Under the pieces are notes generated by a model. It was not told where the DNA came from, did not search any database, and was given only the letters and a program-made list of their open reading frames with translations. Shown here piece by piece: positions 1-64,000 of a stretch of DNA of 64,000 bases; position 1 is the stretch's first letter; each line of letters opens with the position of its first letter. The position numbers and the translations under genes were made by a program. The stretch comes from Parasutterella excrementihominis YIT 11859 (GTDB lineage Bacteria; Pseudomonadota; Gammaproteobacteria; Burkholderiales; Burkholderiaceae_F): positions 1 through 64,000 of the forward strand of contig NZ_GL883687.1 in assembly GCF_000205025.1 (NCBI RefSeq), in the 5' to 3' direction.

Positions 1-381
1 AGGGGTAGGTGAAAGCTTCCCCTACTCGATTGGTTTTCTCAATGTATTAGTGGTTTTACTCAGGATTGTCGGACCACGAGGACGAAATAACCACACGGCC
101 GAGAAAAATTCATGATACGTCTACAAATGTTTAGGTAGTAATACTTATAAAGATAGAAATAATACCTAATATGAATTTCAAATTATCTTCTAATTGAAGA
201 TCAATAAATTTTAATTGATCGAATAGATAGAATAAATACTCGAGTAACAACTGAAGTATTAGGTAATAACTCTTAGTTGTCTGAATCTGATTTATCTCAG
301 AACGTAAAATTCGTTTCTAGAAATATAAGGCCGAATTATCGGCGATGACTCTTTCTAAACCTATTGTTCTGGGAGAACCAA
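1..381. other. AT-rich non-coding leader upstream of the DcuC-family gene
   Basis: No convincing gene is seen here. The stretch from about 120 to 340 is clearly more AT-rich than the rest of the window and holds several inverted repeats: TACCTAATA at 163-171 against TATTAGGTA at 257-265; ATCTTC/GAAGAT at 185-201; and GATCAAT/ATTGATC at 199-220. It probably carries the promoter and 5' untranslated region of the transporter operon; no promoter hexamers stand out. Confidence 0.4.
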
Positions 382-1647
382 ATGACATGGACTTTCTGGG
401 CCGCTATTGTTGTAGTGATTGCAACGGTTTATGCCCTTATCAAGCGCTATGAAACTCGTCTCGTTCTGCTGACTTCTGGCTTTGTGATGGCTTTCATTTC
501 ATTGCAGCCGATGATCGCTTTCAAGCAGTTCGACAAATCGATGACAAACGGCAGCCTGATCATCGCCATCTGCTCGGCGCTCGGTTTTGCTGCAGTGATT
601 TCTCTGACCAAATGCGACGTTCATCTGGTTAGCCTTCTGATGAGACCGCTGAAAAAGCTCGGCGTGTTTCTCCTTCCTTCCTGTATGATCGTGACCAGCG
701 TGATTGCTACTGCCATTCCTTCTATGGCCGGTCTTTCCGCTGCCGTCGGTCCGACAATGATCCCGATCATGATCAGAAGCGGTTTCAAACCCGCTATTGC
801 TGCTGCAGCTGTCGGCGGCTGCATGATGCCGGCTTATCTGAACCCGGGCGTTTCTCATAACCCGTTCATCTCCAAGCTCGCTTCCATGGAAATCATGCAG
901 TTCATCGGAGCTCATGCCACGACTACCGTCACCATGGGCTTGATCAGCATTGTCGTGATCACGATCACCTGCTTTGCTTTCGGTGACTTTAAGCGCGGTA
1001 AAGCCGCTGTTGAAGAAGCCGTTGAAGTTGCTTCCAACGAAATTGAACATCCGAACATCCTGTTCGCGATCGCTCCGATCGTTCCAGTCGTTCTTCTCGT
1101 TTGCGCTTCCATTTGGTTCCCGCAGCTCAAGATGTCCGTTGCAACCGCTATGTTGATCGGTACGTTCTATGCCTTAGTCGTTACACGCTCCAACCCTGAA
1201 GAAGTCACGAAGAAATTCTTCGCCGGTATGGGTAACGGCTATGCCAAGATCCTCGGTATCATTATTGCTGCCGGTGTGTTTGCCGCAGGTTTACGTGCCG
1301 CAGGCGTCATTGAAGTTTTCGTTCAGTATCTGACTCACTCCAACGAAGTTGCCAAGATCGGCGGTGCTTTCGGTCCGTTCTTCCTGGCCGTGTTAACAGG
1401 CTCCGGCGATGCGGCAGCATTCGCCTTTAACGAAGCGGTTACTCCGCACGCTCCGACATTCGGAATGACCATTGACGGTCTGGGTTACCTCGCCATGATG
1501 GCAGCCGGTATCGGTCGTCAGGCTTCTCCGCTTGCAGGCGGCATCATCCTTCTGTCCGGTATCGCAGGCGTCTCCCCGGTTGAAGTCGTGAAGAGAACTG
1601 CGCCGGCCGCTGTTGTGATGGTTCTCACTCTTTACTTCCTGGTTTAA
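382..1647 (+). CDS. DcuC-family C4-dicarboxylate (anaerobic) transporter
   Basis: A 421-residue, very hydrophobic inner-membrane carrier with about 10-12 membrane segments. Recognisable DcuC-family stretches are the N-terminal YETRLVL region, ECD/KCD-HLV near residue 75, IRSGFKPAIAAAAV and NPGVSHNPF. Family members exchange or export dicarboxylates such as succinate during fumarate respiration; the actual substrate here is not shown and could be a peptide-derived compound given its neighbour. I chose the ATG at 382 because GGGAGA at 371-376 is correctly spaced from it; a TTG at 364 is in frame but lies before this ribosome-binding site. An M20 peptidase follows after 15 nt and is probably cotranscribed. 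Confidence 0.85.
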   Translation: MTWTFWAAIVVVIATVYALIKRYETRLVLLTSGFVMAFISLQPMIAFKQFDKSMTNGSLIIAICSALGFAAVISLTKCDVHLVSLLMRPLKKLGVFLLPSCMIVTSVIATAIPSMAGLSAAVGPTMIPIMIRSGFKPAIAAAAVGGCMMPAYLNPGVSHNPFISKLASMEIMQFIGAHATTTVTMGLISIVVITITCFAFGDFKRGKAAVEEAVEVASNEIEHPNILFAIAPIVPVVLLVCASIWFPQLKMSVATAMLIGTFYALVVTRSNPEEVTKKFFAGMGNGYAKILGIIIAAGVFAAGLRAAGVIEVFVQYLTHSNEVAKIGGAFGPFFLAVLTGSGDAAAFAFNEAVTPHAPTFGMTIDGLGYLAMMAAGIGRQASPLAGGIILLSGIAGVSPVEVVKRTAPAAVVMVLTLYFLV

Positions 1648-1662
1648 TAGGAACAGACTGGC

Positions 1663-2910
1663 ATGAAAAATATTCCCGCATTAGATCCTAAAGTTCTCGG
1701 TCTTGTTACCGAAATCTCTAAAGAACCCAAAGTTGAAGCGGCTATTGCCTTCATTAAAGACCAGACTGAAGTCGCTATGCTGGAACAGATTGAGCTCTGC
1801 GAAATTGAAGCTCCGACTTTCCACGAAGAGAAAAGAGCCGCTTCTGTAGCAGAGCGCATGAGGCAGTACGGTCTGACCGATGTTCATATTGATGAAATCG
1901 GAAACGTGATCGGTATCCGCAAGGGTTCCGGCAACGGCCCAGTTCTTGCCATCGGTGCTCATATGGATTCCGTGTTCCCGGCCGGAACCGACGTCAAGGT
2001 CAAAAAAGAAGGCAATATCTACCGAGCTCCCGGCATCGGTGACAACTGCTCCGGCTTGAGAGCGCTTCTCCAGGTGCTCCGCGCCCTTGAAAAAGAAGAC
2101 ATCCGCACTGTCGGCGATATCTGGTTTGTTGGTACCGTCGGCGAAGAGGGCAACGGCGATATTCGCGGCTCAAAGCATCTCTGTGCTAACAACAAGCTTG
2201 ACGGTTTTGTCGCGATCGACAGTACGGACGTCGGCCGCGTCCTTTACGGCGCAGTCGGTTCTCACCGCTGGCGTTTAGCCGTGGACGGTACAGGCGGACA
2301 CTCTTTCGCTGACTTCGGCAAGACTCCGAGCGCCATTCACGCCGTTTGCCGTGCCGGCAATATCATTGCCGACATCAAAGTTCCGGAAGACCCCAAGACC
2401 ACCTTCACGATTGGTACGATCAAGGGCGGTACGACGGTCAACACGATTTCCGCTCACTGCGAAGTGGACGTGGATATCCGCAGTGTTTCCAATGACGAAC
2501 TGCTTCGCGTAGAGAGTGAAGTTTTAGGCGCCTTCGAGAAGGCCATCAAAGAAGAAAATGCCCGGTGGGGTGTTGCTGATGAAAATGGTCTGAAGCTCAC
2601 CAAGACCATGATTGGCAATCGTCCGGGCGGACTTCGTCCGCACAGCTGCCCGGTTCTTCAGGCTGCTCGCAGCGCCCAGAAGACACTTGGCATTGAGCTG
2701 ACAAACTATGCAATGTCTTCCACGGATGCGAATGCTCCGATGAGCCACAACATTCCCGCCACTTGCCTGTGTTCCGGCGGTAAGGGAATCGGGGCTCATA
2801 CGCTTAAAGAGCATTTCATCATGGAAAAGACCGAGCTCGGACCTCAGCTGGTTCTCTTAACCGCGCTTGCATTAGCCGGTACGGAAACCACTAAGCCCCT
2901 TCTCGGATAA
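1663..2910 (+). CDS. M20-family zinc peptidase (PepT-like)
   Basis: A 415-residue cytosolic metallopeptidase or deacylase of the M20 family, with no signal peptide. The two-metal site is visible: H100 and D102 in AHMDS, D127 in GIGDN, the Glu pair E161/E162 in GEEGNG, D186 in AIDST, and the C-terminal His in GAHTLKEH. The order fits catalytic domain, inserted dimerisation domain (around GGHSFADFG at about 210) and return to the catalytic domain. It starts 15 nt after the DcuC-family gene with AGGA upstream, so the carrier may import or export the substrate or product of this enzyme (inference). Substrate unknown; PepT-like di/tripeptidase is the closest general description. Confidence 0.85.
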   Translation: MKNIPALDPKVLGLVTEISKEPKVEAAIAFIKDQTEVAMLEQIELCEIEAPTFHEEKRAASVAERMRQYGLTDVHIDEIGNVIGIRKGSGNGPVLAIGAHMDSVFPAGTDVKVKKEGNIYRAPGIGDNCSGLRALLQVLRALEKEDIRTVGDIWFVGTVGEEGNGDIRGSKHLCANNKLDGFVAIDSTDVGRVLYGAVGSHRWRLAVDGTGGHSFADFGKTPSAIHAVCRAGNIIADIKVPEDPKTTFTIGTIKGGTTVNTISAHCEVDVDIRSVSNDELLRVESEVLGAFEKAIKEENARWGVADENGLKLTKTMIGNRPGGLRPHSCPVLQAARSAQKTLGIELTNYAMSSTDANAPMSHNIPATCLCSGGKGIGAHTLKEHFIMEKTELGPQLVLLTALALAGTETTKPLLG

Positions 2911-2945
2911 ATAAAAGAACACAACACCTCGAACCAATAAACCCT

Positions 2946-2998
2946 CCCCGGGCGGCTGGCTTCTCTCCTGTGAGGGAACGGCCGCCTCTTTTCTTTTT
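2946..2998 (+). terminator. Rho-independent terminator after the DcuC/M20 pair
   Basis: GGCGGC at 2951-2956 pairs with GCCGCC at 2981-2986 and is followed by a T-rich run (TCTTTTCTTTTTC). It closes the first transcription unit and lies inside the longest possible reading frame of the next gene, which argues for a later start of that gene. Confidence 0.75.
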
Positions 2999-3041
2999 CA
3001 TTAGAATGATTCGGAAAATCAACCGCTGTTTCCGAATCAAT

Positions 3042-4853
3042 ATGACTCCATCTTTGAAAAATAAAATGCCGGCATGGGACTTCCGATCTTCTTACGGAGG
3101 TCTGACTTCTCAGGCATATCGAAAGGCCCGTCAGCGGTTGGAAGCGGATATTCATATTCTCTCGGGGCTTGTGCCGAACGCCAAAGACGCGGTTTCGATC
3201 AGCATTGCCTTGGAGCATCTAGCGGAGGTTTTTAGCCTTACGGATTCTTTGATCGGCTATTGTCGATGCCTGTCTGCGATTGATACGAGAGAACAGGAAG
3301 CTGCAAAAGAGCGCGTCCGCCTTTGGGAAATTCATTCCCGCTATTACGAGCTGATTACCGGTCTTTTTCATCGCTTGACCGAGTTAAAAAAGAGCGATCC
3401 GATTTGGAAGGAACTGGATTTCAGTAAGTGGGAATGGCTCTTTGAGCGTGTTTCTTCCCGCTGGTCTTTTTCGCTGTCGCCCCGTGCTCTGCAGCTCCTC
3501 TATGAGCTGAAAGCTTCGAACTTTGTTCCTTGCTCGGATCTTTATCACTCGGTGAATTCACATTTGGTGGCGACGGTGAGGACGATGGACGGTTTGACGA
3601 AACATCAGTCTCACTCGCAGTGCATTGCGGTACTTAAAACTTCGGAAGATCCGAAATTAAGACAGTCGACCTTTGCTGCGCTGAACGAATACTATTCGCA
3701 GAACGCTTATCTCTACGCATCCATTTTTAATATGCTCACCGGTTTCCGGCTGAAAGGTTTCGAGTTTGCTCAGATGGACTTCATGGCGCCTGCTTATTGG
3801 CAAAATGCTGTAAGCTCGGAAGCGGTTGATGCATTGATGACGGCGGTGAGGGCCAACCGTCACATGCTTCGAAAGTCGGTGATCAGCCGTGCGCTCTTTA
3901 CCGGCAGGAGTGCGATGGATGTCTGGGACCTTAATGCGCCCGCACCGCTCAGAAGAGAAATTCATATTCCTTACGAGGAGGCGCTCGACAAGATTAAAGA
4001 AGTTGGGAAGGTGCTCGACGAACGTATTCCGGAAACCTTCGAATTGTTCGTCGAAAAAGGCTGGGTTGAGGTTCGTCAGCTGCCGGGCAAACAAAACGGC
4101 GCATTCTTCCAAGGCATTTTGTCGCTCAATGAGCCGAGAATTTTTTCGACGTATCTCGGATCATTCGCCTCCATGAGCCAACAGGCCATCATGTACGGCC
4201 ATGCCTGGCACTTCTGGTTGCAAAGAGAGCTACCTGCGCAGGAGCGAAAGATTCCACGTGCTTTGATGGAAGTTGCCGGACACTTCTTTGCGCTGCTACT
4301 TTTTGAAGAAATCCAAGAAAAAGCAGCTTCAATGGAAGAAAAGCTGGAAGCCCTTTGGCAGGAGCTCACGTTTATCTCGAACTATGTCATAAACATGGGT
4401 GTGCGCTTCGATTTCGAAAGAAGTTTCTTTGAAGAGCGAAGGAAAGGCGTGTTATCCGTCACCAAAATTTCTAATCTGTTGTCCGAGGCGTGGCAGGCTT
4501 GGTACGGAGAGAGTACCGCCGGCATCGATCCCTATCTTTGGATCAACCGCGGTCAGTTCTACAAGATTGACGACTACTTCTACAACTACCCGTATATCTT
4601 CGGTACGGTTTGCGCCTACGGATTATCTGAGATTCGTCATCGAATGCCGGAAGTGTTCCCAAAAATTTACAGTGACTTTCTCTTTAACAGCGGACGTATG
4701 TCTGTCGACGATCTTTTTAAAAAGTTTTTCAAGATCGATATTACTCAGCCTGAATTTTGGGAAAGCGGACTGAAAGCGATGGAACGGAAGATCTCTGTTT
4801 TTGAGGCGGAAGCACGGAAGTATTCCGAAAAAGCGGTAATGGAAAATACTTAA
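3042..4853 (+). CDS. M3-family oligoendopeptidase F-like protein with a lost zinc motif
   Basis: A 603-residue cytosolic protein with the overall plan of PepF-type M3 oligopeptidases: a helical N-terminal half, DVWDLNAP near residue 318, KQNGAFFQG near 377, and the conserved C-terminal block with YNYPYIFG. Where the family has HEXGH the protein reads I407-M408-Y409-G410-H411, so the first zinc His and the catalytic Glu are missing, while the second His (H411) and the distal Glu ligand (E434 in LMEVAG) remain. It is therefore probably not a peptidase; a peptide-binding or regulatory role is possible but unproven. A GTG at 2970 extends the frame, but it overlaps the upstream terminator, so I use the ATG at 3042 (no strong ribosome-binding site; 3006 is another option). 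Confidence 0.75.
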   Translation: MTPSLKNKMPAWDFRSSYGGLTSQAYRKARQRLEADIHILSGLVPNAKDAVSISIALEHLAEVFSLTDSLIGYCRCLSAIDTREQEAAKERVRLWEIHSRYYELITGLFHRLTELKKSDPIWKELDFSKWEWLFERVSSRWSFSLSPRALQLLYELKASNFVPCSDLYHSVNSHLVATVRTMDGLTKHQSHSQCIAVLKTSEDPKLRQSTFAALNEYYSQNAYLYASIFNMLTGFRLKGFEFAQMDFMAPAYWQNAVSSEAVDALMTAVRANRHMLRKSVISRALFTGRSAMDVWDLNAPAPLRREIHIPYEEALDKIKEVGKVLDERIPETFELFVEKGWVEVRQLPGKQNGAFFQGILSLNEPRIFSTYLGSFASMSQQAIMYGHAWHFWLQRELPAQERKIPRALMEVAGHFFALLLFEEIQEKAASMEEKLEALWQELTFISNYVINMGVRFDFERSFFEERRKGVLSVTKISNLLSEAWQAWYGESTAGIDPYLWINRGQFYKIDDYFYNYPYIFGTVCAYGLSEIRHRMPEVFPKIYSDFLFNSGRMSVDDLFKKFFKIDITQPEFWESGLKAMERKISVFEAEARKYSEKAVMENT

Positions 4854-4916
4854 CAAGAAAATCTCCTTTACAACTTTCCATTGTTGGCTCGCTAAACAAT
4901 CGAAAATTGTAAATTC

Positions 4917-4936
4917 CTGAATGAATGTTCATTCAG
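4917..4936. promoter_or_regulatory. Palindromic operator upstream of the RND operon
   Basis: A perfect inverted repeat of two 9-base arms, CTGAATGAA and TTCATTCAG, separated by TG. A -10-like TAGAAT follows at 4945-4950. The size and symmetry fit a TetR/AcrR dimer-pair site, and a TetR-family gene is the last gene of the operon that starts 90 nt downstream. The binding partner is inferred. Confidence 0.65.
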
Positions 4937-5025
4937 AATTGAACTAGAATTGTGTCCGTTGTGCTTCTCAGGCGAGAAAGCGCACTCAAATCAGAATAAA
5001 TTGGGAATAAATCTCGAGGTTTTTC

Positions 5026-6219
5026 ATGTTATTGAACGACTTAAAGAAGGCGGCGTTGTGTGTTGCCGCGGGCTTTGCCGTGACTATGTTCGGCGGATGT
5101 GACTCGCAGAAATCAACCGGTGCTCCGGCCGGAGCCGGTGCTCAGCGAGCTCCTCAGGTTTCCGTCACGGAAATTCAGCCGACCGAGTTAGACATGACGA
5201 CGACGCTTCAGGGCCGCACAGCTTCGTATTTGGTCGCTGATGTTCGTCCTCAGGTCGCCGGTATTCTGCAGAAACGGCTCTTTAAGGAAGGAAGCGAAGT
5301 CAAAGAAGGACAAGCGCTTTATCAGATTGATCCGGCTGTCTATGAAGCCGCAGTGGCAAGCGCTAAAGCCGAGCTTCAGAGAGCTCAGGCCGTGCTGTAT
5401 CAGACCCGTCTGACCGCAAACCGCTATGCACAGCTGGTCAAAACCAATGCAATCAGTAAACAAAACAACGACGACGCTCAGGCTGCATACAAGCAGGCAC
5501 AGGCCGCGGTGGCTGCTGCTGAAGCCGGATTAAAGAACGCCCAGATCAACCTGGACTACACGACCGTACGTTCTCCGATCAGCGGGCGCATCGGCCGCTC
5601 TTTAGTTACACCAGGCGCATTGCTTTCCGCACATCAGGCCCAGAACATGGCCGTCGTTCAGACACTGGATCCGATCTATGTCGACGTGACCCAGTCAAGT
5701 AAAGAAATTCTCAGTCTTAAAAAAGACATCGCTTCCGGCAAACTTAAAACCAAAGGCGGCGCTATTCCCGTGACTTTGATCATGGAAGACGGAACCAAGT
5801 ATCCTCAGACAGGCGAGCTTACGCTGTCCGAGGTTTCTGTTGATCCGGGCACAGGCACCATTACGCTGCGCGCCGAATTCCCGAACCCCGACAATATTCT
5901 TTTGCCGGGTATGTTTGTTCGTACCGAACTCCCTCAGGGTACGATGGAAAAAGCTTTGCTAGTCCCGCAGCGAGCCGTGATGCGCGAAGCCAACGGCACG
6001 CCCTATGTGTATGTGGTTGAAGACGGCAAGATCGCTATCCGCCGTTTAGTGACTCATCGTACACAAGGTCAGAACTGGATTATTGAGGAGGGTCTGAAGC
6101 CGGGTGAAAAGGTTGTCATCGAAGGTCTGCAGAGAATCCGCCCGGGTGTTCCCGTCCAGATCGTTCCGACAATGGCCGAGCAGGAACAAGCCAAAGCGGC
6201 AAAGGCTTCTAAGCAGTAA
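5026..6219 (+). CDS. RND efflux periplasmic adaptor lipoprotein (AcrA/MexA type)
   Basis: A 397-residue membrane-fusion protein that bridges the inner-membrane RND pump and the outer-membrane channel. The N-terminus is a lipoprotein signal ending in the lipobox MFGGC (Cys25). After it come the barrel/lipoyl half (ADVRPQVAG), an alpha-helical hairpin rich in Ala and Gln (about residues 105-170, AELQRAQAV), the second lipoyl half (LDYTTVRSPISG) and the beta-barrel with LLPGMFVR. It is the first gene of a four-gene operon (adaptor, permease, channel, TetR regulator), 14 nt before the permease, behind the 4917-4936 palindrome. Confidence 0.93.
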   Translation: MLLNDLKKAALCVAAGFAVTMFGGCDSQKSTGAPAGAGAQRAPQVSVTEIQPTELDMTTTLQGRTASYLVADVRPQVAGILQKRLFKEGSEVKEGQALYQIDPAVYEAAVASAKAELQRAQAVLYQTRLTANRYAQLVKTNAISKQNNDDAQAAYKQAQAAVAAAEAGLKNAQINLDYTTVRSPISGRIGRSLVTPGALLSAHQAQNMAVVQTLDPIYVDVTQSSKEILSLKKDIASGKLKTKGGAIPVTLIMEDGTKYPQTGELTLSEVSVDPGTGTITLRAEFPNPDNILLPGMFVRTELPQGTMEKALLVPQRAVMREANGTPYVYVVEDGKIAIRRLVTHRTQGQNWIIEEGLKPGEKVVIEGLQRIRPGVPVQIVPTMAEQEQAKAAKASKQ

Positions 6220-6233
6220 ATTCAGAGGTTGAT

Positions 6234-9200
6234 ATGGCAAAGTTTTTTATTAACCGACCTATTTTTGCTTGGGTGATCGCAATTGTGATCATGCTGGCCG
6301 GTACGCTTTCGATTCTGAATCTTCCGGTTTCCATGTATCCGCAGATTGCGCCTCCTCAGGTAAGCATCTCTGCTACCTACCCGGGAGCCTCTGCTAAGAC
6401 AATTGAAGATACGGTCGTTCAGGTGATTGAACAAAAGATGACCGGCTTGGATGGTTATCTGTATATGAGTTCGACCAGTGAATCGAGCGGCCGAATCAAC
6501 ATCACGCTGACTTTTGCTGCCGGTACCGACCCTGATATGGCTCAGGTTCAGGTGCAGAACCGTCTGTCCCAGGCGCAGTCTTCTCTGCCGGAAGTAGTTC
6601 AGCGCTTAGGCGTGACGGTTATTAAAACGACCGCAAGCTTTCTGAAGGTGATCGGTCTGACCTCGACGGACGGTTCGATTTCTTCGGCAGAGCTCGGTGA
6701 CTATCTTGTTTCCAGTATTCAAGAACCACTGAGTCGCGTGGACGGGGTGGGCGAAGTCGAAGTCTTCGGTTCGGCCTTTGCGATGCGTATTTGGCTCGAT
6801 CCGGAAAAACTTCACGAATTCTCCCTCACTCCGGCAGACATTAAGACCGCGATCTCCACGCAGAACGTGCAGATTTCCTCCGGACAGGTGGGCGGCCTGC
6901 CTGCAGCTAAGGGAACGGCGCTTAACGCGGTGATTACCTCGAGCTCTTTGCTGGAAACTCCTGAACAATTCGGCGCTATCTTCTTGAAGACTCAGGAGAA
7001 CGGCTCTCAGGTTTTCCTACGCGATGTGGCCCGCATTGAAAAGGGCCCGAAGATGTACGAAGCCACCGCCTTCTTTAACGGCAAACCGACCGCCGGTCTT
7101 GCGATTAAATTGGCCTCCGGCGCAAATGCGCTGCTGACTTCGGACTTAGTCGACAAAAAAATGGAAGAGCTGTCTCATTTCTTCCCTGAGAAGTATGAGT
7201 ATGTGATTCCGTTCGACACGACACCGTTCGTGCGTATTTCTATTGAAGGCGTGATCCACACCTTGCTCGAAGCTATCGTGCTGGTGGTGCTCGTGATGTA
7301 TCTGTTCCTGCAGAACTTCCGCGCAACGCTGATTCCGACGATTGCCGTGCCGGTGGTGGTCTTGGGCACCTTCGGTATCTTGGGCGCCATGGGCTACTCC
7401 ATCAACATGCTGACGATGTTCGCCATGGTGCTGGCGATCGGTCTGCTGGTGGACGACGCGATTGTGGTGGTGGAAAACGTCGAGCGTGTGATGGACCAAG
7501 AGCGTCTTTCTCCGCATGACGCTACCGAGAAGTCCATGTCGCAGATTACGGGCGCTCTGGTCGGTATTGCGATGGTGCTTTCTGCCGTGTTCGTTCCGAT
7601 GGCTTTCTTCGGCGGCTCTACCGGTGTGATTTACCGTCAGTTTTCCGTCACGATTGTGGCTGCGATGGGCCTGTCCGTCCTGGTTGCCCTGACGCTGACA
7701 CCGGCACTTTGTGCCACGATTCTTAAGCCGATCAAGCACGACAAGGCTGAGAAAGGCTTCTTCGGCTGGTTCAACCGCTGGTTTAACAAAGGCGCTGAAG
7801 GAGCAACCTCCGCCGTGGGCTACATGACCGCACGCTGGAAACGCTTCATCGTGATCTACGGCGTAATTATCGGCGGCGTGGTTTTCGGATTCCTGAAAGT
7901 TCCGACCGCTTTTATGCCGGATGAAGACCAAGGCTCTTTAATGGTTCAGATTCAGTTGCCGGAAGGCTCGACCAGAGAGCAAATCCTGCCTGTTGTAAAA
8001 CGTATGCAGGACTACATGCTCAACGAAGAGAAGGATTCCGTTCAGTCCGTCATGACGGTAGTCGGCTTCAGCTTGGCCGGTATGGGACAGAACTCCGCCA
8101 TGGCCTTCGTCAAACTCAAAGACTGGAGCGAACGTCCGAATCCTGAGCAGAAAGCACAGGCTGTGGCTGCTCGTGCTAACCGCACGCTAATGAGCTGGAA
8201 GGATTCCATGGTATTCGGCTTTGCTCTACCTCCGGTTCCCGAGCTCGGTATGGCAGACGGCTTTGATATGTATCTGCAGGATTTGAGTGGTCAAGGTCAC
8301 GACGCCTTGATGGCGGCTCGTAACCAGGTGCTGGGTGCTGCCAGAAGCAATCCTCAGCTCTACAACGTTCGTCCGAACGGTAAAGAAGACGCACCGCAGC
8401 TGCAGCTGCACATTGATTTTGCCAAGGCGGCCTCGTTAGGCGTCAGCGTGGCTTCCATTAATGACACGCTGTCGACGGCTTGGGGTTCTTCTTACGTCAA
8501 CGACTTCTATGACCGCGGCCGTATCAAGCAGGTTTACGTACAGGGCGACGAGAAATTCCGCCAGCGTCCCGAAGACCTGGATCGCTGGTATGTACGCAAC
8601 GATAAAGGCGAAATGGTTCCGTTCTCAGCATTCTGCTCCACAGAGTGGAAATTCGGCTCCTCTCGTCTGGAACGTTTCAACGGCTTAGGCGCTGTGAATA
8701 TTCAAGGGGCTCCGGCTGCAGGGTTTACAACCGGTCAGGCGATGCTAGCGATGGAAGAAATCGCCAAGGCTCTTCCATACGGTTTCGGTATCGCTTGGAA
8801 CGGTATTTCCTTCCAGGAACAGCAGGCCGGTTCTCAGACTGGCGCGCTCTATACGCTGTCTATCTTGATTGTGTTCCTGTGTTTGGCAGCTCTGTATGAA
8901 AGCTGGTCTATTCCGATCGCCGTCATCTTGGTTGTGCCGCTGGGCGTGATCGGTGCGCTCGGTATGACGGGTGCTTTCGGCATGAACAACGACGTGTACT
9001 TCCAGGTCGGTTTGCTGACGACCATCGGTTTGGTCAGTAAGAACGCGATTTTGATTGTGGAATTCGCAAAAGAACTGCATGAGAAGGGCGAGTCCATTGT
9101 CCATGCAGCAGCACACGCGGTGCGCATGAGAATTCGTCCGATTATGATGACTTCTCTGGCCTTCGGTCTCGGCGTGCTTCCGCTTGCTAAGGCAACCGGC

Positions 9201-9371
9201 GCCGGATCCGGTGCACAGAACGCCATCGGTATCGGTGTGTTAGGCGGTATGCTGACAGGTACTTTCCTCTGTATCTTCTTCGTTCCGCTGTTCTATGTGC
9301 TCATTGTTAAGCTTTTCGGCGATAAGATTAAAAAGAAAAAACCGCAGGAAGCCCTGCAGGAGAATAAGTAA
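6234..9371 (+). CDS. RND multidrug efflux permease (HAE1, AcrB type)
   Basis: A 1045-residue proton-driven drug exporter, full length for the AcrB/MexB family, with 12 membrane segments and two large periplasmic loops. The start FFINRPIFAWVIAI and the QIAPPQVSI stretch are typical. The proton-relay acidic pair is in GLLVDDAIVVVENVE (near residues 405-410), and GLVSKNAILIVEFA in the second half provides the conserved Lys. It works with the adaptor just upstream and the outer-membrane channel whose ATG immediately follows its stop codon. Substrates cannot be read from the sequence; the HAE1 type suggests hydrophobic and amphiphilic drugs or bile-type compounds. Confidence 0.95.
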   Translation: MAKFFINRPIFAWVIAIVIMLAGTLSILNLPVSMYPQIAPPQVSISATYPGASAKTIEDTVVQVIEQKMTGLDGYLYMSSTSESSGRINITLTFAAGTDPDMAQVQVQNRLSQAQSSLPEVVQRLGVTVIKTTASFLKVIGLTSTDGSISSAELGDYLVSSIQEPLSRVDGVGEVEVFGSAFAMRIWLDPEKLHEFSLTPADIKTAISTQNVQISSGQVGGLPAAKGTALNAVITSSSLLETPEQFGAIFLKTQENGSQVFLRDVARIEKGPKMYEATAFFNGKPTAGLAIKLASGANALLTSDLVDKKMEELSHFFPEKYEYVIPFDTTPFVRISIEGVIHTLLEAIVLVVLVMYLFLQNFRATLIPTIAVPVVVLGTFGILGAMGYSINMLTMFAMVLAIGLLVDDAIVVVENVERVMDQERLSPHDATEKSMSQITGALVGIAMVLSAVFVPMAFFGGSTGVIYRQFSVTIVAAMGLSVLVALTLTPALCATILKPIKHDKAEKGFFGWFNRWFNKGAEGATSAVGYMTARWKRFIVIYGVIIGGVVFGFLKVPTAFMPDEDQGSLMVQIQLPEGSTREQILPVVKRMQDYMLNEEKDSVQSVMTVVGFSLAGMGQNSAMAFVKLKDWSERPNPEQKAQAVAARANRTLMSWKDSMVFGFALPPVPELGMADGFDMYLQDLSGQGHDALMAARNQVLGAARSNPQLYNVRPNGKEDAPQLQLHIDFAKAASLGVSVASINDTLSTAWGSSYVNDFYDRGRIKQVYVQGDEKFRQRPEDLDRWYVRNDKGEMVPFSAFCSTEWKFGSSRLERFNGLGAVNIQGAPAAGFTTGQAMLAMEEIAKALPYGFGIAWNGISFQEQQAGSQTGALYTLSILIVFLCLAALYESWSIPIAVILVVPLGVIGALGMTGAFGMNNDVYFQVGLLTTIGLVSKNAILIVEFAKELHEKGESIVHAAAHAVRMRIRPIMMTSLAFGLGVLPLAKATGAGSGAQNAIGIGVLGGMLTGTFLCIFFVPLFYVLIVKLFGDKIKKKKPQEALQENK

Positions 9372-10871
9372 ATGAAGGCATTAAAACTCACGGTTATTGC
9401 CTGTTCTCTGGCCGTCTGTGCCGGCTGCACGATGGCGCCCAAATATGAAAGACCTGCCGCGCCGGTCGCGGCAACTTTCCCGACCGGGGAAGCGTACAAG
9501 GACGTGATGACCACAGCCTCTCCGCTCCCCGACTGGAAGGTCTTCATCACCAACCCGAAAGCCAAGAAAGTGGTTGAGATGGCACTTGCCAACAATCGCG
9601 ATCTGAGAGTTGCGATCCTCAATATCGAAAAGGCCAGAGCGGCCTACGGTATTCAGAGATCTGCGCTGATGCCGTCCGTGGCAGCCGGCTTGCAGGAAAA
9701 TACCGGTAAAACACCAAGCATGATGTCGGCGACGGGCAGCAGCTACGTTTCTCACACGTATCAGGCGAACCTGGCTTCTACGGCTTGGGAGCTGGACCTC
9801 TTCGGACGTGTCAGAAGCCTGAGCGAAGCAGCTCTTCAGCAGTTCTTCTCGGCTGAAGAAAACCGTGCCGCCGCACAGAACGCCCTGATTGCGCAGGTCG
9901 CCACTTCTTGGATTAACTTAGGCGCTCAGAAAGAATTTCTCCGTCTGCAGAAAATTACGCTCCAAAGTCAGGAAGAAAGCTTCAAGCTGATGTCCGACAG
10001 CTATCGTTTGGGCGCGAGCTCTCTGCTGGAGCTAGAACAGGCTCGTACGACGGTTGCCACGGCTCGCGCTGCAGTAGCGCAGTATGAACGTAGCTTGGCT
10101 CAGGCACAGAATGCTCTGAACTTAGTTGTCGGCTCCCAAGTTCCTGCGGATCTTGAGCCGAACAATCTGGAAGAAGCTACGAATTACGGAGCGATTGCTC
10201 CTGCCGGCTTAAGCAGTGACATCCTCTTAAACCGTCCGGACATTAAGGCTGCCGAACATGATCTGATGTCTGCGAATGCCAACATCGGCGCGGCTCGAGC
10301 CAACTTTTTCCCGCGCATCTCTTTGACGGCAGGCATCGGTTCTTCTTCCCGTCACTTAAGTGACTTGTTTGATGCCGGTACGGGCCTTTGGACGTTTGCA
10401 CCTTCCGTTTCTCTCCCGATCTTTACCGGCGGAGCGAACCTTTCGACCCTGCGTCAGGCAGAGGCGCAGCAAAAGATCATGGTCGCAACTTATGAGAAGA
10501 CTGTGCAGAATGCTTTTGCAGAGGTAAGTGATGCGCTTGCTACTGTCGGCACGGTGAACCGTCAGTGCGCAGCCTTAAAGGATTTGGTTAACGCTACGGA
10601 AACGGCTTACCGTCTGTCTCAGAGCCGTTACAAGAACGGTCTTGACGGCTTCCTGACCGTACTGGAAAGCCAAAGACAGATGGTTGCTGCTCAGACGAAT
10701 TACATTTCTGCCGAGAGTAATCGCCTGTCCAGCGGCGTAATGCTCTATAAGGTGCTCGGAGGCGGCTCTGTCATTGAACCTGAAACTCGGGCAGCTGCTC
10801 AAACGGAAGCTCCGGCTGCCGCTGAACAGGCTCAGGCAGTTCATGTCTCGAGCGGAGGCGGAAATGCTTAA
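9372..10871 (+). CDS. Outer-membrane efflux channel lipoprotein (NodT/OprM family)
   Basis: A 499-residue trimeric outer-membrane factor. It has a lipoprotein signal with lipobox CAGC (Cys20), MAPKYERP after it as in OprM-like proteins, and two related halves, each with the coiled-coil-rich pattern of the family (for example YRLGASSLLELEQAR and SRYKNGLDGFLTVLESQ). LLNRPDI near residue 280 is a family hallmark. It directly abuts the permease stop codon and overlaps the start of the TetR gene by 8 nt, showing tight translational coupling. It may also serve the second RND pair at 39-43 kb, which lacks its own channel (inference). Confidence 0.93.
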   Translation: MKALKLTVIACSLAVCAGCTMAPKYERPAAPVAATFPTGEAYKDVMTTASPLPDWKVFITNPKAKKVVEMALANNRDLRVAILNIEKARAAYGIQRSALMPSVAAGLQENTGKTPSMMSATGSSYVSHTYQANLASTAWELDLFGRVRSLSEAALQQFFSAEENRAAAQNALIAQVATSWINLGAQKEFLRLQKITLQSQEESFKLMSDSYRLGASSLLELEQARTTVATARAAVAQYERSLAQAQNALNLVVGSQVPADLEPNNLEEATNYGAIAPAGLSSDILLNRPDIKAAEHDLMSANANIGAARANFFPRISLTAGIGSSSRHLSDLFDAGTGLWTFAPSVSLPIFTGGANLSTLRQAEAQQKIMVATYEKTVQNAFAEVSDALATVGTVNRQCAALKDLVNATETAYRLSQSRYKNGLDGFLTVLESQRQMVAAQTNYISAESNRLSSGVMLYKVLGGGSVIEPETRAAAQTEAPAAAEQAQAVHVSSGGGNA

Positions 10872-11472
10872 AACTAGAGAAACCAGAGTTGAAGAGCGTA
10901 AGGAAGAAAAACGCAGCGAAAAGCGCGATCGAATTTTGCGTGCCGCGGAAGCCATCTTTTTAGATAAAGGCTTTCATGCGGCAAGCATGAATGAAATCGC
11001 AGAAGCGGCCAACGTCAGTACGCCTCATCTTTACAACTTCTATGCTAGTAAAGCTGCTTTGGCGTTGGCAGTGCAGCTGAAGATGGGGCAGGAAACTTTT
11101 GATGCTCTAAAGACAGCGATGTCCGCAGGAGAGAAGAACCCGAGTTGTCAGTCGATTTTTGATTCTCGTCGCTCTTCACTGATGCTGACGATTCTGACTG
11201 AGTGCACGCGCAATCCCGAGATAAAAGAAAAGATTAAGGAAAACGGCGCACGTCTTCGGAAGATGATTTCGGAAGCGGGCGGCATCTCGCCGGACGACCA
11301 GGAAGGACAGTACCGCATTCTCTGCGTGATGGCCATGTACCTTGGTATGTCGATTTCCAACATCTTTACGCCGGTTGAAAACCGTGAACTGATGACCAAG
11401 ATTTTGGCGCAGGCCGAAACCTGCATTCTTCCGTTTTGCGGAGATAAAGGGTCAAAAGCAACAGTATCCTAA
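10864..11472 (+). CDS. TetR/AcrR-family transcriptional regulator
   Basis: A 202-residue regulator with an N-terminal helix-turn-helix (about residues 20-68: RILRAAEAIFLDKGF, SMNEIAEAANVSTPHLYNFY) and a C-terminal helical ligand domain. I start it at the ATG at 10864 because GGAGG at 10854-10858 lies five bases before it; the frame is open further upstream inside the channel gene, but that extension would be unusual. As last gene of the efflux operon it probably represses its own operon through the palindrome at 4917-4936, with a drug or metabolite as inducer. An intrinsic terminator follows. Confidence 0.88.
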   Translation: MLKTRETRVEERKEEKRSEKRDRILRAAEAIFLDKGFHAASMNEIAEAANVSTPHLYNFYASKAALALAVQLKMGQETFDALKTAMSAGEKNPSCQSIFDSRRSSLMLTILTECTRNPEIKEKIKENGARLRKMISEAGGISPDDQEGQYRILCVMAMYLGMSISNIFTPVENRELMTKILAQAETCILPFCGDKGSKATVS

Positions 11473-11502
11473 TACTTAGAGATTAAGTAAGTGTTCACAT
11501 AC

Positions 11503-11540
11503 ATCCCGGGATCAAACTCGGGATTATTTTTTTGATTTTT
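11503..11540 (+). terminator. Rho-independent terminator of the RND operon
   Basis: ATCCCGGG at 11503-11510 and CTCGGGAT at 11517-11524 form an 8-bp stem with one G-T pair and a six-base loop, followed by TATTTTTTTG. Confidence 0.85.
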
Positions 11541-11671
11541 TCCTTATCTGAATTTGCGGATTAGGGGTGTTTAGCCGAGTGTCAGTTTTAGTAGTGAGAA
11601 AACGGATTTTGAGTTTGACTCAATTGTGGTAAGTTGAAGACAACTACGACTTAGTTCGATGAAGTTGAACC

Positions 11672-13441
11672 GTGAATAAGATTCTTAGGCTGATCGCTGC
11701 AGTAATCGGTTTTCTTTTGCTCAATGTGCAGGCTGAGGAACCGAAGGAATACGCGTTTGCGATCAACTCAGCCGTTACTCCGCTTCTGCATGCCGCTTTT
11801 GTAAATCAAACGATTAAGACGGTCGAGAGAGCCGTGGAGCCGGCCAAGCTAAAGGTTATGTATGTCGAGCTGCCGGAGTTAGAAAGGCTGATCGAAGACC
11901 ATCAGGCGGATTTCTTCATTTCGACTGCGGCAACCATTCGGCGCTATCAGGATCTAGGCGCTCGTGATGTGCTGACAGCGTCTTCACCGTTCTCTAAAAA
12001 TCCGAATCGGTCTGAAGGCTCTTTGTTCATTGTTAAGGCCGACAGGTCGGATATCAATAGCGTTTCGGACCTCAAGGACAAACGTGCTGCGGCAGGTCGC
12101 CCGACTGCTTTCGGGATGTATTTGGCCGCGATGGGCGAGATTGCCGCGGACGGTTACGATCCTAAAACCTTTTTTAGATCGACTCAGTTTTACGGTCTTA
12201 ATCGCGATCAAATCATTAAAGACGTTTTGAACGGCAAGGCTGATGTGGGGATTTTGAGAGCCTGCTATCTCGAGGATGCGGTTAATCGAAAGGTTGTTAC
12301 GACGGATCAGCTCAAGTTTATCAATCTTAAGAGCGATCCAGACCACATTTGCCTGCACTCCACACGACTTTATCCGAACTGGAGTTTTGGCTCGAACCCT
12401 TCCGTTCCACCGGCAGTCCTGTCAGCGGTGGCTGCAGGTTTGATTGCACAAAAACCGGTCGGTATCGGTTTGTATTGGTCCGTAGCAAGTGACTACACCG
12501 CGGTAGACAATCTTCTGAAGTCTCTGCGGCTCGGGTCGTATCAGCGGTTTAGTAAAGAATGGTTTTGGCAGCGAATCGTCGAATATCGCTTTTGGATCTT
12601 GAGTGCCCTAGCTGCTTTTGTTCTTTTGCTGATCCATTCTCTCATTGTCTCAAGGACGGTGGACATTAGGACGAGGGAGCTCAAAGAATCGCTCAAACGT
12701 GAGAATAGGAGTTTTAATGAAGCACAAAAAGCGCACCGACGCCTGATGAAAATGCAGCGAGCGGCTGTCGTCGGGCAGATTTCCAGCCTGATCGCACATG
12801 AACTCAATCAGCCGCTCGCTGGTATCAAGCTCTATGCTCGGACGCTTCAGCGCGCTAAAGATTCGGGAACATTGACAGAAGACAAGCTCGGTACAGCCTT
12901 GACGGAGATTCGCACGGATGCGGACTTAGCTGCCGCCATTGTTGAGCGAGTCAGAAGCTACGCCAAAGGCACTCGCAGCGAAAGAGTGTCTTCGGAAGTT
13001 TCCGAGCTCGTTAACAAAGCAGTTCGAGAATTCAAACGACAGAGCGGAGAAAGAGTTGAAGTCTGGGTCCCTCAAGAGCAACCGGTCTATATCATCGTGA
13101 ACCCGCTCGAATTTGAGCTGGTGATCATTAACCTTTTGAGAAATGCGGCTCAGGCACTTCAAGAACTTGGAGTCTTGAATCCGAAAGTGGCTCTGACGAT
13201 TAAGCGAGAAGATAACAAAGCGCTAATTGCAATCGAAGACAACGGTCACATTGAAAAAGAAAAGATTGAAAAACTCTCAGAACCGACTAATTCAACGAAA
13301 GCTGACGGATTAGGTCTAGGTCTGCAGATTGTCAGAAGCATTATTGAAAATCACGGTGGCAAGATTTTCTTTTCTCAGGCGGCTTCGGGTGGGTTGAGGG
13401 TAGAAATTAGGTTGCCGGCAGAGGAGACGACAGAACAATGA
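11672..13441 (+). CDS. TtrS-like sensor histidine kinase with PhnD-type periplasmic sensor
   Basis: A 589-residue membrane sensor. It has a signal-like N-terminus, a periplasmic phosphonate-binding-protein-like domain (about residues 25-290), one membrane helix at about 306-326, a short coiled coil, then the kinase core. The phosphorylated His is H376 in AHELNQPLAG, the N box has N487 in NLLRNAAQAL, and the ATP lid contains DGLGLGL. The G1 box is atypical: D523-N-G-H-I without the usual second Gly. This architecture is that of TtrS, which senses tetrathionate, and relatives; the signal here is unknown. Start is GTG at 11672. It overlaps the regulator gene by 4 nt (ATGA). Confidence 0.85.
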   Translation: MNKILRLIAAVIGFLLLNVQAEEPKEYAFAINSAVTPLLHAAFVNQTIKTVERAVEPAKLKVMYVELPELERLIEDHQADFFISTAATIRRYQDLGARDVLTASSPFSKNPNRSEGSLFIVKADRSDINSVSDLKDKRAAAGRPTAFGMYLAAMGEIAADGYDPKTFFRSTQFYGLNRDQIIKDVLNGKADVGILRACYLEDAVNRKVVTTDQLKFINLKSDPDHICLHSTRLYPNWSFGSNPSVPPAVLSAVAAGLIAQKPVGIGLYWSVASDYTAVDNLLKSLRLGSYQRFSKEWFWQRIVEYRFWILSALAAFVLLLIHSLIVSRTVDIRTRELKESLKRENRSFNEAQKAHRRLMKMQRAAVVGQISSLIAHELNQPLAGIKLYARTLQRAKDSGTLTEDKLGTALTEIRTDADLAAAIVERVRSYAKGTRSERVSSEVSELVNKAVREFKRQSGERVEVWVPQEQPVYIIVNPLEFELVIINLLRNAAQALQELGVLNPKVALTIKREDNKALIAIEDNGHIEKEKIEKLSEPTNSTKADGLGLGLQIVRSIIENHGGKIFFSQAASGGLRVEIRLPAEETTEQ

Positions 13442-14061
13442 CAATATCGAATCCGATTATTCGCATAGTGGACGATGAAGCAGTCGTCCGAAAAGCGCTG
13501 AAGTTCCTCCTTGAGTCCGAGGGATGGACGGTCGAGGCCTATGAGAAAGGCTCTGAATTTTTAGTTGAAGACCGACCCTCTCTCATCGGCTGTCTCATTC
13601 TTGATGTCGCTATGCCGGAGATGAACGGACTGGAGCTGTACCATCGACTGCGTGAAAGAAAGTACGAGGTTCCGGTGATTTTTCTGACAGGGCATGGCGA
13701 TGTGGACATGGCCGTCCAGGCGATGAAGGACGGCGCCATCGACTTCATTCAAAAGCCGATTAACGAGGAGAGACTTCTGTCAGCCGTGGCAAAAGCAGTT
13801 CGATATGACGAAACTCACAGAGGCTGGACGATTTCGGAGGAGGAAGAAAAGAAGAGATTTCAGACACTGACTTCTCGGGAAAAACAAATCTTATCGCTGA
13901 TTGCGAAAGGGCTGATTAACAAAGAAGTCAGCGAGCGCCTCGGACTTTCACCGAGAACAATTGAGGTTCATCGTCAAAAAGGACTCCATAAATTAGGGGT
14001 ACAAACAGTTTCGGAATTAGTGAGATTACTCTCTCACATCGAAGAAAACGCTCTTTTTTGA
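13438..14061 (+). CDS. FixJ/TtrR-like response regulator
   Basis: A 207-residue two-domain regulator. The receiver domain has the acidic pair at D11/D12, phospho-acceptor D56 in LILDVAMP, T84 and K106. A LuxR-type helix-turn-helix occupies about residues 138-200 (LTSREKQILSLIAKG, LSPRTIEVHRQK). It is translationally coupled to the sensor kinase and is its likely partner. The exported flavoprotein gene starts 77 nt downstream with a 12-base palindrome between them, so it is the most obvious target (inference). Confidence 0.9.
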   Translation: MTISNPIIRIVDDEAVVRKALKFLLESEGWTVEAYEKGSEFLVEDRPSLIGCLILDVAMPEMNGLELYHRLRERKYEVPVIFLTGHGDVDMAVQAMKDGAIDFIQKPINEERLLSAVAKAVRYDETHRGWTISEEEEKKRFQTLTSREKQILSLIAKGLINKEVSERLGLSPRTIEVHRQKGLHKLGVQTVSELVRLLSHIEENALF

Positions 14062-14072
14062 TATTTGTCAGG

Positions 14073-14084
14073 GTACTTAAGTAC
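14073..14084. promoter_or_regulatory. 12-base palindrome, candidate regulator site before the flavoprotein gene
   Basis: GTACTTAAGTAC is a perfect palindrome, 12 nt after the stop codon of the response regulator and about 54 nt before the flavoprotein ATG. Its size suits a LuxR-type regulator dimer such as the FixJ-like protein encoded next to it. Direct binding is inference. Confidence 0.45.
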
Positions 14085-14137
14085 TGCGATGCGCAAAAAT
14101 TCAATTAACGAATTTCATATCTACTAAGGAGATAAAA

Positions 14138-15547
14138 ATGAAGAAGCTCTGCATCGCACTCGTTTCTGCACTGGCCCTCGGCATTGTTAATGCTGAAGAA
14201 ACTGATCTTGTTGTCGTCGGTTCCGGCGGCGCCGGCCTCTCTGCCGCCATCATGGCCGCTCAGCAAGGCAAGAAAGTTATTGTTCTTGAAAAAATGCCGA
14301 TCATCGGCGGAAATACGCTCCGCAGTGAGGGTGGTATGAATGCCGCAGGCACGCTTCAACAGCTTGAACACGGCATCATGAACGATTCCGCTATGCGTAT
14401 GAGTATGGATGCTCAGAAAGGCGGCCATTATCTCAACAATCCTGAGCTGACGCTGACTCTAGCCGAGAACGCCAAAGACGCCGAAGCTTGGCTCCTCTCC
14501 TTAGGCGCTCCTTTCTGCCATCGTATGGGCCGCGGCGGCGGACAGACAGCTGCCCGTGGTCACGGACCTTGTGACGGTTCTGCAGTCGGACAGTCTGTGA
14601 TGAAGGTTCTTTACGGTACAGCTAAGAAGATTCCGACGATAGAAATTCGTCCGCTTAACCAGGTCACAGAGCTTTTGACCAAAGACGGCAAGATCTCCGG
14701 CGTGAAGGTTGAAACAAAAGGCAAAGATAAGAAAGATTACACGATTGATGCCAAGGCTGTTGTTCTGGCAACCGGCGGATTCGGCGCAAATGCTAAGCTG
14801 ATTTCTTCTTTAAGGCCGGAATACAAAGGTTTTGCTACAACGAACCAACCGGGTGCATTGGGTGAAGGTTTAGACTTGGCCAAAGGCGTTGGAGCAACTT
14901 TCGTTGATTTGAGAGAGATTCAAGCCCACCCGACCGCTGTTCCTGTTAAAGGCATTCTGATTTCTGAATCCATGAGAGCTCGCGGCGGGTACCTCGTCAA
15001 CAATGAAGGCAATCGCTTTGTCAATGAACTTCAGCCGCGCGACGTTGTTGCCGCTGCTGTTCTAGCCCAGCCGACAGGAAAAGCGTGGCTTCTGATCGAC
15101 GACAAGCTGGTTAAATCCAACAAGCTGGCTGCCGGTTATGTTTCTCAGGGTTTGATGGTTTCCGGCAAGAATGTTGACGAATTAGCTAAGGCTATGGGCG
15201 TACCTGCCAAGAATCTTAAGGCTACAATGGATCAGTATCAAAAAGCCTTTGAGACCAAAAAAGACGAGGCTTTCGGGCGCCCTGAGATGGTCGTAGCCAA
15301 CAATGTCTGGCCTATGTACGCTGTTCAGATCACTCCGGCTATTCACCACACTATGGGCGGCGTGAGAATCAACAAGAACGCAGAAGTGATCGGCGTGACA
15401 GCTAAACCGATTCCCGGTCTCTATGCTGCCGGTGAAGTGACTGGCGGTGTTCACGGCGGTAACCGCATCGGCGGAAACGCTGTGGCCGACATCATTACTT
15501 TCGGCCGTATTGCCGGAGCGAATGCTGCTAACTACATGACGAAGTAA
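14138..15547 (+). CDS. Exported flavocytochrome c-type fumarate reductase flavoprotein (no haem domain)
   Basis: A 469-residue periplasmic FAD enzyme. A Sec signal peptide (about residues 1-19) precedes the dinucleotide-binding motif VVGSGGAG. The four substrate-site residues known from Shewanella FccA have counterparts: H264 in IQAHPT, R280/R282 in SMRARGG, H403/H404 in HHTMGG and R443 in GGNRIGGNA. It therefore looks active as a fumarate or related enoate reductase. It lacks a cytochrome domain, so a separate haem protein must donate electrons; none is adjacent. AAGGAG at 14126-14131 marks the start. It follows a TtrSR-like pair, which suggests control by an electron acceptor. Confidence 0.87.
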   Translation: MKKLCIALVSALALGIVNAEETDLVVVGSGGAGLSAAIMAAQQGKKVIVLEKMPIIGGNTLRSEGGMNAAGTLQQLEHGIMNDSAMRMSMDAQKGGHYLNNPELTLTLAENAKDAEAWLLSLGAPFCHRMGRGGGQTAARGHGPCDGSAVGQSVMKVLYGTAKKIPTIEIRPLNQVTELLTKDGKISGVKVETKGKDKKDYTIDAKAVVLATGGFGANAKLISSLRPEYKGFATTNQPGALGEGLDLAKGVGATFVDLREIQAHPTAVPVKGILISESMRARGGYLVNNEGNRFVNELQPRDVVAAAVLAQPTGKAWLLIDDKLVKSNKLAAGYVSQGLMVSGKNVDELAKAMGVPAKNLKATMDQYQKAFETKKDEAFGRPEMVVANNVWPMYAVQITPAIHHTMGGVRINKNAEVIGVTAKPIPGLYAAGEVTGGVHGGNRIGGNAVADIITFGRIAGANAANYMTK

Positions 15548-15565
15548 TAAGATCTACAGTTGATT

Positions 15566-15600
15566 CACCAAAACGCCCGTTGGGGCGTTTTGGTGTTTAA
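15566..15600 (+). terminator. Strong hairpin terminator after the flavoprotein gene
   Basis: A perfect 13-bp stem (CACCAAAACGCCC with GGGCGTTTTGGTG, loop GTTG) at 15566-15595 followed by TTTAA. With A and T stretches inside the stem it can work on both strands, also for the reverse-strand gene beyond it. Confidence 0.8.
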
Positions 15601-15618
15601 AGCGGTTGCAGATGAAAA

Positions 15619-16175
15619 TTACAGAGAAATCTGAATTTCATCACGGCTATCTAGGCCGAGCAAAGTTCTGATCAAATCATCTTCAGTCCAAGAGCGTTCG
15701 GCTAGCGCTTGTGAAGAAAGTATCAATTCAGTGTCGTCTCGGTGTGGATCGGCATCGAGAGTGATTAGCTTAACCGGACAGAGGCGAAAGCCTTGCTCAG
15801 GATATCCGTAAATGAAGTTTTTCATCTTGCTATGGTAAAAGAACGGAGTCGAAGAAACGTGCATCGGCGGGGATCGTTGAAGATTAAGAAATTCGGGCTT
15901 GAAAAGTCGTGACTTAAGAATTCGACCCAGTCAAATAAAAACAAAGCTAAACTTTCTGGATAAGCGATTTTGAAAGAGCCGATTTGCCACTTTTTTAATG
16001 AAGATTCGGTCTCTTTCAAAAAATTTTCGACGAGGTTCTCGTATGCGGAGTGTTCGAACCTGAGAAAAACTGCAGGGCAGCGCTGGGCTAGATATTTAAA
16101 ACGATTTTTAGCGTATTCATCATCGGTGATATACACGCGACAGCCTATTATGCTAAAAGCGTATGTATAGTTCAT
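15619..16175 (-). pseudogene. Frameshifted gene of unknown function (two overlapping reading frames)
   Basis: Two reverse-strand frames, one from 16175 to 15822 (117 codons) and one from 15864 to 15619 (81 codons), join into one protein of about 186 residues if one base is added to the CCCC run (forward-strand GGGG at 15869-15872). The joined protein would begin MNYTYAFSIIGCRVYITDDE and end in a run of acidic residues. No family is recognised; size and style recall immunity proteins, but this is only an impression. A real frameshift, a sequencing error or programmed slippage cannot be told apart here. The region is more AT-rich than its neighbours. Confidence 0.5.
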
Positions 16176-16379
16176 AAAGGGATTTCCGAATAACTTCTTG
16201 TTTTTTCAGTCTATTCAGGATCGCGAATTTAATTGACGCAACTTTTCAACGGTTTCTCTTTGAGATAAAGGCCAGTCACAAAAATCCTGCGGGTTCACTA
16301 AGAACTTCCCCCTCTCTACACAAACTTAAAGATCGGCGATAATGATCAGATTATTTGAACGGTAACAAGGAGAATAAAG

Positions 16380-17651
16380 TTGCTTACTGAAAACGAGTTG
16401 ATTAAGTTCCGTCGTGAACTCCATTCCTATCCCGAAACCGGCTGGTGCGAATTTGTTACGACCCACAAGATCGTCGAAAAGCTCCGCAGCTTCGGTTTGG
16501 ATCCGATCTATGGCCGTCAGGTTATCAATCCCGAGTTTGTTGCAGGCCGCAACCCTGCCAAAGTTGAAGAAGCTAAAAAAGCAGCTTTAGATAAAGGGGT
16601 CCCGCCGGAATTTATCGAATCCATGCAGGACTACACCGGTGTCGCCGCTATTTTCGAAACCGGTCGTCCCGGCCCTGTTCTGGCAATTCGTTTCGACATG
16701 GACTGCGTTGACGTTGATGAAGCTCACGAAGCCGGTCACCGTCCGTTTGATGAAGGCTGGGCAAGTACAAATCCGGGCCATATGCACTCCTGCGGCCACG
16801 ACGGCCATACAACGATGGGTATCGCTGTCTGCAACTGGATTCAGGAAAACCTGGATCAGTTCTGCGGAACCATCAAAGTCGTCTTCCAGCCCGCTGAAGA
16901 AGGTGTTCGCGGTGCACGCCCAATGACCGAAACCGGTATTTTCGATGACGTCGATTTCTTCTTCGGAAACCACCTCGGCTTTAACTTGCCGACAGGTACG
17001 ATTTCTCCGGAACCCGGCGTTTTCTTGGCTTCCACCAAATTGGATGCCACATTCACGGGTCTTGCCGCCCACTCCGGCGCCGATCCTCAGAAAGGTAAGA
17101 ATGCCCTCTTAGCCGGCGCAGCTGCTGCATTGGCAATTCACGGCATTACTCGCCCGATCGGAGAAGTGACTGCTTTGAACGTCGGAACGTTAGTTGCCGG
17201 CCAGGGTCGCAACGTGGTTGCTCCGAACGCTTTCATGCAGCTTGAAGTCCGCGGTGAAACCGAAGAACTCAACGCTTACATGCGTGATCAGGCAATCCGT
17301 AAGATTAAGGCTTCTGCCGATATGTACGACTGTCAAGTCGATATCGTTAAAGCCGGCGAAGCTACTGAATTCAAGCCGGACCAGGAAGCCATCGAACTTG
17401 CTTATATCGCCGCAAGAAATGTGACGACCGAAGAACTCGCCAGACCGCTCGGCTTGAAGTTAGGCAGTGAGGACTGCACGATCATGCTTCGTAGAGTCCA
17501 GCAGCACGGCGGTAAGGGTACCTTCGTTGTGTTCGGCTGCCGTACATCTGCCGGTCACCATCAGAGACTCTTCGACTTTGACGAAGAGGTGATTGGAATC
17601 GCTTTGCGCTTCTACCAGAACCTGATCCCGATGATAGTCGGCATCAAGTAA
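16380..17651 (+). CDS. AbgA-like p-aminobenzoyl-glutamate hydrolase subunit (M20D amidohydrolase)
   Basis: A 423-residue cytosolic M20D enzyme that matches E. coli AbgA along its length: RRELHSYPETGWCEF at the N-terminus, GRPGPVLAIRFDMD near 100, the metal-binding MHSCGHDGH at 135-143 (C138, H140), catalytic E173/E174 in QPAEEG, VAGQGRNVV, and GSEDCTIMLRRVQQH near 362. AbgA works with AbgB to cleave folate breakdown products in E. coli, but no abgB or abgT is nearby, so the role here may be a different amide. The start is TTG at 16380, fixed by AAGGAG at 16367-16372. A terminator follows. Confidence 0.85.
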   Translation: MLTENELIKFRRELHSYPETGWCEFVTTHKIVEKLRSFGLDPIYGRQVINPEFVAGRNPAKVEEAKKAALDKGVPPEFIESMQDYTGVAAIFETGRPGPVLAIRFDMDCVDVDEAHEAGHRPFDEGWASTNPGHMHSCGHDGHTTMGIAVCNWIQENLDQFCGTIKVVFQPAEEGVRGARPMTETGIFDDVDFFFGNHLGFNLPTGTISPEPGVFLASTKLDATFTGLAAHSGADPQKGKNALLAGAAAALAIHGITRPIGEVTALNVGTLVAGQGRNVVAPNAFMQLEVRGETEELNAYMRDQAIRKIKASADMYDCQVDIVKAGEATEFKPDQEAIELAYIAARNVTTEELARPLGLKLGSEDCTIMLRRVQQHGGKGTFVVFGCRTSAGHHQRLFDFDEEVIGIALRFYQNLIPMIVGIK

Positions 17652-17691
17652 TCCGGTTTGAAAGTCAGTTAACTTTCTGAAGATCAAATAA

Positions 17692-17731
17692 AAACCGCCG
17701 TGAGGATTTAGCGATCTTTACGGCGGTTTCA
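17692..17731. terminator. Bidirectional terminator between convergent genes
   Basis: AAACCGCCGT at 17692-17701 pairs with ACGGCGGTTT at 17720-17729. Flanking A and T runs let it serve both the AbgA-like gene on the forward strand and the DAHP synthase on the reverse strand. Confidence 0.75.
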
Positions 17732-17743
17732 TCTACAACTCGA

Positions 17744-18811
17744 TTAGCGATTTCTTTCTCGGCGATCGCGTACAGCGTGGGCCAGCGATGTAATGACTTT
17801 GACCGTATCATCCCAGCCGATACAGGCGTCAGTAATGGACTGACCGTACTTCAGCTCTTTTTCCTTACCTTTAACGAGAGGCTGGTTGCCTTCGACAAGA
17901 TTGGACTCAATCATGACGCCCATGATGTTGTAGCTTCCGTCCCCGATCTGCTTGCAGATGTTGTCAACGACATCGATCTGCTCTTTGTGCTTCTTGTGAC
18001 TGTTGGAGTGGCTGGCGTCAATCATGACGGAGGGCGGAAGTCCCGCGGCTTTCAGAGCTTCGCAAACCTTGGCAACGCTTTCAGCATCGTAATTCGGCGC
18101 TTTGCCGCCGCGAAGAATAACGTGGCAGTCTTCATTACCGCCGGTAACGACAATGGCGGAGTGACCGCCCTTGGTGACAGAAAGGAAGACATGTTCGTTT
18201 GCGGCAGCTTTGATTGCGTCGATGGCGATTTTGACGTTGCCGTCAGTGCCGTTTTTGAATCCGACCGGGCAAGAAAGGCCGCTAGCTAATTCACGATGCA
18301 CTTGGCTTTCTGTGGTTCGTGCGCCGATTGCACCCCATGAAATCAGGTCCGCGATGTACTGCGGCGTGATCATATCGAGATACTCCGTACCTGCGGGGAC
18401 ACCCAGTTCGTTAATCGTTAAGAGGAGCTCACGGGCCAAGCGAAGGCCGTGGTTGATATGGAAGCTACAGTCCAGGTCCGGATCATTGATTAAACCTTTC
18501 CAGCCGATAGTAGTGCGAGGCTTTTCGAAATAGACCCGCATGATGATTTCAAGGTCATCAGCAAAATAACGGCGGAGTTCAGAGAGTTTTTCTGCATATT
18601 CTTCGGCGGCAACCGGATCATGGATTGAGCAGGGTCCGACGATGACAAGGAGCCGGTCGTCTTTGCCGTGAATGATGTCATGAGCAGAGTGACGGGCAAT
18701 GTGTACGGTTGAAGATGCGAGTTGTCCGCAAGGAAATTCGCGAATGAGGTAAGACGGCGGAGTGAGTTCTCTGATTTCTTTAATTCTTAGGTCGTCAGTT
18801 GTGTAAGGCAT
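17744..18811 (-). CDS. aroG: DAHP synthase, class I (AroG/AroF type), attenuator-controlled
   Basis: A 355-residue 3-deoxy-7-phosphoheptulonate synthase, the first enzyme of the shikimate pathway, joining phosphoenolpyruvate and erythrose 4-phosphate. The N-terminus DDLRIKEIRELTPP is that of the E. coli AroG/AroF group; VGPCSIHDP, FEKPRTTIGWKGLINDP, GARTTESQ and DASHSNSHKKH are core active-site motifs. GGAGA precedes the ATG at 18811. The 5' region carries a Phe/Tyr-rich leader peptide and a terminator, so expression is very likely controlled by phenylalanine and tyrosine supply; the N-terminal type also fits allosteric feedback inhibition. A second DAHP synthase lies at 49.6-50.7 kb. Confidence 0.95.
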   Translation of the reverse strand: MPYTTDDLRIKEIRELTPPSYLIREFPCGQLASSTVHIARHSAHDIIHGKDDRLLVIVGPCSIHDPVAAEEYAEKLSELRRYFADDLEIIMRVYFEKPRTTIGWKGLINDPDLDCSFHINHGLRLARELLLTINELGVPAGTEYLDMITPQYIADLISWGAIGARTTESQVHRELASGLSCPVGFKNGTDGNVKIAIDAIKAAANEHVFLSVTKGGHSAIVVTGGNEDCHVILRGGKAPNYDAESVAKVCEALKAAGLPPSVMIDASHSNSHKKHKEQIDVVDNICKQIGDGSYNIMGVMIESNLVEGNQPLVKGKEKELKYGQSITDACIGWDDTVKVITSLAHAVRDRRERNR

Positions 18812-18851
18812 TATGGTTCTCCATTATGGCGCCTGTCGGGATTGAGGCTAT

Positions 18852-18884
18852 AAAAAACCGCCGAGTCCCGAAGGAGCGGCGGTT
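18852..18884 (-). terminator. Attenuator terminator in the DAHP synthase leader
   Basis: On the reverse strand AACCGCCG (18884-18877) pairs with CGGCGGTT (18863-18856), followed by six Ts (18857-18852). The 5' arm CCGCCGC can alternatively pair with GCGGCGG inside the leader-peptide coding sequence (forward 18932-18938), giving an antiterminator. An earlier CCGTC/GACGG pair (18944-18940 with 18918-18914) could form the pause hairpin. Confidence 0.88.
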
Positions 18885-18902
18885 AAGTAGTGTTGTGTGA
18901 TC

Positions 18903-18983
18903 TTAGATGCAAGCCGTCACAGCCCTACCTTCCGCCGCGGACGGAAAGTAAAAGCCGTAAAAGTAAAACTTAGAAGCGAACAT
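18903..18983 (-). CDS. Phe/Tyr-rich leader peptide of the DAHP synthase attenuator
   Basis: A 26-codon frame starting MFASKFYFYGFYF; eight of its first 13 residues are Phe (five) or Tyr (three). It ends at TAA 92 nt before the DAHP synthase ATG. The aromatic codons lie directly before the CCGTCCGCGGCGG segment, so a ribosome stalled there would free GCGGCGG to pair with the terminator's 5' arm and allow read-through; with enough charged tRNA the ribosome moves on and the terminator forms. This is the classical ribosome-mediated attenuation layout. No strong ribosome-binding site is visible before the ATG. Confidence 0.85.
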   Translation of the reverse strand: MFASKFYFYGFYFPSAAEGRAVTACI

Positions 18984-19063
18984 CTTTTGATACTTGCTAG
19001 TAAAAAGGTACTGAGGAATAATTTACCGTATTTTTCTCTTTCTAACGAAATTTCTTTCAGAAA

Positions 19064-20020
19064 TTACTTGCTCATGAAAAGAAAGATCGTTGAGTGATAG
19101 AAAACAGGCGCTGAGAAGAACAGCATTTCCATTCTGTCCAACGCCCCACGAGTCAGCATCATGCTGGTATCCAAGCGAACTGCTCCTAAAGAGCGCTTAA
19201 CCGAGGACATGACCAGAGCGCCCAGCGTTCCCGAGACAATAATCAGCAGGGACATAAGAGGTGCCTGCCAAGCACGGAAGGGAGTCATCCAGAAAAGCGC
19301 AGAGCCCATGATCAGAGCTCCGATGCTTCCGATAATGATGCCTTTGTATGTCTTGTACTGATTACTCCAAGTCGGCTTGCCGCCCCAGATGGCGGATGCC
19401 ATGATTTGGAACAGGTCCGCAAAATAGAGAACCAGCAGGAAGTAAAGCATCAGCAGCAAACCACTGGAATTAAATCTTGTGAGGTTCAATGTAGCAATCG
19501 CAGGAGCGTGGCTGACGCAGAAAATGGCCAGCATAATGCCCCACTGAACCTTAGCAACACGGTCCAAGAAGCGGTCGGTATCTTTGGCCAAGGCCATAAC
19601 GACCGGCAGTGTCAGGAATAAGTAGACTGGGATAAACAGAGAAAAGAGTCCGATCTCTTCGTATCCCAGAAGAATGTACTGAACGGGGATTGCGATGTAA
19701 AACGCAATGATCAAGATGACGTGGTCATGGCGCCGGGTCGGAGTCAGCGCAATAAATTCGCGCAGAGCAAAGAATGAAGCAAACGCGAAGAAGATGAGGA
19801 GCGCGGCCTCACCAAGACAGAAAGCAATCGCAAAAACGATCAGCAGGGGCCAAGAGGCACGGACGCGGGAGTTAACAACGCGAAGATTGTTGAGTCGAGT
19901 TTCGTTTCCTTGGGCGCGGGAGACCAGCCAGTTGCCGATAATCGTACCAATGGCAGAGAGAACAATAAGAACACCCAGAATCGTGAAGTAGGCTTCTTGA
20001 GTGGAAAATCCTAAACGCAT
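19064..20020 (-). CDS. CdsA-like phosphatidate cytidylyltransferase with degenerate signature
   Basis: A 318-residue integral membrane protein with about eight segments, related to phosphatidate cytidylyltransferase, which makes CDP-diacylglycerol. KTYKGIIIGSIGA and the C-terminal SVKRSLGA...GALDRME correspond to CdsA motifs, but the classical signature is changed: the Lys-Asp pair after KR reads V-R, the HGG is R-G-A, and the final Asp of DRxD is Glu. It sits 1 nt after an acyltransferase gene, the arrangement of YnbB-like accessory lipid genes rather than housekeeping cdsA. It may act on another lipid or be inactive. Confidence 0.7.
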   Translation of the reverse strand: MRLGFSTQEAYFTILGVLIVLSAIGTIIGNWLVSRAQGNETRLNNLRVVNSRVRASWPLLIVFAIAFCLGEAALLIFFAFASFFALREFIALTPTRRHDHVILIIAFYIAIPVQYILLGYEEIGLFSLFIPVYLFLTLPVVMALAKDTDRFLDRVAKVQWGIMLAIFCVSHAPAIATLNLTRFNSSGLLLMLYFLLVLYFADLFQIMASAIWGGKPTWSNQYKTYKGIIIGSIGALIMGSALFWMTPFRAWQAPLMSLLIIVSGTLGALVMSSVKRSLGAVRLDTSMMLTRGALDRMEMLFFSAPVFYHSTIFLFMSK

Positions 20021-20021
20021 A

Positions 20022-20723
20022 TTAGAGCTCCCTGGCTAAACTGATAACGGCCGTTCTAGCTCTTTCTAAGAACTCTTCTTTAGAGTCGTCGATAGAGTGC
20101 GGCAGAGGTGCACCGAATCTTACGGAGCACATAGTCGGAACGGGCAGAAGGGCACCTTTCGGCATGGAGCGGTGCAGATTTTCCAAATAAACGGGGATGA
20201 GTTCAACTTCGGGAAATTCTCTCATCAAACGCCAAATACCGCTCTTGAACGGCCCGGGAAGCGGCTGGGGAGAGCGCGTGCCTTCCGGAAAGATAATCAG
20301 AGAGGAGCCTTCGCGAAGAGCCTGACGCATCGGATCCAAAGGATCGGAGTTTTCCGTCCGGCGCCGGTCGACAAGAACGACGTTTAACTCGTCAACGGCA
20401 ATTCTGCGGCGAATTCCGCTTTGCCAGTAATCACGAGCAGCAACTGGTCGGGTAAGCGGACGCAAAGAGCGAGGGAGAGCAGACCAAATCACAATGGTGT
20501 CGAGGTGGCTCGAGTGATTGGCAAAATAAATTCTCTGAATTTTTTCAGGTTTGCACCCGATCCACTGAGGATATGCGCCGACCAACAGACGAGTCAGCCA
20601 CACCATCGGTGTCATGAACTTAAATGCGTGTTTCACGTTTCTTCGTTTTTCAATACCTAATTTGGTAATTATGCCTCCAATGCCGAGGTGCATGTTGATC
20701 GCAGATTTGGCGGACAAGGGCAT
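20022..20723 (-). CDS. PlsC-like 1-acyl-glycerol-3-phosphate acyltransferase
   Basis: A 233-residue membrane-associated acyltransferase that adds a fatty acid to a lysophosphatidate-type acceptor. The catalytic NHSSHLD (HX4D) lies near residue 86, and FPEGTRS follows about 75 residues later. I place the start at the ATG at 20723, where GAGAAG is suitably spaced; a TTG at 20738 also reads in frame. It runs directly into the CdsA-like gene, so the two probably build or remodel a phospholipid together. Confidence 0.85.
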   Translation of the reverse strand: MPLSAKSAINMHLGIGGIITKLGIEKRRNVKHAFKFMTPMVWLTRLLVGAYPQWIGCKPEKIQRIYFANHSSHLDTIVIWSALPRSLRPLTRPVAARDYWQSGIRRRIAVDELNVVLVDRRRTENSDPLDPMRQALREGSSLIIFPEGTRSPQPLPGPFKSGIWRLMREFPEVELIPVYLENLHRSMPKGALLPVPTMCSVRFGAPLPHSIDDSKEEFLERARTAVISLAREL

Positions 20724-20887
20724 AGATGTACTTCTCAATTTTCAATAGAGACGTACAAATTCAAAGAAATGTCTGTTTTAACAAGAAAAAGGATGGGGGA
20801 GAAAGTAGCCGAACTTAAGACTCAACCTTTTGAAGATCTCTAAAGCAATTTCTGCAAGAAACAATTAACGCAATATCAATGAAGAAT

Positions 20888-22075
20888 TTACGGCTCCAAT
20901 GAGCCGCTGAGATTCAGTTGGTCTTTCAGGTGCGGAAGAATCAATGAGATCACAAAAGCCAATGCACAGAAAACCAACACCAAGCACAAGGCAGTTCCGA
21001 GCGATGAATGAGAGGCGATCCATCCAAGTGTCGGAGGTACGACCAACAGACCCCCATAAGCGACGATGGCGATGAAACTGCTGGCTTCGGAAGCTGTAAT
21101 TCCTTTGCATTTTCCGGCGAGACTGAATATTGTCGGGACGACAGGCGCGAGTCCAAGTCCCATAACAACGTAGCCGCAAAGCGCTGTTGCAGGACCCGCG
21201 GGCGAAAGTACGAACGACATTCCGCAAAAAACAATCAGAGAGCAAATAGGCAACAAGCGAAAATCCCCCACGCTTTCTCGAAGTTTGTCTCCGAAGAGTC
21301 GAACGATGAAAATGGTTCCTGAGAACAATCCGTACACCAGGGCGGCAACAGCTTGGTCTGATTCCTTTGAACTGACCATGTAAACCGAGCCCCACTCGGC
21401 CACGCTGCCTTCAATATCGTAATCCAGCCAACTTAATAAGCCGAAACAAATGAGGATGAGCGGGTAGGCTCGTTTTGTCGTATTTACTCTGGAAGTCTCA
21501 GAGCTTGCCACCTGCCGATCCTCTTCCTGAAGATACCGACAGCCGAACAAACAAACGACAGTCCAAGGAACGACCAAGACTAAAAAGCTGAAAAGCGGCG
21601 AAAGGTCGAGGTAGGCACAAAAGGAAGCAGTCAAAGAACCGACGATGCCGCCTAAGCTAAAGAAGGCATGAAACAAATTCATCGATCTCGTTTTGTATCG
21701 ACGCTCGTAGAACATGCCTTGAGCATTCATCAGAGCATCAGTTAGACCGATGCCAAAACCGATGACTGCAAAGCCTGAAACTAATGAGGCGAAAGAATTT
21801 GCGTAGCCAGCGATCACAAGTCCGATAGTACTGAGTGAGGCGCCGGCGGCAATAGTTGGTCGATCTTTAAGAAGACGGACGAGTCTGGAAGAGAAAAACA
21901 GTCCGATGCAGCCCGCGATTCCGAGGCAGAAAAGAGCGATGCCAAGTTGTAAATCGTCAATCTGGGCACTTTCTTTGATCGCTGGCATGCGAGAAGTAAC
22001 CAGGCTGTAGGAAAGGCCGGGAAGGAAAAAGAAAGCTGCGCAGCTGAGCTTGTTTTTGACTGCCTCGGAGAACAT
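20888..22075 (-). CDS. MFS transporter, YbjJ-like
   Basis: A 395-residue major facilitator protein with 12 predicted membrane segments. The region DYDIEGSVAEWGSVYMV in the second half resembles the YbjJ subgroup, which is often annotated as sugar/fucose-permease-like. TSRMPAIKESAQIDDLQLGIALFCLG near the N-terminus is also typical of that group. Substrate is unknown. It stands alone; a terminator of the upstream reverse-strand gene lies before it. Confidence 0.82.
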   Translation of the reverse strand: MFSEAVKNKLSCAAFFFLPGLSYSLVTSRMPAIKESAQIDDLQLGIALFCLGIAGCIGLFFSSRLVRLLKDRPTIAAGASLSTIGLVIAGYANSFASLVSGFAVIGFGIGLTDALMNAQGMFYERRYKTRSMNLFHAFFSLGGIVGSLTASFCAYLDLSPLFSFLVLVVPWTVVCLFGCRYLQEEDRQVASSETSRVNTTKRAYPLILICFGLLSWLDYDIEGSVAEWGSVYMVSSKESDQAVAALVYGLFSGTIFIVRLFGDKLRESVGDFRLLPICSLIVFCGMSFVLSPAGPATALCGYVVMGLGLAPVVPTIFSLAGKCKGITASEASSFIAIVAYGGLLVVPPTLGWIASHSSLGTALCLVLVFCALAFVISLILPHLKDQLNLSGSLEP

Positions 22076-22109
22076 TTTTATCGAATATTTTGATTAGCGC
22101 TTTGAATTT

Positions 22110-22144
22110 TATCGATAAAAATAAGCGGCTCAAAGGGGAGCCGC
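22110..22144 (-). terminator. Rho-independent terminator (reverse strand)
   Basis: GCGGCTC (22144-22138 read on the reverse strand) pairs with GAGCCGC (22131-22125), followed by TTATTTTTATC. It ends the transcript of the small exported protein at 22178-22744 and separates it from the MFS gene. Confidence 0.78.
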
Positions 22145-22177
22145 CGGAAGAACGGAAGATATTGTGCTGTTCAGGCA

Positions 22178-22744
22178 TTAAGGCTGCTGTGGAGCAGGTT
22201 TTGGACACAGAAGGCTGTGCAGGCGGTCCATCGCGCTCTTCTCCCTAATCGGTCTGAACTTCGGATCAAAGGTCGTGGATTTAATCTGCTTGCCTTTGCC
22301 GTCTAATTCGGGGTAGGTGGCAAGTGCAATCGGAGAGTAGATTTTTGCCAAGCAGTCCATGCTGAACTGGACCTTTGCAGACTTCGAGTCAGGTGTGTAA
22401 CTGTGATTTTGAAGCGTCCAAAACCGCAGTTTGTCGCCTTGTTTACGCATGCCTGTTTTGATGAGGTACATGTCATCCGTGATTTGCGTCGTATTGTGCC
22501 CGGCAATGATCGGCGGGATAAAGAGCGGAACCGGAATATTCGAGCCGGTAGACGCGGCGTTTTGGCGAGCATTGAAGCCGCGAATCGCAGGGTTCGCCGG
22601 GGTAGGTCGGTATGTTCTCGGAGACGGGGTGTAGGATCGATGCGGACGAATGGTGGTTCTTCCGCCGAGGCGGACTGCCTGAGCGTCCGTTGCCAGAGAT
22701 AAGAGACAGATTGAGGCACAGAGGCCGACGAGGAGTTTGTTCAT
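22178..22744 (-). CDS. Exported protein, possibly surface-adhesin E-like domain
   Basis: A 188-residue secreted or periplasmic protein. The start chosen is MNKLLVGL at 22744, giving a Sec signal that ends near ATDAQA; an upstream in-frame ATG at 22813 would bury the signal. A basic, Pro/Tyr-rich segment (RTTIRPHRSYTPSPRTYRPT) follows. The second half, with KLRFWTLQNHSY, a run of Ser-Lys residues, FSMDC and a final LLCPKP, resembles short periplasmic proteins with the surface-adhesin E domain, including a likely Cys-Cys pair. That assignment is tentative and no function is known. Confidence 0.6.
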   Translation of the reverse strand: MNKLLVGLCASICLLSLATDAQAVRLGGRTTIRPHRSYTPSPRTYRPTPANPAIRGFNARQNAASTGSNIPVPLFIPPIIAGHNTTQITDDMYLIKTGMRKQGDKLRFWTLQNHSYTPDSKSAKVQFSMDCLAKIYSPIALATYPELDGKGKQIKSTTFDPKFRPIREKSAMDRLHSLLCPKPAPQQP

Positions 22745-22829
22745 AGCTGCAGACTTGAGGTTGAGGTTTTTCCCCGATTCTGCGCCTAATTGGGTGCAAG
22801 AAAAAGAGGACAAAACGAGAATATCTTTT

Positions 22830-22854
22830 GACTTCGGATTGTGGTTCCGAAGTC
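22830..22854. terminator. Hairpin downstream of tldD
   Basis: A perfect 9-bp inverted repeat, GACTTCGGA and TCCGAAGTC, with a 7-base loop. There is no T-run right after it on the reverse strand, so it may be a weak terminator or an RNA 3'-end stabiliser for the yhdP-nitrilase-tldD transcript. Confidence 0.5.
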
Positions 22855-22897
22855 AGAATGTCTCGTTGTCTGCAAACAATCTCCTGAATCGGCTGTA

Positions 22898-24340
22898 TCA
22901 GTTAGCAGTGCCGCCGACGGTGAGTCCGTCAATGCGGAGTGTCGGCATGCCGACACCGGTCGGAACCTGCTGACCATTCTTTCCGCAGGTACCGCAGCCT
23001 CTGTCTAATTCAAGATCATTGCCGACCATGACGATTTTTGTCAAAGCATCTGCGCCGTTGCCGGTTAGTGTGGCGCCCTTGATTGGGTCGGTTAGCTTGC
23101 CCTTTTCGATCAGCCAAGCCTCACTCATGCTGAAAACGAAGTTGCCGTTCGTGATGTCGACCTGGCCCCCTCCGAAGTTGGACGCATAAATGCCGTAGTC
23201 CACGGAAGAAATGATTTCCTGAGGATCGGATTCGCCCTGAAGCAAATAAGTGTTGGTCATTCGAGGCATCGGCAGATAAGCAAAACTCTCTCGGCGCCCA
23301 TTGCCGGTCGTCTTTTGCTTCATGAGGCGAGCGCTGGTCTCATCGTGCATGAAGCCGCGAAGAATGCCTTCGTCGATAAGCGTGGTGCAGTGCGTTTCGT
23401 TGCCCTCGTCATCGATGGTCAGGGATCCTCGGCGTCCGGCAATGGTGCCGTCGTCAACGACCGTGACCAGCGGAGAGGCTACTCTTTGACCGATCTTGTC
23501 GGTAAAGACGCTCGTTCCCTTTCGAATAAAGTCGGCTTCCAAGCCGTGTCCGACTGCCTCATGAATCAATACGCCGGGCCAGCCGTTTCCCAAGACGACG
23601 GGGAGGCTGCCGGCCGGAGCCGGCCGCGCATCTAAGTTGCGCACTGCGCCATCGACGGCCTCTCGGGCATACTGCTCAATAATTTCCTCGTTATAACGAT
23701 CTAACGAAAATCTTCCGCCGCCTCCGGCTTGACCTTGTTCTTTTTTGCCGTCCTTTTCAGCGATAACGCCTAAGTTCACACGAACCAGCGGGCGCACGTC
23801 GCCGATTAAAGTGCCGTCCATTTTGGCGATCAAAATCGTGTCATGCGAGGCGCCGACGGAAGTCGTCACTTGAGTGACGAAAGAAGACCGGCTGCGGGCG
23901 TGTTTATCTAAGGACTGAAGAAGTTTGATCTTGGCGTCCGTGTCTGCCGCTTCAATCGGATCAACAGCACGGTAAAGAACTTTCGGACCGTCCTTAGGTG
24001 TGACATTGACTGTAATTTGATTGTTAGTAGCCTGCGCAATAGCTCGTACGGTTCTGACCGCCTCAAATAAAGAATCACGGGAGATTTCTTCTGAGTAGGC
24101 GAGAGCCGATTTTTCACCGCAGACGGCCCGAACGCCAACGCCTATGTCCGTGTTGTAATGGCCCGTCTTAACGATGCTTTCTTCAAGCACATAGCCTTCT
24201 GAAACAGAGCGCTGAAAGTAGAAATCAGCGTAGTCAATGTTGTAACCGCTGAAAAGCGCAAAGGCGTCCTGAATGTCTTTTTCAGAAAGACCGTTGCGGT
24301 AGAGAAGGGTTTCGATAGCGGCAGAAGTGTTGTTATTCAT
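22898..24340 (-). CDS. tldD: TldD metalloprotease
   Basis: A 480-residue cytosolic zinc protease subunit that with TldE (PmbA) degrades or matures small unfolded peptides such as microcin B17 precursor. The metal motif HEAVGHGLEADF (HExxxH) sits near residue 260, and the C-terminal CGKNGQQVPTGVGMPTLRI block is typical. Its start overlaps the end of the nitrilase gene by 8 nt, so yhdP, nitrilase and tldD form an operon, a common betaproteobacterial order. No tldE/pmbA is in the window. Confidence 0.95.
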   Translation of the reverse strand: MNNNTSAAIETLLYRNGLSEKDIQDAFALFSGYNIDYADFYFQRSVSEGYVLEESIVKTGHYNTDIGVGVRAVCGEKSALAYSEEISRDSLFEAVRTVRAIAQATNNQITVNVTPKDGPKVLYRAVDPIEAADTDAKIKLLQSLDKHARSRSSFVTQVTTSVGASHDTILIAKMDGTLIGDVRPLVRVNLGVIAEKDGKKEQGQAGGGGRFSLDRYNEEIIEQYAREAVDGAVRNLDARPAPAGSLPVVLGNGWPGVLIHEAVGHGLEADFIRKGTSVFTDKIGQRVASPLVTVVDDGTIAGRRGSLTIDDEGNETHCTTLIDEGILRGFMHDETSARLMKQKTTGNGRRESFAYLPMPRMTNTYLLQGESDPQEIISSVDYGIYASNFGGGQVDITNGNFVFSMSEAWLIEKGKLTDPIKGATLTGNGADALTKIVMVGNDLELDRGCGTCGKNGQQVPTGVGMPTLRIDGLTVGGTAN

Positions 24341-25154
24341 ATTTCACGCGATTATTCAGGGCAGGCAAAAGTGCTCTGACCTGACGGAGGAAAGCCGGAT
24401 CGACGTCAGTGAAGCAAACGCCCGTTTCATGCCCGTTAAGAGATCCGACAACGGTCCCCCATGGGTCGACGGCACAGGAGTGTCCCCAGAAAGCTCGGCC
24501 GCAGGAAGAGCGTCCCGCTTGAGCTGCGGCTACCACATAACTAAGGTTTTCTATCGCACGGGCACGAAGAAGAACTTCCCAATGGGCCTTCCCCGTATTA
24601 GTTGTAAAAGCGGCAGGGAGCAGAAAACAGTCGACGCCGGTTTGACGACGAAAAAGCTGCGGGAAACGCAGGTCATAGCAAACGGCGAGGCCGATATGAA
24701 TGTCTAGGCCGTTTTCTAGCGGATAGTTAAAAGAAACCGTCTTATGGCCCCCGACGTAAAGTTCGGACTCGTCGTAACGCTCCTGCTGGCCCTCATACGA
24801 AAATAGATGAATCTTGTCGTACCTTGCGGCTTCCTGGCCGAATGCGTCATACACCAGCATGGTGTTGGTGACGCGGTGTTCATCATCGGATTGAAGAGGA
24901 ATCGTACCGGCGGCAACCCAAATGCCTAATGATTTAGCGAGCCCCGCCATGATCTTCTGTACCGGGCCGTCCTGATAGCGTTCGGCTGCATGAAGAACAT
25001 CTTTCGGATCATTGCTCATGATCGTAAACATTTCCGGAAGCAGAGCGAGGTTGGCCCCTTCCCGGGCGGCTTTACGAATGAGAGATTCGGCGATCTGGAG
25101 ATTGGCCCCGAGATCCGGTCCGGATGTCATCTGGCAGGTGGCAATACGTAACAT
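24333..25154 (-). CDS. Nit-family carbon-nitrogen hydrolase (deaminated glutathione amidase-like)
   Basis: A 273-residue cytosolic nitrilase-superfamily amidase. The catalytic triad is visible as Glu in LALLPEMF (about residue 41), Lys in RYDKIHLF (about 114) and Cys in AVCYDLRFPQLFR (about 154). Sequence around the Cys and the length fit the Nit1/NitA group, which repairs deaminated glutathione and related omega-amides. It lies between yhdP and tldD with 5 nt and overlapping spacing respectively. Confidence 0.88.
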   Translation of the reverse strand: MLRIATCQMTSGPDLGANLQIAESLIRKAAREGANLALLPEMFTIMSNDPKDVLHAAERYQDGPVQKIMAGLAKSLGIWVAAGTIPLQSDDEHRVTNTMLVYDAFGQEAARYDKIHLFSYEGQQERYDESELYVGGHKTVSFNYPLENGLDIHIGLAVCYDLRFPQLFRRQTGVDCFLLPAAFTTNTGKAHWEVLLRARAIENLSYVVAAAQAGRSSCGRAFWGHSCAVDPWGTVVGSLNGHETGVCFTDVDPAFLRQVRALLPALNNRVKYE

Positions 25155-25159
25155 GGTTC

Positions 25160-28100
25160 TTAACGTTTAATCTTGGAAACGACCGGATCTGACCAAGTGC
25201 CGGTCACTTGATATTCGAAGGAGAAAAGCTTACTCAAGGGATCTTTGAAAATCAATTGGGCCAGGAAACTGCCGATGCCGACGATCGGGTTTGCAACCGC
25301 GAGAGCCACAGACGCTCCTGCCGCATTGATGTCTGGCAGAACCAATAGGTGCAGATTCTCCGTTTCTTTCTGAGTGTTGACGTTGCCGTTAATAACAACG
25401 GTCGCGCTCCCTCCGATCATCGTCAGATCTTTGATGTTCATGAGGCCGTCTTCCAGCACCGCGTTGCCGCGGATGGTAGAGAAGTTGAAGCCAGAGGAGT
25501 AGAAGTCTCGGAAGTCAAGGGTCAGGTAGCGTGTTAAAGACTGCAGTGTCAGAAGAGACAATAGTTTGGCAGCCGGGCCCGGTTGGATCTTGAGAATTTC
25601 GCCTCTCTTCAGATCGATATTCAGTTCTCCGTCGAAGCTTTCGGTGTTAAAGCCGAGGGGAGTGCCGACCCAGGATAAATTACCGTTGATCGAACCGTTG
25701 CCGGACTTGACCAGATTCTGCATATCCAGGCGATTCAGCAGGGCGCCGAGGTTATTGATATTGGTATTGATTAAAAGATTCGTTTCGTTGCCGCCGTCGA
25801 AACCTTTCAGCCAGCTGCCGGATGAGCGCAGCTGCGCAGCGCTGTTGGAAAGATTCAGCTTTGTAATTTTCCAGAGCTGTCCTTTTGTTGACGGAGTGTT
25901 GCGTGCAACCAGTTCCAGCTTGCCTAAACGCATATTGCCGTAGGTTAAATCATCGATAACCGCATTGATTGCGGGCCAGCCGCCTTGAATTTGAACCGGC
26001 TTGGATTTTTCTGCGGCGTCTCTTGCAGAGCTCGGGATGAAGAGTTTGGAAATATGCGCGATGAGCTCGGGTTCCTTGCCGTTTTGAGCCTTCTTCCATT
26101 CCAGATTGGCATTCATCTGATTGCTGTTGATTGCGATCAGCAGAGAGTTCCCGACGGGTCGCCCTAAGAGCGAGAAGTTCGTTTGATTGAAATTGTCGAT
26201 CAGCAGTTCGTCAATGTTAGCCTTGAGGAAGGCAATATCCGGCAGGACAACGGTTCCGGACGGTTTGGCATCCACTTTTAGATGATCAAAGACCGCCTGC
26301 CAGGCCTTCGCCGGAACCAGCGGCGCCTTCAAGGAGATCGCATAGCCGTGAGACGGCAATGTCGGCAGACTGCGGTTGCCGATGGCAGCACGTTTGATGT
26401 CATTATTCTGCAGGATAAATTCCGAACTCAGGAATCCCTCAATCATGATTCTGAGATCCGTGGCCTTGTTGTCTGTGACGATATTGAGGTCTAGAGGTGC
26501 AGACAAAGATGCCGGTTTTTCCATAGGAGGCGGCAGCTTGCTCTCCAAGCCGGAAAGCGAGCTTTTAACGTTCACCGTGACCTTTGGGCCGACGGTTACA
26601 TTGACTGTAAAGGGCGTCTTGCCGCTCAGATATTTGTCTGCGGCTTTGGCAAGCATCGGAACCGGAATAACCTGCGGGAGTGCCTTAGCGGCGATGGTTC
26701 CGGAAGCAGAAACCTTAATATTGCCCTTATCGTCGGTGTCGAGCGTCGCTTTTACGGCATTGCCGAAACAATCGGCGGTAATGCCCGTGCTCGAAGCACC
26801 TTTGTCATTGAAGTTCACGACGCCGATGGCATGAGTCAAATCCGGAATCGAGAAATCATTGAACTTAACTGCATTATCTTTAAGCGTAAAAGCGCCGGAA
26901 ACAGCAACTTCACCCGGACCGTCAAGGGGGATCTTCAGTTTGAGAGTCAGATCTCCGTTGCCGGTGCCCTCGGCCTTCTTGAAAAGACCGCCGGTGTAGC
27001 CGTCAACCGGAGAAGTCTTCACGTAAGACAAGAAACCGGGGAGGGCGCCGGACGCCGCTGCGTCTACATCCAACCAAACGGTATCCGCAGAGAAGGCGGG
27101 AATGTCGACTTGTGCATGCGTAAGCTGTACACCTTTATAGGTCCCGCGATCGGCAGTAATGGCCATGCCGTCGCCTTCAAATTTGACTACGCCGCCGACT
27201 TTTTCAAAGAGCGGCCAAATTGCTCCGCGTTTCGGAGAAGCCTTTGGATTGTCCAGAATGTTCGGATAGACATCGAGAAGGACGTCCTCGGCATTAACGG
27301 ACACCAGGAAATGATGTTCTTTAGACTCATGGAAGGGGAACTCATGGAGCGGCCCCTTAAGAACGGCTTGGCCCCCGGTGGCTTTGCCCTCTAAAAGGCC
27401 GTACCGCAGCCAGGTGATTGTGTCGTTGCCGACAACAAGCGGCATGTATTTCCAAACGGCAGGGACGTTTCCGCGTAAAACATCGGCTTTAAGGTCTGCA
27501 GTTCCGAGGGGAGTGTTGTCGGCGTTAGTGTACGACCCATTGACCTTAACCGCAGCATCGGCGTTCTCAATCAGAACGTCCTTGAACTCGAGTGAAATGC
27601 CGTTAACGGTATTCCAAACCACGGTTCCTCCGATGCTGTCGAAATGGAAAGCGGCTGCTGGGAATAATCCCGGAAGAGCTACCGACGCGTCTTTTGTTGT
27701 GAGTACGGTGGTACCCACACCGTCTTTAAGGGTAATGTCGGCGCTGAGATTGATAAATCCCGGGAGCCACTGGGTATTGTCTTTGCCGGAGGCCCCGAAA
27801 GAGCTGAAATTACGCAGAGAAAGTTTGCCGTTGTAATGTTTGGGTTCGCTTGGCAGTCCCTGCCAATCTAAGTCCACATTAACGAGCGATCCGGAGAGCT
27901 TCCGCTCGGCAACAAAATCCTTAAAAGATTTTGGCAGCGGCAAAGAAGGGAGGACGGCTGTTAAACCTTGAAAGTCGAGAGCGTTGGCTTTAAAAGAGCC
28001 GCCGGTAAAGTTATCATCGCTTCGGTCTAACTTCAGACTCATATCCAGTGGCGGAAGTGTCTCCCCGGATTCCAACTCAAAAGAGAAATTGTCTGTAGAA

Positions 28101-29116
28101 AGGGCGTAAGCCTCGCCCGACATGTTCCCTGAGATCTTGCCTTTAACGAATTTCAGGCGTAGCGGCGCCAATTCTGGAAGCTGAAGATCTACATGGGAAA
28201 GAGCGCCGATAAAGCTGGCGGAAGAAGGAGACCATTTCACAAAGTTAGCCCAGAGAGAACCAGACCCGGTGCCTTTGTACTTTACGGAGAAGTCAGGCAG
28301 CCACTTGGCGAGTTCACCGAAGTTAATGAAGTCGGTCTGAGCGTAAAGTTCTGCATCCCAGTCGGCCAGTTTCGAGGGATTAAGGGCCGGCGTCTTAAAG
28401 AGCGCGCGAACGGTAATCGGAGAAGCAATTTCAGGCGGAAGCGTCAGAGTAAAGGCGAGCTGTTTGTCTCTTGAAGAGCCGTTGTAGCCGACGTTAACGT
28501 TAGTAACTTCAAGCGTTTTGGCGCTTTTCTGATCATGAACCAAAATCGTGCCGTCCTTAATTTCTACAGACTTCTGCTTGAGGAGAACCATTACATCGGA
28601 AGGCAGTTTGGTTGTGAGCGCCTGAGTCTCCGTCTCACCGGACATGAGCTTTTTGAGGTTGACCTTCCTGCCCAAGACGGAAAAGGACATCGGTGCCAGG
28701 CGCCGAACTTCGACTTTGGGGTTGTTTAACGTGACAGATTCAAAGATCGGAGTAAGGTTTGTTAAAGAACTGAGCGAAAGTTTTGCGGTAAGAGATTCAG
28801 CCGTAATCGGGTCCTTGCCCGGCTCTCCGAGTTCGATGTTTTTAAGTGTGATTTCCGGAGAAAGTCCCTGCCAGTCGGTATCCAAAGAGCCGAACTGAAC
28901 GGGGATCTCCAGGACCTGAGATATCTTATTCTCGATCTTGGATTTATGGTCGTTCAGGTAAGGTGCAAGGCAGTAGCGCGCTCCGAGCCATGCGGCGCCG
29001 AGTGCAAAGTAAAGGATGACTAAGAACCAAAGAACGGTCCTCCAGGCATAGCCGAAAAAGCCTTTTTTAGGTTTTGTTGGTGTGGTTGACGTCTGTTGTT
29101 CGGAATTGTCCGTCAT
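25160..29116 (-). CDS. yhdP: YhdP-family AsmA-like envelope protein
   Basis: A 1318-residue inner-membrane-anchored protein with one N-terminal helix (about residues 28-50, TVLWFLVILYFALGAAWLG) and a very long periplasmic beta-rich body ending in the AsmA-like C-terminal domain (GNVNTQKETENLHLLVLPDI). YhdP, with TamB and YdbH, is thought to carry phospholipids from inner to outer membrane. The length fits the family. It is divergent from glnE with a 106-nt shared promoter region and heads the nitrilase-tldD operon. Confidence 0.9.
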   Translation of the reverse strand: MTDNSEQQTSTTPTKPKKGFFGYAWRTVLWFLVILYFALGAAWLGARYCLAPYLNDHKSKIENKISQVLEIPVQFGSLDTDWQGLSPEITLKNIELGEPGKDPITAESLTAKLSLSSLTNLTPIFESVTLNNPKVEVRRLAPMSFSVLGRKVNLKKLMSGETETQALTTKLPSDVMVLLKQKSVEIKDGTILVHDQKSAKTLEVTNVNVGYNGSSRDKQLAFTLTLPPEIASPITVRALFKTPALNPSKLADWDAELYAQTDFINFGELAKWLPDFSVKYKGTGSGSLWANFVKWSPSSASFIGALSHVDLQLPELAPLRLKFVKGKISGNMSGEAYALSTDNFSFELESGETLPPLDMSLKLDRSDDNFTGGSFKANALDFQGLTAVLPSLPLPKSFKDFVAERKLSGSLVNVDLDWQGLPSEPKHYNGKLSLRNFSSFGASGKDNTQWLPGFINLSADITLKDGVGTTVLTTKDASVALPGLFPAAAFHFDSIGGTVVWNTVNGISLEFKDVLIENADAAVKVNGSYTNADNTPLGTADLKADVLRGNVPAVWKYMPLVVGNDTITWLRYGLLEGKATGGQAVLKGPLHEFPFHESKEHHFLVSVNAEDVLLDVYPNILDNPKASPKRGAIWPLFEKVGGVVKFEGDGMAITADRGTYKGVQLTHAQVDIPAFSADTVWLDVDAAASGALPGFLSYVKTSPVDGYTGGLFKKAEGTGNGDLTLKLKIPLDGPGEVAVSGAFTLKDNAVKFNDFSIPDLTHAIGVVNFNDKGASSTGITADCFGNAVKATLDTDDKGNIKVSASGTIAAKALPQVIPVPMLAKAADKYLSGKTPFTVNVTVGPKVTVNVKSSLSGLESKLPPPMEKPASLSAPLDLNIVTDNKATDLRIMIEGFLSSEFILQNNDIKRAAIGNRSLPTLPSHGYAISLKAPLVPAKAWQAVFDHLKVDAKPSGTVVLPDIAFLKANIDELLIDNFNQTNFSLLGRPVGNSLLIAINSNQMNANLEWKKAQNGKEPELIAHISKLFIPSSARDAAEKSKPVQIQGGWPAINAVIDDLTYGNMRLGKLELVARNTPSTKGQLWKITKLNLSNSAAQLRSSGSWLKGFDGGNETNLLINTNINNLGALLNRLDMQNLVKSGNGSINGNLSWVGTPLGFNTESFDGELNIDLKRGEILKIQPGPAAKLLSLLTLQSLTRYLTLDFRDFYSSGFNFSTIRGNAVLEDGLMNIKDLTMIGGSATVVINGNVNTQKETENLHLLVLPDINAAGASVALAVANPIVGIGSFLAQLIFKDPLSKLFSFEYQVTGTWSDPVVSKIKR

Positions 29117-29222
29117 TTCGCGGATCCTTAAACTTTTTTCTGATCTTCTAAGTATCGCTCAATTTCCCATAAATAAACTCTAATATTGGAAGATAGACTC
29201 ATTTTTAGCTTCCAAAAACAAT

Positions 29223-32075
29223 ATGTCTGCAGCACTCCAATCCTCCGATCTCTTTCCTAAAGTTCCCAGAGTTTCTCTCTCGGAAGTCCCAGAAGTCTCA
29301 GCTTATTTCAAAAACACGCTCCGAGCCATGTTCGGAGAAGATGAAGATAAAGTTCGGTCTTATGTTCAGGAAATTACTCAGATGTCCTGGACGCCCGAGA
29401 AAATGCGTGAGCGCTTGGCCGGGATCGAAGACGGAGAGCAGCTCAAAAGCGCAATGCGTCGTCTGCGCCGTGACGTGATGATGAGCCTTGTCGCACGCGA
29501 CATTTCCGGATTGGCGAATTTAGAAGAAGTTGTCACAAGCATGTCCGATTTAGCGGAGATCACGATCGACCGCACAGTCTCCGTGTATGCCAAAGAGCTG
29601 GCGAAGCGATTCGGAGTTCCGCGCTCAGAAACCGGCGTCCCCCAGGATCTGATTGTGATCGGCATGGGCAAGTTGGGAGGTCGTGAACTGAATGTCTCGA
29701 GCGATATCGACCTTATTTTCTTCTACGATTGCGACGGAGAGTGCGGCCCTACGGCGGAATACCCGAATGTCCGCAAAATCATCAGCAACCAGGAGTTCTA
29801 CGAGCGGCTGGCAAAGAAAGTTATACCGGCCCTTTCAGAGATTACTTGGGAAGGATTTGTGTTCCGTGTGGATATGCGCCTGCGTCCCAACGGAGATTCC
29901 GGACCGATCGTGGGCTCCAGCGACATGCTTGAAGAATATCTAATGACGCAGGGACGCGACTGGGAGCGCTTTGCATGGCTCAAGGGTCGTGTCGTCAACG
30001 GCCCGGTATTTGCTTCGGAAGAGGATTTCAACATCCAAAAGAAGAACATCAACGATATCGTTCGTCCGTTTGTTTACCGTAAATATCTCGACTTCGGCGC
30101 CATTAGTTCGCTTACCGATCTTCACGCCAAGATTCGTTTATCTACGCAGAAACGCGCCTTAGAGAGCCTGAAAGAAGGTCAGAACATCAAACTCGGACGC
30201 GGCGGCATTCGCGAAATCGAGTTCATTGCTCAGACATTCCAGGTGATCCGCGGCGGCCGCAACCCGTTCTTAAGAGAGCGCTCCACGCTGAAAGCACTTC
30301 AGGCGCTCGCTTCCGAGAACATCCTGGCAAAGGACAAAGCCGAGATGCTCTCCAAGATTTATGTGTTCCTGCGCAACATGGAGCACGCCCTCCAGTACGA
30401 AAACGATCAGCAGACTCAGCTTTTTGCGGCCGATCCGGAGCATCGGACAAGAATCGCGAAGATGCTGGGCTTTACCGTCGAAGACCTGCAGAAGCAGTTA
30501 GAGCTCTCGACGGAGTACGTAGCTGCGCGCTTTGATGAGATTTTCCAGACCAAAGAAGAGGTAAGCGAAGAGGATTGGCCGCTCGGTTGGGAGAACGGTG
30601 CTCCGGGGGCGCTTCCCGGCTTGGCGAAAGTGCTGGAACGAAACGGGTTTAAAGAAACCGAAGAGCTGGGTCAGCTCATTCTTAATCTCATGTCGCTGCG
30701 CGCTTTAAAGCTCATTAACGCCGGGGCTCGTCAGCGAATGATCACGCTGGTTAAAAATACGGTTGAGGGTAAGAACAAGCCTGAACACTTAAAACTGATT
30801 TCTCGGGAAGAACTCTTACGTCGCTACATCAAGTTCTACGAAGTCATTGCCGGTCGTCCGACTTATGTTTCCTTGCTTTTGCAGTACCCGCTTGCAGCGA
30901 AGCGTTTGGGCGACGTATTGGGCAGCGGTAAGTGGGCAGCCGAATATCTGAACCGCCACCCGCTGCTCTTAGATGAACTTTGGGATGAGCGGCTGAGTCA
31001 GATCGACGATTACACGCCGGTGGATTTCTCTTTCTATATCGAGCGTACGCGTGCGCGACTTGCGGATATTCCGGAAGACGATCAGGAAACCCGTATGAAC
31101 CTCATTCGCGAAGTTCATCATGCCCGTTTGTTCCGCCTGTTCTTAGCGGATATGGCCGGACGCTTGACGGTGGAACGATTGGCCGACCAGCTCTCGGCTC
31201 TGGCGGATGCTACGCTTGAAATCGTCATGGAAGAAGTGTGGAAGACGGTTCCCGGACGTCACATTGAGCGTCCGAAGTTTGCCATCGTGGCTTACGGCAA
31301 ATTGGGCGGTAAGGAGCTCGCCTACGCGAGCGATCTGGATTTGGTCTTCTTGTTTGAAGATGACGCTCAGGATGCAGAAAAGATCTACATGCGTTTCGCG
31401 CGTCGACTGATCAATTGGCTGACAGCGACAACCGGCTCCGGCGTCCTGTTCGACGTCGATATGCGTCTGCGCCCGAACGGGGAATCCGGCATGCTGGTCT
31501 CTTCCGTCGACAGCTTTGAGAAATATCAGAAAAACGAAGACGGCACGGGCGCCTGGCTTTGGGAGCATCAGGCGCTAACGCGAGCCCGCTATGCGGCCGG
31601 CGACCGAGATATCGGTGACAAATTCGAAAAAATTCGCATCGAAATACTCCGTCGCGAGAGAAACGCCGGGGAAACGAAGGCCGAGGTGCTCAAAATGCGC
31701 CAGCGTATGCACGACGGTCACCCCAACAAAACGGAGCTTTTTGATGTGAAGCATGACGAGGGCGGCATGGTGGATGTGGAGTTCATTGTTCAGTATCTTG
31801 TGCTTCAGTACTCCTCTAAATTCCCGCAGCTTGTCAATAACTTCGGCAACATCAAGATGCTGGAGATGGTCTCTGATGCCGGCTTGATCCCGAAAGATCT
31901 GGCGTTCGAGGTTTCCGCGATTTATCGCAAATATCGCCGTATTCAGCACGAGTTCCGCCTGAACTCTCCGAGCGTCCCGGTCCGCGTTCCCAAAGAAGAG
32001 TTTGCGGAAGAGGCACAAAAGGTTCGCGCGCTCTGGTCGCTCGTTTTTGGTCCGTCCGAAGGTCAGGGGACCTAA
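29223..32075 (+). CDS. glnE: Bifunctional glutamine synthetase adenylyltransferase/adenylyl-removing enzyme
   Basis: A 950-residue cytosolic enzyme that switches glutamine synthetase off and on by adding or removing AMP in response to PII and glutamine. The two nucleotidyltransferase cores are seen as GMGKLGGRELNVSSDIDL from residue 147 and AYGKLGGKELAYASDLDL from residue 690, with the helical PII-linked region between. The length matches E. coli GlnE. It is divergent from yhdP, as is usual in Burkholderiales. No clear Shine-Dalgarno precedes the ATG. Confidence 0.96.
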   Translation: MSAALQSSDLFPKVPRVSLSEVPEVSAYFKNTLRAMFGEDEDKVRSYVQEITQMSWTPEKMRERLAGIEDGEQLKSAMRRLRRDVMMSLVARDISGLANLEEVVTSMSDLAEITIDRTVSVYAKELAKRFGVPRSETGVPQDLIVIGMGKLGGRELNVSSDIDLIFFYDCDGECGPTAEYPNVRKIISNQEFYERLAKKVIPALSEITWEGFVFRVDMRLRPNGDSGPIVGSSDMLEEYLMTQGRDWERFAWLKGRVVNGPVFASEEDFNIQKKNINDIVRPFVYRKYLDFGAISSLTDLHAKIRLSTQKRALESLKEGQNIKLGRGGIREIEFIAQTFQVIRGGRNPFLRERSTLKALQALASENILAKDKAEMLSKIYVFLRNMEHALQYENDQQTQLFAADPEHRTRIAKMLGFTVEDLQKQLELSTEYVAARFDEIFQTKEEVSEEDWPLGWENGAPGALPGLAKVLERNGFKETEELGQLILNLMSLRALKLINAGARQRMITLVKNTVEGKNKPEHLKLISREELLRRYIKFYEVIAGRPTYVSLLLQYPLAAKRLGDVLGSGKWAAEYLNRHPLLLDELWDERLSQIDDYTPVDFSFYIERTRARLADIPEDDQETRMNLIREVHHARLFRLFLADMAGRLTVERLADQLSALADATLEIVMEEVWKTVPGRHIERPKFAIVAYGKLGGKELAYASDLDLVFLFEDDAQDAEKIYMRFARRLINWLTATTGSGVLFDVDMRLRPNGESGMLVSSVDSFEKYQKNEDGTGAWLWEHQALTRARYAAGDRDIGDKFEKIRIEILRRERNAGETKAEVLKMRQRMHDGHPNKTELFDVKHDEGGMVDVEFIVQYLVLQYSSKFPQLVNNFGNIKMLEMVSDAGLIPKDLAFEVSAIYRKYRRIQHEFRLNSPSVPVRVPKEEFAEEAQKVRALWSLVFGPSEGQGT

Positions 32076-32110
32076 AAGCGACCTAAGCTAAAAAGCAGTT
32101 TGAATCTGCT

Positions 32111-33094
32111 ATGCCTATGAGTCTCGCTGCTTCCGAATACCGTGCTCCTTGGTGGCTGCCCGGCGGCCACCTGCAAACCATTGTGCCTGCCGAACTGTTT
32201 CCGAAGGCCAAGGTGATCTATCGCCGTGAAATTTGGAATACGCCGGATGACGACATCATTGCCGTGGACTGGTCAACGCCCGAACCCATTGATCCGAAGG
32301 CGCCGATTATGGTGCACATCCACGGATTGGAAGGCTCATCAAACAGTCACTATGCCCGTGCGCTGATGGCGCGCTGCGGCCAAGGGGGTGTGCGCGGCGT
32401 GGTGATTCACTACCGCGGCTGCGGCGGTGTCACCAATAAAAAACTTCGAGCCTATAACGCCGCAGATGCGGCTGAGCTAGACTGGGAGTTTGCCCGGCTG
32501 CGTGAGCTCTACCCTGAAGCTCCGATCTATGCGATGGGCGTCTCGTTGGGCGCCAACAATCTGCTCTTCTGGGCCGGTACCCGAGGCGAGGACGCTGCAA
32601 AACTGGTTTCAGGCATCGTTGCAGTCTGCGCGCCCCTCGATTTGGTGGGTTCAAGCCACGTTATCCGCATAGGATTCAGCCGGATTTACGACCTGAATTT
32701 CATCTCGACGATGAAGAAAAAAGCACTCGCAAAAGCCAAACGTTTCCCGGGCGTGTTAGATGTCGAGAAAATCAAAAAGATTCGCTGGCTCTGGCAGTTT
32801 GACGATCTTTTTACGGCACCGATTTTCGGCTACAAGGACTACATGGACTACTGGACGAAATGCTCGAGCAAGCCCCATTTAGGCGGCATCCGATTGCCGA
32901 CACTGGTGCTTAATGCCAAGAACGATCCGATCGTGGGAAACGAAGTTTTACCGATGATTCAAGAAGTTTCCAAGTTTGTGACGTTAGAATATCCCGCTGA
33001 GGGCGGCCATTGCGGGTTCCCTCGCAAACCGAACGAAGGAAGCCTCGGATTTCTGCCGACACGCACCTTCGATTTCTGTTTCCGCGGCCGCTGA
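32111..33094 (+). CDS. yheT: YheT-type alpha/beta hydrolase
   Basis: A 327-residue alpha/beta-hydrolase of the YheT (UPF0017) family. It opens with the typical YRAPWWLPGGHLQTI, has the oxyanion HGLEGSS near residue 75, the nucleophile elbow MGVSLGANN near 150, and acid and His in NAKNDPI and EGGHCGF near the end. Family members act as esterases on short or medium acyl esters. It follows glnE closely and is probably cotranscribed with it. Confidence 0.88.
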   Translation: MPMSLAASEYRAPWWLPGGHLQTIVPAELFPKAKVIYRREIWNTPDDDIIAVDWSTPEPIDPKAPIMVHIHGLEGSSNSHYARALMARCGQGGVRGVVIHYRGCGGVTNKKLRAYNAADAAELDWEFARLRELYPEAPIYAMGVSLGANNLLFWAGTRGEDAAKLVSGIVAVCAPLDLVGSSHVIRIGFSRIYDLNFISTMKKKALAKAKRFPGVLDVEKIKKIRWLWQFDDLFTAPIFGYKDYMDYWTKCSSKPHLGGIRLPTLVLNAKNDPIVGNEVLPMIQEVSKFVTLEYPAEGGHCGFPRKPNEGSLGFLPTRTFDFCFRGR

Positions 33095-33140
33095 TGTCTC
33101 TAATTTTCCCCCGGTATGTGCAGCCGGAAACGGAGTTGAA

Positions 33141-33716
33141 ATGCCTTTAAGAAGTACCAAAGACTATTCAGTCGGAATCATCTACTTTATCCTCTTTATT
33201 CTGACCATCCCGGCGATGAACTGGGTGGTGATGAATGTTGGCACGGTTTGTACTGCTGACGGTCCCTGTCTGATTCCTGTCTGGCCCGGTATCATGGCCC
33301 CGAGCGGCGTGCTTATGGCCGGCGTAGCTCTGGTGCTTCGTGACGGACTGCAGGCCAAACTCGGTGTCCGCTGGTCGCTGTATGCCATCATCATCGGCGC
33401 AGCGCTTTCCGCACTTTTCTCCGAACCGTCTCTGGTCCTGGCTTCCGTGATGGCCTTCTTCTTCTCCGAACTGGCCGACTTGGTTGTCTACACACCGATG
33501 CGTAAGAAATGGCCGGCTTGGGCCATTATGGCAAGCGGCTTGGTCGGCTCCATGGTCGACAGCGCCATCTTCCTTTCTCTGGCATTCGGCTCTATTGAAT
33601 TCATCTTCGGACAGGTTCTGGGTAAGTTCTGGATGTCTCTTGCCGTGGCGCTTCTTATCGGGTATCTTCATAGCCGCCGCGCCAAAGCGGTCCAAGACGA
33701 AATTCTTTCCCGATAA
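33141..33716 (+). CDS. VUT-family transporter (YhhQ-like queuosine precursor carrier)
   Basis: A 191-residue integral membrane protein with about six segments. LRDGLQ near residue 69, MAFFFSELADLVVYTP near 103 and GLVGSMVDSAIFLSLAF near 130 are hallmarks of the VUT/YhhQ family, which imports the 7-deazaguanine precursors of queuosine. No queuosine riboswitch is visible in the 46-nt gap before it; it lies between yheT and hemH, 6 nt before hemH, in one run of genes. Confidence 0.78.
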   Translation: MPLRSTKDYSVGIIYFILFILTIPAMNWVVMNVGTVCTADGPCLIPVWPGIMAPSGVLMAGVALVLRDGLQAKLGVRWSLYAIIIGAALSALFSEPSLVLASVMAFFFSELADLVVYTPMRKKWPAWAIMASGLVGSMVDSAIFLSLAFGSIEFIFGQVLGKFWMSLAVALLIGYLHSRRAKAVQDEILSR

Positions 33717-33722
33717 GTAGAT

Positions 33723-34730
33723 ATGACAGAAAAGAGCCCGAAGACTGCGGTACTCCTCATTAACCTCGGTTCCCCTGACGAACCGACCGCTTCGGCGCTC
33801 AAACCCTACTTGCGGGAGTTTCTTTCCGATCGACGGGTGGTCGATTTAAATCCGATTTTTTGGCAGACGCTGCTGAATTTGGTCATCCTGCCTCGCCGCA
33901 GTCCTAAGTCCGCAGCGCGCTACGTTCAGGTGTGGATGAAAGAGGGCGCTCCTCTTAAGGTCTACACCGACCGCATTGCCGATAAGCTGCGGCAGCGTTT
34001 TCAGCAAAAAGCCGTCGACGCAGACGTGTTTGTCGGCATGCGTTACGGCAATCCTTCACAGGTCGAAGTCTTTAAAACCATCCACAATGAGCACGGTTTT
34101 GACCGTGTCTTAGTGCTTCCGCTCTATCCGCAGTATTCGTCTTCCACGACGGCTTCCGTTTTCGATGCCGTCTCAAAGGCAATGCAACAAATGAAAAGCC
34201 ACCCAAAAGTGCGCTTCATTCGCGACTATCACACGCATCTGCTGTACATCAAGGCATTAGCCGATCAAATTCGCGATCAATGGGCAAAGGTCGGCCCGCT
34301 TGGCAAGAAGGGCCGATTGATGCTCTCCTTCCACGGCATGCCGGTTCGCTACTGCGAAGAAGGCGATCCTTACCCGAAACAAGTTCGCGAGACAACCGAT
34401 CTGCTGATTCAAGAGCTCGGCGTAGATCCTTCTAAAGTCGTGCTTTCCTACCAATCCCGTTTTGGCAAGGAAGAATGGCTCAAACCTTATTCCGATGAGA
34501 CGGCCCGTCATTTAGCTCGAGAAGGCGTGGAGCGGCTAGATGTTATCTGTCCGGGGTTTCATACCGACTGTTTGGAAACGATTGAAGAGATCGGCCTGGA
34601 ACTCAAAGAAACTTGGTTTAAAGCCGGAGGCAAAGTCTTCCATTACATCCCTTGTTTGAATGATTCAGAGGCGTCGGTTTCCCTAGTTGAGAAGATTGTC
34701 GAAGAAGAACTGCTTCATTGGCCGGAATAA
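33723..34730 (+). CDS. hemH: Ferrochelatase
   Basis: A 335-residue enzyme that inserts ferrous iron into protoporphyrin IX, the last step of haem synthesis. AVLLINLGSPDEPT at the N-terminus, LSFHGMPVRY with the active-site His, and CPGFHTDCLETIEEI are diagnostic. It lies directly before the grpE-dnaK-dnaJ genes, as in many Burkholderiales. Haem synthesis fits the c-type cytochrome in the window. Confidence 0.96.
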   Translation: MTEKSPKTAVLLINLGSPDEPTASALKPYLREFLSDRRVVDLNPIFWQTLLNLVILPRRSPKSAARYVQVWMKEGAPLKVYTDRIADKLRQRFQQKAVDADVFVGMRYGNPSQVEVFKTIHNEHGFDRVLVLPLYPQYSSSTTASVFDAVSKAMQQMKSHPKVRFIRDYHTHLLYIKALADQIRDQWAKVGPLGKKGRLMLSFHGMPVRYCEEGDPYPKQVRETTDLLIQELGVDPSKVVLSYQSRFGKEEWLKPYSDETARHLAREGVERLDVICPGFHTDCLETIEEIGLELKETWFKAGGKVFHYIPCLNDSEASVSLVEKIVEEELLHWPE

Positions 34731-34913
34731 ATTTGTTACCTTTTTCGTTAAGTTTGGCGAATAAGGGAAAACCCTTTATATTTCAACCAATAGGCGGGTA
34801 TTTTCCCGCTAGGTCATTTAATTTGCTACGTAACTTCACTTCCTAATTTGCTTAATTCGGGTGGCGTTACTTCCTGAAGCTGAGAGGTGTTCTCATAATG
34901 ATGTTCATCGAAG

Positions 34914-34941
34914 GTTGAAAAAGGATCGGGCGACCCCATAT
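34914..34941 (+). promoter_or_regulatory. Sigma-32 (RpoH) heat-shock promoter of grpE
   Basis: GTTGAAA at 34914-34920 and CCCCAT at 34934-34939, 14 bases apart counting from the first six bases, match the sigma-32 consensus CTTGAAA-N-CCCCAT closely. It lies about 65 nt before the grpE ATG. The 270-nt gap between hemH and grpE holds no gene; small hairpins occur at about 34761-34778 and 34794-34809. Confidence 0.8.
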
Positions 34942-35003
34942 CAACCATTAAAGGGCTCCGTTAGATCGGATCCTGATTTCTGAAAAAAACTTGAGGACAG
35001 TTA

Positions 35004-35549
35004 ATGCAAGATAACGAATTAAAGAACGGACAGACCGTCCCACCTCAGGACGAAGCAGCCCAACAGGCTCCGGCAGATGCTCCGGAACTCCCGGACTTAG
35101 ATTTATCTGCCGAATTAGCGAAGGCCCAGGCTAAGGCCGCGGAAAACTACGACCTTTATGTCAGAGCAGTCGCCGAAGCAGATAACACCCGCCGCCGCGC
35201 TTCTGAAGATGTTGCTAAAGCCCGTAAATTCGGCATTGAAAAATTTGCAGAATCCATGCTGCCGGTCGTAGACAGTATGGAAAAGGCGCTTGAGGCGTCT
35301 GCAAATGAAAAGGGGCCCCTCAAAGAAGGCCTTGAGATTACCTACCGTCAACTGCTGAGCGCACTGGAGCATAACGGGATGAAGTGTGAAAACCCTGTGG
35401 GTCTCAAATTTGATCCCAACACAATGCAGGCGATAACCATGGTGAAAGATCCTGCAGTCCAGCCGGGCTGCGTCGCAACAGTGTTTCAGCGCGGATGGAA
35501 AATTGCCGATCGAGTTCTTCGTCCGGCGATGGTGGCAGTCGCTCAATAA
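35004..35549 (+). CDS. grpE: GrpE nucleotide-exchange factor
   Basis: A 181-residue cochaperone that releases ADP from DnaK. It has an acidic, Gln/Pro-rich N-terminus, a long helix (about residues 35-85, LYVRAVAEADNTRRRASEDV) and the C-terminal beta-domain with GCVATVFQRGWKIADRVLRPAMV. It is the first gene of the heat-shock cluster, behind a sigma-32-like promoter, and dnaK follows after 81 nt. Confidence 0.96.
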   Translation: MQDNELKNGQTVPPQDEAAQQAPADAPELPDLDLSAELAKAQAKAAENYDLYVRAVAEADNTRRRASEDVAKARKFGIEKFAESMLPVVDSMEKALEASANEKGPLKEGLEITYRQLLSALEHNGMKCENPVGLKFDPNTMQAITMVKDPAVQPGCVATVFQRGWKIADRVLRPAMVAVAQ

Positions 35550-35630
35550 GACTTGTTTTTTCAGGAAACGACTCAATATAGAAACTTAACAGCAGGCAGC
35601 CCTTCTGCCGGCAAGTGAGGAAATTCAAAA

Positions 35631-37535
35631 ATGGCAAAAATTATTGGTATTGACCTTGGTACAACAAACTCCGCAGTCGCGGTCGTTGAAGGTGACAAGG
35701 TTCGCGTGATCGAAAACAGCGAAGGTGCTCGCACCACACCTTCCGTCGTTGCATATCTTGAAAAAGAAGTGCTTGTCGGCGCTCCTGCAAAACGTCAGGC
35801 TGTTACGAATCCTGCCAACACGCTTTTCGCGATCAAGCGTTTGATCGGCCGTCGCTATGACGACAAGGAAGTTCAGAAAGACATCAAACTGATGCCTTAC
35901 AAGATTATCAAGGCTGCCAACGGCGACGCCTGGGTTCAGGTTCTCGGCGACAAGGATCTGGCTCCGCAGCAGGTTTCTGCTGAAATTCTTCGTAAGATGA
36001 AGAAGACCGCCGAAGACTACCTCGGTGAAGAAGTTAAGGAAGCCGTTATTACTGTTCCGGCTTATTTCAATGACTCTCAGCGTCAGGCTACTAAGGACGC
36101 CGGTAAGATCGCCGGTTTGGATGTCCGCCGTATCATTAACGAACCGACAGCCGCTGCTTTGGCTTTCGGTCTTGATAAAGGCGGTAAGGGAGACCGTAAA
36201 ATCGCTGTCTATGACTTGGGCGGCGGCACATTCGATATCTCCATTATCGACTTAGCCGATGTTGACGGTGAAAAACAGTTTGAAGTTCTGTCTACCAACG
36301 GTGACACATTCCTTGGTGGCGAAGACTTCGACCAGAGAATCGTTGACTACGTCATCAAAGAATTCAAGAAAGACACAGGCATTGACCTGAGCCAGGACGT
36401 TTTGGCTCTGCAGCGTTTGAAAGACGCCGCTGAAAAGGCCAAGATCGAACTGTCCAGCCGTCAGGAAACAGAAATCAACCTGCCTTACATCACTGCTGAT
36501 GCAACAGGTCCGAAACATCTGAACATCACACTGACACGTTCTAAGCTCGAAAGCCTCTGCGAAGATCTGATCGAAAGGACGATCGAACCTTGCCGCAAGG
36601 CCCTGAAGGACGCCAACGCTACTGTTGAAGATATCTCCGACGTCATCCTCGTTGGCGGTCAGACACGTATGCCGGCTGTTCAGGAAGCTGTTAAGGACTT
36701 CTTCAAGAAGGATCCGCGTAAGGACGTGAACCCGGATGAAGCAGTTGCTATGGGTGCTGCTATTCAGGGTGCTGTTCTGTCCGGTGACCGCAGCGACGTT
36801 CTTCTTCTCGACGTTACACCGCTTACCCTCGGTATCGAAACCCTGGGCGGCGTGATGACTCCGATGATCAAGCGCAACACCACGATCCCGACAAAGCACT
36901 CTCAGGTGTTCTCTACTGCCGAAGACAATCAGCCTGCCGTAACCATTAAGGTTTACCAGGGCGAACGTGAAATGGCAGCTGACAACAAACTGCTTGGCGA
37001 ATTCAACCTTGAAGGCATCGCTCCGGCTCCGAGAGGACTGCCGCAGATCGAAGTGACATTCGATATCGACGCCAACGGTATTCTCCATGTTTCTGCTAAG
37101 GACAAGGCAACAGGCAAGGAAAACCAGATCACGATTAAGGCTAACTCCGGTTTGAGCGACGCCGACGTCGAAAGAATGGTTGCCGATGCTGAAGCCAACA
37201 AGGAAGAAGACCGCCGCCGTGCCGAACTGGCTCAGGCTCGCAACACAGCCGAATCCAGCATCCATCAGGTTCGTAAGACCCTGAAGGACCTCGGTGAAAA
37301 GGTTGACGGCGCTGACCGCGCTGCCTGCGAAACAGCGATTAACGACCTTGAAGAAGCCGTTAAGGGCGAAGACAAGGATCTGATCACAAAACGTACTGAC
37401 GCCTTGATGGCTGCTGCTCAGAAGATCGGCGAGAAGCTGAATCAGCAGCAGGCACAGCCGGGTGCTCAGCAGGAAGCTCCGAAGTCTCAGAAGAAAGATG
37501 ACGATGTCGTCGATGCCGACTTCAAAGAAGTCTAA
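35631..37535 (+). CDS. dnaK: DnaK (Hsp70) chaperone
   Basis: A 634-residue ATP-dependent chaperone. The nucleotide-binding domain begins [18 protein letters not shown] and includes [13 protein letters not shown] and VGGQTRMP; the substrate-binding domain follows with [17 protein letters not shown] near residue 390; the tail is Gln-rich and ends [12 protein letters not shown]. Together with GrpE and DnaJ it refolds proteins. Codon use is that of a highly expressed gene. Confidence 0.98.
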
Positions 37536-37567
37536 TTCTGAAACTTGTTAGACTGTAGCTAACGACA

Positions 37568-37599
37568 ATGAGGCCGCTTCCGTAAGGTTGCGGCCTCAT
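37568..37599 (+). terminator. Intergenic hairpin between dnaK and dnaJ
   Basis: A perfect 10-bp stem (ATGAGGCCGC with GCGGCCTCAT) and a 12-base loop. No T-run follows, so it may be a weak terminator, an RNA-processing or stability element that lowers dnaJ relative to dnaK. Confidence 0.6.
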
Positions 37600-37657
37600 G
37601 GCGTAGATAAAGAGACGAAAATAAGGGTTTTTACCCTATAACCGAATTCCGTAAAGA

Positions 37658-38818
37658 ATGGCTGACGAAGTAGATTTTGATTATTACGAGGTACTGGGAG
37701 TCTCCCGTACTGCTACTCAGGAAGAGATCAAGAAAGGTTATCGCCGTATGGCGATGAAGTATCACCCTGACCGCAATAAAGGGGACAAGCATGCCGAAGA
37801 AAAATTCAAACAAGTAGGCGAAGCCTATGAAGTGCTGAAGGATGAGCAGAAGCGCGCGGCTTATGACCGTTACGGCCGTTCTGCGTTCAACGGCGGAGCC
37901 GGAGGCCCCGGTGCCGGCGGATTCGGGGGGTTCGGAGGTTTTGATGCTTCTCAGTTCGGCGACATGGGCGATATTTTCTCCGAGATTTTCGGCGGAGGAC
38001 ACGCCCGCAGCTCCGGACAGAATAAGCAGATGTTCCGCGGTGAAGATCTGATTTATGACCTCGATATCACGCTTGAACAAGCCGCAGAAGGCTACAAGAC
38101 AAAGATTAAGGTTCCCTCCTGGAGCAAGTGCACAGCCTGCGGCGGATCCGGTGCAGAAAAGGGCACGAAGGTAGAAACCTGCCCGACCTGTCACGGCAGC
38201 GGTTATGTCCGCGCCGGCGCCGGCTTCTTCCAGATTCAGCAGACCTGTCCGCGCTGCCACGGAACCGGCAAGTACATTCCTCATCCCTGCCACAAGTGCC
38301 ACGGCACCGGTATGCAGGAAGAGAAGAAAGAACTCGAGATTACGATTCCCGCCGGTGTGGATGACGGCAACCGTATGCGTATTCCCGACCGCGGATCGCC
38401 CGGACAAAACGGCGGCCCCGCAGGCGATCTTTACATTCGCATTCGCATCAAGCCCCATGACATCTTTGAACGTGACGGGCAGGATCTGCACATGGAGATG
38501 CCCATGAGTTTTGTGACGGCGGCGCTCGGAGGTGAACTCGAAGTCCCGACGTTAACGGGCAAAGCCACATTGCGCATTCCCGAGGGGACTCAGTCCGGAA
38601 AGACCTTCCGCTTGAGAGGCCACGGCATCCGTAGTGTTCGCAATGCTGAGAAGGGCGACCTGTACGTTCATACCACTGTGGAGATTCCGGTAAATATGAC
38701 GACTGAACAGAAGGACATCCTGAGACAGTTCGATGCGTCGATCAATCACAGCAAGAAAGATCATCACGCGCCGGAAAGAAAAAGTTTCTTCGAAAAGCTC
38801 GGCAAGCTCTTCAAGTAA
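37658..38818 (+). CDS. dnaJ: DnaJ cochaperone
   Basis: A 386-residue type I J-protein that delivers substrates to DnaK and triggers ATP hydrolysis. The J domain (residues 1-70) has YHPDRNKG with the HPD triad. A Gly-rich segment (about 80-130) follows, then four zinc-binding repeats ([32 protein letters not shown], about 150-220) and the C-terminal domains. A strong terminator comes 22 nt after the stop. Confidence 0.97.
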
Positions 38819-38840
38819 TTCGCCTCTGAATTAATAATTC

Positions 38841-38880
38841 AATCCCGATTTTGACTTACCCGTTGAAGTCGGGATTTTTT
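38841..38880 (+). terminator. Rho-independent terminator of dnaJ
   Basis: AATCCCGA at 38841-38848 pairs with TCGGGATT at 38869-38876, with an inner ACTT/AAGT extension, followed by TTTTTT. Confidence 0.88.
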
Positions 38881-39134
38881 CATCATCAAAAAATTTTTGT
38901 GAAAAAGATTTGCAGACTAAATTCGATTCAGAACACCGAAATCATGGGTGAAATCAGGCGTTAGGTGTCTAAAACCTCCGTTGATCGATTTCCGTCCCAA
39001 GAGAGATATTAGGGCAACTATTCCTCTTTTGTAGACTATAGGACAAATACTGTGGAGCATGAGTTTACTTATGAGAAGGCCTTCGTTTGAGGTATTCTCA
39101 CATTTGTCGACGAAAAAAAAATACATAACACATC
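38881..39134. other. Non-coding region before the second RND pair
   Basis: No gene is seen. TGAGAA at 39072-39077 and TTCTCA at 39095-39100 form a spaced inverted repeat about 35 nt before the adaptor gene and could be a regulator site, but there is no adjacent regulator gene and the palindrome of the first RND operon is not repeated here. Confidence 0.4.
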
Positions 39135-40250
39135 ATGCTGAAACGAACAATCCTCAGCCTTATATGCATCTTAGGCCTCATATCCTGTTTAACCGCATGT
39201 AATGACAAAGAAGCAGTCAAGCAGAAAGTTCAAGCCATCCAAGTAACAACGCTTAAAGCCGAACCTACCACTCAGCCGTATGTGGCCGAAGTGTTCGGGC
39301 AGACGGAAGGTTCTAAAGCCGTGATTGTTTATCCTCAAGTGACTGGTCCCGTGCTGCAGCGGCACTATGCTGAAGGACAGAGCGTCAAACAAGGCGATGT
39401 GCTCTTTACGATTGATCCGGCACCTTTCGATGCCGCTAATCAGAGCGCAGAAGCGTCGGTTATTCAAGCGCAGGTGGAACTGAAACAGGCGGAGAGAGAA
39501 GCCAAGCGATTTGCAGCTTTGCGCAAAGTTAATGCTGTAAGCGAAAAAGAATATTCAGACCGCATCAGCGCCTTGGAGTCCTGTAAGGCAAATCTAGCGG
39601 CAGCAAAGGCTAAAGCGCTGCAAACCAAAATTCAACTTGATTACACGTCGGTTAAAGCGCCTGTGAGCGGAATTGCCGGCAGGTCTTTAATCAATCCCGG
39701 AACACTGGTAACCGCCAACAATTCGGCCTTAACCGATATTACACAGGATGATCAACTTAAGGCTCGCTTTTCTTTAAGCGATAATGATCTGCACGGATTC
39801 ACGATCACCGAAGACTCTCCAGTGAGTGTGGTGCATGAGAAAACAGGCGTGGAAGTTCCTGCGCGCATTAATTTTGCCGCTACTCAAATCGATCCTCAGA
39901 CGGGTACCCGTTCGCTAAGCGCGGAGATTGAACGTTCTGCTGAGCTGCTTCCGGGACAATACGTGACGATCCGTTTGACGCTCGGCACACAGAAGGGCGT
40001 TTATCTGATTCCTCAATCGGCGGTGCGCCAGCTGCCCGACGGAACTTACAGCGTCTATTTATACAAAGACGGTGTCGCGAGGGCTCAGTCTGTGACGGTG
40101 GGTCGCTGGTCAGGCAAAGATTGGATTATCACCTCCGGCCTCAAATCCGGAGATCTTGTGATCATTGATCAGATCCAGAAACTCAGAGACAAGGCCAAGG
40201 TGGCCTTAAACCAAGACAAGAAAACCGCTTCAAAGCCGACTGAAAAATAA
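39135..40250 (+). CDS. RND efflux periplasmic adaptor lipoprotein (second system)
   Basis: A 371-residue membrane-fusion protein. It has a lipoprotein signal with lipobox LTAC (Cys22), a lipoyl half VYPQVTGPVLQ, a helical hairpin (about residues 105-165), the returning lipoyl half LDYTSVKAPVSGIAG and the barrel with LLPGQYVTIRL. It differs clearly from the adaptor at 5.0 kb, so the two are paralogous systems, not a recent copy. It precedes its permease by 20 nt. No outer-membrane channel or regulator gene belongs to this unit. Confidence 0.92.
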   Translation: MLKRTILSLICILGLISCLTACNDKEAVKQKVQAIQVTTLKAEPTTQPYVAEVFGQTEGSKAVIVYPQVTGPVLQRHYAEGQSVKQGDVLFTIDPAPFDAANQSAEASVIQAQVELKQAEREAKRFAALRKVNAVSEKEYSDRISALESCKANLAAAKAKALQTKIQLDYTSVKAPVSGIAGRSLINPGTLVTANNSALTDITQDDQLKARFSLSDNDLHGFTITEDSPVSVVHEKTGVEVPARINFAATQIDPQTGTRSLSAEIERSAELLPGQYVTIRLTLGTQKGVYLIPQSAVRQLPDGTYSVYLYKDGVARAQSVTVGRWSGKDWIITSGLKSGDLVIIDQIQKLRDKAKVALNQDKKTASKPTEK

Positions 40251-40270
40251 CTTGCGATAGGTGAACCGAA

Positions 40271-43200
40271 ATGCTTTCTCAATTCTGTATTCGGCGGCCG
40301 ATTTTCGCATCTGTCATGTCGATTTTGATCGTGATTGCGGGTCTGCTCGCAGGACGTGTCCTGCCGATGGGCCAATATCCTGACATTACGCCGCCGGTTG
40401 TTTTTATTTCAACTTCTTATGAAGGGGCAGACGCACAGACATTGGCTAAGACAGTTGCTGCGCCAATCGAGGATCAGCTCTCCGGTGTTGAAGGCCTGCT
40501 TTATTACGAAACTTCCATCCGTTCGAACGGAAATGTTCGTATTACCTGCACGTTCGAAGTCGGTACAAATCCGAACGACGCGATGCTGGAGATCAATAAC
40601 CGCGTGCGATCTGCAGAAAGACGGTTGCCGGAAAGCGTTCGACAGAACGGCGTGAACGTCCGTAAGCGCAGCGAAGAAACGCTGATGATCGTGCCGTTTT
40701 ATTCTCCGAATGGCACTCTAAAACCGATTCAGCTCGCTGACTACGTGAATCTGAACGTAGTGGATGCAATCAAACGCGTCCCCGGCGTCGGTGACGCAGA
40801 CGTTTTCGGTAACGCACAAAGCGCGATGCGTATTTGGCTGAATCCGAAGAAAATGGCTCAGCTCGGCATTACGGCCATCGATGTGCGCAAAGCGATCGAA
40901 GAGCAGAACAATCAGTACGCTGCCGGTAAAGTCGGTACGTCTCCGACGACTGATGATCAGCAGCTGGTTTATACGATTCGCACAAAAGGTCAGTTGCTGA
41001 CACCGGAAGAGTTCGGCAATATCACCGTCCGTTCGCGCGGTGCTGACGGTATTGTTCGCATTCACGACATTGCCCGGGTCGAAGTCGGAAACCGCAGTTA
41101 TGAGGCATACAACCAATTAAACGATGTTCCGAGCGTTACGTTTGCTGTTTACCTGCAGACAGGCGCTAACGCCATGCAGACGGCTGTGGATGTCAAAAAG
41201 CGGCTTCAGGAGCTCTCCAAGAACTTCCCGGATGATATCGCTTATGTGATTACGGACGATAACTCAAGATTCGTCGAGGCTGCCCTTAATGAGGTGGTTC
41301 AAACCTTACTGGAAGCCGGTCTTCTCGTGCTTTTGGTTGTGTATCTCTTCCTGCAAAATTGGCGCGCGACCCTTATCCCAATGCTTGCTGTGCCGGTTTC
41401 CTTGATCGGTACCCTTGCAGGTCTATGGGCTCTGAATTTCTCTCTTAATACTTTGACGTTATTTGCGATGACGCTGGCCATCGGTATTGTGGTGGACGAT
41501 GCGATCGTCGTGCTTGAAAACGTCGAACGTATTATGGAGACGGAAAAGCTCAACGCTTTCCAGGCTTCTCAGAAGGCCATGAAAGAAGTAGCCGGAGCTC
41601 TGGTGGCTATTGTGCTGGTGCTGAGTACGGTTTTCACACCGGTCGCGTTCTTAGGTGGTATCGCCGGTGAGCTGTATCGTCAGTTTGCGGTGACCATCGG
41701 TGTTTCTGTTGTGCTCTCCGGCTTCGTGGCGTTAACGCTGACGCCGGCTCTGTGTGCTATTTTGCTCAGAAATAAGAGCAAGCCTTTCAAAATCTTCCGG
41801 CTCTTTAACGACGGCTTTGAGCGCTTCAAGCTGAACTACATCAAGGGTGTGTCCTTTAATCTTCGCCATCGCTGGTTTACGGCTGCGATTCTTGTCGCTG
41901 TCACCGTCGGATGCTGGGAGTTCCTGCAGATCGTTCCGACTTCTTTCGTTCCTCGCGAAGACCAAGGCATTTTGCGCGTGGCGATTCAGCTGCCGGAAGG
42001 CGCGACTCTGAACCGTACCGGTGTGGTGGTCACAGACTTGAGTCGAGAAATCCGCAAGATCCCCGAAGTTGAGAACGTTACTGCATTGGTGGCAAACGAT
42101 ACGATCGCAAACGATACGAAATCCAATGCCGCTTCCCTGATTGTTCAGTTAAAACCCTGGGATCAGAGAACGCGCAGTGCAGAAACGATTCGCCGTCAGC
42201 TTCAAACGCTGGTGAACGCACGCACGGATGCCGTGGGTCAGGCTGTGAATCCGGCGCCGATCCGCGGCCTGGGTCGTGCCGGCGGTTTGGACTTCTATAT
42301 TCAATCCCGAGAATCGGACAATCCGCTTGAACTGCAGCAAGTGGCCGAAGATTTCCGACAGCGTTTGGTTGCAAAACCTGAAATCAGTTCGGCCCGCTCG
42401 ATGATTCAGGCGGATGCACCTCAGCTCTACCTTACGGTTGATGAGGCTAAGGCTCTGGCAATGGACGTGGCTATTTCGGACGTTTATGACACGCTCGGAT
42501 ATTTCATGGGCGGCAAGTACGTCAACGACTTTACGCGTATTGGAAAAATCTTCCGCGTCATTATTCAAGCCGATGCTCCGTACCGCATGACACCGGAATC
42601 CTTAGGTGAGCTTTATGTCCGTTCTGATACCGGGAAGATGGTTCCTCTTTCGACGTTGGCCCATGTGGAACGCACTTCAGGCCCGGAATCGTTGAAACGA
42701 GAAAACGGTTTCTTGGCTGCGTCTATGAACGTTAATGCGGCGCAGGGCTATTCCACCGGTGACGTGATTCAGGCTGTGGATGCCGAGAGCCAATATCTGC
42801 CGAGCGGCTACTACGTTGACTGGACGGGGCAGGCCTTCCATGAAAAACGTATCGGAAGTTCTTCGGCCGCTGCGTTTGCCTTCGGCTTGATCATTGTGTT
42901 CCTGATTCTTGCCGCACAGTTCGAGCGCTGGTCGCTTCCGATTGCCGTTGTAATGGCAGTGCCTTACTCCGTGCTGGGTGCGCTTGTAGCGACGTATTTC
43001 CGCGGTTTCTCGAACGATATTTACTTCCAGATCGGCTTGCTTGTGCTGATCGGTCTGACGGCTAAGAACGCCATTTTGATTGTGGAGTTTGCAGCCCAAA
43101 AGATGGAAGAAGGAATGGAGGCAAGGCAAGCCGCGCTCGAGGCTGCAAAACTCCGTCTTCGTCCGATTGTGATGACCTCAATGGCCTTCATCTTGGGCGT

Positions 43201-43360
43201 CATTCCTCTAGCCACAGCAACCGGCGCTGGTGCAGCAGCCCGTCAGTCCATGGGTACAGGCGTTTTGGGAGGCATGCTGGCAGCTACGTTCATCACGACG
43301 TTCTTTATTCCTGTCTTCTTTACATGGTTCGTTTCTAAGAAGATAAAAGCTCGTCGATAG
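40271..43360 (+). CDS. RND efflux permease (HAE1 type, second system)
   Basis: A 1029-residue inner-membrane drug/proton antiporter of full AcrB-type length. FCIRRPIFASVMSILIV opens the protein; the proton-relay Asp pair lies in GIVVDDAIVVLENVE, and GLTAKNAILIVEFA carries the conserved Lys. It is paired with the adaptor directly upstream. As no channel gene follows, it probably uses the NodT/OprM-like channel at 9.4-10.9 kb or another elsewhere in the genome (inference). A terminator follows 25 nt downstream. Confidence 0.94.
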   Translation: MLSQFCIRRPIFASVMSILIVIAGLLAGRVLPMGQYPDITPPVVFISTSYEGADAQTLAKTVAAPIEDQLSGVEGLLYYETSIRSNGNVRITCTFEVGTNPNDAMLEINNRVRSAERRLPESVRQNGVNVRKRSEETLMIVPFYSPNGTLKPIQLADYVNLNVVDAIKRVPGVGDADVFGNAQSAMRIWLNPKKMAQLGITAIDVRKAIEEQNNQYAAGKVGTSPTTDDQQLVYTIRTKGQLLTPEEFGNITVRSRGADGIVRIHDIARVEVGNRSYEAYNQLNDVPSVTFAVYLQTGANAMQTAVDVKKRLQELSKNFPDDIAYVITDDNSRFVEAALNEVVQTLLEAGLLVLLVVYLFLQNWRATLIPMLAVPVSLIGTLAGLWALNFSLNTLTLFAMTLAIGIVVDDAIVVLENVERIMETEKLNAFQASQKAMKEVAGALVAIVLVLSTVFTPVAFLGGIAGELYRQFAVTIGVSVVLSGFVALTLTPALCAILLRNKSKPFKIFRLFNDGFERFKLNYIKGVSFNLRHRWFTAAILVAVTVGCWEFLQIVPTSFVPREDQGILRVAIQLPEGATLNRTGVVVTDLSREIRKIPEVENVTALVANDTIANDTKSNAASLIVQLKPWDQRTRSAETIRRQLQTLVNARTDAVGQAVNPAPIRGLGRAGGLDFYIQSRESDNPLELQQVAEDFRQRLVAKPEISSARSMIQADAPQLYLTVDEAKALAMDVAISDVYDTLGYFMGGKYVNDFTRIGKIFRVIIQADAPYRMTPESLGELYVRSDTGKMVPLSTLAHVERTSGPESLKRENGFLAASMNVNAAQGYSTGDVIQAVDAESQYLPSGYYVDWTGQAFHEKRIGSSSAAAFAFGLIIVFLILAAQFERWSLPIAVVMAVPYSVLGALVATYFRGFSNDIYFQIGLLVLIGLTAKNAILIVEFAAQKMEEGMEARQAALEAAKLRLRPIVMTSMAFILGVIPLATATGAGAAARQSMGTGVLGGMLAATFITTFFIPVFFTWFVSKKIKARR

Positions 43361-43385
43361 TCGACAAGAAAGCTCTGCCTTACAC

Positions 43386-43436
43386 AAACGGCCGGGATAA
43401 GATTTTTGGAATTCTTGCCTGGCCGTTTTATTTGAA
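43386..43436 (+). terminator. Rho-independent terminator after the second RND pair
   Basis: AAACGGCC at 43386-43393 pairs with GGCCGTTT at 43421-43428, followed by TATTTG. The interior can add further pairs. Confidence 0.7.
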
Positions 43437-43455
43437 TCTGGACAGATTTAATCGA

Positions 43456-44145
43456 TCACATATCTGCTTCAAGGATTTCGATTTCTTTACGGAAATTACT
43501 GAAGGCAGTAATCGTATCGGGATCAGACGGACCGTCTTTTTGGAATTCCGATTGGATTCTTTCTGTTCGATTCAACACATACGCCTTAAGCGCAATGAAT
43601 TGAGGGAGAAGAGGCAAGCTCGTTTCATACTCGTCTTCAATATTCGCTAGTGTTCTCTGCATTCCGTACGTCTTGAACATTATATCGACTAGGCGTATGA
43701 ACTCATAAAGAAATTCTCTAAAAGGCATGACATGAGAGGCAAGAAGTTTCTCATCGTGGCCGTACAAATCTGAGTCTGCATCATAAAAAGAAACTTCGAC
43801 GTCAAAGTCATCTTCTTTATCTATTTCGAGTCTGCGAATAGCCCAACGGTAACAGTCAGATTCTTCAGACCGATGAATGCTGTACTCGCAAGCGACGTCT
43901 TCTTTGTATTTAATGGAGTACCTAGAGTCCTCTTTTTGGTATCGGAAATAGATATTCTGAGGAAAAGGAACAGGGCAAAATTTGGTCAAATTATTAAAGA
44001 TTTCGTAAAGTGTGGAAGTAGCCCACACAGTGGATATAAAGGCACTTCTCTCAATTTCAAAGAATTTCACGTCGATGCACAGCCATCCAATTGAAAACCG
44101 CGTTATTTTCATTGTGAAGTTTTTTATAGCGCAGTCCGTTGTCAT
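43456..44145 (-). CDS. Hypothetical protein, AT-rich, family not recognised
   Basis: A 229-residue, acidic, probably cytosolic protein without signal peptide or membrane segment. I start it at the ATG at 44145 because GGGAGG lies nine bases before it; the frame also opens with an ATG at 44172. Visible features are an aromatic N-terminal half (WLCIDVKFFEIERSAFIS) and a helical C-terminal half (FREFLYEFIRLVDIMFKTYG). I do not recognise the family. Base composition is poorer in GC than the flanking genes, and a broken antitoxin-like gene lies next to it, which suggests an acquired patch. Confidence 0.6.
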   Translation of the reverse strand: MTTDCAIKNFTMKITRFSIGWLCIDVKFFEIERSAFISTVWATSTLYEIFNNLTKFCPVPFPQNIYFRYQKEDSRYSIKYKEDVACEYSIHRSEESDCYRWAIRRLEIDKEDDFDVEVSFYDADSDLYGHDEKLLASHVMPFREFLYEFIRLVDIMFKTYGMQRTLANIEDEYETSLPLLPQFIALKAYVLNRTERIQSEFQKDGPSDPDTITAFSNFRKEIEILEADM

Positions 44146-44211
44146 TAGAGGGTTCCTCCCATGGAAGAACATAATGGATCTAATTGTTAACCGATTGATA
44201 ACTGAACGAAA

Positions 44212-44414
44212 ATGTCGAGCGAACGGAAGGAAGAAGAAACGTTCTGTGAAGAGAATACTCCGGACGTTACGGAGCTGAGGAAAAATTTATCGCTGAGGCA
44301 AAAGAAGCCGAGTACCGAAAAAACGGCTTGCATGTAACCCTGGACGAGTGCTTGGATTGGTTAGATCTCTTGGGGACAGACCACGAGAAACCGGGTCATC
44401 AAGTTCACCGCTAG
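44212..44414 (+). pseudogene. Frameshifted antitoxin-like gene
   Basis: Two frames join if one A is added to the run at 44281-44285. The first frame reads from ATG 44212 to TPDVTELRK; the second gives FIAEAKEAEYRKNGLHVTLD, then a DWLD motif, GTDHEKP and a stop at 44412-44414. AEYxxxGLHVTxDExxxWL is typical of small antitoxins of type II toxin-antitoxin pairs. The joined product would be about 67 residues. No intact toxin gene follows, so this looks like the remnant of a decayed pair. Confidence 0.55.
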
Positions 44415-44449
44415 TCAGAAGCTTCGGATTTCGGTTGAACCGGTTCCAC

Positions 44450-44497
44450 AAAAGAGAAAAGCCGTAGCGAACTCTGAGTCTCGAATTTTGCTGCGGC
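44450..44497 (-). terminator. Terminator of the PheC-like gene (reverse strand)
   Basis: On the reverse strand GCCGCAGC (44497-44490) pairs with GCTACGGC (44468-44461) with one mismatch, followed by the T-rich TTTTCTCTTTTG. Confidence 0.6.
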
Positions 44498-44525
44498 CTA
44501 AATTGTCTAGGGTTTCAAATAGCGA

Positions 44526-45314
44526 TTATTTGATGTATTGGTCTTCCCACTTAGCCATAGTGCCGTTGTCCTTGATGGTCTTCATCCAGTCATTGACGGC
44601 AGCCTCAAGTTTCGGATAACCCTGTTTCATCAGGATACCGAAGTGATTTTCTGTAAAGGGTTTGTCGACTAACGGAGCGGCAACCTTAGGATTGTCCTTA
44701 GCATAGCGGCGAGCTTCCATGGTTTCGGTGATCATGACATCGGCTTTTCCTTCACCGACTAAGCCCGGAATCTCGGCGTTGTGCTCATGCATCATGAGCT
44801 GAGCTTTCGGAGTCATTTCCTTGGCAAACTTTTCGTTTGTGCCGCCCGGGTTGTACATGACGCGAACAGTCGGCTGGTTGACGTCGTTCAATTCTTTGAA
44901 CTGACCGGCCTTGTTCTTAGTAACGAGAATGGTTTTGCCGAAGGTGAGGTAGCCGTCGGACATAGTCATGACTTTCTTGCGGGCGTCGGTAACGGTAATA
45001 CCGCTCATGGCAACATCAAATTTATCGGCCATCGTGTCGGCCTGCAAGGTCTTCCAAGTTGTCGGAACATATTTGAGTTTGACGCCGAGGTACTTAGCTA
45101 AGGACTGTGCCATTTCTGCGTCAAAGCCTTCGTATTTTCCGGTTTCTTTGTTAAGGTAGCTCATCGGCTTGTAATCGCCGGTAGAACCGACTAAGAGTTC
45201 GCCGGAGACCTTAATTTGTTCTAAGGAGCGGGCCTCTGCCATGCTGGCGAAGGCAGCAGTCACAGCAGCTAAGGATAAAACCAAAATGGAAGTGACAAGT
45301 TTTCCGTGCTTCAT
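44526..45314 (-). CDS. PheC-like periplasmic cyclohexadienyl dehydratase or amino-acid-binding protein
   Basis: A 262-residue exported protein with a Sec signal (about residues 1-28) and the type II periplasmic-binding fold. It follows cyclohexadienyl dehydratase PheC closely: VGSTGDYKPMSY, KFDVAMSGITVTDARK, and the marked NPGGTNEKFA. PheC converts prephenate and arogenate to phenylpyruvate and phenylalanine in the periplasm. The family evolved from solute-binding proteins and the two are hard to separate by sequence; absence of ABC permease or ATPase genes nearby favours the enzyme. Start ATG 45314 has AGGAG upstream; a longer frame begins at 45395. Confidence 0.72.
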   Translation of the reverse strand: MKHGKLVTSILVLSLAAVTAAFASMAEARSLEQIKVSGELLVGSTGDYKPMSYLNKETGKYEGFDAEMAQSLAKYLGVKLKYVPTTWKTLQADTMADKFDVAMSGITVTDARKKVMTMSDGYLTFGKTILVTKNKAGQFKELNDVNQPTVRVMYNPGGTNEKFAKEMTPKAQLMMHEHNAEIPGLVGEGKADVMITETMEARRYAKDNPKVAAPLVDKPFTENHFGILMKQGYPKLEAAVNDWMKTIKDNGTMAKWEDQYIK

Positions 45315-45495
45315 TTTTATAAGTTCTCCTAAACGAGGTTTGATCGATTCAGTATACGACTCAAAACCATCTAAAACAAAAATAAATCCCATCATTTCAA
45401 AAGAATTCGCAAATATTTCCCGTTTTACTTACGACGAATGGGAACGTAAGGCCTTTTAGTTCTAAGGTTAAAAAGTATAAAAAATTTTTGAGATG

Positions 45496-46269
45496 CTATT
45501 TTATCAAAAGATCTGAATAATCAAATAAATGCCAGTCTCTCGAATAAGAAGCATGCAAATAATTACCCCATTCAAGACGTTCGATGACTTGTCGCATAAG
45601 GCCGCTCGGCTGATCATCAATGGTGAGACGTTTTTGAGTACGAGGATGAATGAAGCTGATTCGACCGCAGTGGAGTAGGAGGCGGTCTCCGCCGAAATAT
45701 TCGGCAAGGACACGGTTAAGCGGTCCTTTGCCGTAAGTCGCATCTCCGATAATGGGATGCGCGAGATGTTTGAGGTGGCGTCTTAACTGATGACGTCTGC
45801 CGGTGGCAAGCTCAAGCAGGACTAAAGAGAGGCGAGTGGTATCAAACTTGCCGGAAGAAACGGGAACCTCTGATTCAGCCACTCTGTGAAGGTAAGAAAG
45901 CGCGTCCTGTGCTTCTGTCTTTTGCACACGTAGATAGGGATCGACGGGAGGCTTCAGCGCATGGCGAACCTCAATATCCTCTGGTGCCCAGCCGCGGACG
46001 ACCGCGTAATAACGCTTGTGAAAGGTCTCATGAGTTTGCTGACTCAGTGCCGAAACTATCTCCCTGTTGAGCCCGAACATCAGGATTCCGGAAGTGCCTC
46101 GATCCAGACGATAAACCGGACTCACGCGTCGGCCGATCTGATCTCGCAGCAACTGCAGTGCAAACTCGGTGTCGCCGTTGGCAATTTCCGTTCGGTGCGT
46201 CAGCATCTTTTCCGGCTTGGAGACAACGACAAGGTCTTCGTCTTGATAGAGGATTTTCAGTACGGTCAT
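45496..46269 (-). CDS. truC: tRNA pseudouridine-65 synthase TruC
   Basis: A 257-residue RluA-family enzyme. VSKPEKMLTHR near residue 18, the catalytic YRLDRGTSG (Asp near 56), KRYYAVVRGW near 85 and the long TGRRHQLRRHLKHLAHPIIGD block match E. coli TruC, which modifies U65 of tRNAs, better than the rRNA synthases RluA, RluC or RluD. No S4 domain is present. It lies on the same strand upstream of the PheC-like gene, 181 nt apart. Confidence 0.87.
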   Translation of the reverse strand: MTVLKILYQDEDLVVVSKPEKMLTHRTEIANGDTEFALQLLRDQIGRRVSPVYRLDRGTSGILMFGLNREIVSALSQQTHETFHKRYYAVVRGWAPEDIEVRHALKPPVDPYLRVQKTEAQDALSYLHRVAESEVPVSSGKFDTTRLSLVLLELATGRRHQLRRHLKHLAHPIIGDATYGKGPLNRVLAEYFGGDRLLLHCGRISFIHPRTQKRLTIDDQPSGLMRQVIERLEWGNYLHASYSRDWHLFDYSDLLIK

Positions 46270-46308
46270 GAGCGGAAAGTTCGGAGAAGGAAGCGCCGGC
46301 AGAGGGAT

Positions 46309-46348
46309 CGGTAAAAAATAAGGACTCGATTCTAGCGAACCGAGTCCT
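46309..46348 (-). terminator. Rho-independent terminator of the YeiH-like gene (reverse strand)
   Basis: AGGACTCG and CGAGTCCT (46348-46341 and 46328-46321) form a perfect 8-bp stem, followed on the reverse strand by TATTTTTTACC. Confidence 0.85.
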
Positions 46349-46377
46349 AAGAAGAAAGATGAAACTAAAGCATCAAA

Positions 46378-47400
46378 TTAACCGCGGATCAGGAAGATGC
46401 CGATAATGACCCACAGCAGGAGGAAGACTGTATCGATGCTCATCAGCACGATCGGTGTCCAGCCGACTTCCTTCAGTTTGCCCAGAGAGGTCTTTAAACC
46501 AAGGGCAGAAATGGAAATCAAAATGAACAGTCTGGAGATTTCGCCGAGTGTGTTGGAGACATTCGTCGGAATGATTCCGGTGCAGTTCAAAGCGGCCAGA
46601 GCGATGAAGCCGAGCAGGAACATCGGAATGTTCTTGTACCAGGGCTTGGCTTTCTCTTCTTCAGTGCGATGTGCCTTAGAGGAAAAGACAAACATGAAGA
46701 TGATGAGGATCGGGATCAGAAGAGCGACACGAATCATCTTCGTCAAGCTCGCGATTTCCAGTGCGTCCGGGCCGATCATGGCGCCGGCGCCCACGACCTG
46801 TGCAACGTCGTGAATGGTACCGCCTAAGAAGATGCCGGCATCGATGTGGTCAAAGCCGCACCATCCGGAGATGAACGGATAAAGAACCATAGCGAGGGTG
46901 GACAGGGCGGTAACCGTGACCACGATAGCAAGCAGAGCCTGCTCTCTTAACTGCTTATGGTTGAATGTGGCAGCTAAGGCAATAGCGGCAGACGCACCGC
47001 AAATAGCGGTAGAGGCGGCAGCCAGTGTGCCTTCGGTAAGCGGCCACTTAGAAAAACGGGTAATGAAAGCGCCGAAGAGTAGTGTGGCAAACACACCGCC
47101 GATAATCATGGCAAGCAGGGCCGGAGACAGGAGTCCCAGCTGGCTCGCGGTGATTTTGGCACCTAACAGGCCTACGCCCCATCGGAGAACGGTTGTGGAG
47201 CAAAAATGAATACCGGCAAGCGTTCTCCGGTCCTCTGAGAGGAAGTGGAAAGCCATACCGATTAACAAAGCGAACAAAACAGCAGGACCGCCGTAGTGCT
47301 CAGAGACGAATAGTGAGGCAGCGCCGATAATGACGGCCATAAGTGTTCCGCGCCAGCGCGTTTCCAGCCAGTGTTTCAAACTCACTTTTTCTGTGGTCAT
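46378..47400 (-). CDS. YeiH-family (UPF0324) putative anion exporter
   Basis: A 340-residue inner-membrane protein with about 10 segments. TAICGASAAIALAA near residue 135, FLGGTIHDVAQVVGAGAMIG near 190 and SISALGLKTSLGKLKEVGW near 295 are hallmarks of the YeiH/UPF0324 family, often called putative sulfate exporters. The substrate is not established. It starts 3 nt after the aminopeptidase P stop codon and is probably in one operon with it. Confidence 0.88.
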   Translation of the reverse strand: MTTEKVSLKHWLETRWRGTLMAVIIGAASLFVSEHYGGPAVLFALLIGMAFHFLSEDRRTLAGIHFCSTTVLRWGVGLLGAKITASQLGLLSPALLAMIIGGVFATLLFGAFITRFSKWPLTEGTLAAASTAICGASAAIALAATFNHKQLREQALLAIVVTVTALSTLAMVLYPFISGWCGFDHIDAGIFLGGTIHDVAQVVGAGAMIGPDALEIASLTKMIRVALLIPILIIFMFVFSSKAHRTEEEKAKPWYKNIPMFLLGFIALAALNCTGIIPTNVSNTLGEISRLFILISISALGLKTSLGKLKEVGWTPIVLMSIDTVFLLLWVIIGIFLIRG

Positions 47401-47403
47401 GTT

Positions 47404-49218
47404 TTAAATTTCTCTTGTGTTCCATACGAGCCACACAATGGTGCGCTCGTCATGAATGTGCGGGAGCACCTTCTGACGGACAAGAGTGTGGTACTCGTTC
47501 AGCCATTTCTTTTCGTCGGGCTGCAGCCTTTCCGGAATGACGGCAGAAAGGTCTATCGGACAAAGAGTTAGTGTTTTGAATTTCAAGAAACGTCCGAATT
47601 CATTTTCTTCTGCGAATTCGGTCGCCACTAAATTTTCAATGCGGATACCCCAGCGGCCGGGACGATAAATACCGGGTTCATCACTGGTCACCATGCCTTC
47701 GGACATTGCTGTCTCTTTCGAGATAAACGCATCGGAACGAGGGCTTATCCGCGGGTAACTAATCCTCTGCGGCCCTTCGTGAACATTAAGGAAAAATCCG
47801 ACGCCGTGGCCCGTTCCATGCCCAAAATTAGCAAAATGTTGCCAGATCGGTTCACGCGCTAAGGGATCTAATAATTGTGAAGAAATACCGTCGGGAAATA
47901 CGGCCATCGCAAGACGTATGTTTGCCCGTAATACGGCGGTGTAATCTTCTTTCATCAGATCGGTTGCTTTCCCGATCAATTTTGTGCGGGTGATGTCGGT
48001 CGTACCTTCGGGAAATTGAGCTCCGGAATCAATGAGAAGGAAGCCGTTATCCTTAATCGGGGCGCCTCCGGACTTATCGGGTTGATAGTGGGGGAGTGCG
48101 GCGTTGGAGCCGAATGCAGAGATGGTTTCAAAGCTCAGAGAAATATATCCCGGAAGAGATTTTCTGAAGAAAAGGAGCTTGTCGGCGAGGGACTGCTCCG
48201 TCATTTCTTCTTTGCCCAAATTGCGATCGAGCCAGGCAAAGAATCGCACCAAGGCAACCCCGTCTTTGATCATGGCGTCAGATATCAGATTGATCTCTTC
48301 GGGCGTCTTGAGTGCTTTCATGCGTTCAATAGGATTAGGCAATTCCAGCTGAGTGATCTGCTCCGGCAGGTGAGACAGCAAAGACGCATTGATTTCTTCC
48401 GGGTCAGCCAGCACCGTTCCTGAGGAAAGAGAGGCGAGCGTCTTGCCGACACAATGGTAAGGAGCTAAAGCAACACCGTCCCGGAACAATAACTCTCTCA
48501 GATTGGCAGGGACTTTCTCTTCGTTAATGAAAAGCGTTGCAGTGCCCTTGGACGGAATCAAGGCGTAGGCGTAGAAGACGGGATTGTTTGGAACGTCGGA
48601 TCCGCGGAGGTTAAAAATCCATGCGATATCGTCGAGCTTCGAAGTAAGCAGATAGTCCGCACCTTCTTTTTTGAGAACCTCACGCAGAGCGGTAAGTTTC
48701 TGTTCTCGGTTTCGCGGGGAAACTGTATGGTCAAAGATCGGCTTTTCAGCGCGTTCCGGTCTTTCTTCCCAGATGGTTTCTTCGGGCGTCTGACGAACCA
48801 GCGAGAGATGAAGATGTTTCTCGGCAAAAACTCGGGCGTAATTCTTGGCGTCTTTGCCGGAAATCAATTCGGAGTTGATGCCGACACAGTCGTTGGCCAT
48901 CAAGTGCGCGGCAAACCAGTCGGCAGACTCCGCGGCGTAGCCTTGGTTGAGTTTAACGAGTTCAATGCCGGAGCCCTCGAGCTGCTGCTCGGCCTGAACC
49001 CAGTAGCGGGAGTCGGTGACAAGCGCTGCGGCGTCCTGAGTCACTAAGAGAGATCCTGCAGAGCCCGTGAAGCCCGAAAGCCACTTGCGGAAGGCATAGT
49101 GTTCATCCACGTATTCGGAAAGATGAGGGTCTGCCGTCGGGACGATCCAGCCGTTGAGACCGTGATCTTTCAAAAAAACACGTAATGCAGACACTCTGCT
49201 GCTGATAGAGGAGTTCAC
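47404..49218 (-). CDS. Aminopeptidase P-family Xaa-Pro peptidase (M24)
   Basis: A 604-residue cytosolic peptidase with two creatinase-like N-terminal domains and a C-terminal pita-bread M24 domain, the long three-domain form. The five metal ligands are seen: Asp in LLIDSGAQF, Asp in TTDITRT, His in GHGTGHGVG, Glu in TSDEPGIY and Glu in GIRIENL. It removes the first residue from peptides with proline in second position. It is the likely first gene before the YeiH-like carrier. Confidence 0.93.
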   Translation of the reverse strand: MNSSISSRVSALRVFLKDHGLNGWIVPTADPHLSEYVDEHYAFRKWLSGFTGSAGSLLVTQDAAALVTDSRYWVQAEQQLEGSGIELVKLNQGYAAESADWFAAHLMANDCVGINSELISGKDAKNYARVFAEKHLHLSLVRQTPEETIWEERPERAEKPIFDHTVSPRNREQKLTALREVLKKEGADYLLTSKLDDIAWIFNLRGSDVPNNPVFYAYALIPSKGTATLFINEEKVPANLRELLFRDGVALAPYHCVGKTLASLSSGTVLADPEEINASLLSHLPEQITQLELPNPIERMKALKTPEEINLISDAMIKDGVALVRFFAWLDRNLGKEEMTEQSLADKLLFFRKSLPGYISLSFETISAFGSNAALPHYQPDKSGGAPIKDNGFLLIDSGAQFPEGTTDITRTKLIGKATDLMKEDYTAVLRANIRLAMAVFPDGISSQLLDPLAREPIWQHFANFGHGTGHGVGFFLNVHEGPQRISYPRISPRSDAFISKETAMSEGMVTSDEPGIYRPGRWGIRIENLVATEFAEENEFGRFLKFKTLTLCPIDLSAVIPERLQPDEKKWLNEYHTLVRQKVLPHIHDERTIVWLVWNTREI

Positions 49219-49239
49219 TGAAGCCTCCGCAATGGAAAA

Positions 49240-49596
49240 TTAATAAACTTTGCGAATCGTTGCCGAGAGCGGAGTGCCGCTTTCGTCGTTTTCAATTGTC
49301 TGGCGGCCGATGTGCATCTTCTCAACGCGCCAGCCGGCGTCGCGCAGTTCGTTCAACGTTGCAACGACGTCCAAGTCGGGGCATTCAAACGAGAATCCGC
49401 CGAGTTTGGTGCCGGCGGTAAAAAGTCCCGCACCCTTGCATACCGTTTCTGTACGCAAAGGAGCATCCAGCAGCGGGTCAAGTCCGGCGCGATCGACGTG
49501 CGGAGTAAAGGCAGAATGCGATCCTGTGGAAGAACATCCTGCTAAGGCCAACGCAGCAAGCGCTGCAGCAGTCGAAAGTAAGCGTTTACTCACCAT
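49240..49596 (-). CDS. Small lipoprotein of unknown function
   Basis: A 118-residue predicted lipoprotein with signal and lipobox LAGC (Cys21). The mature part has a Cys pair (TVCKGAG and FECPD) and a small alpha/beta segment DVVATLNELRDAGWRVEKM. No family is recognised. Its start overlaps the end of the second DAHP synthase gene by 11 nt, so it is cotranscribed with it, but no functional link is evident. Confidence 0.75.
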   Translation of the reverse strand: MVSKRLLSTAAALAALALAGCSSTGSHSAFTPHVDRAGLDPLLDAPLRTETVCKGAGLFTAGTKLGGFSFECPDLDVVATLNELRDAGWRVEKMHIGRQTIENDESGTPLSATIRKVY

Positions 49597-50701
49597 TTAA
49601 TTTCTTATCCAAAAGACGACGATTGGTCATGCGCAACGCATGTTCGGTGGTTTCCCAGTCAATGCAGGCATCAGTGACGGAGACACCGTATTTAAGCTGA
49701 GACAGATCAGCAGGAATCTTTTGATTGCCAGCGTTAATGTTGCTCTCCAGCATGACGCCGCAAATCGATTTGTTGCCGTTGACAATCTGGGTAATGCAGT
49801 CGTTCAAAACGAAGGGCTGCAGGTCGGGATTTTTCATGCTGTTGGCGTGCGAGCAGTCGACAACGATGCGGGAGTCGACGCCGGCATCCTTGAGGGCTTT
49901 CTCGGCCAGCATCACGCTCACGGTATCAAAGTTCGGACGTCCGCCGCCTCCGCGGAGCACTAGGTGGCTGTAGCGATTGCCTTTGGTCTTGATGATAGAG
50001 CTTTGGCCGTTTTCATAGATACCTAAGAAGTAGTGGCTTTGGCGGCTGGCTTTGACGGCGTTAATCGAGCTGTCCAGAAGGCCGTCGGTGCCGTTCTTAA
50101 AACCGACCGGAGCGGACAGACCGCTCGCCATTTCTCTGTGGGTTTGACTTTCGGTTGTGCGCGCACCGATGGCATACCAGCTGACGAGTTCGCCCAAGTA
50201 CTGCGGACCGAACGGGTCCAATGCTTCGGTCGCAACAGCCAGACCCATCTCATTGATTTTGATCATGAGCTCACGGGCCTTGAGCATACCCTTTGCCATA
50301 TTGAAAGAGTTGTTCATGTCCGGGTCGTTGATGTCCCCCTTCCAGCCGACGACCGTTCTAGGCTTCTCGAAATACACGCGCATGACCGGGAAGATTGTCT
50401 CTGAGATGTGTTCTGAGAGTTCGGCTAAACGCTGAGCGTAATCCAGGGCCGCCTTCGGGTCGTGAATGGAACAGGGACCGGTAATGACCATCAAACGGTT
50501 ATCTTCTCCCGTCAAAATCTGCTTGATTTGATTTCTGCTCTTGTTGACGTTCTCGGCAGCAGCTTCGGTAAGAGGCGCCATCTTTTTGATCTCAGCCGGT
50601 GAAGGCATCGGCGCGAAACCTTCAATATTGATGTCTTCCAAAGAAAAACCGGCTTGTTGCTTCACTTCGTTTAATTTCGGAGTTTGCATAAACAACCACA
50701 T
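49586..50701 (-). CDS. DAHP synthase, class I (second isoenzyme)
   Basis: A 371-residue 3-deoxy-7-phosphoheptulonate synthase. Active-site motifs are intact: TGPCSIHDP, FEKPRTVVGWKGDINDP, GARTTESQTHRE, and DCSHANSMKNP. The N-terminus is longer and different from the isoenzyme at 17.7 kb, so feedback control probably differs; which amino acid it senses cannot be told. The start is uncertain: ATG 50701 or ATG 50689, neither with a clear ribosome-binding site. A terminator-like hairpin ends two bases before the first ATG, and a TATAAT lies at 50769-50774. Confidence 0.93.
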   Translation of the reverse strand: MWLFMQTPKLNEVKQQAGFSLEDINIEGFAPMPSPAEIKKMAPLTEAAAENVNKSRNQIKQILTGEDNRLMVITGPCSIHDPKAALDYAQRLAELSEHISETIFPVMRVYFEKPRTVVGWKGDINDPDMNNSFNMAKGMLKARELMIKINEMGLAVATEALDPFGPQYLGELVSWYAIGARTTESQTHREMASGLSAPVGFKNGTDGLLDSSINAVKASRQSHYFLGIYENGQSSIIKTKGNRYSHLVLRGGGGRPNFDTVSVMLAEKALKDAGVDSRIVVDCSHANSMKNPDLQPFVLNDCITQIVNGNKSICGVMLESNINAGNQKIPADLSQLKYGVSVTDACIDWETTEHALRMTNRRLLDKKLNGE

Positions 50702-50702
50702 T

Positions 50703-50740
50703 AAAAAATCGGCCGAAGCGGCGCAAGTGTCAGGCTTCGG
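50703..50740 (-). terminator. Terminator-like hairpin in the leader of the second DAHP synthase
   Basis: Reverse-strand CCGAAGC (50740-50734) pairs with GCTTCGG (50719-50713), followed by CCGATTTTTT right at the start codon. It lies about 22 nt after the expected transcription start for the TATAAT at 50774-50769. It may be a premature terminator, but no aromatic leader peptide is found with it. Confidence 0.55.
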
Positions 50741-50854
50741 TCATAAACAAAACAAGTATCCTTGTCCGATTATAAGAAGGCGACCGAGGAAAAACTCCCG
50801 AGGCCGCCTAAAAGTTATTGCTCTAGCAAACGGGAAAAGCCGTGCAATGCATAG

Positions 50855-52126
50855 CTATTGCCCACGGGCGGTTCTGCGACGGACAGACGGTTTACCGTCG
50901 GAGCGTTTGAAGCCGGCCGGTCCGTTTCTTCTTGGTCCGGGTCTGCGGTTTTTGTTCTGAGGCTTTGTCGGAGCAGAAACCTTCCAATCGGAGTAATCCA
51001 GTCTCGGGAAGTCAGACAAAGGCAGCGGCTTCTTGATGAACTTTTCGATTGCGGCAAACTGCGGCAATTCCTCCGGAGAAACCAGCGAATAGGCTTCGCC
51101 TGCTTCACCGGCACGTCCCGTTCTGCCGATACGGTGAACGTAGTCTTCCGCCTGCTGAGGCAGTTCGTAGTTGACGACCTGAGGAAGTTTTTCAATATCT
51201 AAGCCGCGGGCTGCGATGTCGGTGGCGACCAAGATCGGCAGCTTGTGCTCTTTGAACTCTCTGAGCGCTGTCGTTCTGGCGTTCTGAGATTTGTCGCCGT
51301 GAATGGCTTTGGCGACCAGGCCGTCTTTGAGTAGATGGCGAACCAGCTTATCTGCGCCGTATTTGGTTCTGGTAAAGACCAAAACCTGGTCCCATTGGTT
51401 ATCGACGATGAGATCGCGGAGTACGGTGTGCTTATCGGCTTTCGGAACTCTGTAAAGGGTTTGGCGAACCAGCGAAGAGTCCTTATTTCTTTCGATTTCA
51501 ACGGACTCAGGCTTGTTCAGGAATTCGGAGGCTAGCTTTTTAATTTCCGGCGAGAACGTGGCGGAAAAGAGCAGTGTCTGACGATCCGGAGGAAGCGCTT
51601 TCAGAATGCGCTTTAAGTCCGGAAGGAAGCCCATATCCAACATTCGGTCGGCTTCGTCCAGAATGAGGATGTGCGTCTTAGATAGATCTGCAAAACCCTG
51701 GTTCATGAGATCGAGCAGGCGCCCCGGTGTCGCCACTAAGAAATCCAGCCCTTTGGCGATGGCAGCCTTTTGCGGATTGATGCCCACGCCGCCGAAAACG
51801 ACGGCAGAGCGTACACCGAGGTCTTTACCGAGAGAAAGAATGGTTTCTCCGACTTGTGCGGCAAGCTCTCGAGTCGGAGTCAGAACTAAAACACGAGGAA
51901 CACGCTTTTGATAAAGCGTCGGTTCTTCGATGATCTTCTGCAGCATCGGCAGAACAAAAGCAGCCGTTTTACCTGTTCCGGTCTGAGCGGCTGCCAAAAG
52001 ATCGTATCCCTGTCGAACGAGCGGGATGGCTTTCATTTGAATCGGAGTCGGCGACGTAAAACCGTTGACTTCGATTAGCTTTTCTAATTGGGGTGCAAAC
52101 CCAAGTGTCTTAAAAGAATTCGACAT
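50855..52126 (-). CDS. rhlE: DEAD-box RNA helicase (RhlE-like)
   Basis: A 423-residue ATP-dependent RNA helicase. Motifs in order: AAQTGTGKT (I), PTRELAAQ (Ia), ILDEADRMLDMGF (II), LLFSATFS (III), VATDIAARGLDI (V) and HRIGRTGR (VI). The C-terminal tail is short, basic and rich in Pro/Arg/Lys, as in RhlE-like proteins that act on ribosome assembly and RNA decay. It is divergent from the FKBP gene. Confidence 0.9.
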   Translation of the reverse strand: MSNSFKTLGFAPQLEKLIEVNGFTSPTPIQMKAIPLVRQGYDLLAAAQTGTGKTAAFVLPMLQKIIEEPTLYQKRVPRVLVLTPTRELAAQVGETILSLGKDLGVRSAVVFGGVGINPQKAAIAKGLDFLVATPGRLLDLMNQGFADLSKTHILILDEADRMLDMGFLPDLKRILKALPPDRQTLLFSATFSPEIKKLASEFLNKPESVEIERNKDSSLVRQTLYRVPKADKHTVLRDLIVDNQWDQVLVFTRTKYGADKLVRHLLKDGLVAKAIHGDKSQNARTTALREFKEHKLPILVATDIAARGLDIEKLPQVVNYELPQQAEDYVHRIGRTGRAGEAGEAYSLVSPEELPQFAAIEKFIKKPLPLSDFPRLDYSDWKVSAPTKPQNKNRRPGPRRNGPAGFKRSDGKPSVRRRTARGQ

Positions 52127-52262
52127 TCAATGAGTCCTCTTTGAATTCGTTGCAGTGTAGTGCCAATTCAGTTCTCAATCTGAGGGATTACACCAATAGG
52201 GGGAACCAAGTGAGCCTAAAATCTAAGAATCATTAGTGAAGCGCCAATGGGAGGCGATAACG

Positions 52263-52676
52263 ATGTTTGGTATTGACACTCAAGACATACAAGACTTAAA
52301 GATTGTGGACGTCAAAGTCGGAACAGGTGCTGAAGCAAAGCCCGGTGAACTCGTTCGTGTTCATTACACAGGCTGGCTCGAAGACGGTACAAAGTTTGAT
52401 TCCAGCGTTGACCGCAACGAACCCTTCGAATTCCCGCTCGGTGCAGGATATGTTATCCAGGGCTGGGACCGCGGCGTAGCCGGTATGAAAGTCGGCGGTG
52501 TTCGCCGTTTGTTTATTCCGTCTCAGTTAGCCTACGGTGACAGAGGCGCCGGTTCTGTTATTCCTCCGAATGCAACATTGATTTTTGAAATCCAGCTGCT
52601 CGGAGTTAAAGACAACGGCAAATGGCAGCTTGAAGAAGATGTCATCACTCCGGTGTCTGCACCTGATGTGAAGTAG
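52263..52676 (+). CDS. FKBP-type peptidyl-prolyl isomerase
   Basis: A 137-residue cytosolic single-domain FKBP. KPGELVRVHYTGWLEDGTKFDSS, VIQGWDRGVAGMKVGGVRRLFIP and YGDRGAGSVIPPNATLIFEIQLL contain the conserved aromatic and Asp residues of the active pocket. No signal peptide. The start is the ATG at 52263, where GGGAGG at 52249-52254 fits; an in-frame GTG at 52236 precedes that site. It catalyses cis-trans isomerisation of X-Pro bonds. Confidence 0.93.
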   Translation: MFGIDTQDIQDLKIVDVKVGTGAEAKPGELVRVHYTGWLEDGTKFDSSVDRNEPFEFPLGAGYVIQGWDRGVAGMKVGGVRRLFIPSQLAYGDRGAGSVIPPNATLIFEIQLLGVKDNGKWQLEEDVITPVSAPDVK

Positions 52677-52699
52677 CAAGCTAGATAAGGTTGCAACAA

Positions 52700-52733
52700 G
52701 CCGCTTGGATGAGAAAGTCTGAGCGGTTTTTTT
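52700..52733 (+). terminator. Terminator of the FKBP gene
   Basis: CCGCT at 52701-52705 pairs with AGCGG at 52722-52726 and is followed by seven Ts. Confidence 0.75.
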
Positions 52734-52845
52734 GTGCCTGCGTATTTCTGAGTCTCAGCAAGCAAAAATCCAAAAGTTACGTTGCACGCGACAACCTATT
52801 CTTCTGGAATATATTTTGAAAAAGTAGGCTCTTAGGAAAAACAAA

Positions 52846-52880
52846 CGCCTGCCGGCAGAGTAGCTGTCTGCTGACAGGCG
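52846..52880. terminator. Long hairpin terminator of the MBL-fold gene
   Basis: CGCCTG-CGGCAGA on one side and TCTGCTG-CAGGCG on the other form a long, nearly perfect stem. On the reverse strand TTTGTTTTTCC follows; on the forward strand ATTTTTC follows, so it can act both ways. Confidence 0.78.
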
Positions 52881-52892
52881 AGAATTTTTCGA

Positions 52893-53507
52893 TTACAGGA
52901 AGGCGTTGTGCTCTTTCTCGTAGCCGATGGAGGTCCCAGGTCCGTGGCCCGGATAGACAATTGTGTCATCCGGCAAAGAGAAGAGCTCGGAGCGGATCGA
53001 TGTCACAAGCTGTTCATGACTGGAGAACGGGAAGTCCGTTCTGCCGATGGATTCTAAGAAAAGCGTGTCGCCGACAAAGACGCACTTTTCTTTCTTGAAG
53101 TAATAAGCCACAGAGCCCGGTGTGTGTCCGGGAACACTCAAAACTTTGCATTCAAGTCCGGCAAACTCTGTCTTATTTCCCGGCTCAATGCTGACGGATT
53201 CAAATTTAGGGACAGCAGGAAAGCCGGAAGATCCGCCCTGCCCAAGAACTGTGGAAGCGATGACTTTATCTTTTTCCGGCGTATAGACCGTAGCGTGCGT
53301 TTCGGCAGCTAAAGCGGCAACGCCATAAAGATGGTCAAAGTGCATATGCGTGATGCAGATTGCTTTCAGCTCTAACCCGTGCTCTTTGAGATATTTGCTC
53401 CCGGGAGCGGGGTCTCCGCCGACATCAATTGCAACAGCTTGGCCTTCGTAGCTAACGAGATAGCAATTGGTTTCTAAGGGGCCGAGAGGAAAAACAGCAA
53501 CAGACAT
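52893..53507 (-). CDS. MBL-fold hydrolase (glyoxalase II-like)
   Basis: A 204-residue metallo-beta-lactamase-fold protein with THMHFDH (H54, H56, D58, H59) and further metal ligands in PGHTPGS, FVGDTLF and YPGHGPGT. It resembles the small GloB-like hydrolases that act on thioesters of glutathione or similar. Start at ATG 53507, with AGGCG just upstream; a longer frame from 53579 would add a non-conserved extension. Confidence 0.88.
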   Translation of the reverse strand: MSVAVFPLGPLETNCYLVSYEGQAVAIDVGGDPAPGSKYLKEHGLELKAICITHMHFDHLYGVAALAAETHATVYTPEKDKVIASTVLGQGGSSGFPAVPKFESVSIEPGNKTEFAGLECKVLSVPGHTPGSVAYYFKKEKCVFVGDTLFLESIGRTDFPFSSHEQLVTSIRSELFSLPDDTIVYPGHGPGTSIGYEKEHNAFL

Positions 53508-53592
53508 AATGCGCCTCATAAAACAAAGTGTTTTGATTATAGGAAGGAGGCGATGTTCACTAGCGCGTGAGAACCTCACAACGGACGCAAAG

Positions 53593-53617
53593 AAAAAGCC
53601 TCCGAGATGGAAGCTTT
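53593..53617 (-). terminator. Rho-independent terminator of pdxY
   Basis: On the reverse strand AAAGCTTCC pairs with GGAGGCTTT (one mismatch, loop ATCTC), followed by TTTCTTTG. It begins 22 nt after the pdxY stop codon. Confidence 0.72.
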
Positions 53618-53638
53618 TAGAGCGATGAAAATTTTGAG

Positions 53639-54502
53639 CTAGCAGCGAACAGCTTCGAAACGATGTTCAGGACTGAGGATCTGACGCTGCTCATCAATGA
53701 GAGGAAGATCAAGAGCACCGCTGTCCATATGAGAAACTAATCCGTAAAGTGTGTTGACGGCAGCTTCTAAAGCGTCTTTGGCTGACTTTGTTTTGAGGTA
53801 AGTGCCTAAAGCGACGGATGAGAAGGTATCGCCTTGTCCGTTAGGTGTCGGTTTTCGTTCCACAAGAGGTGTTCTGACGACCCAGGCATCATCCTTGGTA
53901 ATGGCTAAAGTCTCGACTGTATCTTCGGGAACGTCCGTTGTCAGCAGGCTTGTCACGAACGTGACACGGCAACCCTTGTCAGTAAAAAGCTCGCGCGCAG
54001 TGTCGACCGTTTCCTGGCGGCTTCTCATCTTCCGTCCGCTTAGTAGCTCCAGTTCAAACTGATTCGGTTTGGTCATATCAGCCAAACCATTGAGGAAATG
54101 TTCTTTCATGAACTGCGGGATATCAGGACGCACAAAAACGCCGGTATCCGTGTCGCCCATCACCGGGTCGCACAGCCAAATAGCATCGGGGTTGGCGGCT
54201 TTGATTTCGGTGGCCAAGTCCAAGACGATTTTGCCGATGCTGGCATCACCCAAATATCCTGAAAGCAGCCCTTCAATCTTAGGCATGAGACCGCGCTCCC
54301 GAATGCCGAGAATAATGTCGCGGATGAGCTCGGCGGTAAAAACCTGACCGCGGAACGTCGGATGGCCTGTGTGATTAGAAAATTCAACCGTGTTGACAAC
54401 GATCGGGCTAAAACCCAAAAGCTGCAGCGGGAAAACGGCGGCAGAATTACCGACAAAACCGTATGCAACGTGAGATTGGATCGTTAACACATAACGAGAC
54501 AT
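53639..54502 (-). CDS. pdxY: Pyridoxal kinase PdxY
   Basis: A 287-residue ribokinase-fold enzyme that phosphorylates pyridoxal in vitamin B6 salvage. Typical stretches are IQSHVAYGFVGNSAAVFPLQ at the N-terminus, NTVEFSNHTGH, CDPVMGD near 111, KPNQFELELLSG near 144 and the ATP/anion motif PTPNGQGDTFSS near 225. It follows the two chromate-transporter genes by 9 nt and may share their transcript. Confidence 0.93.
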   Translation of the reverse strand: MSRYVLTIQSHVAYGFVGNSAAVFPLQLLGFSPIVVNTVEFSNHTGHPTFRGQVFTAELIRDIILGIRERGLMPKIEGLLSGYLGDASIGKIVLDLATEIKAANPDAIWLCDPVMGDTDTGVFVRPDIPQFMKEHFLNGLADMTKPNQFELELLSGRKMRSRQETVDTARELFTDKGCRVTFVTSLLTTDVPEDTVETLAITKDDAWVVRTPLVERKPTPNGQGDTFSSVALGTYLKTKSAKDALEAAVNTLYGLVSHMDSGALDLPLIDEQRQILSPEHRFEAVRC

Positions 54503-54511
54503 TGAATCCTC

Positions 54512-55039
54512 CTAAAAACAGCCTAATAGTCCCATAACTCCCCCAATCATAATTAAAAGAATGAGGGGAACATGAGTTTTCCAAACAATAATTGTGACGG
54601 CGCCGGCCCAGGCCCAAACCCGCCAATTATCAAGCTCGTTTCCTAAAAGAAGGTAAGCAGTGGCAAATAAAAGCCCTACGGCAACCGGCGCCATGCCAGC
54701 CTTGTAAGATTTAACAAATACTGAGGAAGCGTGCTCGCGAATGTATCGTCCGGCAAGAACGGCAATCAGCGAAAAGGGAATGGATGTGCCGCCGAAGGTG
54801 GCAAGCGCACCTAAAGGACCGGCCGCCGCCCAACCGAGCACAGCCGCGACCAGTACATTCGGGCCGGGCAGGGACTGCCCGAACGCAACCGTCTTGGCAA
54901 AGGTCTCCGGAGTCAGCAGTCCTGCCGTATCCACAAGGTAGGAGTACATGCCGGGGAGCGTAGCCATGAAGCCGCCGATCGCGATCAGCGAAAGCAACAT
55001 GAAGTGGAAGAATAGTCCGGCAAATAAGGCAGGTGTCAT
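54512..55039 (-). CDS. ChrA-family transporter, second half-subunit
   Basis: A 175-residue membrane protein with the chromate-transporter half-domain: GGFMATLPGMYSYLVD, FGQSLPGPNVLVAAVLGW and ALATFGGTSIPFSLIAVLAG. Two half-size ChrA genes usually form a heterodimer that exports chromate or a related oxyanion. It overlaps the first half gene by 4 nt (ATGA), so both are made together. Confidence 0.88.
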   Translation of the reverse strand: MTPALFAGLFFHFMLLSLIAIGGFMATLPGMYSYLVDTAGLLTPETFAKTVAFGQSLPGPNVLVAAVLGWAAAGPLGALATFGGTSIPFSLIAVLAGRYIREHASSVFVKSYKAGMAPVAVGLLFATAYLLLGNELDNWRVWAWAGAVTIIVWKTHVPLILLIMIGGVMGLLGCF

Positions 55040-55638
55040 GACTGAGCGCTCCTTTCCTTAATGAATTGGTACCACGCCCAGAAGGAGAGAGGAATACCGA
55101 CAATCGGCAGAATGTAGACCATCGAAATCTTCAGTACGCCGACGGTGATGAATGTGATGACTAAGCCAAAAATCCAGACCGGCGGCGTGATGATGTTTTC
55201 TTTGCAGTTGTAAAGCAGCTTCATTGCGGCGCCGGCCACCATCCCTGAGGCAGATGCGGCCATACCGACAAGAGCATCGGATACCCATTTGTTCTCTGCG
55301 TACTGTTGATAGAAGACAAAGACGGAGAGCATGAGCGTCGCCGGAAGCGTAATCATGCCGAGAAATGAAGCCAGCGCGCCCCTCCATCCGAAGTGTCGGT
55401 CGCCCACCATGATGGTCAGAATCATGATGTTGGGTCCCGGAAGGACTTGAGAAACCGTGAGGAGGTCAAGAAACTCGGACTGCGTGAGCCATTTCTTTTG
55501 GTCGACTAAGAACTGCTGCGCGATAGCGGTTGAACCGCCGAAGGCCTGCATAGCCATCAGCGTAAAAGAGCAAAACAGATCCCAACAGTTTTTTGGTTTA
55601 TTAGGTGCGGAAGTTTTATATTTCTCGGTAGAGGTCAT
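55036..55638 (-). CDS. ChrA-family transporter, first half-subunit
   Basis: A 200-residue membrane protein with the other ChrA half: MQAFGGSTAIAQQFLVD, TVSQVLPGPNIMILTIMVG and WRGALASFLGMITLPATLM. It pairs with the overlapping downstream half. A perfect 10-base inverted repeat (CAGCCTTTTT/AAAAAGGCTG at 55646-55683) lies just before its start and could be a regulatory or terminator element of maf. Chromate export is the family label; the natural substrate may be sulfate-like. Confidence 0.88.
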   Translation of the reverse strand: MTSTEKYKTSAPNKPKNCWDLFCSFTLMAMQAFGGSTAIAQQFLVDQKKWLTQSEFLDLLTVSQVLPGPNIMILTIMVGDRHFGWRGALASFLGMITLPATLMLSVFVFYQQYAENKWVSDALVGMAASASGMVAGAAMKLLYNCKENIITPPVWIFGLVITFITVGVLKISMVYILPIVGIPLSFWAWYQFIKERSAQS

Positions 55639-55702
55639 AAGAATTCAGCCTTTTTTCAGCCATTCTAAGCGTCAAAAAGGCTGTAACCTCTTTTGCAGGA
55701 AT

Positions 55703-56299
55703 TTAACGAGGCCGGATGCCGATTTCGGCAAAGAGGGCTTTGGTTTCGTCAACGGGCAGACCGATCACGCCGCTGTAAGAACCTTCGACTTTTTCGACGA
55801 ATTGACCGGCTAATCCCTGGATCCCGTAACCGCCAGCCTTATCAAAAGGTTCTCCGGAGGCAATGTAGGAGTTGATTTCTTCGTCGGTGAGCGGGCGGAA
55901 GGTGACAAACGTCTTAGTCAGAGTTTCTCTTGGCTTTCCGCCCTTATCGACCAAACATACTGCAGTCAGAACTTCGTGTGTTTGACCCGAGAAATCTTTG
56001 AGGAACTCAAAGGCTTCCTTTTCGTCTGCCGGCTTGCCGTAAATCTTGCCGTTTAACGCAACCGTGGTATCAGCGGCAAGGACGGGAAGCAGCGGATCGC
56101 GTTCGGTTTCCGCCACTTTGCGGCCCCACTTGGCCTTTTCGCGTGTGACGCGCGCCACGTAGTCCTCGGGAGATTCGCCGGGCAGGACGTCTTCGTTGAC
56201 GGAGTCGGATGTTTTGCTGAGAAGAATGCCAAAGTCAAAGCCCGCATCTTTCAAAAGCTCCCGTCTGCGCGGCGACTTGGATGCAAGATAGAAAGCCAT
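55703..56299 (-). CDS. maf: Maf-family nucleotide pyrophosphatase
   Basis: A 198-residue enzyme that hydrolyses non-canonical or modified nucleoside triphosphates. LASKSPRRRELLKDAGF at the N-terminus is the substrate-binding signature, AADTTVALNG near 85 and DKAGGYGIQGLAGQFVE near 155 are conserved. It is the last gene of the rsfS-rlmH-maf run, only 3 nt after rlmH. Confidence 0.93.
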   Translation of the reverse strand: MAFYLASKSPRRRELLKDAGFDFGILLSKTSDSVNEDVLPGESPEDYVARVTREKAKWGRKVAETERDPLLPVLAADTTVALNGKIYGKPADEKEAFEFLKDFSGQTHEVLTAVCLVDKGGKPRETLTKTFVTFRPLTDEEINSYIASGEPFDKAGGYGIQGLAGQFVEKVEGSYSGVIGLPVDETKALFAEIGIRPR

Positions 56300-56302
56300 A
56301 AC

Positions 56303-56770
56303 TTAAGCCCGATGATAGGGATGGTTGTGGAGAAGGGACCAGCTGCGGTAGATCTGCTCTAAGAGCAAAACGCGAGCCATCGCGTGCGGCAAGGTCAGGG
56401 AAGAGAGGCGAAGCGTAAAGTCAGCCTCGGCTTTGAGTCCCGGATCGATACCATCGGCGCCCCCGATGATGAAGGCGATTGGGCGTCCCTGGTCGCCCCA
56501 GCGGTTGATTTGTTGGGCGAGCTTAGTGCTGGTCGGGTCTGCGCCGCGCTCATCCATGATGACCTTGATGGCATCCTTCGGCAGGGCGGCTCGAATCCTT
56601 TCCGCTTCGGCTTGCATCACTTTCGGGATGGTGCGCGTGTTCCTGTCTTCGGCTTTGACGGTCTTTAATTCGAGCTTCCAATCCGACGGAAAGCGATGCA
56701 GATAGTCTTCGCATGCTTCATCAGCCCATTTGGGCATTTTAAGACCGACAGCAACGACGGAAATTTTCAT
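56303..56770 (-). CDS. rlmH: 23S rRNA pseudouridine-1915 N3-methyltransferase RlmH
   Basis: A 155-residue SPOUT methyltransferase that modifies helix 69 of 23S rRNA. IAFIIGGADGIDP near residue 102 and the C-terminal LPHAMARVLLLEQIYRSWSL plus NHPYHR are diagnostic. It follows rsfS with 9 nt between them, the conserved order in many bacteria. Confidence 0.95.
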   Translation of the reverse strand: MKISVVAVGLKMPKWADEACEDYLHRFPSDWKLELKTVKAEDRNTRTIPKVMQAEAERIRAALPKDAIKVIMDERGADPTSTKLAQQINRWGDQGRPIAFIIGGADGIDPGLKAEADFTLRLSSLTLPHAMARVLLLEQIYRSWSLLHNHPYHRA

Positions 56771-56779
56771 AGCAATTGA

Positions 56780-57151
56780 TTACTCAGAATCTTCTTTGTT
56801 TTCATCCTCAAGAAGCTTCATACGGACGGGATGGCCGCCCCAGAGTTCCTCAAGGTTGTAATAAGCACGAAGAGCCGGCTGCATGATATGAACGATGGCG
56901 CTTCCGCAGTCGACCAGAACCCATTCGCCGGTCTCCAGACCTTCGATGCCGACGGCGTCTCCGCCGTTTTCCTTAACTTCCATGAAAACATGGTGGCCTA
57001 AAGCGCGAGTCTGACGATTAGAGTTGGCGGTTGCAACAATGACGCGCTCAAACAAAGCGGTCTGCTTAGAGGTGTTGAAAATCTTGATATCTTGTGCCTT
57101 GACGTCTTCAAGGGCGTTAACGATCACTCTCTGTAACTTACGAATATCCAT
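56780..57151 (-). CDS. rsfS: Ribosomal silencing factor RsfS
   Basis: A 123-residue protein that binds L14 of the large ribosomal subunit and blocks subunit joining when nutrients are scarce. KAQDIKIFNTSKQTALFERVIVATANSNRQTRALG near the N-terminus (in parts) and GLETGEWVLVDCGSAIVHIMQP are characteristic. It would normally follow nadD; here nadD is separated by about 3.9 kb of other genes. Confidence 0.94.
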   Translation of the reverse strand: MDIRKLQRVIVNALEDVKAQDIKIFNTSKQTALFERVIVATANSNRQTRALGHHVFMEVKENGGDAVGIEGLETGEWVLVDCGSAIVHIMQPALRAYYNLEELWGGHPVRMKLLEDENKEDSE

Positions 57152-57333
57152 AAAACTTTCTCTTGTTTAGTTAGCGGTTAATTGTACTCAGCCACGTTCT
57201 TTTCAACAGCAGAAAGTCTTCTTTTCTAGCTGGAAAACACAAAATTATGCAAATATCCGTGGATTGAGTTTTCTTTTTCTGAGAGATCGTTTTTTAAAAT
57301 TTAAAAGATTTGAACTAACAACTCTACGAGAAA

Positions 57334-58458
57334 ATGTTCCTGTTTTGGCCGAGCCTCATTCTGGCAGTTTATGTGGTTTGCAGCGGTGTTTTGCCGCTTA
57401 AGATTCATTGGTTTTGGAAACTTTTATCCGCAGCGGTAATCTTTCTGATTTCTATGAAGTACATGGCCTACACCATGAACGGCGGTACGTTCTTTGAGCC
57501 CGCAGTCAAGGGCGCATGGATGCTGACTTGGGAGGCATTGTACGGAGCACTTATTCTTGCGGCGTTTTTGCTTTTGCTGAAAGACATCTGTTCTCTCGGA
57601 CTTTGGCTGCTCGGCACTTTCGGCGTAAAGACCGGCTTTAGCTTCAATCGGCTCGTCTTCATTGTTCCGATTTTTATTGTTTCTGTTGCAGGCGGCTTTT
57701 GGGGTATGTATGAAGGCATCAAAGTGCCTGAGGTGAAGACTGAAACGATTGTCTTTAAAAATCTTCCTGCTCAATGGAAAGGAACAACGATCGCCTTGCT
57801 GAGCGACCTGCACGTCGGGCCTGTTCAGCGCAAAGAATGGCTGTCCGAGATCGTGAAAAGGACCAATGGTTTAAATCCCGACATCGTGATGATCACGGGT
57901 GACTTTATCGATGGTCGGGTACAAAAACTTCTTCCTGAGCTTGAGCCTTTGAAGCATTTAAAGTCCAAGTACGGTGTCTATGCCGTACCCGGCAATCATG
58001 AGTACTACTCCGTTTATAGAGAATGGGTGGCGGCGCTGCCGACGCTCGGCATTAAAGTCTTGCGCAACGGCAGTGATGTACTGACTAAGGACGGTGCATC
58101 GTTAGTGGTCGGCGGAACGACAGACCTTGGTGCGTCACGTTTCGGAGAAGAGCCGCCGAACGTTGAAAGGACGTTTTCCGGAACGAGCCCCGAGGATTTC
58201 AGAATTCTTTTGGCGCACCAGCCAAAGACCGGTTCCCTGACAAAAGAGAAATTTGACCTCCAGCTTTCCGGACACACGCACGGGGGCCATATCTTCTTTA
58301 TGTATCCGATTCTGGCCTATTTCAATGACGGCTTAGTGAGCGGCTTCTACGATCGAGGCGCAAGGAAGGTTTACGTGACCAACGGCTCCGGACTATGGAA
58401 CGGCTTCACGATGCGCGTTGGCGTCCCTTCCGAAATTACATTCATAACTTTGGAATGA
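57334..58458 (+). CDS. Membrane metallophosphoesterase (YkuE/YaeI-like)
   Basis: A 374-residue protein with about four N-terminal membrane helices (residues 1-135) and a C-terminal calcineurin-like phosphoesterase domain. The metal-binding motifs are seen in order: LLSDLHVGP, MITGDFIDG, PGNHEYYS, LAHQP and SGHTHGGH. Relatives such as YaeI act on phospholipid-type or undecaprenyl-type phosphodiesters at the membrane. It stands between rsfS and the AraC gene as the first gene of the block that interrupts nadD-rsfS; no link to the redox operon is evident. Confidence 0.88.
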   Translation: MFLFWPSLILAVYVVCSGVLPLKIHWFWKLLSAAVIFLISMKYMAYTMNGGTFFEPAVKGAWMLTWEALYGALILAAFLLLLKDICSLGLWLLGTFGVKTGFSFNRLVFIVPIFIVSVAGGFWGMYEGIKVPEVKTETIVFKNLPAQWKGTTIALLSDLHVGPVQRKEWLSEIVKRTNGLNPDIVMITGDFIDGRVQKLLPELEPLKHLKSKYGVYAVPGNHEYYSVYREWVAALPTLGIKVLRNGSDVLTKDGASLVVGGTTDLGASRFGEEPPNVERTFSGTSPEDFRILLAHQPKTGSLTKEKFDLQLSGHTHGGHIFFMYPILAYFNDGLVSGFYDRGARKVYVTNGSGLWNGFTMRVGVPSEITFITLE

Positions 58459-58489
58459 TGACTACTTGGGATTTTTTGGAGGCCTTAAA

Positions 58490-59368
58490 TTAACCGACGG
58501 AGACTTGACTCGGAAGCTGTCCGAAAAATTTTTTATAGTCTCCGGAAAACTGAGCGAGGCTCGAGTATCCAACGCTAAAAGCAGCTTGGGAAACGCTCCT
58601 CTTTTCAAAACGGAGGAGCCTGTCTGCCTCGTGTAGTCTCAGTTGTTTCTGGTATTGGAGTGGTGTTGTTCCGGTCAAAGCCTTAAATTGTCGGTTGAAA
58701 CTCGACAACGAGAGATTAGAGGCATCCGCCAGTCTCCCGATTCGAATACTCTCTTTGTAGTCTTTTTTGAGAATGTCTATCGCCTTTGTGATTTTCGAGA
58801 CACGGGAATCCGGCGAAACTATCTCTAACGCCCAACTGCCTAAATCTGAGGCAAGAAGCCTCAGCATGAGTTCCTCGTAATACAGTCTATCCAACGGAAT
58901 GCCGTTTTGCTCTTTCTCTAAGAGGCTGCTCATCCGTGCGAACGCGAGAAGAAAATCGTTGTCTGCCTGAGATACGGCCATAGCAGAGCTGTCGGCCTCC
59001 TCAAAAGCATCGAAGCCGTACCGTCGTGCAACATCCGAGAGAATCAGGGGATCGAGCGTCAGCATGATGGAGAGGAACGGTCTTGCAGAAGAAGCTTCCT
59101 GAACAATAGTCCTCGAGGATAGGCTTAAGTTCGTTATGACAATGTCGCCGGCCGTGTAAGTAAAGGATTTGTCGGCAATGTAAGTCTTTTTAGTGCCTTG
59201 GAGGTAAGGTTCGTTGAAAGAGAGTTTTTGGCCTTGCTGTACTCTGCGGACAACATTGAGCTTGGGGACGGTCGTTCCTAGAAAACCTGTTCTTTTTCCG
59301 GCTTCTGTGATGACAGAAGTTCTAAGGTGGTCAAGGATTTCTTCTTTCGACGGTCTGAGTATCGACAT
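58490..59368 (-). CDS. AraC-family transcriptional regulator
   Basis: A 292-residue regulator with an N-terminal cupin-like AraC_N domain (about residues 20-180, LQGTKKTYIADKSFTYTAGD) and two C-terminal helix-turn-helix motifs (about 195-290, LADASNLSLSSFNRQFKALTG and VSQAAFSVGYSSLAQFSGDYKKFFG). AAGGAGG precedes the ATG. It is divergent from the P460-flavodoxin-cyclophilin-like operon and probably controls it; similar regulators are often found beside flavodoxin and cyclophilin-like genes. Confidence 0.9.
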   Translation of the reverse strand: MSILRPSKEEILDHLRTSVITEAGKRTGFLGTTVPKLNVVRRVQQGQKLSFNEPYLQGTKKTYIADKSFTYTAGDIVITNLSLSSRTIVQEASSARPFLSIMLTLDPLILSDVARRYGFDAFEEADSSAMAVSQADNDFLLAFARMSSLLEKEQNGIPLDRLYYEELMLRLLASDLGSWALEIVSPDSRVSKITKAIDILKKDYKESIRIGRLADASNLSLSSFNRQFKALTGTTPLQYQKQLRLHEADRLLRFEKRSVSQAAFSVGYSSLAQFSGDYKKFFGQLPSQVSVG

Positions 59369-59459
59369 GGAACCTCCTTGACAGAAATTAGTAAAAGAAT
59401 GGCGAAGATTTGATAGAGCCTATTTTCCTTGATTTCTAAAATTTTTACATGGTTAGAAA

Positions 59460-59515
59460 CCAGAAACGACAGGTTAATTCACGGTATTACGACCTTTGTT
59501 TGGCCTTGTTTCTGG
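59460..59515. promoter_or_regulatory. Inverted repeat in the divergent AraC/P460 promoter region
   Basis: CCAGAAAC at 59460-59467 and GTTTCTGG at 59508-59515 are a perfect 8-base inverted repeat 40 bases apart, inside the 170-nt region between the regulator and the operon. Two separated half-sites would suit an AraC-type looping or activating regulator. Binding is inferred. Confidence 0.4.
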
Positions 59516-59538
59516 GTGGAAACAAATAGGAGAAAGCA

Positions 59539-60003
59539 ATGAAGAATTTGGTTCTGTTCGGAATATTCAGCTTGGCGGCGCTCAGCGTGAGTGCTCAGGA
59601 GTTGTTGATGTCCGAGCCGCAGGATGACTGGGTTCATTACAACACGAGTCAATACGGCGGCAAAATCAGTGAGAAATACACTCAGGGTTCAGTCCTTGAA
59701 GCCGTCCAATCCGGTAAGCCCCTCCCTTACGGTTCTGCCGTCGTCGGAATCGAATATGAGGACGAAGGCGGTCGAAAAGGACGCCTGATTCGCTTCATCC
59801 AGATGGAAAAGGTCCCTGACTTCGGAAAGAGTGTTCCTCAGAGCTACCGCAACGGGGACTGGCAGTATTCTTCATTTACGCCGCAGAAGCGTTTAATCAC
59901 GGATGATCCGGTGCAGCGGTGTATGTCCTGTCATAAAAGAGCCGCGGATACGGAATTTATCTTCGGGTTCGATTCTATGAAAGCGTTTTCGGAGAACCGA
60001 TAA
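59539..60003 (+). CDS. Exported cytochrome P460-family protein
   Basis: A 154-residue periplasmic protein with a Sec signal (about residues 1-19, ending SVSAQ). It has the P460 pattern: LPYGSAVVGIEY, IRFIQMEKVPDFGKSVP, NGDWQYSSFTP and one c-type haem motif CMSCHKRAADTEF near residue 131. Known P460 proteins oxidise hydroxylamine or bind NO; others are uncharacterised. AGGAG precedes the start. Its stop codon overlaps the flavodoxin ATG (TAATG), so the three genes are tightly coupled. Confidence 0.85.
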   Translation: MKNLVLFGIFSLAALSVSAQELLMSEPQDDWVHYNTSQYGGKISEKYTQGSVLEAVQSGKPLPYGSAVVGIEYEDEGGRKGRLIRFIQMEKVPDFGKSVPQSYRNGDWQYSSFTPQKRLITDDPVQRCMSCHKRAADTEFIFGFDSMKAFSENR

Positions 60004-60611
60004 TGTTCGGCAGAAGAATTTTCCTGCTTGGAGCAGCCTACTTCATGGTGGGCTTTACGAGGCCGTCTGGGGCAGCAGAGTCGAGAACGTTGGTTGCTTT
60101 TTTTAGCCGACTTCCTGAAATGCCTTTCGGCGCCGACGCTGTTACTCATGCTACGGCGTCTACAGGAAACGTGGAGGAGGCAGCAAAAACGATCGGAACG
60201 CTGACCGGTGCTGACCTTTATGCCATTCGGTCATCAAGAAAATATCCCGTCCTTCATCGACAGAACTCTATTGAAGCAAAGAAAGAACTTGACGAAAATG
60301 CGAGACCGCCACTGAGCAGTCCGAGCGTTGACCTGTCAAAGTATTCAACCGTGTTCATTGGGTTTCCGATTTGGTGGTATGAGGAGCCGATGATTGTGCG
60401 CTCCTTCCTTGAAAAATACGACTGGCAGGGAAAAACGGTTATACCTTTTTGCGTATCTATGGAGGTTGGAATCGATCGCGCAGAAAACAATATCAAGAGG
60501 TTTTGCAAAGGCGCAAGAGTCTTATCCGGGAGGCGCTTTGAGAGCGGTCAGACCGTTCGTCCTGATGAAATTACAGCGTGGCTGAAGACAATCCAAAAGG
60601 AGAACGAATAA
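60003..60611 (+). CDS. Exported (probably Tat-dependent) flavodoxin-like protein
   Basis: A 202-residue protein with an N-terminal GRRIFLLGAAYF followed by a hydrophobic stretch and AAES, a twin-arginine-like signal. The mature part is a flavodoxin of the long-loop type: TLVAFFSR, then GNVEEAAKTIG for phosphate binding, VFIGFPIWWYEEPMIVRSFL for the FMN ring and PFCVSMEVGI. FMN must be inserted in the cytoplasm, so Tat export would make sense. Its partners are likely the P460 cytochrome and the cyclophilin-like protein encoded with it, overlapping by one base on each side. Confidence 0.82.
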   Translation: MFGRRIFLLGAAYFMVGFTRPSGAAESRTLVAFFSRLPEMPFGADAVTHATASTGNVEEAAKTIGTLTGADLYAIRSSRKYPVLHRQNSIEAKKELDENARPPLSSPSVDLSKYSTVFIGFPIWWYEEPMIVRSFLEKYDWQGKTVIPFCVSMEVGIDRAENNIKRFCKGARVLSGRRFESGQTVRPDEITAWLKTIQKENE

Positions 60612-61036
60612 TGAAAAGAAGAATATTTTTAGGAGCATTAGCGATGGCATCAGCAACAGCACCATTATTTGCCCAGCAGGAGAAGTCTGCCTTTCCTGTA
60701 GAGATCAAAATCAGTGGGAAGCCCTACCAAGCGGTCCTTTTCGACAATGCCACGGGCAGAGCGATTCGGTCTCAGCTTCCTCTAAAGATGAAAATGGCAG
60801 ACCTGTACGGCCGAGAACTTTGCTATCGATTCAGAGCCCCGCTTCCGACGGACAACGTTGCTTATACAAGGTATGAGGTCGGCGAAATAGTCTATTGGCC
60901 GCCTAGACACAGTTTTGTGATCATGTATGCACAAAACGGAGAAATGTTTGATATGCAAAAAATCGGCAAAATCCTCTCACCGTTGCCTACTCATTGGTCG
61001 GGAGATGTTGAAATCGAAATTACAGCCGGAAACTGA
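60611..61036 (+). CDS. Exported cyclophilin-like-fold protein
   Basis: A 141-residue protein beginning MKRRIFLGALAMASATAPLFAQ, a signal with Arg-Arg-X-Phe-Leu that could use Tat. The mature part (FPVEIKISGKPYQAVLFDN, YRYEVGEIVYWPPRHSFVIM-like block, DVEIEI at the end) matches the small bacterial cyclophilin-like domain often encoded beside flavodoxins. No isomerase activity is implied; function unknown. The ATG at 60611 overlaps the flavodoxin stop (TAATG); an in-frame ATG at 60578 inside that gene is less likely. Confidence 0.8.
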   Translation: MKRRIFLGALAMASATAPLFAQQEKSAFPVEIKISGKPYQAVLFDNATGRAIRSQLPLKMKMADLYGRELCYRFRAPLPTDNVAYTRYEVGEIVYWPPRHSFVIMYAQNGEMFDMQKIGKILSPLPTHWSGDVEIEITAGN

Positions 61037-61065
61037 TTAAACGGGGAGCAATCGGCAGTTGAGGA

Positions 61066-61719
61066 CTAAATTCCTTTGCCGCCTTCTCTCGGCAGATAAA
61101 GGTCGTGAGAAAGAATGTATTGATGTACGTCGGCAGTGAGTCCCGGAATCGTTTGAGAGCGAGCGGGCTCTTCAAATAAAGCTTTGCGAATAGCAGTTGA
61201 AGAGTACGGCGCCGGCTCGCTTCTTGCAAGTACGATAAGACCGTTAGGCGCCGGATTCGAACCGAGGTTCTGAACCGGAATTAACGGGAACTTTCCTTCA
61301 TAAGGATCGTCGCCCAATTCACCGTCGCGCGTAAAAATTAAAAGATTGCACAGGAGCGGAAATTTTTCCCATAAGACCCAGGTCTTGAGATTTTTCCACT
61401 GGTCTGAGCCCATGATGAAATAAATCGGGATCTCCGGACCGAACTCTTGCCTGAAGGAATAGAGCGTATCGATGGAATATGAGGCGCCGGTGCGCTCCAG
61501 CTCTCGTCGATCGACAATAAGTTTGTTTTGGTATGGTGCAAGCGCCATGCTCAGCATGGCGGCTCGATCTTCTTCAGAGGCGCGGGCGGTTTTCTGCCAA
61601 GGACGCGTCGGAACAAAAAATACCTTATCTAGATGGCATTGTTCCAGCGCATCGAGCCCCATTTGAATGTGGGACTCGTGCACCGGATCAAAGGTTCCCC
61701 CGAAAACGCCGATTCTCAA
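61066..61719 (-). CDS. nadD: Nicotinate-nucleotide adenylyltransferase NadD
   Basis: A 217-residue enzyme that makes deamido-NAD from nicotinate mononucleotide and ATP. GVFGGTFDPVHESHI at the N-terminus with the H-X-X-H-like ATP site, FVPTRPWQK near 36, FIMGSDQWKNLKTWVLWEKF near 105 and YSSTAIRKAL near 170 are typical. The start overlaps the preceding exported-protein gene by 4 nt. In related genomes rsfS follows directly; here the accessory block intervenes. Confidence 0.95.
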   Translation of the reverse strand: MRIGVFGGTFDPVHESHIQMGLDALEQCHLDKVFFVPTRPWQKTARASEEDRAAMLSMALAPYQNKLIVDRRELERTGASYSIDTLYSFRQEFGPEIPIYFIMGSDQWKNLKTWVLWEKFPLLCNLLIFTRDGELGDDPYEGKFPLIPVQNLGSNPAPNGLIVLARSEPAPYSSTAIRKALFEEPARSQTIPGLTADVHQYILSHDLYLPREGGKGI

Positions 61720-62450
61720 TGAGAGGCTCCTTTGAATTCGAGCTCGGTCGAAATCATTTTCTTAGGTCCGAACTCAGGATCGGATTCGACGGCAAAGAAA
61801 CCGTAGTGAATGGGCTGGGATTCTTTATTGGTTGCAAACCAATAACGCCAAGGAGAATCTTCCTCGGCAACACTGGGCTCAGGGATTTCAAGTTTTTTGA
61901 TTTCTCTGGGCTTCAAATTAACACCGAGGCGGAAAGGTCCGAAAGCCACATTAGAAAAAGCTTCCGGCAGTGCAGGACAGAGTTCGCCTTCAGTGGTGAC
62001 AGCTTCAGCCTTAGCTTCGGTAACCTCTCCGCGCTCACCGATGATGAACCAAATGTTCTGTCCGATGACTTCGGGAGGAGGAACTTCATCCTCGACGGGC
62101 TTTTTCTTGGCCTTTTTCTTAGGCTTCGGTGTTTCTTGGATCGGAGCGGAATAACAAAGGTAGTCCGTACGATCGGGCAAGTGATGCAGACTGCCTCCGA
62201 ACGCTTTAGTCACAACGGAAAGGGGCGTGACGCCGAGCACAATCGGAAAGTCTCCGAACTGAATGACAGAGGCGGGATTCTGCTCCAATGTGAATTGCGG
62301 AGTGGATAAGCCTTCGGGGTAGTCAAAAGGTTTAGGGGTCGGATCGGCCGGAAACGGACCGGGCAGGGGCGAGGTCGTTTGTGCAAATGCACAGGCACAA
62401 GCCCCGAGTCCGAGCGCTGCGATAAACGAAAAAAGTTTAGGGTGGCGCAT
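61716..62450 (-). CDS. Exported protein of unknown function between purD and nadD
   Basis: A 244-residue secreted or periplasmic protein. The start is set at MRHPKLFSFIAALGLG (62450), giving a signal peptide ending near AFAQ; upstream in-frame codons (from 62564) lie inside purD. It has a Pro-rich N-terminal segment, a Lys/Pro-rich stretch (KPKKKAKKKPVED near 122) and two isolated Cys residues. I do not recognise the family. It sits where many Burkholderiales carry hemF, and overlaps nadD by 4 nt, so it belongs to the purD-nadD operon. Confidence 0.7.
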   Translation of the reverse strand: MRHPKLFSFIAALGLGACACAFAQTTSPLPGPFPADPTPKPFDYPEGLSTPQFTLEQNPASVIQFGDFPIVLGVTPLSVVTKAFGGSLHHLPDRTDYLCYSAPIQETPKPKKKAKKKPVEDEVPPPEVIGQNIWFIIGERGEVTEAKAEAVTTEGELCPALPEAFSNVAFGPFRLGVNLKPREIKKLEIPEPSVAEEDSPWRYWFATNKESQPIHYGFFAVESDPEFGPKKMISTELEFKGASH

Positions 62451-62460
62451 AAAGTAATAA

Positions 62461-63738
62461 TTAAAGTGCTCTGTGACCGATGTCTTTACGGTACTGCATA
62501 CCGTCGAAATGAACTTTGTCCAGAGCTTTGTATGCCTTGTCACGGGCCTGATGCAAATCGTCACCGAGCCCTACAACGCAGAGGACGCGGCCGCCGCTGG
62601 TGACCAGTTCGCCTTTACCGTTGAACTTGGTGCCGGCGTGGAAAGTGACTGTGTCGTCGCCTTGGAGCTCAACGCCGGAGATAACGTCGCCTTTTCTCGG
62701 GGCTGCCGGATAGCCTTTGGAGGCCAGCACGACGCCGAGGGCGCAGCGAGGATCCCATTCGGCAATGACCTTGTCTAAAGAGCCGTCAATACCGGCTTCA
62801 ATCAGCTCGGAGAAGTCGCTCTTTAAGCGAGACATGATGGGCTGGGTTTCCGGATCTCCGAAGCGGCAGTTGAATTCCAGCGTCTTAACCGTGGGTTTCC
62901 CGGCGGCATCTTTGCTGATCATTAATCCTGCGTAGAGAAAGCCCGTAAAGACGATACCGTCTTTCTTCATACCTCTGACGGTCGGATAAATGATCTGGTC
63001 CATGACCATCTGATAGATCTCGGGCGTTACGACCGGAGCCGGGGAGTAAGCACCCATGCCGCCGGTGTTGGGGCCTTCGTCGTTATCGAGAAGTCTCTTG
63101 TGGTCTTGGCTGGTGGCCATCGGAAGAACGTGTTCGCCGTCCACCATAACGATGAAACTGGCTTCTTCGCCATCGAGATAATCCTCAATGACAATACGGG
63201 CGCCGGCGTCACCAAGTTTGTTGTCCTGGAGTATGAAGTCGACGGCTTCGTGCGCGTCTTCTTCCGTCATCGCAACAACGACACCTTTGCCGGCGGCTAA
63301 GCCGTCGGCTTTGATGACGATCGGAGCGCCTTTGTGGCGGACATAAGCATGAGCGGCTTCGGCATTCGTAAAGGTTTCGTATTCGGCTGTCGGGATACCG
63401 TGACGCTTCATGAAGGCCTTAGCGAAGTCCTTAGAAGATTCCAGCTGAGCAGCTTCTTTGGTCGGCCCGAAGATCTTTAAGCCGCGGTCGCGGAAGATGT
63501 TGACAACACCCTTGGCGAGCGGAGCTTCGGGGCCGACGACGGTGAAAGCAATATCGTTGGAAGCAGCGAAATCGGCGAGTTCGTTCAAGTCGGAAATAGC
63601 CAAATTTTCAAGGTTCGGTGTATTTGCCGTTCCGGCATTACCCGGAGCAACGTAGACTTTTTCAACTCGGGGAGATTGGGCTAAGCGCCACGCCAGGGCG
63701 TGCTCACGGCCGCCACTTCCGATAACCAGAATCTTCAT
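62461..63738 (-). CDS. purD: Phosphoribosylamine-glycine ligase PurD
   Basis: A 425-residue ATP-grasp enzyme of purine synthesis (GAR synthetase). [22 protein letters not shown] and [10 protein letters not shown] open the protein; [12 protein letters not shown] near 75, [14 protein letters not shown] near 143 and [11 protein letters not shown] near 290 are diagnostic. It follows yebC by 35 nt and precedes the exported unknown gene by 10 nt. Confidence 0.97.
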
Positions 63739-63773
63739 GGGAACTCTCTAAGTTTTAAGGTTGAATTGAGTAA

Positions 63774-64000
63774 TTATTCAAAGACAGCGGTGGTGTAAAC
63801 CTCAGAGACGTCATCGAGGTCTTCCAGAGCGTCGATGAGACGCTGCATACGTTCTGCGTCGTCGCCGGTAAGAACGGTTTCAGAGTCGCTCTTCCAGGTA
63901 ACTTCAGCAACTTCGGGTTCCCAGCCTTTGTCCGTGAAGGCTTTGTGCAGAGCTTCGAAAGCGGCCGGATCGCAAGTGACTTCGATGGAGCCGTCTTCTT
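63774..64000 (-). CDS. yebC: YebC/PmpR-family regulator, C-terminal part (cut by window end)
   Basis: The last 75 codons of a reverse-strand gene that runs out of the window. Readable stretches are DGSIEVTCDPAAFEALHKAF, GWEPEVAEVTWK, and the end RLIDALEDLDDVSEVYTTA-VFE, which is the typical C-terminal domain of YebC-type transcription or translation factors. yebC before purD is a common betaproteobacterial order. Confidence 0.9.
   Translation of the reverse strand, partial: EDGSIEVTCDPAAFEALHKAFTDKGWEPEVAEVTWKSDSETVLTGDDAERMQRLIDALEDLDDVSEVYTTAVFE

Follow-up and report, generated by a model that had tools for sequence, protein, structure and literature searches.

Aromatic leader and terminator upstream of aroG

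The aroG gene of the window (the whole 64,000-nucleotide stretch of Parasutterella excrementihominis DNA that was analysed) encodes a DAHP synthase, which catalyses the first step of the aromatic amino acid pathway, and lies downstream of a short ORF crowded with Phe and Tyr codons. This arrangement raises the question of whether aroG is under ribosome-mediated transcription attenuation like that of trp or pheA and, if so, which amino acids the attenuator reads. The elements of the locus, all on the minus strand, are as follows.

18983-18903, minus strand: leader ORF, 26 codons plus stop, translating to MFASKFYFYGFYFPSAAEGRAVTACI
18945..18968, minus strand: putative regulatory codons F6 Y7 F8 Y9 G10 F11 Y12 F13
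18914..18961, minus strand: predicted pause (anti-antiterminator) hairpin, -24.8 kcal/mol
18932..18938, minus strand: antiterminator 5' strand GCGGCGG, within the leader ORF, core GGCGG
18876..18882, minus strand: antiterminator 3' strand CCGCCGC, doubling as terminator 5' arm
18852..18884, minus strand: intrinsic terminator AACCGCCG...CGGCGGTT plus T6 tail, from folding energy and covariation
17744..18811, minus strand: aroG, DAHP synthase with Ser211 (Phe-regulated type), from the NCBIfam equivalog and residue-211 alignment

An earlier note on this DNA had described a 26-codon leader with eight aromatic residues in its first 13 positions and a terminator with a T6 tail before aroG, and this description was correct to the base. 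The ORF begins with an ATG at 18983 and ends with a TAA stop at 18905-18903, and Phe or Tyr occupies 8 of its first 13 residues. As a chance test for aromatic clusters, the 64 kb were shuffled 30 times with a first-order Markov model, and 8 Phe/Tyr within 13 codons did not occur in any of the shuffles. The window itself contains a single other place of this density, in AT-rich DNA close to the contig start (about 125-173, minus strand; HIRYYFYLYKYYYLN); no terminator or gene arrangement was recognised there, and the stretch is probably due to chance. A clear Shine-Dalgarno sequence was not found before the window leader, which we counted against the attenuator reading.

The terminator AACCGCCGCTCCTTCGGGACTCGGCGGTT with its T6 tail (18884-18852) begins 18 nt past the leader ORF, and aroG follows from 18811. 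Its 5' arm, AACCGCCG, lies at 18884-18877, its 3' arm, CGGCGGTT, at 18863-18856 and the T6 tail at 18857-18852, with a folding energy of -15.5 kcal/mol. The fold of the region 18846-18990 had a z score of -3.7, and none of 200 shuffles was equally stable. The window leader seems to have a short 5' UTR. The same-strand gene upstream of it ends at 19064. That gene would suit a plain terminator of the upstream unit, accompanied by a chance ORF and chance repeats, but this explanation is refuted by the conservation, covariation and phyletic spread reported below and has next to no probability.

Alternative RNA structures at the window locus

The GCGGCGG element starts 6 nt past the last aromatic codon. 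The earlier note had proposed that it (18932-18938) pairs with the terminator 5' arm (18876-18882) as an antiterminator, and this pairing was borne out by covariation and by the longer helices of cognate than of swapped pairs. The same note took CCGTC/GACGG for the pause hairpin; a better pairing was found between ACTTTCCG (18949-18942) and CGGAAGGT (18934-18927), extended to 18961-18914.

With a ribosome footprint placed on the leader, the fold model gave an antiterminator probability of 0.85-1.0 for A-site positions at codons 6-12; the value dropped to 0.23 at codon 13 and to 0 for codons 14-21. The modelled results thus suggest that the antiterminator is released while a ribosome is held at the aromatic codons and is covered by a ribosome that moves on. 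In the pre-terminator RNA of the window folded at equilibrium without a ribosome, the antiterminator was favoured (0.70 vs 0.30), which was counted against the attenuator reading. In addition, the stop codon lies 26 nt beyond GCGGCGG, and a ribosome there would leave the element uncovered. Termination would therefore have to depend either on which structure folds first or on the terminator winning over the antiterminator. In Burkholderia, the leader stop codon lies 11 nt past GGCGG, and a ribosome at the stop would be close enough to cover GGCGG, as in trp. We considered whether leader hairpin strength is traded off against the distance from GGCGG to the stop, but the correlation was weak (Spearman -0.26, uncorrected for relatedness) and no claim is made from it.

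From the leader ORF, the terminator, the antiterminator sharing the terminator 5' arm, and the conservation and covariation of both structures, all read from sequence, we infer ribosome stalling, hairpin opening, read-through and termination in response to Phe-tRNA or Tyr-tRNA. If Phe-tRNA or Tyr-tRNA ran short, the ribosome would stall on codons 6-13 and open the leader hairpin; this would leave GGCGG available for pairing with CCGCC, and RNA polymerase would continue into aroG. When Phe and Tyr are plentiful, the ribosome would pass, GGCGG would be covered or refolded into the leader hairpin, and the terminator would form, ending transcription at about 18852. Once the ribosome is released, or if the leader is not translated, the strong leader hairpin (-24.8 kcal/mol) could form first, a kinetic and unproven step. 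Taken together, aroG is very probably under the control of a trp/pheA-type ribosome-mediated transcription attenuator.

Conservation and covariation in Sutterellaceae

The window belongs to family f1 of our set, the Sutterellaceae, which includes Mesosutterella multiformis; 67 genomes of this family were examined, and 46 had a DAHP synthase match. With few exceptions, the intact AroG upstream regions showed an aromatic leader, a leader GGCGG and a CCGCC...GGCGG-Tn terminator in this order, with 5-10 aromatic residues in 12 in the leaders. No recognisable leader was present at aroG of genus g5 (G021-G023) or at the first aroG copy of G048, and the upstream sequence of G012 was too short to judge. 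An AroG match was not found in G001-G009 (genus g2) or in most of genus g16, whose members are possibly aromatic auxotrophs or users of another type of DAHP synthase.

In the alignment of 40 family sequences, the leader GGCGG (GGTGG in one sequence) and the terminator CCGCC and GGCGG were all invariant, and the leader frame was preserved while its nucleotides varied. The C-terminal residues of the leader peptide that are conserved (LAE, LAD or SAE) are the translation of the GGCGG RNA element, and their conservation is explained by the pairing of this element with the terminator.

The earlier note had proposed to look in relatives for a conserved aromatic leader and compensatory stem changes; the frame was kept and both stems covaried. 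In the family alignment, 95.6% of cells were paired in the terminator and 93.1% in the antiterminator (extended leader GGCGG with the terminator 5' arm), each with 13 double-change cells and with 0 of 500 shuffles as high; relatedness of the sequences inflates these tests, but the changes observed were of several types. Pairing was gone when the antiterminator partner was slid by 1-3 columns. The antiterminator column pair 86-170 was UA in 16 sequences, CG in 10 and AU in 1, and terminator column 170 covaried both with its leader partner (UA/CG/AU) and with its 3' arm partner (AU/GC/UA). Thus, the leader GGCGG, the terminator 5' arm and the 3' arm covary in a way that supports both mutually exclusive structures. 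The leader (pause) hairpin was unsupported by covariation, with 66.6% of cells paired, equal to shuffles, and this was counted against the attenuator reading. Accordingly, of the complete classical apparatus announced by the earlier note, the leader, terminator and antiterminator stood, whereas the pause hairpin, though strong in the window, is not conserved.

We also compared 88 sequences from Sutterellaceae and other Burkholderiales, in which terminators were chosen by a GC-core picker and the window was calculated explicitly. The best pairing of the leader with the terminator 5' arm was a helix of 5-9 bp that usually started 4-11 nt past the last aromatic codon. Cognate pairs formed longer helices than swapped pairs (7.27 vs 6.60 bp; 0 of 2000 permutations). 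In three sequences (G043, L122 and L142), the longest leader-terminator helix excluded GGCGG. The leaders of Advenella sp. FME57 (L082) and Pelistega indica (L122) had aromatic clusters with weak or displaced antiterminator elements, and are possibly decaying or wrongly framed.

Distribution of the element in Burkholderiales and beyond

A covariance model built from the family alignment was searched against 399 Burkholderiales genomes, and matched 106 of them in 58 of 159 genera, nearly always once per genome. Among the matches below E 1e-4, all 60 that were checked sat immediately upstream of aroG. Of 69 matches compared, 64 were on the same strand 29-155 nt upstream of AroG, one (G387) preceded an AroG interrupted by the contig end, and the remaining 4 had E values of 1.8e-4 or worse. 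The leader frame was kept in Sutterellaceae, Burkholderia, Cupriavidus, Bordetella/Achromobacter, Oxalobacteraceae and others; named loci with leaders were those of Burkholderia (MSAKFYFYFFWYLRPLADREG), Cupriavidus, Bordetella/Achromobacter (MKFASPAFYFYFYGFLKPLAEEGTRSI), Herminiimonas, Oxalobacter, Advenella, Limnobacter, Duodenibacillus and Mesosutterella. No such leader was found at AroG of Enterobacteriaceae, Thauera, Rhodocyclus or Sulfuritalea.

In a class-wide sample, the model matched 10 of 369 genomes. Outside Burkholderiales there were four good matches, upstream of AroG in two further gammaproteobacterial families, f63 and f68; family f63, which we take to be Xanthomonas-like, had the leader MNAARASFYFWYYFPKPLAEEGLRSP at locus L163. 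The three weakest class-level matches (E above 6e-4) were not upstream of aroG and were rejected.

This constant position bears on whether the leader transcript or peptide acts mainly in trans, the terminator merely ending a small RNA gene, as with rnTrpL/peTrpL of Sinorhizobium. The S. meliloti attenuator RNA and leader peptide do act in trans (PMC7298713), and the C-terminal part of the present peptide has conserved residues. However, the GGCGG pairing accounts for the LAE/LAD/SAE residues and every checked match below E 1e-4 was directly upstream of aroG, which makes a mainly trans-acting role very unlikely.

A T-box, riboswitch or protein-dependent switch with an incidental ORF would also use a terminator/antiterminator pair. 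Yet the Rfam 15 covariance models, T-box included, gave no match at gathering or relaxed thresholds except two implausible weak ones, and what is conserved apart from the terminator is an aromatic ORF that keeps its frame as its nucleotides vary. We regard a switch of this type as extremely improbable and retain the ribosome-mediated attenuator. No entry matching the element was found in Rfam, Pfam or NCBIfam, and no description of it was found for Burkholderia, Bordetella or Xanthomonas in the mainly open-access literature searched. The element is thus widespread, and apparently undescribed in the literature examined. It is a likely mechanism for controlling entry into aromatic amino acid synthesis in Burkholderia, Cupriavidus, Bordetella, gut Sutterellaceae and many other Burkholderiales, and would be useful for engineering aromatics in Cupriavidus or Burkholderia.

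A Shine-Dalgarno-like motif was missing from 58 of 87 leaders. In 25 of 85 sequences (L107, L111, L113, L116, L118, L121, L123, L127, L128, L129, L138, L141 and others), a -10-like hexamer (TAGAGT, TAGGAT or TACACT) began 12-15 nt ahead of the leader ATG; at most other positions, such a hexamer began in one to three sequences. A hexamer at this distance may mean that the leader peptide is read from a leaderless transcript.

Comparison with known attenuators

The earlier note had called control of DAHP synthase by a mixed Phe/Tyr leader much less familiar than Phe attenuators, but precedents exist. In Corynebacterium glutamicum, the operon of the DAHP synthase gene aroF is preceded by the AroR leader (Neshat et al. 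2014, as described in PMC11802643). According to that description, through which AroR is known here, it resembles the window locus in that a DAHP synthase gene is preceded by a Phe/Tyr leader peptide, with reported ribosome-mediated attenuation; unlike the window locus, it is from an actinobacterium, has Phe-Tyr-Phe only and responds to Phe but not Tyr (PMC11802643). Acholeplasma uORFC-13-1 is likewise a predicted Phe-codon uORF with a terminator before an aroF DAHP synthase gene, but it belongs to a mollicute, has at least 1 Phe codon instead of a Phe/Tyr cluster, and follows another consensus (PMC8632094).

Attenuators have been predicted upstream of a Vibrio operon of a DAHP synthase gene and tyrA (PMC1173090) and upstream of Shewanella aroF (PMC2659441). 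As presented in the relevant passages, these are DAHP synthase operons with proposed attenuation, as in the window, but they are Tyr-type isozyme operons of other gammaproteobacteria, and no description of the aromatic leader family was found in those passages (PMC1173090, PMC2659441). The E. coli pheA (pheL) and pheST attenuators share the Phe-codon leader, terminator and alternative antiterminator, but differ in their target genes and in having only one amino acid as signal; the E. coli DAHP synthase genes, unlike the window aroG, are repressed by TyrR and TrpR (PMC11802643). Sinorhizobium meliloti trpL is an attenuator leader like the present family, and its leaderless start resembles the one we infer for the Bordetella/Achromobacter relatives, but its signal is Trp and its target trpE(G) (PMC7298713). 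The mechanism is classical, and what is new is its breadth and a natural experiment provided by tandem isozymes.

Amino acid signal and the DAHP synthase isozymes

The window aroG protein scored above the cut-off of the NCBIfam AroG equivalog. In alignments to solved Phe- and Tyr-regulated enzymes, on which the following argument is based, the Phe-regulated AroG has Ser at residue 211 (E. coli AroG numbering), and the Tyr-regulated E. coli AroF and yeast Aro4 have Gly. Among 151 aligned DAHP synthase rows, which include some overlapping loci, 142 had Ser at this residue, 3 had Ala and 6 had Gly; five of the Gly211 rows were first copies of tandem loci (L019 and L081 being one locus) and one was the second DAHP synthase of the window. 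The latter (49586-50701, minus strand) is AroF-like and 46-47% identical, and its gene sits downstream of a DEAD-box helicase gene. No matching aromatic leader was seen before this gene or before pheA in the same genome. A TyrR-type HTH (TIGR04381) was absent from the window genome, and the E. coli control was positive; we counted this in favour of the attenuator reading.

Codon totals over the 88 leaders were 402 Phe, 186 Tyr and 27 Trp. The excess of Phe over Tyr codons, the Ser211 (Phe-regulated) enzyme and the AroR operon, which is described as responding to Phe but not Tyr limitation (PMC11802643), would all agree with an attenuator that senses Phe alone and carries its Tyr codons as passengers. 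However, most leaders retain Tyr codons, and in the leaders of the Mesosutterella Gly211 copies Tyr outnumbers Phe, so that we consider sensing of Phe alone rather unlikely. Phe is probably the main signal, with a contribution from Tyr.

Mesosutterella multiformis and its close relatives carry two head-to-tail aroG genes, in most cases with a separate leader and terminator for each.

L081 1277-1428 and 2660-2813: putative attenuators of the tandem aroG genes of Mesosutterella multiformis; tandem aroG genes, as a rule with one such element per copy, also in G044, G045, G047 and G048

The Gly211 copies have Tyr-rich leaders (..YGAYYYYGFF, ..DFYYYGYYLY), except in G048, where this copy is without a leader; the Ser211 copies have Phe-rich leaders (..FYFTFNFF, ..FCFSFGFF). 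This pairing of leader and isozyme, which represents one or two evolutionary events only, fits a leader that reads both Phe and Tyr and is suggestive rather than proof. It is reasonably likely that leader codon content and enzyme feedback specificity co-evolved after the aroG duplication. If so, the same amino acid would control each isozyme at both the transcriptional and the enzyme level, through two tandem attenuators at one locus. The tandem isozyme pair is the most interesting part of the finding, and the Tyr/Phe pair of Mesosutterella offers a direct test of whether leader codons evolve jointly with feedback specificity.
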